Virus record (IMG/VR): IMGVR_UViG_3300009152_000170 | Location: 1-27,033 of that record | Strand: one strand, 5' to 3' | Source: a virus | DNA: 27,033 bases | Shown here: positions 1-27,033 of the stretch, piece by piece | Layout: each line of letters begins with the position of its first letter | Numbering within the stretch: the stretch's first letter is position 1 | The notes under the pieces: model-generated | Database searches by the model: none | Told to the model about the DNA's origin: nothing | Seen by the model: only the letters and a program-made list of their open reading frames with translations | Position numbers and translations under genes: made by a program

Positions 1-25
1 CCCAAATATGACTTTGGTGTTTCAT
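1..25 (-). CDS. Probable start of large terminase gp17 (partial)
   Basis: An ATG at 25..23 overlaps the TGA stop of the small terminase gene as ATGA, and eight codons (MKHQSHIW) stay open to the window edge. The call rests on position only: in T4-like phages gene 17, the ATPase/nuclease subunit of the packaging motor, directly follows gene 16, and the gp15/gp16 junction just upstream uses the same ATGA overlap. No Walker or nuclease motif can be seen in so short a stretch, and no clear Shine-Dalgarno sequence precedes the ATG, which fits translational coupling. The true start could lie further downstream, outside the window. Confidence 0.45.
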
Positions 26-441
26 TCATTTTTAGAATTAATAAGTTTTTGTAATTCTGCAGTGCTACCAACAAATAGAGAATTGTTTGTTACATTCTGT
101 GGTTGTTGCTGTTGCACATCTTTGCCTTTAGCTTCTCTTACTTTCTTGCTTAATTCAATCAAATCTTTGTTTGTGTCAGAAAGAGTTTTAATCAATTGAC
201 CGATGACTTCATATGCTCTTGGAGACTCACCTTCTTTAGCAAGAAAGATAATGTTATCCATTGCGACTTTGCCATTCTCAATTAGACCACGAAGATTATC
301 TCTTGCGTACTCATAATCAGAATCTACTGTTTGATGATCTTCATTTCTTGAAGGAATTACATCAATGATTGCATCTTGTGCAACTGCTGTTGATGGAATT
401 TCAAAAATGCTATTCAATTTTTCATCTATAGTTTTTTTCAT
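22..441 (-). CDS. 16: Small terminase subunit gp16 (TerS)
   Basis: 139 residues; T4 gp16 is 164. The small terminase assembles into a ring that regulates the large terminase and helps initiate DNA packaging. The layout matches T4 gp16: an acidic, variable N-terminus (about 1-41), a central helical segment starting at DYEYARDNL (42-50) and running through ESPRAYEVIGQLIKTLSDTN (72-91), a charged helix to about 107, then a glutamine-rich linker and a conserved tail containing FVGSTAELQKLI (123-134; T4 has VFMGSPTELMDEI). The start overlaps the gp15 stop as ATGA, and the stop overlaps the presumed gp17 start the same way, suggesting coupled translation of tail completion and packaging genes. The QQQQ run (110-113) lies in the expected disordered linker. 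Confidence 0.9.
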   Translation of the reverse strand: MKKTIDEKLNSIFEIPSTAVAQDAIIDVIPSRNEDHQTVDSDYEYARDNLRGLIENGKVAMDNIIFLAKEGESPRAYEVIGQLIKTLSDTNKDLIELSKKVREAKGKDVQQQQPQNVTNNSLFVGSTAELQKLINSKNE

Positions 442-1169
442 ATACCAGTAGTAGTTTCAGTAATAGTAAAAGATTCATCTCCACTAAATGTTTGAGTGGT
501 TACAATTGCATTTTCAATCAAAAATCCAGTATTAACTTCAGCATTAGCAATGTATTTGAATTTGTTGAGTGGTCCGAATAGATAACCCTTGACTGTGAAA
601 TTTAAATCCCATGTTTGTACTCTACGAGATTCGAAATCACCTTCATAAGAGTCTTCTGAGTTAACGCTTGTCAATTCAATTGGAACGTCCATTGTTATAC
701 CAAGTTCTGGTAGAACTTTCATTGTAACAGTAAAATCTGGTGTAAAGAATGGAATGATTTGCTCTACGATTTGATGACCATCTTCGGTATTCTTTACGAA
801 AATGTTTAGCGTAAAATCCATATCATAAGGAACTGGAGTGTATGTATAATCAAAGTCAGTGCCGCCAGTATTGATACCTTTTACAATTCTATGTGCGCTA
901 TTTAATTTTCTTTGTCCAGCATAAGATAAATTTGTGAATTCATATCCAAGTCTTGGAAGTGTGATTGAAATTTCTCTATTCAAAGTTGGGTCAGTTAAAA
1001 CTCTTGTGATAAACTTTTGTTTTGGACCATACTCAATTGGAACATTGATACTTTGTATCTTTGCTCCATTAGCATCATCCCGTTCAACTTGAATTTCATT
1101 GAATAGATTACCGAACATTAAAATGTATCGTCTTAATGTGCCGTGATAAAAATCGTGTCCGAACATCAT
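438..1169 (-). CDS. 15: Tail completion / sheath stabiliser gp15
   Basis: 243 residues; T4 gp15 is 272. In T4, gp15 forms a hexameric ring on top of the finished tail, stabilises the sheath and joins the tail to the neck. The N-terminus matches closely: HGTLRRYILMFGNLFNEIQV here against NSSFRRYATLMGDLFSNIQI in T4, followed by VPIEYGPKQKFITRV and, further on, HQIVEQIIPFFTPDFTVTM (T4 FQIVEQILPYFQPHFNTTM). The T4 C-terminal extension is reduced. Two adjacent ATGs exist; T4 begins MFG, so the second Met (start at 1166) is equally plausible. An AAGGA sequence lies upstream. The gene starts 2 nt after the gp14 stop and overlaps gp16 by 4 nt. Confidence 0.93.
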   Translation of the reverse strand: MMFGHDFYHGTLRRYILMFGNLFNEIQVERDDANGAKIQSINVPIEYGPKQKFITRVLTDPTLNREISITLPRLGYEFTNLSYAGQRKLNSAHRIVKGINTGGTDFDYTYTPVPYDMDFTLNIFVKNTEDGHQIVEQIIPFFTPDFTVTMKVLPELGITMDVPIELTSVNSEDSYEGDFESRRVQTWDLNFTVKGYLFGPLNKFKYIANAEVNTGFLIENAIVTTQTFSGDESFTITETTTGI

Positions 1170-1171
1170 GA

Positions 1172-1984
1172 TTAGAAAGTCCTTGAATCTGCGAAAGTGT
1201 TTTTCTCTGAGAAATCTAATATATCATCTGTAATGATTTTCTGTCCAATGAATACGTTATCTGCAGAAACTTCAGAAGCAAGAACAATATTAGATTCATC
1301 AATAACATAATCTCCGTCTTCTAACAATAGCAATGTATCATCTTCAAGTAGAGATTTTTCTATGTTTGTTGTAGATAGACTATACTGATCTTCAATTGCA
1401 TCAATTTCAGCAACGTCAGTATCGATTCTTTCACTAGAGTATTCGTATCTATCACATCTCATTTCAAATGTATAAAGATCGCCTAATTGAAAGAAGTTTT
1501 CAATGTTTTCTGTGAACTTGATTTCGTACATGTATCCAAGCATTGGAATCCAAATCAAATCACCTTCTCGAGGTCTTAGAATTTCGGAATAATCGTAGCC
1601 TTGCTCTGCAAGAAAATAACTACCATCTTCTAAGAGAACATTATATCCATATTCATTCATCATTAAAGGCTTCAACGATTCAATGAATCTTTTTTGTGCA
1701 ACTACAAAAGTGATTGACTCATCGATTTGCAGTCCAAACTTAGAAATGAAATCTTCTTGTCCCATGAAGCCATCATAGCTTTTGATGAACATTTCCATTT
1801 CAAGTGCATCATCATAAATGATAGACCCATCTTCATTGTAAAGTTTATCTAAATTTACATGTGTTCTTGGCATGTAATATGCATCGACACCATAAATCTT
1901 TATTGACTCTACAACTAATGATCTAATTAGTGACTGCTCCGATTTAATCGGAGAGTATTGATTAAAGAATCTATTGCGAGCCAT
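1172..1984 (-). CDS. 14: Neck protein gp14
   Basis: 270 residues; T4 gp14 is 256. gp14 with gp13 forms the neck between portal and tail. Recognised from the family N-terminus: RNRFFNQY, SEQSLIRSLVVESIKIYGVD (15-34), YYMPRTHVNLDKLY (36-49), then DGFMGQEDFISKFGLQI (71-87), and later RPREGDLIWIPMLGYMYEIK and FFQLGDLYTFEM. An apparent insertion (about 103-135) separates the QKRF and RPREGD family blocks and contains VLLEDGSYFLAEQ; a similar LLLLEDGDYVIDE occurs at about 218-230. These look like a short repeated element added to the ordinary fold. The start codon shares one base with the gp13 stop (TAATG), implying coupling. Confidence 0.92.
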   Translation of the reverse strand: MARNRFFNQYSPIKSEQSLIRSLVVESIKIYGVDAYYMPRTHVNLDKLYNEDGSIIYDDALEMEMFIKSYDGFMGQEDFISKFGLQIDESITFVVAQKRFIESLKPLMMNEYGYNVLLEDGSYFLAEQGYDYSEILRPREGDLIWIPMLGYMYEIKFTENIENFFQLGDLYTFEMRCDRYEYSSERIDTDVAEIDAIEDQYSLSTTNIEKSLLEDDTLLLLEDGDYVIDESNIVLASEVSADNVFIGQKIITDDILDFSEKNTFADSRTF

Positions 1985-2733
1985 TATCCAACCATGTCTG
2001 AAACTGGTAGCGAGTAAGAAGACAACATTTCTGTTTCTAATTGATTTAATTCGTCTAGTGCTTCATCCCAAATCTTTTGTCCATTGAATGTAATGCCACC
2101 AGGCATTGAAATGCCTTCAAACTTTTTAAGGTTCTCACCCCATTGCTTTTTGATTTGAGCTGTGCAATATCTCTGAAGCCAACGATCATTATACATGTCT
2201 GTATATGTGTCTGGATCAATTCTCTTATAGCCTTCAATGATAATGTATTCGCCAGCCATGACTTTAGTATCCCAAGACATATCAATATAAAGTTTATTAA
2301 TATGACGATTGAATCTTAGAGACTGTTTACCAACGAATAGTTCTTCAGCAAGTGCAACGTTTTGAAACGCCATGTAGTAAGGCGCAAACGGACCTGTGTT
2401 GAATGAATACAAATCATTCAAAGAGATTTGATATCTTAGATTGAAAAGATTGTTTGTAGAATAACTATCGCCAACGTCAAGTATGCTTGTAACTCCAATG
2501 ATTTCATCTGGAATTTGAATATACTTGTTTACTTTGTCTTGGTCTGTGACTTGATGCGCTAGATAGATTTTCTCTGTTGCATCGTAATGATAATCATAAT
2601 AATATGAAAATGCAATTTCAATACAATCTTCTATTTGCTCATCTGCGACGTTAATTTCTAATAGAGGTGCGCCCAATCGTCTAAGACAGAATTGCTTTAA
2701 TTCTTCCCTTGATGCTGGTTTGCTGGTACTCAT
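1984..2733 (-). CDS. 13: Neck protein gp13
   Basis: 249 residues; T4 gp13 is 309. gp13 is a neck protein needed for head completion and tail attachment. The N-terminal block REELKQFCLRRLGAPLLEIN (9-28) followed by VADEQIEDCIEIAFSYYYDYHYDA is the standard opening of the T4-like gp13 family in environmental phages. Later family blocks are YIQIPDEIIGV, FAPYYMAFQNV and DRWLQRYCTAQIKKQWGENL. The gene has its own leader: AAGGGG (2744..2739) lies 5 nt before the ATG, and a perfect TATAAATA late promoter lies 26 nt upstream. It starts the neck-terminase group 13-14-15-16-17, whose junctions overlap or lie within 2 nt. Confidence 0.92.
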   Translation of the reverse strand: MSTSKPASREELKQFCLRRLGAPLLEINVADEQIEDCIEIAFSYYYDYHYDATEKIYLAHQVTDQDKVNKYIQIPDEIIGVTSILDVGDSYSTNNLFNLRYQISLNDLYSFNTGPFAPYYMAFQNVALAEELFVGKQSLRFNRHINKLYIDMSWDTKVMAGEYIIIEGYKRIDPDTYTDMYNDRWLQRYCTAQIKKQWGENLKKFEGISMPGGITFNGQKIWDEALDELNQLETEMLSSYSLPVSDMVG

Positions 2734-2735
2734 TT

Positions 2736-2775
2736 CTTCCCCTTATAAATTTCATGTTCTATTTATAAGGGGAAG
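2736..2775. repeat. Perfect 15-bp inverted repeat over the gp13 ribosome-binding site
   Basis: Left arm 2736-2750 (CTTCCCCTTATAAAT) and right arm 2761-2775 are exact reverse complements, with a 10-nt loop (2751-2760). Read on the minus strand, the downstream arm carries AAGGGG, the gp13 Shine-Dalgarno sequence, and ends 2 nt before the ATG. The upstream arm carries the TATAAATA promoter. RNA reading through from the fibre genes would fold the ribosome-binding site into a 15-bp stem, while RNA started at the promoter would lack the pairing arm. On the minus strand no U-tract follows the stem, so it does not look like an intrinsic terminator. Confidence 0.9.
2760..2767 (-). promoter_or_regulatory. 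T4-type late promoter upstream of gp13
   Basis: Minus-strand TATAAATA, an exact match to the T4 late promoter -10 element, recognised in T4 by host RNA polymerase carrying gp55 and the gp33/sliding-clamp system. It lies in the only long gap on the 3' side of the fibre genes, 26 nt before the gp13 ATG. Transcription would be expected to begin near 2754, inside the loop of the inverted repeat. The 8-mer should occur a few times per strand by chance in DNA this AT-rich, so position is the main support. Confidence 0.75.
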
Positions 2776-2794
2776 TATTTCTTATTTTATGGAT

Positions 2795-5700
2795 TTATCG
2801 TGCTCTTGAGTATTTGAATGGTGATTCAGCAAAAGCTGCAAAAATATATGTATCTCCACTACCATTAATATTTACTCCAGTACCCTTTATTTTAAATCCA
2901 TTAGATAAAATATCAGCAATAATAGTTGTACCGGCAGTATCATCAGTTTCTGCAGAATTTAAACTAGGATGTATTCTACGTCCAGCAATATTATAGGGAT
3001 CACGAACAGTGTCAAAAATTGTCCAATTTTCTGTTGCAGTTGTACGTTTAAACATTATCCAGCGTGGTCTAAATCCACAGTATACAAACGGACCATCCGT
3101 ACTACCGTTACCAGTATAACTACTAATTCTACTAAATCCTGGAACTTCTGCCCAACAGTAGGCAACATAAGTGCTAGTATTTGAGTTTATAGAAGGGTTT
3201 GTTCCGATTGAAAATACACTAGAAGTTGGGGCTGTATTATTAAAAAACACGGAATTTGTTGTTTCTGCATCCGTAAGGTTAAAAAATAAAGCCTTTGTCG
3301 CCCCAAGTGATTGATGATAAGTACACCAGTTTTCACTATCACTTCTCCTCTTGACAATAAACATACTTGGCGCAACACCTAACCCATGTCCCACAGTAGC
3401 ATTAGAACCTGTACCAGTATAAGTTACAATACTAAATCCAGACAAAGGGTTAGCACTAACTTGTGTTGAGATTGATCCAGTAGTATTAGTTACTGCAGCA
3501 CCACCTGCAGCCCAATTCCAACCGACCCAGGTATACCCCTGTGCTGCTTGATTAAGTGATGCTGAACCAGTATTAAAAGTAACACCATAAGGAGTTGAAA
3601 CTAATTGAATGTCGCCTGTGTTTTCAGCATCGGTCTTATTAGTTGCAAAATATTTTGTGAAACCTCGAACCGTATCTACTAAATAGTGATCGAGAGTAAT
3701 GGGTCTATTTTTAATCCACAAAAGACCACCATAAGTGGCCATATCAACACCAGTATTAATTGAACGAGCTGTACTATCCGTAGCAGACCAAGAGTCAACT
3801 CCCATAAACTTAGTAGCTAATGTCGCACTAGTTGATCCGATAGTTGGGGTTGGTAAATTCTGTGTGCATAGTGCTTTGTAGCCACTAGGCGCAGTATATG
3901 CAAATGGACGTTGACCAAAATTGGCTGAAATTGTTACGCCACTGACGGAAGTTGCATTTATAGTGAATGTACCACTTAATCCTGTATATGCAGTTCCCTG
4001 ACTTGCTCCATTTTTATAAAATACAAGTGTTCCTGCATCTAAATCTAATGCTACGCCAATTATGTCACCTGTTGTATATGTAGCGCCATATGCAGCATTG
4101 GTATTTGATCTGTATTTGTTTCCATCACCGGAATAATATGCATATCCGTTTGTAGTATACCAAAACTTTCCATTGTAACCTTCGTTATTAGCTATGGTAT
4201 TTTGATAGGCAGAAGTAGAAACTCCAATGAAACCTGTAGTTCCAGCCATTGTAAATTCTGCATACCATTTTCCAGAACTTACTGAAATGGATGACACGGC
4301 AGTTCCGTATTGTCCGCCTACAGACATTGAGTTGTCTAAATTTCCATTAGCAAGAGTGTTATTGCTTCCCGGTAGATCTAATCTATTCAAAGTAGCATAA
4401 TTACCACGCACTTCACCACCAGCACCAGTGTCTGTACCGTAGTTTGTTGGTGAGTCTACAAAACTATCATTGCCTACACCAGCCGTGACACTAAGGTTAG
4501 TTGGTGTAAAATTATTTGCATTACCAGACAAGTCTTTGCCTAGAGTACCAGCAGTAATATTTGAATTATCAGCAAAGTTTAGATAGAATCCCCTAGTCCC
4601 GTAACTACCAACATATCTTGATGGCGACCAAACTCCAGTATTTGGATCAACATATCCAAAACTACCTGGACCTAGTTGTTGACCATCTATAAAATTTACC
4701 TCAGTTATGTAGCCATTGGTAGTGTAGTTGGTAGTGCCGGTATCATACGCACCTATAAAGTAAGGGAATGCAGAATAGTTAACATATCCATTAGTATTTT
4801 GTGTTGGATATGTTGATCCACTAGTAATTGCTTGTAGAACACCATTTACATAAATTTTTACTCTATCACTAGCCGTAGATTGTGTAGTATCATAAGCACA
4901 AACTATGTGATACCATGCAGACATATCCCTAAACTTGGCTATAGTAGTTATATTATAACTTCCGCCCGATTGTTCATTAAAATTTATACAATCTATACCA
5001 CTGTCAGAACCATATAGTCCAAACTGTAAGAGTGCTGATCCAGCTGATCTATCACTAGCACCAAAAAAAACAGGGGGATTAGTATTACTAGAGTTAAGTT
5101 TTGAGCGTTTTACCCAACCGCTCCAAGTCCAAGTTTGGCGATTTCCACCAGCACTACCTGCACGTTCTAGAATAGGACCATCAGCACTGTTAAACCTCAA
5201 AGAACGTGAAATCTGATAATCTGGATTTGTAAAGAGTGTTGGTGTAGTAGAAGCTAATGTTCCAGATGAATAGAACGTGTGCGAAATGTATCCGTTATTG
5301 TATGCAACAGTTCCACCAGTGTAGTATTGGATGTTTCCAGGATAGCGAACTACTACAATACCGCTTCCTCCAGATTTAGATCCCAAATATCCAATAGCGC
5401 CTCCACCAGCTCCACCTCCAGTGTTTGGTGATCCTGCCGTTGGCGCAGTAGTGCCGCCGTACGCACCATTACCACCACCGCCTAAGCCACCTGCTGGCGT
5501 ATATATGATAGTAGAACTAATATCTTGATATCCTACACTATTGCGAGAATCAACTCCGCCTCCGCCACCACCGGCGTACATTGTTCGAACACCAGTAATG
5601 TCTGAAGCTGCACCCATTCCGCCGTTGCCGCCAGCAACATATGCATTTGCATGTCCTCCTGGAGATCCAGCACCTCCACCGCCTCCACCTGCACCATATC

Positions 5701-6202
5701 CATTGTTATTTTTATATCCGTCGCCGCCTCGATTTCCCTGTTCGTTTGTTCCGGCTGAGCCAGAATATTGTGGATAGCTAGAACTATCTAATCCCCAACC
5801 ACCGCCACCAGATCCACCAATTCCAGGAACTCCAGCATAAGAAGATGCAGCTGATCCGCCTCCCCCACCACCAAGTGAGATGATTGCTGCTGATCCTGCA
5901 CCAAATTCTCCAAAACTAGAATTTGTTCCAGTTGTTCCAGCGACACCGTTAGTCGATGAACCAGCGCCTCCGCCACCCACTGTAATATAATAAGAAACTC
6001 CTGGTGATACGCTTGTGAAATCTTGACGAAAGCCTCCAGCTCCACCACCACCATTACCACCAGTATCAATACCTGCACCGCTGCCCCCACCACCAGCGAC
6101 TACAAGATACTCAATGCTGGTTGGAGGAACACCTTCCCAAGTATTATTTTTTACTGCTTGAGCGACTTGACTCAGCGTCCAAATTCCACCATATTGAGGC
6201 AT
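2795..6202 (-). CDS. Glycine-rich / LamG / SPRY tail fibre, second paralog
   Basis: 1135 residues; a probable host-binding fibre or adhesin. Order of parts: a short N-terminal anchor (GGIWTLSQVAQAV, 5-17); a glycine-rich domain opening with IEYLVVAGGGG and closing with GGSGIVVVRY (about 29-288); a short beta segment YNNGYISHTFYSSG (301-314); a LamG/concanavalin-like domain (about 330-545; FNSADGP, WTWSGWVKR, WYHIVCAYD, RVKIYVNGV, YLNFAD); a SPRY-like domain (about 643-765; SGKWYAEFTMA, GDIIGVALDLDAGTLVFYKNG); then three related C-terminal units (about 798-880, 921-1000, 1026-1107) ending AESPFKYSRAR. It aligns along its full length with the fibre at 8090-11452. GGAG lies upstream and the start is 6 nt after the 119-residue gene. 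LamG and SPRY folds commonly bind sugars or proteins; the actual receptor is unknown. Confidence 0.85.
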   Translation of the reverse strand: MPQYGGIWTLSQVAQAVKNNTWEGVPPTSIEYLVVAGGGGSGAGIDTGGNGGGGAGGFRQDFTSVSPGVSYYITVGGGGAGSSTNGVAGTTGTNSSFGEFGAGSAAIISLGGGGGGSAASSYAGVPGIGGSGGGGWGLDSSSYPQYSGSAGTNEQGNRGGDGYKNNNGYGAGGGGGGAGSPGGHANAYVAGGNGGMGAASDITGVRTMYAGGGGGGVDSRNSVGYQDISSTIIYTPAGGLGGGGNGAYGGTTAPTAGSPNTGGGAGGGAIGYLGSKSGGSGIVVVRYPGNIQYYTGGTVAYNNGYISHTFYSSGTLASTTPTLFTNPDYQISRSLRFNSADGPILERAGSAGGNRQTWTWSGWVKRSKLNSSNTNPPVFFGASDRSAGSALLQFGLYGSDSGIDCINFNEQSGGSYNITTIAKFRDMSAWYHIVCAYDTTQSTASDRVKIYVNGVLQAITSGSTYPTQNTNGYVNYSAFPYFIGAYDTGTTNYTTNGYITEVNFIDGQQLGPGSFGYVDPNTGVWSPSRYVGSYGTRGFYLNFADNSNITAGTLGKDLSGNANNFTPTNLSVTAGVGNDSFVDSPTNYGTDTGAGGEVRGNYATLNRLDLPGSNNTLANGNLDNSMSVGGQYGTAVSSISVSSGKWYAEFTMAGTTGFIGVSTSAYQNTIANNEGYNGKFWYTTNGYAYYSGDGNKYRSNTNAAYGATYTTGDIIGVALDLDAGTLVFYKNGASQGTAYTGLSGTFTINATSVSGVTISANFGQRPFAYTAPSGYKALCTQNLPTPTIGSTSATLATKFMGVDSWSATDSTARSINTGVDMATYGGLLWIKNRPITLDHYLVDTVRGFTKYFATNKTDAENTGDIQLVSTPYGVTFNTGSASLNQAAQGYTWVGWNWAAGGAAVTNTTGSISTQVSANPLSGFSIVTYTGTGSNATVGHGLGVAPSMFIVKRRSDSENWCTYHQSLGATKALFFNLTDAETTNSVFFNNTAPTSSVFSIGTNPSINSNTSTYVAYCWAEVPGFSRISSYTGNGSTDGPFVYCGFRPRWIMFKRTTATENWTIFDTVRDPYNIAGRRIHPSLNSAETDDTAGTTIIADILSNGFKIKGTGVNINGSGDTYIFAAFAESPFKYSRAR

Positions 6203-6208
6203 ATCTAT

Positions 6209-6568
6209 TTACTCCGATACTGTCGTTTCTGGTTCAATCCAAGAAGTTGTTTCTTCATCCCATACATACATTTTTCCGTCTTGCGGTCTTGCTACTGGAG
6301 GATTCCATAAACAAGTTGCTTCATCAAGCAACCAAGAAGCATGTGGTTTTGGTGGAATAAAAGCATCTCTTACGCTGTCATAAGTAAATCCTATACCAGC
6401 ATAATTTTTACGAAGAGGTCTTCCTTCCGGATGTTGTCCAGCTTGTGTGTTGTAGCTGGTTTGAATCCAAGATGATGGGTCTCCCCAATGCCCTGTGTTG
6501 AGTGTCTCTTGGTCAATCACGATCACCTGTGTGACTACACCGTTTTCTACTTTTGCAAAATGCGCCAT
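6209..6568 (-). CDS. Conserved MAHFAK-type phage protein, possible fibre accessory
   Basis: 119 residues. I recognise the family as a common small protein of T4-like marine phages with no established function. Conserved features are the N-terminus MAHFAKVENGVVTQVIVID, TSYNTQAG (37-44), RKNYAGIGFTYD (53-64), DAFIPPKP (68-75) and regularly spaced tryptophans at 79, 88, 103 and 110 in short turn-rich segments (YVWDEETTSW). There is no signal peptide or membrane segment. It sits between a short glycine-rich gene and the long fibre, where T4-like phages often keep fibre assembly factors, so a role as chaperone or fibre cap is a fair inference from context only. The ribosome-binding site GAGGGAGA is good. 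Confidence 0.75.
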   Translation of the reverse strand: MAHFAKVENGVVTQVIVIDQETLNTGHWGDPSSWIQTSYNTQAGQHPEGRPLRKNYAGIGFTYDSVRDAFIPPKPHASWLLDEATCLWNPPVARPQDGKMYVWDEETTSWIEPETTVSE

Positions 6569-6586
6569 GTTAAAGTCTCCCTCTTT

Positions 6587-7495
6587 TTAGAAAGTAATTG
6601 AACCACTACTGGTCCAAATATATACTCGATATCCGTTATTATATAGTATCTGAGGACCGCCAGTAGTTGATGCTGCTGGTGCTAAATTCTGAGAGTATCG
6701 AATGACTACGATACCAGATCCACCATTTGCTCCGTAAGAAGTGTTTGATCCGCCACCACCGCCTCCGCCACTATTACCTTCACCTTCTTTTGGGTTTTGT
6801 GTTCCAAATCTTTGTCCAACTCCAAGTCCAACTCCCCAATACGCTCCTGTACCGCCGCCACCGACTCCACCATATGGAATTCCAGCATCAGTAGAAACGT
6901 GATTATAATTTCCTCCACCGCCACCGCCAGAATAAAACACTCTTGATCCAGTTATAGAAGAAGCCATTCCACTTCCGCCATATGCGTGACCAGGCTTTGA
7001 TCCAGATTTCCCTGTGCTACCAGCACCGCCGCCGCCAGATCCATTACCGAAATAAGATATTCCACCAACATTACCTTGACCAGTTACTGCTGCTGCTGCG
7101 GCTTGAGCTGTGTTTCCGCCAGATCCACCACCAGATCCGCCCGGACCTCCAGCAGAACCAGATCCACCACCATAGCCGCCACCGTATGCAATGAGTCCGC
7201 CAAAAATAGATTCGCTTCCTTGAGTACCTTTAGATGAAGAGCCTGTTGATGATGGTGATCCGTATGCACCTCCAGCGCCAATGCTAATAGCAATAGCTAC
7301 TCCTGGAACGATCAAATATCCAGTACCCGTCAAAAAGCCTCCACCACCTCCACCACCATTACCGATTACGGTATCATTATAGCCTCCAGCACCACCGCCA
7401 CCACCACCGACTATAAGATATTCAACAGAAGCGGGTTTTTGATCCGTGAATGGATTGAATGTCGCGCTTAAAAATCCGCCCAGATATTGACTCAT
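6587..7495 (-). CDS. Short glycine-rich putative adhesin, second copy
   Basis: 302 residues. It has a short N-terminal anchor (MSQYLGGFLSATFNPF), a glycine-rich domain beginning VEYLIVGGGGGG (25-36) and ending GGSGIVVIRY (about 260-269), then a short beta tail NNGYRVYIWTSSGSITF. It closely resembles the 292-residue protein at 11459-12337 and the N-terminal third of the two long fibres, but stops where those continue into LamG. The glycines come as separated GGGG blocks, not a Gly-X-Y collagen pattern. Such glycine-rich domains are known in phage adhesins (for example S16 gp38), where they pack as polyglycine helices with specificity loops; the same role here is inferred. The ribosome-binding site is weak and the gap to the preceding gene is 6 nt. 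Confidence 0.82.
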   Translation of the reverse strand: MSQYLGGFLSATFNPFTDQKPASVEYLIVGGGGGGAGGYNDTVIGNGGGGGGGFLTGTGYLIVPGVAIAISIGAGGAYGSPSSTGSSSKGTQGSESIFGGLIAYGGGYGGGSGSAGGPGGSGGGSGGNTAQAAAAAVTGQGNVGGISYFGNGSGGGGAGSTGKSGSKPGHAYGGSGMASSITGSRVFYSGGGGGGNYNHVSTDAGIPYGGVGGGGTGAYWGVGLGVGQRFGTQNPKEGEGNSGGGGGGGSNTSYGANGGSGIVVIRYSQNLAPAASTTGGPQILYNNGYRVYIWTSSGSITF

Positions 7496-7501
7496 TTCAA
7501 A

Positions 7502-8074
7502 TTAATTCCAATTAGAAGACTGAACCGCCGCAATGAATGTTGTCATGTCTTGTGCTGCTGTTACTGCAGCGATCAATCTATCGCACTCAGCTAAAATAGC
7601 TGCTCTTTTAGCAACAACTTCGCTAGGAATATCAACATTGCGTTCAGCTTTACGAATTACCATCCAATCGGTTGGAGACAAATGTAAATTGGCAGATTCT
7701 TTGAACTGAGAAATGTATTGAGTTTTCAATCCAGTTTTAATGGCACGCTCAGTACTATTCACCATTGCGCCTTTGCCTTTATTTGCAGATGCACTCCAAA
7801 CTTGAACATATACTGGATTACCATCAACATCAACAGCTTCTATATCTTCTAATTGCTTTGGTATATTAGAATAGACTCTAAGAACTCTATCAGATTCAAT
7901 AACAAATTGCTCAAATGCGACCCAATAAAATCTTTCGTCTTTTCTCTCTCCGTCTACGACAGGAAGAGCGCCACGTTGAATTGCAAACAGATGATTTGGT
8001 TGAAGTTCACCCGGAAATAATGTTCTTAATTCACCAACTTCCGTAATTTGATTATTTTGAATTAGTGCATACAT
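7502..8074 (-). CDS. Tail fibre assembly-like protein
   Basis: 190 residues. The start MYALIQNNQITEVG and the C-terminal part with LSPTDWMVIRKAERNVDIP (132-150), then SEVVAKRAAILAECDRL (151-167), resemble phage tail fibre assembly/chaperone proteins, which typically carry a 'TDW-hRk-E---hP--v--yR--I' segment after a beta-rich N-terminal half. The last 40 residues look helical. It lies directly downstream of the 1120-residue fibre, 15 nt after its predecessor's... neighbour boundary, with a strong AAGGAA ribosome-binding site, which supports a role in folding or trimerising that fibre. It could instead be a structural component of the fibre tip. Only the family resemblance and the position are seen here. 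Confidence 0.7.
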   Translation of the reverse strand: MYALIQNNQITEVGELRTLFPGELQPNHLFAIQRGALPVVDGERKDERFYWVAFEQFVIESDRVLRVYSNIPKQLEDIEAVDVDGNPVYVQVWSASANKGKGAMVNSTERAIKTGLKTQYISQFKESANLHLSPTDWMVIRKAERNVDIPSEVVAKRAAILAECDRLIAAVTAAQDMTTFIAAVQSSNWN

Positions 8075-8089
8075 GATTCTTGTTTCCTT

Positions 8090-11000
8090 TTAACGAGCAG
8101 TTGAATATTTAAATGGCATTTCAGCAAAGGCCATGAAAATGTGTTTTGTTGCGTAATTTGTTTCTCCAGCATATCCTATTTTAAATCCATTTGATAGAAA
8201 ATCTATAGGCCAACCATTACTTTCCGTGTTCGGTAAGTTTGCGCGAAGATTGCCCCAATTGGGAGTATCTGGTCTATCAGCTTCAAATATATTCCAGTTT
8301 GGTCCGTCACTGCTGGATGTTGATCTTTTTATCATTATAAATTTTGGTTTGAATCCGCAATATACAAATGGCCCTAAAGCATTAGCAATTCCAGTATAGT
8401 CGCCAAATCTACTAAAGCCTGGAATTTCTGCAAAATTATAAAATACCCAATTAGTGTTACCACCCCAGTATGCGCGAACATCTGATCCACCAATAGTTAC
8501 GAGTGTCGAAGTTACGGAATTAAAAGTGAATCCAGATGCAATATCTCCATCAGTATTATTTAATCTTATATCTGCGTTTCCAAGAGATTTATGCCAAACA
8601 AACCAATCACTAGTGCTGCCAAGGTTTTTAGCAAAAATAAATCCTGGAGAAGCGCCCAAGCCATGACCATATGTTTGACTACCACTACTATTTGGAATAG
8701 TTAATGTTACGATACTAATTCCTGATGTTTGATTTGCAAGAACTTGTGCGCTCATGCTACCTTGAGTGTTTGTTACTGCGCTTCCACCAATGTACCAATT
8801 TCGTGCAATGTAAGAAACTCCACTACTATTATGATTGACGTTATTCCCGAGACTAAATCCACTAGATGTAAAAGTTCCATAAGTCGCATCAGTCAATTCA
8901 GCAAAAGTACCATCACTTATCAAACGTTTTGTTGACCCTCTAAGACTGTCTCTGAGAATATTATATCCCTCTGCTGATCTTGATTTAGTCCAAACAAAAT
9001 CTGGTTGAAATCCTACATTAGTGATTGTATTTGTACCGCCATTACCTGTATATAGTACAGTATTAAAATACTTACTAGCTTGTGTTGCGCTAGTCGCACC
9101 TATTGTTGGTGTGGGTAGGTTTTGTACGCATAGTGCTTTGAATCCTGTTGGTGCTTGATATTTCCAAGGAAGTTGTCCAAAGTTACAATCAATTTGAACA
9201 TGATATCCACTTGCACCACAACCTACTTCAAATCCCCACGGTTCTCCTGTAGTAATAGTAGTTATTTGATTTGTTCCAGCTGAAGGATTTCCACTGTTTA
9301 GCCAAGTTCCATTTTTGCCAAACCACACTTTTCCATTGTCTAAATCAAGAGCAATTGATATTGTATCACCTATGGTATAGGTTAATCCCGAATAAATGGT
9401 GCTATAGACTCGATCTACAATAAGTCCGTCGGACGCTTGATAACTAACAACAGCTGGCGCACTACCTGTGTTTCCAGTTGCGCCTATTGGATGCAATCTA
9501 GCTACTGCAATATTAGCAAAAATCGCTCCAGGAAAAGGTGCACTAGGGTATTGAGTGGTATCTGGACCAATAGTAAATTCAGCATACCATTTGCCAGAAT
9601 ATGGCATTATTGTTGTTTGTGGACCTAACCCGCTATTAGCAACATCTGTATCTGTATAAGTTAAATTTCCATTAGTTAAAGCATAAAAATAAGGAATATT
9701 ATTAATACCGCCAGCGACATATTCTACGGAGTTATTGAGTACAGCATAATTTCCACGAACTTCTCCACCACGACCCGTGTCTACACCCCAACTTGTTGGA
9801 ACATCTACGAGCGAATCATTAGTGACATCTGCAGCCAATCTAAAATTAAATGATCTAAAATTATTGTTATTTCCAGAGAAGTCTTTACCCAATTGAGATG
9901 TTGTTGCATACTCTGAAAAATTTAAAAAGTATCCGTTAGTTCCATATGATCCAGTATATGCTTTTGGTTGCCACTGTCCAGTGTTTGGATTAGTTTCTGC
10001 AAAATATGTTGGATCAAGTTGTTGACCATCAATCATATAAGCATCAGCAAGATACATATCTGATCTTTGGGGAGTATATGTCGGTAACCAACCCCAAGTT
10101 TGTTCTACGGTATTATTAACTTGTGCTTCAGCATTTTGTGTATAATTATTATTTTGTAGTGTGCAAAGTACACCATTTTTATATATTTTAACGCCATTGG
10201 TGTTTGATGCTTGTGTAGTATCAAGCGCGATAACAATATGATACCAAGCATGGATATCATTAAACGTTTCATTTGTTATTTGCTGTATTAAAGTTCCGCT
10301 ATTATAAATGTCAAATCTAACTTCTCCAGTCGTTGTGAAGAAAAATTGATCTCTATAGCTTTGAGAATTGTTGCTTGCGCTAAAAAAACAAGGTGCGTTT
10401 TGAAGATATACTCTTTTAATCCAAAAACTAAGTGTGAATTTTCTTCTATTTCCTGCAACTGTATTAGTTCTTTGTAGATATGTGGTATTAGCACTTGTAA
10501 ATCTTAAACTACGAGAAATTTGATATTCTGTAGTTGTAAATGGTGTTGGAGTTGTTGGAGCAAATGTTCCAGAAGAATAGAATGTGTGAACAATGTATCC
10601 ATTAGAATAGGTTACAGTTCCACCAGTGAAGTATTGAATAGTTCCGAGATAGCGAATTACTACCATTCCGGAGCCACCAGAGCCACCGTAATTTATATTG
10701 AATCCGCCAGTTCCGCCACCACCACTCCCTGTGCTTTGAATAGCAGATATGCCGTTTGCAGTTGCTGCAGCAGAACCCGATTGTCTTCCTCCACGTCCAC
10801 CTCCACCTATTCCACCACGACCCATAACACCGCCATCGACACCAGCAGTGACTCCTCCACCTCCACCACCAGCAAATGCAGTTGTCGATCCAGTAATAGA
10901 ACTTGCAACGCCACCGCCACCTAAGCCTCCAGTCTGGTATGTGTAATAATCCACCGATTGGAGTCCTTTTGAGCCTGGTGCTCCAGCACCACCTCCACCA

Positions 11001-11452
11001 CCTGCTACCGTAACATATATACCTTCTCCACCAGGATTTCCTTGACTAAAAGTTCCAGCTCCAGCACGAATAGTTCCCGATGGTTGTCCAGCAGTTCCAC
11101 CCCCACCACCAGATCCTCCACTAATGCCGCTAGCATAACCCCCTCGACCACCACCAATCGCAACGATAGATCCAAAAGAACTATTTCCGCCGCTACTCGA
11201 AGTAGTATCTTTAGTGCCTGCTCCACCAGAACCGACAGTTACTGAATATGACGTTCCTAGTGCTATAGATGCTATTCCTTGAAGAACTCCTCCAGCACCA
11301 GATCCACCAGATCCATAGAAAATTCCACCTTCAGCACCACCACCTCCTGCGACTACAAGATATTCGACCCATTTTGGTACAACATATCCAGTCCAAGATC
11401 CTTGACCGATTGATTGTGCAACTTGCTTTAGCGAAAATATACCTTGTGCCAT
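8090..11452 (-). CDS. Glycine-rich / LamG / SPRY tail fibre, first paralog
   Basis: 1120 residues, built like the fibre at 2795-6202. Parts in order: anchor QGIFSLKQVAQSI (3-15); glycine-rich domain from VEYLVVAGGGG to GGSGMVVIRY (about 29-268); linker YSNGYIVHTFYSSG (282-295); LamG-like domain (about 311-515; FTSANTTYLQR, FTLSFWIKR, WYHIVIALD, GVKIYKNGV, YFLNFSE); SPRY-like domain (about 619-765; SGKWYAEFTIG, GDTISIALDLDNGKVWFGKNG); then three tandem C-terminal units (about 799-870, 914-998, 1013-1100), each with a GF.P.F+..K-like core, ending AEMPFKYSTAR. It probably binds the host surface and is followed by a fibre-assembly-like gene. A GAGGT ribosome-binding site precedes the ATG. The long antisense proline-rich frames opposite the glycine tract are codon-bias shadows. 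Confidence 0.85.
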   Translation of the reverse strand: MAQGIFSLKQVAQSIGQGSWTGYVVPKWVEYLVVAGGGGAEGGIFYGSGGSGAGGVLQGIASIALGTSYSVTVGSGGAGTKDTTSSSGGNSSFGSIVAIGGGRGGYASGISGGSGGGGGTAGQPSGTIRAGAGTFSQGNPGGEGIYVTVAGGGGGAGAPGSKGLQSVDYYTYQTGGLGGGGVASSITGSTTAFAGGGGGGVTAGVDGGVMGRGGIGGGGRGGRQSGSAAATANGISAIQSTGSGGGGTGGFNINYGGSGGSGMVVIRYLGTIQYFTGGTVTYSNGYIVHTFYSSGTFAPTTPTPFTTTEYQISRSLRFTSANTTYLQRTNTVAGNRRKFTLSFWIKRVYLQNAPCFFSASNNSQSYRDQFFFTTTGEVRFDIYNSGTLIQQITNETFNDIHAWYHIVIALDTTQASNTNGVKIYKNGVLCTLQNNNYTQNAEAQVNNTVEQTWGWLPTYTPQRSDMYLADAYMIDGQQLDPTYFAETNPNTGQWQPKAYTGSYGTNGYFLNFSEYATTSQLGKDFSGNNNNFRSFNFRLAADVTNDSLVDVPTSWGVDTGRGGEVRGNYAVLNNSVEYVAGGINNIPYFYALTNGNLTYTDTDVANSGLGPQTTIMPYSGKWYAEFTIGPDTTQYPSAPFPGAIFANIAVARLHPIGATGNTGSAPAVVSYQASDGLIVDRVYSTIYSGLTYTIGDTISIALDLDNGKVWFGKNGTWLNSGNPSAGTNQITTITTGEPWGFEVGCGASGYHVQIDCNFGQLPWKYQAPTGFKALCVQNLPTPTIGATSATQASKYFNTVLYTGNGGTNTITNVGFQPDFVWTKSRSAEGYNILRDSLRGSTKRLISDGTFAELTDATYGTFTSSGFSLGNNVNHNSSGVSYIARNWYIGGSAVTNTQGSMSAQVLANQTSGISIVTLTIPNSSGSQTYGHGLGASPGFIFAKNLGSTSDWFVWHKSLGNADIRLNNTDGDIASGFTFNSVTSTLVTIGGSDVRAYWGGNTNWVFYNFAEIPGFSRFGDYTGIANALGPFVYCGFKPKFIMIKRSTSSSDGPNWNIFEADRPDTPNWGNLRANLPNTESNGWPIDFLSNGFKIGYAGETNYATKHIFMAFAEMPFKYSTAR

Positions 11453-11458
11453 ACGACC

Positions 11459-12337
11459 TCAGAATGTAATTGTTCCAGAATTTGTAAATATATAAACTCG
11501 ATATCCACCAGCTATATATGTTCGTGGTGCACCAACCGTCGATGCTGCTTGAGCATAATAAGATGGATAACGAAGAACTACAATTCCGCTGCCACCCTTG
11601 CCTCCAGCTAAGAATCTATTTGTGCCCCCGATATAAACGAATCCACCACCAGCGCCACCAGAGCCAGTATTCGAAGCAGCATTTTCTCCATCTCCCCAAG
11701 TGTTTCCATTTCCAGCACCCCCGCCACCACCTTTGCCGCCAACTCTATATCGATGATCGCCAGCACCCCCGCCGCCGCCAGCATATTGAACTGGATATCC
11801 GGTAATAGTAGAAACTAGAGCTGCACCACCGCAACCCATATAACCACCACTGGTTGAATTTTGTGTGGGCCCATCTTCTCCCGCTGATCCTGCTCCTCCA
11901 CCACCGCCAGAAGATCCAGTTTGTGAATTACCACCAGCATTTCCTTGACCCGTTATTCCACTTCCACCAATTCCTGATGTGTGTGCAGCACCACCACCAG
12001 ATCCTCCGCTAATGCCGGTAATAAAACCAGCCCGCCCACCACCAACTGATGTAAGTGATGAAAATGTAGTATTACTTCCGTTTGTTCCAGCAGCATCTCC
12101 ACTATTATCGGCAGCTCCACCAGCTCCGCCAGTGCCAATAGTTACTGTATATGATGTTCCTGGAGTTACAACAAATCCCATTCCTTGTAACACTCCTCCA
12201 GCACCACCACCAGCACCACTGTTACCGGCTAATCCACCCCCACCTCCTGCTACTAAGAAATACTCAATAGTGGGAGGTGCTTGATTTATACCAGTATAAG
12301 AATTAGTTAAAAACGAACCAGAATATCTAAGAGACAT
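11459..12337 (-). CDS. Short glycine-rich putative adhesin, first copy
   Basis: 292 residues. N-terminal anchor MSLRYSGSFLTNSYTGI, glycine-rich domain from IEYFLVAGGGGG (24-35) to GGSGIVVLRYP, then a beta tail GGYRVYIFTNSGTITF. It is paralogous to the 302-residue protein at 6587-7495 over its full length and shares the glycine-rich module, but not the N-terminal anchor, with the two long fibres. It begins 2 nt after the small structural gene upstream and ends 6 nt before the first long fibre. Likely a fibre-tip or baseplate-bound adhesin; no enzymatic motif is visible. The ribosome-binding site is weak, so translation may be coupled to the preceding gene. Confidence 0.82.
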   Translation of the reverse strand: MSLRYSGSFLTNSYTGINQAPPTIEYFLVAGGGGGLAGNSGAGGGAGGVLQGMGFVVTPGTSYTVTIGTGGAGGAADNSGDAAGTNGSNTTFSSLTSVGGGRAGFITGISGGSGGGAAHTSGIGGSGITGQGNAGGNSQTGSSGGGGGAGSAGEDGPTQNSTSGGYMGCGGAALVSTITGYPVQYAGGGGGAGDHRYRVGGKGGGGGAGNGNTWGDGENAASNTGSGGAGGGFVYIGGTNRFLAGGKGGSGIVVLRYPSYYAQAASTVGAPRTYIAGGYRVYIFTNSGTITF

Positions 12338-12339
12338 TT

Positions 12340-12711
12340 TTAAGTAATTGCTTCGTAGGTTGCTGTGTACTCAATTGCTGAGCCTGTACCAGATGTAACT
12401 ACAACGCTCTGATTATCTTGAACATAGAATGAAGTAGTCTTATCGACAACGATGAGTGATGAATATGCTGGTACTGAAATCTGGAAACAGATTCGATATG
12501 CGGTTCCACCGCCACCTGTTGCAGAGTTAATACTAACTGTAACAGTCGCTGTACTGGAAGTAACATTAGTTGCAACAATACTATCAATCTTATTGACAGT
12601 TCCTGTTGATGGTGTTAATGCCGTCCACGCTGTTGCACTTGTGTTGCTCGGAATCAAGTATACGGTTGTTCCGTATATAGATGATACGCCGACAATATTT
12701 GGGTTTGCCAT
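12340..12711 (-). CDS. Small conserved beta-rich virion protein (MANPNIV family)
   Basis: 123 residues. The opening MANPNIVGVSSIYGTT and the later blocks ISVPAYSSLIVVDKTTSFYV and GTGSAIEYTATYEAI match a small protein widespread in T4-like cyanophages and pelagiphages; its precise function is not known to me. The alternating hydrophobic/Thr-Ser pattern predicts an all-beta sandwich. There is no signal peptide or transmembrane helix. It has the clearest ribosome-binding site of the fibre region (AAGGAG, 5-6 nt before ATG) and lies 9 nt after the repeat fibre gene, suggesting high expression as a structural or decoration component of tail fibres or baseplate. That role is inferred from context. 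Confidence 0.75.
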   Translation of the reverse strand: MANPNIVGVSSIYGTTVYLIPSNTSATAWTALTPSTGTVNKIDSIVATNVTSSTATVTVSINSATGGGGTAYRICFQISVPAYSSLIVVDKTTSFYVQDNQSVVVTSGTGSAIEYTATYEAIT

Positions 12712-12720
12712 TTTCTCTCC

Positions 12721-13869
12721 TTAGAATCCAAAGATCATCGCCATAGCGATAGATTTTCCTGTTGATATACCTGCTGTTCCAAATGAAAGTACACCACTAC
12801 CATTTGTTAAAATTGCTTGATTAGCTGAACCGTCTGACGCTGGTAATGTCCATGTAACGTTTGCACCAACTGCTGAACTGGATCTTAATCCAACATAGTT
12901 TGCGTTTGCAGATCCAAGTCTTAATACGTTTTGACTATTCAAATAAACATAGCTATTTGCAGTTAAAGCATTAACTGAAAAGTCAGCATATGCAAAGTTG
13001 TTTGCTCCAGGATCTATTACTGTTGTTGCTTCTTGTGTATACGACTTAAATAGTTTCCAAATGCCGTCTGTAGCATCTCTAAAGATTCCAGTATGTAGAT
13101 TAGCTGCACCAGAATTGTATTGTCCAAAGATACCAATGTCAATTAGATCAGATGTATTGTTGTTAGCTAATTGTATTAGTGAATCATTGACGTTGATATG
13201 TGTTGTACTAAGTTCTGTGTTTGAACCTAAAACGACCAAGTTTCCAGTAATAAATGTGTTACCAGAAACATGAAGATTCTTTCCAATTCCAACACCACCA
13301 GAAACTACTAGTGTTCCACTTGTAGAATTCGCTGATTCAGTTCCACCAGAAAGTGTCAATACGTCCGTTGTCGGATTGTATGTCATTCCAGAATCGTCTT
13401 GAATGATTCCTGAAGTTCCAACAATAGCGACACGACCAGATGTTAAATTATTTGCAGTAACGTTCGCCGTTACAATTCCACCATTAATTGTTAACACATC
13501 CGTTGTTGTGTTATATGTCAACCCAGCATCATCTTGAACTAGACCACCAGTTCCAACTAAAGCAACGCGACCAGATGTTAAATTGTTTGCTGTGACGTTT
13601 GCTGTTACGGTACTACCAGAAACATATAAAACGTCTGTCGTTCCATTGAAAAATAATCCAGAATCGTCTTGAATTAAACCATTAGCGCCGACAGAAAGAA
13701 TTCTACCAGTAGTTAGATTGTTTGCAGTAATCGTATTCGCGGTTACTGCATTTGTTACTATACTTCCGCTTCCACCATCAGTAAGGGCCGTGATAGTGTT
13801 TGCAGCAGTATTAAATGCTGTTCTAAAATCGTTAAACGTATTGTTTAACTGTATATTTGAAATTGCCAT
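12721..13869 (-). CDS. Tail fibre with 45-residue repeats and GKSIAMAMIFGF terminus
   Basis: 382 residues. The N-terminal 40 residues (NTFNDFRTAFNTAANTITAL) would form an attachment helix. Then come three near-identical 45-residue repeats, starting at NNLT residues 50, 95 and 140, each reading roughly NNLTxGR..VGxxGLxQDDxG.xxNxTTDVLxxxGG. These lead into a beta-helix-like section (GTLVVSGGVGIGKNLHVSG, 185-203), a region with LIDIGIFGQYN, and a C-terminal section WTLPASDGSANQAILTNGSG ending STGKSIAMAMIFGF. This terminus and the GVGIGKNLHV block are typical of fibres in T4-like marine phages. It follows the 81-residue coiled-coil gene by 4 nt. It may occupy the role of the T4 gp12/gp37-type fibres, but shows no sequence similarity that I can see to those. 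Confidence 0.85.
   Translation of the reverse strand: MAISNIQLNNTFNDFRTAFNTAANTITALTDGGSGSIVTNAVTANTITANNLTTGRILSVGANGLIQDDSGLFFNGTTDVLYVSGSTVTANVTANNLTSGRVALVGTGGLVQDDAGLTYNTTTDVLTINGGIVTANVTANNLTSGRVAIVGTSGIIQDDSGMTYNPTTDVLTLSGGTESANSTSGTLVVSGGVGIGKNLHVSGNTFITGNLVVLGSNTELSTTHINVNDSLIQLANNNTSDLIDIGIFGQYNSGAANLHTGIFRDATDGIWKLFKSYTQEATTVIDPGANNFAYADFSVNALTANSYVYLNSQNVLRLGSANANYVGLRSSSAVGANVTWTLPASDGSANQAILTNGSGVLSFGTAGISTGKSIAMAMIFGF
13342..13722 (-). repeat. Three 135-bp tandem repeats in the fibre gene
   Basis: Units begin at codons 50, 95 and 140 of the fibre gene. The period is exactly 45 codons and the third unit is slightly shorter. The DNA is also similar: related segments containing gttaaattatttgc-like sequence occur near 13442, 13577 and 13712 on the plus strand. 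Copies can expand or contract by recombination and change fibre length in frame. Confidence 0.85.
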
Positions 13870-13873
13870 CTTT

Positions 13874-14119
13874 TTATTTTCCAGTTATGGTTAACAATAG
13901 ATTCTTGATCTCGCGAATATCGTTTCTGATTTGATCGACTTCAGCGTGAATTTCGTTAATCTCTTCTCTACTCTTATTTATATCAGAAAGTTTTCTCTTT
14001 TGAATTTTATATTTTAAAAGAGAATCCACATCTGTGTTCAACAATGCTTTCGAACTTGCATCTCTTTCTGTAAATCCGTTACTAGGTTCAATGATAGCAA
14101 TTTTTTCTAATATCATCAT
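13874..14119 (-). CDS. Small coiled-coil protein of unknown function
   Basis: 81 residues, family not recognised with certainty. Residues 1-35 are a short head (MMILEKIAIIEPSNGFTERD); residues about 38-75 form a charged heptad-like helix (SREEINEIHAEVDQIRNDIR, 50-69, then EIKNLLLTI), strongly suggesting a coiled coil. The ATG overlaps the stop of the DUF4815 gene as ATGA; a second ATG follows at once (start at 14116). AAGAGGA is upstream but 13 nt away. Placed between a giant baseplate protein and a fibre, it could be a trimeric connector or assembly factor. This is inference from shape and position only. Confidence 0.75.
   Translation of the reverse strand: MMILEKIAIIEPSNGFTERDASSKALLNTDVDSLLKYKIQKRKLSDINKSREEINEIHAEVDQIRNDIREIKNLLLTITGK
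13975..13982 (-). promoter_or_regulatory. Possible internal late promoter element
   Basis: Minus-strand TATAAATA inside the 81-residue coiled-coil gene, about 105 nt before the repeat-fibre ATG. It matches the T4 late -10 element exactly, but it is coding sequence (Ile-Asn-Lys codons), and the 8-mer is expected a few times by chance at this AT content. Kept as a low-confidence candidate for extra fibre transcription. Confidence 0.25.
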
Positions 14120-17100
14120 GCTAATGCAATTCCTCTTAAATCTTTCACTTTTGCAGAGTAACTTGCTGAACTAGAAAGGAATACAATCTTAATTGCAAAA
14201 TATTTAAAGCCCTGGAAAGTTCTTGCATCTGGTGTAGTGTAAGCAACTGCATTATTTAGCACTTTCAAAATGTCTTGTGAAGATGCCACTGTCGAGAATA
14301 CTGAATCGACAGTCAATGATGTATTGTTTGCAATTGTGGTAACAACCTTTTGTGTTCTCGCTGTTCCAACTGCAATTGTGTCTCCAATCTTCAAGTCTTC
14401 AATGAAACGAGTTGATGTTCCACTAACTGTTGTGCTTACGTTTGAAATCGCAACATTACCAGTCAATAATGTTGAACCGCCAGTCTTTGATGCTGTTGGT
14501 ATAACATACTTTTCTTCTTTATATTCAGAAGCATTCAATGTAAACGTTTCTGTTCCAGATAGTTCCATAAGAGTATAGAACTTATCATCAAAACTATCTG
14601 TATCATTCTCATTCAATACTTTACAATAGACTTTAATTGAAGATCCTGGTGGACGATTGACATTCAAGTAGACTACTAAATCAGACGCTTCAAAGCCGTC
14701 ATTTAATGTTACAACTTTTGTAATATATCTCGATTGTGATGTGTATGTTCCAGAAGGATGTTCTTCATTTCGAATTGTCATTGTTTGATTTGCAACGTTT
14801 GATGATGCAAAGTTATTAGTGACTGTCAAATATGTATTGTTTGCAATAGAAGCAATTCTACGATAATCAACACCAAAGTCTGCATACTCACCAGCAAAAA
14901 CACTTGACGTAAATGTTGTTCCAGTACCAACAACGAAGTTTGTTCCAGAAGTGTATGTAACAGTTCCAACAACCGCTGTGCTTACGTCATTGTTGATAAC
15001 ATTTTTTGAGAAATTAAATAGAATGTTTTCATTGTCAATATATGGTGTGATGTATTGATTTGTAGTCGATAGAGTTGCTCTCAATTGTAGAGATTTAAAG
15101 CTGCTTGCGGTTTCTGCAGATGTTGTCGAAATCTGCTTTCTTGAGCTGAGAACCAATCTTTCATAGTTCTTGATTTCACTATAATCTGTGTCTACTAGAT
15201 ACGAAGAATCAGCAGTCTTAATCGCATAAGTGATAGCTGTACCAGGAAGAATTTGATCTGCAATCATTGACTGCAATGCATCATATGTGAATGCTGTTGT
15301 AACTGGAATATTTGTCCAGTAAGCAATCTTTGCAGTCGTGTCAAATTGTGCAATTTTCATTGTAAATTTAACATCTAGATTTTGTCTTGCAGTCCAAACT
15401 TTATCATTAGATGATGTGAATAGCATTCCAGTATTGTATGCAGATTCAATTCTTGTATTGTTCTCAGCATTTGTAATGTCAATTGCATTTGTCTCTGCAA
15501 CCCAAATAGAATAGCTTGAATCATTATTCTCTGGCTTGATAGAGAAACAGTAATCATTACCAGAACTCAAATAGATCGGATTCTTAAATGTAAATGTAGT
15601 AGCGGTAGCTGCTGTGTCACTTACATTGATATTGGCATTGTTTACAATAGCTTCATCACCAAGACCAACAACTTCAGATGACGGATATCCATTAATCATT
15701 TCGCGAATTTCTACTCGCACATTTCTATTGTTATCAGCTGACTTTGTTTTAAAGTACAAGTCAATAGATGTTACATAGAAACCTTTTGAATATGTGTTCG
15801 GATCAACATAGAAACTTTGAGAAACTGGATCTCTAGTCTTTGCAGCCTGACCAACAGTAACAGATGAACGTGAAGATTCTACTCTTTCTTCTGTTGTTAA
15901 TGTTCTTCCTAAAGCTGTTAGATTATTCTTACCAGCAAAAGAAACATTCGAAGGTCTTGTGTTTACTGTTACAGCACTAGTCTTTTGTTGAATACCTTGC
16001 GCGAAAATAATATTTCTTGCGCTAGTTGTAGCATCAGTATCAGAGTTTGTTGAACTATCTGTTACTTTAAACTCTCTTTGTCCAACATAGAATGATTTCG
16101 ATGGAACTGTGAACAATAGATAAACTTGATTCTCTTTAACATAAAGACTATCTGTTGCACCATTAGCAACGGTGTCCCAATAAGTTCCACTTCCAGTCAA
16201 ATAACCCGTGTTATCATATAGACTATTCAATGATTGAAGAGTTGTTCCTGCTCTTAATTTGATTTGAATGCAGCTTGCTGTTACATTGATACCATCAAAG
16301 AATGCATAAATTCTTGAATTGTTTTTCAAGCCAGTTGCATTAATGACAAATTGTCTTTGTCTCATCCAAAGACTTGTTGTCACGTTTACAACACGATCAA
16401 ATGCAACATCTTGTTTTGAAGTTGTAGATTGAGTACCAGCAGCTAATTGATTGAATGCAAGTTTTGTATTCTCTTGAAGAGCTGTTGTAATATTAAAATT
16501 ACCAGAAGATGATGCAGATTTAACTCCACCAGCTTCTGTTGTTTGTAAACTTGATCCAACCCAATGTTGTGTTAGTGGCGAAACTTCAGCGTTCCATGCA
16601 CCAACTAATGCTCTCCAGTTATCTGCGTCACCTGTGTCATTGTATACAATTGCAGTAGTTGGATTATTTACTGTGTCGAAGAAGTTATCAACGTATGGCA
16701 TTACTGACATTTCGCCAGTCCAAACAAAATTCAAAGATTCTGCAAGACTTAATGGCTTAGATGCATACGCTTGAATTAGACCAGCATTTGTGATTTCACT
16801 ATACGGTAACATAATCTTGTTACCAGTCTTCAATGTCGTAGTAGAAGATGCTGATGTGTAGCGCATTCCAACAACGTTTGCATTGTCTTGATAGCAAGTC
16901 AAATAACGATCTTGTTTATTGATAGCTGCTGACCAGTCAGATGATCTTGGATTTGAAACGGAGAATCCAGAGAATGGATCAACAATCAATCCGTTCTTAA
17001 ATCTATCAATTCCATCTGAGTCAAGTTCAGTCTTATCAGATGCTTGCTTCTCTAAGTAACTTAATGCTGTAAAGTATTCAAGTCTTTCCAATCTTTCATT

Positions 17101-20100
17101 AATCTTTGCAACGTCACGCATAGTAAATCTCTTGTTTTTCAACAATTTGATTTGAACGTCTTTTGGTTGCGAAGGATAAGCTGGAACAATAATTTCTGCT
17201 AATTCTAAAGTATCAGGCTTTGTTGGTGGTGACAATGGAAGCTGATTTCCAGAACTTGCTGGAACACCATCATTGATACCAAATACACCGCGATTGTTGA
17301 TATAGACTTTTGAAACTCTACCTTTGTAGAAAATTAAGTCAGCACCAAAGTCAGAACCAGATTGTGGAACACGAAGACCAAATGTTGGAATTTGATATGT
17401 TGCATCATCAATAGGATTCAATGAAGTGTTTGCAGTCTTGATTGGTCTAAAGTCGATACAATCTCTAAGATTATAAATCGTTTTTGTTGATGGGCTTTCA
17501 AAAGATGGAATATTTGCTGTAGAAATTGTAGTGTTTGATGTAGTAACATCATTTACTGGATAAGAATCTACAGAGCAATAACCAACACCTTGAGATGTAT
17601 CATGAACGAAGTTATTGAAAACAGCAAGCAATCTTCCAGTAGGAACATAACCAGTGATTGGTTTGATTGTTCCATGCTCATATGCATAATCTCTTTGACC
17701 ATTGTCTAGAGTGTAATATGCTGTTACATTTGTGTTGCTTGTTGTTGCAGGAATCGAGAATGACGATGATTGATAGACGCCTTGAAGACTATAAATGTCG
17801 CCGTATCCTAAGCCGAACGGTCCAGACAATCCGTTTATATGCGTGTTTGGATTAATGTTTGCTTGCGTTTGATAGCTAAGAGTTTTAATTTTTTCTCTTG
17901 CAGTACCACGATCCATCGAAACGATAACGTCAGCTGTGAACGTAGCTGGTTCTTTTACATCAATTACTGCCGTTCCTGGTGATGTAACAGAAACAGTTCT
18001 TGCTGCTCCAGATCCACCGTTTGTCGAAAGAGACAATACACTTCCAGTTGGAAGTAGTTTTGTAATTGCTGCAGAAGATGCGCCAGTAGGATGAACTGCA
18101 GTCAATGTCAAATATGTGGAGTTTGCAATAGATGCAACCGCTCTTGTTAGACCATTGATTTTAATAAAGTCGCCAACACTAAACTGTGTAGTGAATGCTG
18201 TACTTGATCCAGAAACAATGTTTGATCCAGCACTAATTGTTGCAGTTCCACTTAATGAAGTTGTCTCTACGTTAGCGCCAGCATTGTTAATGACTACCAT
18301 GTAGTAATCATTCTTTTGTGCGCTATTTAAAGTTCCAGTTCCAACGAATGATTCAGTAACAACATCTGTCGCAATTGTAGCAAGACCAGAACTAAACGAA
18401 ACGGAAAACTTCTTCTTAAATCTAAATGATGTTTCAACGTTTTGTGAAGTATCGCGAAGTGTTTTAATTGAAGAATATGGAAGTTTAAAGATCATCGAAT
18501 TGAACGATGTTTCTTGTAAATTCGCTTGTCCATTTGTTAAAATAACGTCTGCATATCTCTTTGGAGTTGCAACGTCATAAATCGAACGAACGTCTGCAAA
18601 AGACTTTCCATTCAACATTACGATTTCGTATAGGTACAAGTAATAAACTGCATCAGCAGAACCCTTTGTTCCACTTACATATTCAATTGATCTTACTCTT
18701 GCTTCACCAATCTTTGTACCCGTTACGGTTGCTGTAGCGCAAACTAAGTTTGTAACAACCTGTTGTGCTGTGTCATAAAGATCAACCTTAGTTGTCTCCA
18801 TAACATCCCATGCACCAACCATTTCTTTTACTTCAACATATTGTCCATAGTTAACTTGCGTCTTTGTCTGTTGCACATATTGTGTATCAAGACCTTTTAA
18901 CAAATCAACTGGAGTCTTTGTAATGATTTGATTACGATATCCAGAAACATATGAAACAAAAGGATCTACTTCAACTAGCAATAGACTATTGTTTCCGCCT
19001 TCTGATGATGAATATCTTCCACCATTACTTGATTGTGATAGATGCTCGCGAACTGTAACGATTGGATCTGAGACTGTATAGTTTCCAGATTCTTCGTTTG
19101 TTCTTTTTGCTAGAACTTCTTCTAATTTATTTTCAACAGTTATTTCTTTTCTCTTTCTCGCAATGCCAGCATCAATTTCTGTCATTGTCATGAATTCATT
19201 TTCATCTGTTGTCGTATTCAATGCAACTTTAGTAAGAACTGTTTCAATCTTAAATCTATCTGCACCTGGCGCAAGATAGTTTGGAGTTCCTTGTGCATTG
19301 TCTACTAGACTTGAATCGCCAATGTAATCAACAAATGTTTTATATGGTACTAATCCAACTTTATAAGATGGAGTATTAGTATACTTGTCAAGAATTAAAG
19401 TCTGACCAGTATGCTTAACGAAATGATCTGCCATCCAAACAATACCATTCGCTACGCTAATCTTTGAACCGTAGAGATAAACTCTTTCAGTAGCTAATCC
19501 TTCGTCAACAACGTTTCTTGTTGCATTTAATGTTGCAGCACTTGCATATGCTCTACCAGTTGTAGCAGAGGTGAAGATTGTTTCAGAGTTTCCAAAAGTT
19601 GTATTTGCTCTATAATCATTGACTGCAGTAACGTTTAAGTATATAACTCCACCACCAGTTGCATTTGTGCTTGCAGTAGTTGCGGTTAATGTGCCGCTAG
19701 AGTTTGAAACGAAGATTTTATTGACACCGCTAATTGGATCGGTATAAAACGATTCAATAGTTGCTGTGTTACCAGTAGAAAATGTAATCGTATTTCCTGG
19801 CGACAATGATGTTGATGCAGCATTGACAGTTAGAACTTGTGTTCCAGATGTAGCATAGCTAATGAATAATGTCTTTGGATCAGTTCCTTCAATGTCTGAT
19901 ACTAATCCACAATATGCTTTAATACCACTAGTCGCACCATAGATGATGCTTCCATTGAAATTTTGTACATTTACAGTTCCACTATTATATGTGGATTGCA
20001 ATTTAACAAAACTCATCGCTAAGTCTAAGTTTTGTTCGCATCCATCAATTAAAGCGCCCTGCTTGAAGAAGTATTCAGCGAAACGCTTTGTTTGAACTTG

Positions 20101-20247
20101 CTGAAGAGTCTGTGCTTGCGTGAGTTCTCTAGCCTGAACTGCACGTCCAGGTCTATAGAGAACTCTTACAAACTTCTTATCTTCATCATAATCATCAAAA
20201 TATGGACTGGTATTAAAGTCAATACCACCAGGATTTGTATTAGCCAT
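14116..20247 (-). CDS. Giant DUF4815-domain virion/baseplate protein
   Basis: 2043 residues, the largest gene here. The N-terminus is the characteristic DUF4815 opening: NTSPYFDDYDEDKKFVRVLY (12-31), then RPGRAVQARELTQAQTLQQV and KRFAEYFFKQGALIDG. Further conserved-looking blocks are YNLRDCIDFRPIKT (925-938), RFTMRDVAKINERLERLEYF (1040-1059), DPVSQSFYVD (1473-1482) and VRVEIREMINGYPSSEVV (1510-1527). Three copies of a small beta module (about 663-720, 1757-1815, 1928-1985) are inserted or appended. There is no signal peptide or enzyme motif. DUF4815 proteins sit in the baseplate/tail fibre section of many T4-like phages; in gene order this one takes the place of T4 gp9/gp10. It follows gp8 by 14 nt with an AGAAGA ribosome-binding site. 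The exact position in the virion is unknown. Confidence 0.88.
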   Translation of the reverse strand: MANTNPGGIDFNTSPYFDDYDEDKKFVRVLYRPGRAVQARELTQAQTLQQVQTKRFAEYFFKQGALIDGCEQNLDLAMSFVKLQSTYNSGTVNVQNFNGSIIYGATSGIKAYCGLVSDIEGTDPKTLFISYATSGTQVLTVNAASTSLSPGNTITFSTGNTATIESFYTDPISGVNKIFVSNSSGTLTATTASTNATGGGVIYLNVTAVNDYRANTTFGNSETIFTSATTGRAYASAATLNATRNVVDEGLATERVYLYGSKISVANGIVWMADHFVKHTGQTLILDKYTNTPSYKVGLVPYKTFVDYIGDSSLVDNAQGTPNYLAPGADRFKIETVLTKVALNTTTDENEFMTMTEIDAGIARKRKEITVENKLEEVLAKRTNEESGNYTVSDPIVTVREHLSQSSNGGRYSSSEGGNNSLLLVEVDPFVSYVSGYRNQIITKTPVDLLKGLDTQYVQQTKTQVNYGQYVEVKEMVGAWDVMETTKVDLYDTAQQVVTNLVCATATVTGTKIGEARVRSIEYVSGTKGSADAVYYLYLYEIVMLNGKSFADVRSIYDVATPKRYADVILTNGQANLQETSFNSMIFKLPYSSIKTLRDTSQNVETSFRFKKKFSVSFSSGLATIATDVVTESFVGTGTLNSAQKNDYYMVVINNAGANVETTSLSGTATISAGSNIVSGSSTAFTTQFSVGDFIKINGLTRAVASIANSTYLTLTAVHPTGASSAAITKLLPTGSVLSLSTNGGSGAARTVSVTSPGTAVIDVKEPATFTADVIVSMDRGTAREKIKTLSYQTQANINPNTHINGLSGPFGLGYGDIYSLQGVYQSSSFSIPATTSNTNVTAYYTLDNGQRDYAYEHGTIKPITGYVPTGRLLAVFNNFVHDTSQGVGYCSVDSYPVNDVTTSNTTISTANIPSFESPSTKTIYNLRDCIDFRPIKTANTSLNPIDDATYQIPTFGLRVPQSGSDFGADLIFYKGRVSKVYINNRGVFGINDGVPASSGNQLPLSPPTKPDTLELAEIIVPAYPSQPKDVQIKLLKNKRFTMRDVAKINERLERLEYFTALSYLEKQASDKTELDSDGIDRFKNGLIVDPFSGFSVSNPRSSDWSAAINKQDRYLTCYQDNANVVGMRYTSASSTTTLKTGNKIMLPYSEITNAGLIQAYASKPLSLAESLNFVWTGEMSVMPYVDNFFDTVNNPTTAIVYNDTGDADNWRALVGAWNAEVSPLTQHWVGSSLQTTEAGGVKSASSSGNFNITTALQENTKLAFNQLAAGTQSTTSKQDVAFDRVVNVTTSLWMRQRQFVINATGLKNNSRIYAFFDGINVTASCIQIKLRAGTTLQSLNSLYDNTGYLTGSGTYWDTVANGATDSLYVKENQVYLLFTVPSKSFYVGQREFKVTDSSTNSDTDATTSARNIIFAQGIQQKTSAVTVNTRPSNVSFAGKNNLTALGRTLTTEERVESSRSSVTVGQAAKTRDPVSQSFYVDPNTYSKGFYVTSIDLYFKTKSADNNRNVRVEIREMINGYPSSEVVGLGDEAIVNNANINVSDTAATATTFTFKNPIYLSSGNDYCFSIKPENNDSSYSIWVAETNAIDITNAENNTRIESAYNTGMLFTSSNDKVWTARQNLDVKFTMKIAQFDTTAKIAYWTNIPVTTAFTYDALQSMIADQILPGTAITYAIKTADSSYLVDTDYSEIKNYERLVLSSRKQISTTSAETASSFKSLQLRATLSTTNQYITPYIDNENILFNFSKNVINNDVSTAVVGTVTYTSGTNFVVGTGTTFTSSVFAGEYADFGVDYRRIASIANNTYLTVTNNFASSNVANQTMTIRNEEHPSGTYTSQSRYITKVVTLNDGFEASDLVVYLNVNRPPGSSIKVYCKVLNENDTDSFDDKFYTLMELSGTETFTLNASEYKEEKYVIPTASKTGGSTLLTGNVAISNVSTTVSGTSTRFIEDLKIGDTIAVGTARTQKVVTTIANNTSLTVDSVFSTVASSQDILKVLNNAVAYTTPDARTFQGFKYFAIKIVFLSSSASYSAKVKDLRGIALA

Positions 20248-20261
20248 TTAATCTTCTAAAA

Positions 20262-21539
20262 TTAGAACTGGATGATCAACTTAATGTCTTCGATTTGATC
20301 CGATGCTCTCGAAATAGGTACTCTATTTTCAACATAAAGAATGTCACCAGTGTAAGGCTGAAGTCCTGGAGTAGCGATTGCAGCGATTGTACCAGTTGCC
20401 GCACCAGCACCAGTAACGGTCGCTCCGTTAGCAAACGCTAGATTGCCTGGTAGAGTTGTGTACAAGTATGGTGAAGTAAATTCTACTAGAGATGCTGTGT
20501 TCGATCCACTTGTGACTGTTTCATCTGAGTTGAATGTTCCAGAAACACCAGATAGCTGATATCTAAATGTCTGTCTATACGAAGATGCAACAGCACGGGA
20601 AGATGTTCCATATGCAAATGGATCGCGAACAATACCAACTTGTCTAAATTCGTTAGCAGTTGTAATTGTATTCGATTCAGTTCCATCTAAACGAACGTTT
20701 AGCATTACATATTTTCCGCCCAACTCTTCGACTGCATTAGATCCGTGTCCACCTTTTGGTGAAATGACTGCTGTAGCAGTAGCAGCACCAGATCCAAACG
20801 CAACGCTTGCTCTTGTATATCCAGTTCCTGGGTTTGTAATTGTGACTGCAGTAACAATACCACCAGCAATTGTTGAGTTAGCAGTAGCTCCAGTTCCGTC
20901 ACCTGTGATTGTTACTGAAGGTGCAGATCCGTATCCAGATCCACCAGCAGTTACTCTAACAACGTGAATACCACCATCTACTGCTGCAGCTTGAACCGCC
21001 CACTGTGATTCTCCGCCATCGGCAGTTAATGTCTGAACAGGAATATATGATGTTGTCAAAAATTTAATTGCTTTAGCTGTTGTTACGGTGTACATGTATT
21101 TCCAAATGTATCCGTCAGCAGTAGTAAATGGTGATGTACTTGTTCCAGTTGGCTTTGTTGTGGATGCCGCACCATTAACGTTCCAGAGACACTTATAAAC
21201 GTTATACTCATCGGTAACAACGTAGAAATTATCCGATTCAATTAGATTTGTATCTTGATCATCATAATAAATGTAAACTGTACCAGAAGTCCAGTCATAT
21301 CTTGGAATTGCATGGGTAACGTCAGAACTTGTGATTCTCTTAACGCCAAACATGTCTCTCCATGGAGTATACTCTACGTTTGCGGTAGAGTTTACTGGAG
21401 TCGGTGGTGAGTTATCATTTGGAAATGCTGAATTTCTTCCGACGAACATATACATGATTGTATTCGACGTTTCGGAAAATGCTTCAACAAACTGTTCTGC
21501 ATTATGAACTCTAAATTTGCTAGTTACGATTGATGGCAT
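20262..21539 (-). CDS. 8: Baseplate wedge subunit gp8
   Basis: 425 residues; T4 gp8 is 334. gp8 is part of the baseplate wedge built on gp10, gp7, gp8, gp6, gp53 and gp25. Family blocks: FRVHNAEQFVEAFSETSNTI (9-28), YMFVGRNSAFPNDNSPPTPV (30-49), WRDMFGVKRITSSDV, WTSGTVYIYYDD, YNVYKCLWNVNG, TTADGYIWKYMYTV (139-152), IPVQTL, HGSNAVEELGGKYVMLNV, and the C-terminal LYVENRVPISRASDQIEDIK (401-420). The extra length includes a module at about 199-241 with GGSGYGSAPSVTITGDG, of the type repeated in the preceding protein. It has its own late promoter (21569-21576) and AGGAGA ribosome-binding site (21552..21547, 7 nt spacing), marking it as the first gene of a transcript. Confidence 0.9.
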   Translation of the reverse strand: MPSIVTSKFRVHNAEQFVEAFSETSNTIMYMFVGRNSAFPNDNSPPTPVNSTANVEYTPWRDMFGVKRITSSDVTHAIPRYDWTSGTVYIYYDDQDTNLIESDNFYVVTDEYNVYKCLWNVNGAASTTKPTGTSTSPFTTADGYIWKYMYTVTTAKAIKFLTTSYIPVQTLTADGGESQWAVQAAAVDGGIHVVRVTAGGSGYGSAPSVTITGDGTGATANSTIAGGIVTAVTITNPGTGYTRASVAFGSGAATATAVISPKGGHGSNAVEELGGKYVMLNVRLDGTESNTITTANEFRQVGIVRDPFAYGTSSRAVASSYRQTFRYQLSGVSGTFNSDETVTSGSNTASLVEFTSPYLYTTLPGNLAFANGATVTGAGAATGTIAAIATPGLQPYTGDILYVENRVPISRASDQIEDIKLIIQF

Positions 21540-21568
21540 TTAAGTGTCTCCTGTTGGATAATTTTATT

Positions 21569-21576
21569 TATTTATA
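21569..21576 (-). promoter_or_regulatory. T4-type late promoter upstream of gp8
   Basis: Minus-strand TATAAATA, an exact T4 late -10 match, in the 99-nt gap 21540-21638. It ends 29 nt before the gp8 ATG, close to the 26 nt seen before gp13. Expected start near 21563 gives a leader of about 24 nt containing AGGAGA. The rest of the gap holds only a weak 6-bp hairpin (21592-21606). Confidence 0.75.
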
Positions 21577-21638
21577 AAAAATGTTCTACAATCTCAATGC
21601 TTGAGAATCAAAATTGTGTGATTATTGAATATCATTAT

Positions 21639-24600
21639 TTAGATTGAAATTTTATATGCATCGACGCCGCTAAACGAATTTGTCGGGAATCTATCTATAA
21701 ACATAGCGGTCGTATTTGCTACTGATGAAACTTTAAAGTATTCGTTGTTTGCTAAGAACACACTACCAGAACTAAAATCGCTCACAAAGTTAGTTCCAGA
21801 GCCAATTACTCCAGATTGTGAATCTCCAAATGACACACTTGCAAGATTGGCAATTGGTACACTTGCAAACGAACTAACTGGGAAGTCACCATAAGTTATA
21901 TTTGCTGAAGATACTGTTCCAGCAATTCTAACATATTTGTTAGTTTCACTTTCAACTAAAAGTTCAGTTAAAGGTTGTGTGCTAGGATTTAAGAATGTAT
22001 CACTTGAATAGTCTGATATCAGCCCGTCAGCTATATATCCAACTGTAACATCTTTGTATTTTGCAGTTCCATATACTCCAATTGGTTGCTTCGGAACAAT
22101 AATAGAAGTAGAACTTATAGAATTAAGCTGAAGATCATTATTACTTTGATAAGAAACAGTTAAATTGCTTCTACTATACGATGATTGATTATCAACATTA
22201 GAAGATAGAATCTTAGTATATTGGACGCTATTGTATGAAGAACTATTATCAAATGATGATGATAGTTTGATTATCAAACTTGTTTGATTTGATGTAGAAA
22301 TATCTAAAGGAGCATTTGTAGAAACAACAGTCATTGCGCTTTGTTGCGCTGCCAATGATGTATTAACAATATTGGGCAATATCTTTATATACTGACTACT
22401 AACATAAGAGAATTGTGCAGAAACATTAGACTGAGGAACATATACAGTTAGCTTGGAATCAGTTGATGTTGTTCCTTCAACAAGTAGTGATCCTGTAGTA
22501 CCAAAAGACTTATTGATAATAGAAGATACTTGATTTGCAGAAACGCTAATCAATCTAGAGCCAGTCAATACTCCATAGTTGGAAGATGCTGCAAAATCAT
22601 TTCTTGAGTATATGTCAGAGAATCTTGTTCCTGAGAATTCAGATATTGTATTGCTTGAATAGAATGATATTGGTCTATCACCAATGTATATTTCACCGTA
22701 TGCACCAGTAGTGTGTTCAATGATAACTTTAGTGATTTCACGAATATACGCTTGAGGATCTGGTTGTAGAGTTGTTACAGCAATACTTGAAGTTATAACA
22801 GATAATTGTGTTCTACTCGACAATTGTGATTGTGTTTCGCTATTGTATACAGTTCTAGTATATTTCGTACCAATAACACTTGTGACTAAATCTTTAGGTG
22901 ATGTTTGAATTATAATCTTATATGATGTTGGCTTTGCAGCATCAGTAACACCAACAGCAAGAGCATAAAGAATTTGAGCAACGACTTTATTAATTCCAGC
23001 ATTGCCATTTTCACCAACACCATTAGCGCCGCCAGATAGAATGAATGCTTCGACGTTAATATTATTGAGAATTTGAATCTCACCAAATGGCTGCAATCCT
23101 GCTGGGTGAATAATCTTCTTTAAAGTAGACGAATATTCAGCAAATGTCAATCCGCTCTTTATGACATAAGAATAATCTTGATAGTAATAAGAATCTTGAA
23201 TGATTTTGTAATCAATCTTTCCATCATCATTTAACCAGACACCATCTTTGATACCTAGACCAGAAATGATTGGAATTAGATTTGCATTACCGTCACCAAC
23301 AGAAGAGACAGATGCATTTGCACTTGTGTAGTTTACACCAAAATTTGTCACTTCGACAGCACGAATAGAACCGATACCAGTTCTGTTGTTTGCAGAGTCT
23401 ACCGAAACATTTGCGCTTGTGCCTTGAATTCCAGTAACGACTAGGTTTGCACTTGAACCAGTTGTCGTAGAAATTGAAATCGACGGCAAATTCGCAGACG
23501 TATATCCAGATCCAAAATTTGTTAGTTCTAATCTCTTAATTGGTCCCTTAACTTTCCAGTCTTCATTTTTAATAATATCGTAATAGCTTCCATCAGCTTT
23601 CATCTGAGAGCCATCTTCGAATAGAAGATCGAATGTCGTGCTTTCAACGACAGAAGCAATAATACCAGCAGCACTTGTGCCAGAGCCACCAGTAAATATT
23701 AGAGTATTACCTACACCGTAATTTGTACCTGCATTTGAAATTGTAATTAATTTGTCTGTTAAAAGACCAGCAGAAGAAACTACAGAATCTTGTAACGTGA
23801 TTGTAGGCTTTTTATAATACCCAGATCCGCGATTGATAATTGAGACTCTTGAGATTTCACCAAGAGTATATGTGTTTGCTCCAATCGTAGCTGTGTATGT
23901 ATTAGCTAATCCTGTGACGCGAACAATTAATCCAGTTCCACCAGAATCGGTATTATTAATTGAAGCTGTAGTGTTTAATCTATAGCCATGTCCAATTGTG
24001 TTTACTCTTAACGCACTAATTGGAGATTGTTGAATCGAAGAAACTTTTGCTACAGCAGCATATCCGTCACCAGTAATTGTTACTGGACTATTTACTTGAT
24101 ATCCCGAACCACCATCAACAATTGTAAACCCAGAAACAATTCCATAAAGTGTTGCAAACAGATTATCATCATCTGTTGCTACAATTCTTTCACCAGCATT
24201 AAATGTTCCGCTAACCAACTTGAGAGTCATTTCAGCGACTTCAATTGATCCTACGAAAAACTTTTTAATGTCTACAACGTTTGCAAGTGAACCAGAAGTT
24301 TGACCAACAACTGTTTTATTAATGAATAAAAAGATATCTTTATTGTATGCAACGTTCGATAAGTCATATCCAAACGCTGTTGGCGTTGTTCGTATAACTT
24401 CTGTCTTTTCAAAGTTACCAGCAGAAACACGAAGAATGTCTGTACCTGGATAATAAAATTCAATCTCTTGATCGTATAAAAGTCTAAACAAGAATCTATA
24501 AGATTGTTCAGTACCTTTAGATTGAAAGAAGTCTCTAAATTGTTTTGCGATTAATCTCTTGTTACCATAATACGAAGCAGGTAAACTTGGATACAATTCA

Positions 24601-25013
24601 TCTTTCAAATAAGAAATATACTTATCGATTGATGTATCAATTTGTTTATAGTTTAAAACATTACCAGACGCTCTTACTACGTTATCTTTAATTCCGTATA
24701 CGAAAGATGTTGCGTTAGATGTTTGACCAGTAATTGTTTCGTATTGGTCAAAGACTTTTCTTTCGCTTGTAACTCTTACAATTAAAGTTGTCGATGTTAC
24801 TTGAATTACTTTTCCAGTAGCGCCACTTTCGCTACCAAGAATAGTTTCACCAACTTGAAATGTTCCAACTGTAGTGTTTAATGTGATTGTTGTAGTTTGC
24901 AACCACTCATAATATGCTTCTAAGAAAAGTTTAAACCTTTCAGCATCAATAGAACTATTTTCGTTTACAAGCGTGTTAACGCTTAACGAAGGTTTGAAAA
25001 ATACATCGTTCAT
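21639..25013 (-). CDS. Large baseplate wedge-region protein in gp7 position
   Basis: 1124 residues; T4 gp7 is 1032. It lies between gp6 and gp8, the place of gp7, but I see no direct gp7 motif, so equivalence is by gene order and size. The N-terminus (MNDVFFKPSLSVNTLVNEN, RFKLFLEAYYEWLQT) and block AKQFRDFFQSKGTEQSYRFL (156-175), then FRLLYDQEIEFYYPG, are typical of a structural protein of T4-like marine phages. The middle (about 295-570) holds at least five 'GSGY...P.ITI' beta units. Block VWLNDDGKIDYKIIQDSYYY (592-611) leads to HPAGLQPFGEIQ (636-647), a motif shared by many phage structural proteins. The region 870-975 has two degenerate 57-residue repeats, and the C-terminus (1058-1110) has a small beta module also found in the DUF4815 protein. 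The ATG is 1 nt after the gp6 stop. Confidence 0.8.
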   Translation of the reverse strand: MNDVFFKPSLSVNTLVNENSSIDAERFKLFLEAYYEWLQTTTITLNTTVGTFQVGETILGSESGATGKVIQVTSTTLIVRVTSERKVFDQYETITGQTSNATSFVYGIKDNVVRASGNVLNYKQIDTSIDKYISYLKDELYPSLPASYYGNKRLIAKQFRDFFQSKGTEQSYRFLFRLLYDQEIEFYYPGTDILRVSAGNFEKTEVIRTTPTAFGYDLSNVAYNKDIFLFINKTVVGQTSGSLANVVDIKKFFVGSIEVAEMTLKLVSGTFNAGERIVATDDDNLFATLYGIVSGFTIVDGGSGYQVNSPVTITGDGYAAVAKVSSIQQSPISALRVNTIGHGYRLNTTASINNTDSGGTGLIVRVTGLANTYTATIGANTYTLGEISRVSIINRGSGYYKKPTITLQDSVVSSAGLLTDKLITISNAGTNYGVGNTLIFTGGSGTSAAGIIASVVESTTFDLLFEDGSQMKADGSYYDIIKNEDWKVKGPIKRLELTNFGSGYTSANLPSISISTTTGSSANLVVTGIQGTSANVSVDSANNRTGIGSIRAVEVTNFGVNYTSANASVSSVGDGNANLIPIISGLGIKDGVWLNDDGKIDYKIIQDSYYYQDYSYVIKSGLTFAEYSSTLKKIIHPAGLQPFGEIQILNNINVEAFILSGGANGVGENGNAGINKVVAQILYALAVGVTDAAKPTSYKIIIQTSPKDLVTSVIGTKYTRTVYNSETQSQLSSRTQLSVITSSIAVTTLQPDPQAYIREITKVIIEHTTGAYGEIYIGDRPISFYSSNTISEFSGTRFSDIYSRNDFAASSNYGVLTGSRLISVSANQVSSIINKSFGTTGSLLVEGTTSTDSKLTVYVPQSNVSAQFSYVSSQYIKILPNIVNTSLAAQQSAMTVVSTNAPLDISTSNQTSLIIKLSSSFDNSSSYNSVQYTKILSSNVDNQSSYSRSNLTVSYQSNNDLQLNSISSTSIIVPKQPIGVYGTAKYKDVTVGYIADGLISDYSSDTFLNPSTQPLTELLVESETNKYVRIAGTVSSANITYGDFPVSSFASVPIANLASVSFGDSQSGVIGSGTNFVSDFSSGSVFLANNEYFKVSSVANTTAMFIDRFPTNSFSGVDAYKISI

Positions 25014-25014
25014 T

Positions 25015-26829
25015 TTATCTATTGACTAAACTTATTGTTTTATCGTCAATCATAGATACCGAAATATCTTCATCTCTAATTGCTACAATTTGATTTCTTA
25101 GCGGAAGAACATCTTTATCAGCAGGGACTGCAGTCAATTTTAATGTCGTTCCACCATCTGTAAACGAAGTCGGTGCAAAGTTGCTTAACACAATTTTTCC
25201 AGTAACGTAATTGATTGTACCAGCATTGTTTTGTACACCCACATTATCTACACCAGAAACACGATAGATTCGAATCAATCCAGCATTGTCTTCAAGATAA
25301 CAATTTGAATATCCACCGTAAGAGAATTCATTTGATGTTAACTTATTGCCAGCACCGTACGGATGTGTTGCAGTTCTCAATTCTGTAGTATTGTCTAACG
25401 AATTAGAAAAACTAATTTCATATCTAGCACCAACGTTTAGCTGAACATTCAATTCTTTTCTAATGCTCATTGTCGTAATGTTACTCAAAATTGATCTTTC
25501 GCATGTGTCAATCAATCTTGATAATTTTGAATATCTAAAATACTTTGAAAATTGATTAATGTCGCTTGTGTTATAGTTTTGAATTGTTGTCGTTACAATT
25601 GTTTTAATATCATCAGAAGTTAAAGAAGTAGAGTCAGAATCATACTTTACGGTAGTGCTTAGAATCACATAGATATATTCTGGATCTACAATTTCTGTAG
25701 ATACTGTAAGAATCTTCTTTGGACCAATAATTGAATCGATTAGATTTAATTTTTCTGTTGCAGTTAGAACACTTCCGATAACTGGCTTCACAGCAATGAA
25801 TACTTTTCCGTAGTATGGCGGATCATTATCTTCTCCACCCCATACAACGACAGAATCGACAGAACTTTGCTTTAATAGTAATGATCTATAATCGTCTGCT
25901 GTAATTGCTCTATTTTGTGCTTCGTATGCTTTTGGTGCATTGAACTTAATGCTATTTGTCGATTCTCTTGTGTTACCACCAGCTGCTGGACTTGATGCTG
26001 CAAATGCAATTCTTGTAACCCCAGAAATTGAACCAGAGTATGAAAGAGTTTGAATATCATTTGCTGCAGTTCCATTTGTAATTAGATACTCAAACACTAC
26101 AATGTTTCCATTATCTAATGCAACACCAAATGTACCGTCACCAAATCGAACTTCAAATTGACCATCCTCAACTTCTTCTAAAAAGTAAACTCTAGATGTT
26201 GAAGTCACTTCAACTAAATTTTCTGGTCTTATAAATGTTCTTGATGTACTATCTGTCGAAGAGTTTAAAACTCTTACTGCCAATGTTGTTGTGTCAACAT
26301 TATAATTTGGAATTAAAAATCTTTGTTGTGTATCTACAGAATTAACAGTATATCGTCTTGTCAGTAGATTACCTTCAACAAGATTAATTGTTCCGGAGTA
26401 TCCATCAGCAGAATAAACAATTACAGATTCTGTGTTTAAAAATGTGTATGTCTTTCCGTCAATTGAACCAGAGAATGTAGTGTAAGTTGGAATCGTTACG
26501 CTTACTGGACTTCCTGTTACGCCCAATGTTACAGTTCCAGAAATTGTTGCAGCACTTGTTGATCTAGGAGTATAGTTTAAAGACTTAGCTAGATTGACAA
26601 CTGAGTTTCTTTTTTGTGCTGTCGAAAGAAATGCTTCCGACGAAACCATGTTCAAATAGAAAGAATTGTAATATGTGTTGTATGCTAGTAAGTCTAGCAG
26701 AACACTTATTCCAGAACCGTCAAAATTGTAATCTCTAAATTCGTCTTGGTTTCTTAGATAATTAATGAAATTACTTTTGATTCCATTAAAATCTAATTCA
26801 TCTACTTTTAGATTATTATCTGAAGCCAT
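25015..26829 (-). CDS. 6: Baseplate wedge subunit gp6
   Basis: 604 residues; T4 gp6 is 660. gp6 dimers link neighbouring wedges into the continuous inner ring of the baseplate. The N-terminus is diagnostic for T4-like gp6: LDFNGIKSNFINYLRNQDEF (12-31), then FDGSGISVLLDLLAYNTYYN (36-55), SFYLNMVSSEAFLSTAQKRN (56-75), SVVNLAKSLNYTPRS. A baseplate J-like segment follows: YEAQNRAITADDYRSLL (302-318), VVVWGGEDNDPPYYGKVFIA (328-347) and VKP. The acidic EEVEDGQFEVRFGDGTFGVA stretch (218-237) also matches the family. The start lies 1 nt after the gp25 stop, and the stop lies 1 nt before the next ATG, so all three are probably co-translated. Confidence 0.93.
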   Translation of the reverse strand: MASDNNLKVDELDFNGIKSNFINYLRNQDEFRDYNFDGSGISVLLDLLAYNTYYNSFYLNMVSSEAFLSTAQKRNSVVNLAKSLNYTPRSTSAATISGTVTLGVTGSPVSVTIPTYTTFSGSIDGKTYTFLNTESVIVYSADGYSGTINLVEGNLLTRRYTVNSVDTQQRFLIPNYNVDTTTLAVRVLNSSTDSTSRTFIRPENLVEVTSTSRVYFLEEVEDGQFEVRFGDGTFGVALDNGNIVVFEYLITNGTAANDIQTLSYSGSISGVTRIAFAASSPAAGGNTRESTNSIKFNAPKAYEAQNRAITADDYRSLLLKQSSVDSVVVWGGEDNDPPYYGKVFIAVKPVIGSVLTATEKLNLIDSIIGPKKILTVSTEIVDPEYIYVILSTTVKYDSDSTSLTSDDIKTIVTTTIQNYNTSDINQFSKYFRYSKLSRLIDTCERSILSNITTMSIRKELNVQLNVGARYEISFSNSLDNTTELRTATHPYGAGNKLTSNEFSYGGYSNCYLEDNAGLIRIYRVSGVDNVGVQNNAGTINYVTGKIVLSNFAPTSFTDGGTTLKLTAVPADKDVLPLRNQIVAIRDEDISVSMIDDKTISLVNR

Positions 26830-26830
26830 T

Positions 26831-27033
26831 TTACGCTGACCTTGAAATTGTTGTTTCTAAAGTTGAAGTCGAGCCAACATTATTGATAGTATAACTCATA
26901 TTCAATGTGATGCCATGATCTTCAATTTTAACATCAACGTTTCTCAAAGTAACTCTAGGCTCAAATCTTTTAATCGTGCTCGATATACTCTCTTTTATAT
27001 TATGTACTGTAAATGCTGAGTTTGGTTCAAATA
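26831..27033 (-). CDS. 25: Baseplate wedge subunit gp25 (3' part)
   Basis: The 67 C-terminal codons are present; the start is outside the window. Reading in from the edge gives FEPNSAFTVHNIKESI, then KRFEPRVTLRNVDVKIEDHG (21-40 of the visible part), LNMSYTINNVGSTSTLETTI and SRSA before TAA. The pattern 'lFEPn...t...I+.sI...I.rfEPRv.l..v.v.' is the gp25/phage baseplate lysozyme-like fold family signature, including the conserved EPR. In T4, gp25 sits in the baseplate inner ring next to gp6 and gp53 and helps trigger sheath contraction. T4 keeps gene 25 away from gene 6, whereas adjacency of 25 and 6 is usual in environmental T4-like phages. Confidence 0.9.
   Translation of the reverse strand, partial: FEPNSAFTVHNIKESISSTIKRFEPRVTLRNVDVKIEDHGITLNMSYTINNVGSTSTLETTISRSA

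Follow-up and report, generated by a model that had tools for sequence, protein, structure and literature searches.

A probable four-position host-recognition array of glycine-rich adhesins in a T4-like phage

Why should one phage encode the same glycine-rich module four times in a single locus, twice alone and twice within a long fibre? Models of phage host range mostly reckon with just one or two receptor-binding proteins in each phage. The question was raised by a 27,033-nt viral sequence (IMG/VR record IMGVR_UViG_3300009152_000170, hereafter the window), and the answer is probably that the locus is a four-position host-recognition array of a T4-like phage, in which anchors are bound to their positions and adhesin bodies are exchangeable.

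The four modules lie on the minus strand, at the positions that a first-pass annotation made from the sequence alone had given (Table 1). Read in the direction of transcription, the order is P123–S1–X1–(P190)–S2–MAHFAK–X2, and the annotated succession short, long, chaperone-like, short, MAHFAK, long is correct in that direction.

Table 1. Features of the array in the window
Feature	Position	Strand	Basis
P123, small all-beta protein, 123 aa, precedes slot S1	12340..12711	-	gene context
Slot S1, stand-alone glycine-rich adhesin, 292 aa	11459..12337	-	Gly_rich_2 E 1.3e-21; AlphaFold; Foldseek
S1 glycine-rich module and terminal strand, aa 24-292	11462..12268	-	Pfam, module alignment
Slot X1 fibre, 1120 aa: anchor, glycine-rich module, LamG-like, SPRY-like, DUF7483	8090..11452	-	Pfam; phrog_19943, 24898
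X1-type anchor GIFSLKQVAQSIGQGSW, aa 4-20	11393..11443	-	anchor classes
X1 glycine-rich module, about aa 29-300	10553..11368	-	Pfam, module alignment
X1 DUF7483, aa 792-1113	8114..9079	-	Pfam
P190, likely assembly chaperone of DUF7483 fibre	7502..8074	-	gene context
Slot S2, stand-alone glycine-rich adhesin, 302 aa, anchor MSQYLGGFLSATFNPF	6587..7495	-	Gly_rich_2 E 2.3e-17
S2 glycine-rich module and terminal strand, aa 24-302	6590..7426	-	Pfam, module alignment
MAHFAK protein, 119 aa, partner gene of glycine-rich adhesins	6209..6568	-	phrog_7759; gene context
Slot X2 fibre, 1135 aa: anchor, glycine-rich module, LamG-like, SPRY, DUF7483	2795..6202	-	Pfam
X2-type anchor GIWTLSQVAQAVKNNTW, aa 6-22	6137..6187	-	anchor classes; short helix aa 10-18 in low-confidence model
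X2 glycine-rich module, about aa 31-318	5249..6112	-	Pfam, module alignment
X2 SPRY domain, aa 646-764	3911..4267	-	Pfam; PDB profile matches to SPRY domains
X2 DUF7483, aa 804-1128	2819..3793	-	Pfam

The glycine-rich module and its protein contexts

All four window proteins exceed the gathering cut-off of Pfam Gly_rich_2 (PF21722; 24.3 bits), with scores of 64.2, 78.1, 41.3 (X2) and 63.8 (X1) bits, and all four modules match phrog_2295 (E 1e-37 to 2e-40), which bears out the earlier reading of one module present four times, alone and fused. Pairwise identity is 44-56%, and 23-38% once the shared glycine columns are removed. Because the likeness persists without these columns, glycine composition alone is not a sufficient explanation for it. 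A tblastn search with P0004 against phages returned zero matches, probably because the low-complexity filter masks glycine-rich sequence, and a first hmmsearch with bias correction was also empty; module searches were therefore run with HMMs without bias correction. Megablast against phage isolates gave no match.

As the annotation had stated, the short proteins stop where the long ones go on: they terminate at a shared ...GYRVYI(F/W)T(N/S)SG(T/S)ITF strand, past which the long proteins continue. The module makes up the N-terminal quarter of both ~1,100-aa fibres and is followed by a LamG-like region, SPRY and DUF7483. The SPRY score (PF00622, cut-off 26.3) is 54.9 in the 1135-aa fibre, which passes, versus 22.5 in the 1120-aa fibre, which does not, and no Pfam laminin-G model matched the window fibres at E 0.01; the LamG label is based on annotated homologues and on Foldseek matches to laminin LG4-5 in a model region of moderate confidence. 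DUF7483 (PF24299, cut-off 27), a unit that the annotation had not named, closes both fibres with 353.1 bits in X2 and 284.9 bits in X1.

Structure prediction, a check proposed in the annotation, yielded a confident AlphaFold model of S1 (pLDDT 91.9, pTM 0.88; residues 1-6 and 10-16 below 50), in which residues 1-16 are mostly unstructured and the module begins at about residue 24. The model of the 1135-residue X2 is poor (pLDDT 56.8), and the domain layout of the X proteins was therefore taken from sequence; low-confidence modelling gives these proteins a single short N-terminal helix, and the short proteins have no counterpart of the long helical docking domain of Pam3 gp24. A profile of the short proteins found the Pam3 tail fibre chains as its sole sequence matches in the PDB (E 1.4e-4 and 1.7e-4). 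Foldseek ranked the glycine-rich brush domain of the Bxb1 tail tip (PDB 9D93) as the best match to the S1 model (E 3e-5, TM-score 0.34-0.44) and returned the Pam3 fibre with probability 1.00 (TM-score 0.40-0.46), the likeness being limited overall (TM-score 0.34-0.46, rmsd 7.6-11.8). These matches to receptor-binding fibres support, at the level of fold, the designation of the module as adhesin-type, with receptor binding as its predicted role.

The systems with which the window can be compared differ from it in architecture. Pam3 gp24, with its chaperone gp25 (PDB 7YPX, 7YFW; PMC9608196), carries a glycine-rich domain on a TNF-like base, like the window modules, and the variable distal tip of this fold, seen by cryo-EM, was proposed as the receptor binder (PMC9608196). 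The Pam3 chaperone gene lies downstream of the fibre, and here P190, a likely chaperone, follows the DUF7483 fibre. The single Pam3 fibre, however, bears a long helical domain for docking and trimerisation, whereas the window encodes four proteins with anchors of about 20 residues; P190 and MAHFAK have no detectable similarity to gp25. Glycine-rich brush domains have been described as presumed anti-receptors (PMC13243795), but Bxb1 is another type of phage, and a four-gene array is not described there. In gp38 of the T2/S16 type (PDB 6F45; PMC6851490), glycine-rich motifs likewise alternate with variable loops, which relate to host range (PMC6851490); an alignment of 78 S proteins of the array showed invariant GG motifs and unconserved loops. 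Unlike them, gp38 has a beta-helix base and caps gp37, and 6F45 was absent from the 42 Foldseek matches of S1 and did not turn up when the PDB was searched by sequence. Alteromonas phages A5, V22 and P24 (PMC10579305) similarly share syntenic recognition genes across families, with a fibre and a downstream chaperone, but the proteins are others, with one receptor-binding tail fibre, and neither a position-specific anchor set nor exchange between positions is described. No description of MAHFAK or of the four-position array was found among the open-access papers searched.

Position-specific anchors, fixed order and partner genes

Each of the four positions carries its own class of N-terminal anchor (S1, X1, S2, X2). 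About ninety other contigs of environmental phages have the array order as well, a count that is no frequency estimate because the contigs were retrieved with array genes as bait. Carriers comprise T4-like phages, small podovirus-like phages and one 335-kb phage contig; no carrier of the four-position array was found among the isolates examined. Patterns built from anchor letters alone identified 165 ORFs in 62 contigs, every one with the module, and the 169 ordered pairs included 0 violations. The same patterns, frozen and applied to 31 fresh contigs that had played no part in writing them, found 85 ORFs and again 0 violations (83 ordered pairs). Nearest neighbours come from the same position for 96% of anchors, 86% of cores and 92% of tails (expected, 25%), and a tree of 161 cores requires 19 position changes versus 88 with shuffled labels. 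The S1 anchor of the window, MSLRYSGSFLTNSYTGIN, is one residue off the strict S1 pattern and was assigned via its position and the tree.

Two docking sites had been proposed from the difference between short and long anchors. The two types do differ, but four position-specific anchors exist rather than two, and S and X anchors are joined within one protein in seven single-adhesin versions. This joining suggests that S- and X-type anchors share a docking site, possibly one composite site.

A P123 gene lies directly upstream of 60 glycine-rich ORFs labelled S1; P123 has no PDB match below E 0.03. P190 homologues lie directly 3' of the DUF7483 ORF in 62 of 70 cases, and this placement makes P190, which has no Pfam or PDB relative, a likely assembly chaperone of that fibre. 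MAHFAK is found directly downstream of a glycine-rich ORF in 62 of 77 uncut cases and, in named phages, directly 3' of one for 10 of 11 genes. Among genome contigs it occurs in three from MAGs, which are probably viral sequence caught up in binning and offer no host clue.

The four proteins might instead be alternatives used across virions or stages, the array serving as a store of specificities. Bodies do vary among members, and some phages have a single adhesin between P123 and MAHFAK. However, anchors that are specific to a position and keep one order suggest distinct places occupied at the same time, the genes of the window are spaced 2-20 nt apart, as in an operon, and neither an invertible nor a recombinase element was detected; such alternation is quite improbable.

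Origin of the positions and exchange of segments

The annotation had taken the repeated order as a duplicated cassette. If a short-long cassette had recently been duplicated in tandem in this genome, its short copies acting as gene-conversion donors for the long fibres, this would fit the order short-long-short-long and the finding that no two modules within the window are as alike as those of X1 and X2 (56%). Against this, the window S1 and X1 modules each cluster with their counterparts from the same position in other phages and not with each other, the cores of S2 and X2 fall into separate clades (SH-aLRT 99, long-branched rows removed), and among the four window modules not one stretch of 100 nt or longer reaches 80% identity. 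Trees and the lack of near-identical stretches led to the rejection of recent duplication, which is very improbable; a more ancient duplication is the likely founder of the positions. In the module trees, the window S2 and X2 were too divergent to place.

Comparison of the locus in relatives, also proposed by the annotation, revealed that one position is commonly absent from an array and that segments have been swapped between X1 and X2. At the DNA level, SPRY and glycine-core segments moved between X1 and X2 of different phages are 79–99% identical, with flanks at 33–64%. Three such segments involve contig L247: X2 aa 575-734 against X1 of L257 (97-99% nt; about 42-57% further out), X1 aa 544-743 against X2 of L250 (85-95% nt) and X2 aa 78-252 against X1 of L170 (79-89% nt). 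Homing endonuclease genes occur at array junctions in nine relatives. The idea of sequence exchange that could switch receptors is supported between phages; among the window's own four genes, which lack near-identical stretches, there is no evidence of donor use or recent conversion.

Two further candidate transfers were dropped. A move of an S2-type core into the window X2 appeared in one tree and then in a second with 100/99 support, but two long branches had met: without the window S2 and L237, X2 rejoins the X2 clade. A recent S1 transfer between the 335-kb phage contig and a 57-kb contig was rejected, the proteins being 86% identical in amino acids and only 75% in DNA. Separately, S1-S2 similarity within the same phage is slightly raised (0.40 vs 0.36), a value uncorrected for relatedness and unused as evidence.

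A proposed mechanism for the array

One alternative is that the X fibres are the sole adhesins, with S proteins as array-stabilising scaffolds or caps whose variability is loop drift. S proteins are always single-module, only about 20 mostly disordered residues precede the domain in the model, and phage chaperones can serve as transient caps (PMC10579305). Such a role is nevertheless unlikely, since the core is more variable than the tail (mean identity 0.56-0.57 vs 0.69-0.74) and known receptor-binding tips share the fold.

Under the preferred reading, a host-recognition array, each position is filled by a protein with a short position-specific anchor and a glycine-rich adhesin body, in which stacked glycine strands on a jelly-roll base would present variable loops. 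Stand-alone adhesins occupy S1 and S2. Those at X1 and X2 bear added, probably receptor-binding domains that are freely replaced, either by a second glycine domain or by the LamG-like/SPRY/DUF7483 set, which brings a chaperone-like P190 of its own. The anchors would most likely dock all four proteins onto one composite tail site of the virion, where P123 and MAHFAK may serve as a platform, a cap or a chaperone. Because anchors are fixed and bodies are swapped between positions and phages, the array could alter receptor range while the tail stays unchanged.

More broadly, the array looks like a set of plug-in host-recognition parts common to unrelated phages. We see an even chance that it is a portable, address-coded system, with four sockets in one order across phage types and genome sizes, bodies exchanged between sockets and phages, possibly aided by homing endonucleases, and MAHFAK as a new dedicated partner. 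If this is true, one virion could carry several specificities, swapped piecewise; the docking place of a body would be predictable from its anchor, and metagenomic sequence could reveal what an array contains. The finding would also bear on how common the use of the glycine-rich brush domain is (PMC13243795), and it offers functional leads for MAHFAK/phrog_7759 and P190, uncharacterised families common in aquatic phages.

The glycine-rich module and its genomic setting

The four proteins in which the first-pass annotation had recognised a glycine-rich module, the short stand-alone S1 (292 aa) and S2 (302 aa) and the long fibres X1 (1120 aa) and X2 (1135 aa), all exceed the Gly_rich_2 cut-off and match phrog_2295. 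Pairwise identity among the modules is 44-56% overall and 23-38% after removal of shared glycines. The AlphaFold model of S1 has high confidence (pLDDT 91.9, pTM 0.88) but is mostly unordered over its initial 16 residues. A profile built from 78 short proteins matched two sequences only in the PDB, both from the tail fibre of Pam3 (E 1.4e-4 and 1.7e-4). With Foldseek, the tail tip of Bxb1 was matched at E 3e-5 and Pam3 at prob 1.00, and the glycine-rich domain of ALK gave a weak match. Matches among predicted viral structures were mainly annotated glycine-rich proteins from uncultured phages. In the Pam3 domain the glycine-rich stem is conserved and the tip, the part proposed to contact the receptor, varies; a chaperone encoded downstream aids assembly (PMC9608196).

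The 27-kb window is an IMG/VR fragment with genes exclusively on the - strand; a contig from a second sample matches it at 99.94% identity across 19.7 kb. Its genes run gp6-like, 1124-aa protein, gp8-like (phrog_438), 2043-aa gp10-like, 81-aa, 382-aa, adhesin array and gp13-type neck protein (phrog_211) with neighbours, the gp6 and gp10 labels being assigned by gene order and size. The phage is T4-like but far from isolates, because the closest isolate neck protein, that of Stenotrophomonas phage DLP_6, is only 54% identical.

A perfect hairpin (table) stops just before the gp13 gene ATG, and the 5' portion of this hairpin overlaps TATAAATA, a sequence similar to a T4 late promoter box. The three such boxes counted in the window are no excess over chance; two of them (2760, 21569) sit immediately upstream of gene starts. 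Relatives of the 382-aa protein span 103 to 956 aa and recur, at times twice, in neck-protein relatives without the glycine-rich array (L008, L014, L017); this protein is probably an alternative fibre type.

Order and age of the four positions

Relatives were collected with five baits: the neck protein, both short proteins, P190 (the 190-aa protein after X1) and MAHFAK (the 119-aa protein between S2 and X2). The recurring order is P123 (123 aa), S1, X1, (P190), S2, MAHFAK, X2. Against circularity, proteins were classed from N-terminal letters only. These classes took in 165 ORFs on 62 contigs, every ORF carrying the module, with 0 violations in 169 ordered pairs and no position repeated. The frozen patterns, run on 31 new contigs retrieved later with different baits, gave 85 ORFs, all with the module, and 0 violations in 83 ordered pairs. 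The window S1 anchor (its N-terminal peptide) is one residue off the strict pattern, and its assignment rests on place and tree. In the letter-classed set, S positions hold a single module without exception, and X positions are filled by one module, by two, or by the chain module-LamG-like-SPRY-DUF7483.

Sequence comparison indicates that the four positions are old. The nearest relative occupied the same position in 96% of cases for the anchor, 86% for the core and 92% for the tail (25% expected), and a tree of 161 cores needed 19 position changes, versus 88 with shuffled labels. The window S1 and X1 modules group with the same position of other phages; S2 and X2 are too divergent for safe placement.

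Two docking sites had been proposed from the two anchor types. A single composite site is now favoured, whether it was afterwards divided between S and X proteins or the change ran the other way, because an S-like peptide is followed by an X-type motif in seven proteins, and isolate DSL-LC04 has a comparable composite. Four of the seven are the only adhesin between P123 and MAHFAK.

Exchange of bodies, and the partner genes

Three cross-position exchanges between phages are clear at the DNA level: SPRY segments shared by L257 X1 and L247 X2 (aa 575-734, 97-99% nt) and by L250 X2 and L247 X1 (aa 544-743, 85-95% nt), and a glycine core shared by L170 X1 and L247 X2 (aa 78-252, 79-89% nt). Beyond these segments identity drops to about 33-64%. 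The gp10-gp13 interval is also replaced wholesale: L007, L008 and L009 have neck proteins 97-98% identical to the window's, yet unrelated fibre genes. L010 retains S2 and MAHFAK with a different X2; its S2 matches the window's at 92% over the first 25 residues, 88% over the last 25 and 44-60% in intervening blocks.

HNH or GIY-YIG homing endonuclease genes lie at array junctions in nine relatives (table), in two of which the endonuclease ORF begins with the S2 anchor letters MSQTLLG. Such enzymes may drive body exchange.

Of 70 P190 cases, 62 lie directly after a DUF7483 ORF; the window X2, followed directly by gp13, is an exception. A glycine-rich ORF precedes MAHFAK in 62 of 77 cases and, in a separate count on named phages, precedes 10 of 11 MAHFAK genes. 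Since Pfam and PDB searches with both families gave no relative worth naming, their chaperone or cap roles are proposed from place only.

Several single loci add detail (table). The L057 tandem genes are 81% identical at the DNA level over 1,979 nt, a duplication more recent than any in the window. One L041 MAHFAK gene adjoins a small gene common to L085. The 2OG-Fe(II) oxygenases (PF13759) could possibly modify the adhesins.

Coordinates of individual features in the window and in relatives
Sequence	Position	Feature
Window	2736-2775 (-)	Perfect 15-bp hairpin, z -5.8
Window	12721-13869	382-aa protein
L057	5401-7392	Two-module adhesin gene, tandem
L057	7411-9396	Two-module adhesin gene, tandem
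L041	3854-6292	Fibre region, three MAHFAK genes
L322 (DSL-LC04)	5324-5941	Oxygenase adjoining glycine-rich adhesin and MAHFAK genes
L112	10731-11480	Oxygenase, same setting
L257	11746-12240	HNH/GIY-YIG gene
L170	13798-14334	HNH/GIY-YIG gene
L173	2624-3109	HNH/GIY-YIG gene
L175	1393-1977	HNH/GIY-YIG gene
L181	2677-3336	HNH/GIY-YIG gene
L183	12697-13323	HNH/GIY-YIG gene
L188	6354-6842	HNH/GIY-YIG gene
L204	2578-3315	HNH/GIY-YIG gene
L102	8449-9186	HNH/GIY-YIG gene

Range of the array

The array adjoins gp13 in T4-like phages. A podovirus-like contig of 33 kb (L100) has it next to genes for endolysin and DNA ejection, a contig of 164 kb (L234) has it next to gp32- and UvsX-like genes, and a contig of 335 kb (L088) carries it too. 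The four-anchor array is absent from every named phage that was examined. The first-pass reading of adhesin modules is improved: the four modules stand, and are now read, from sequence, as a conserved four-position array of predicted adhesins with exchangeable bodies. Glycine-rich receptor-binding fibres and shared host-recognition modules are known already; what is new is a four-position variant of both.
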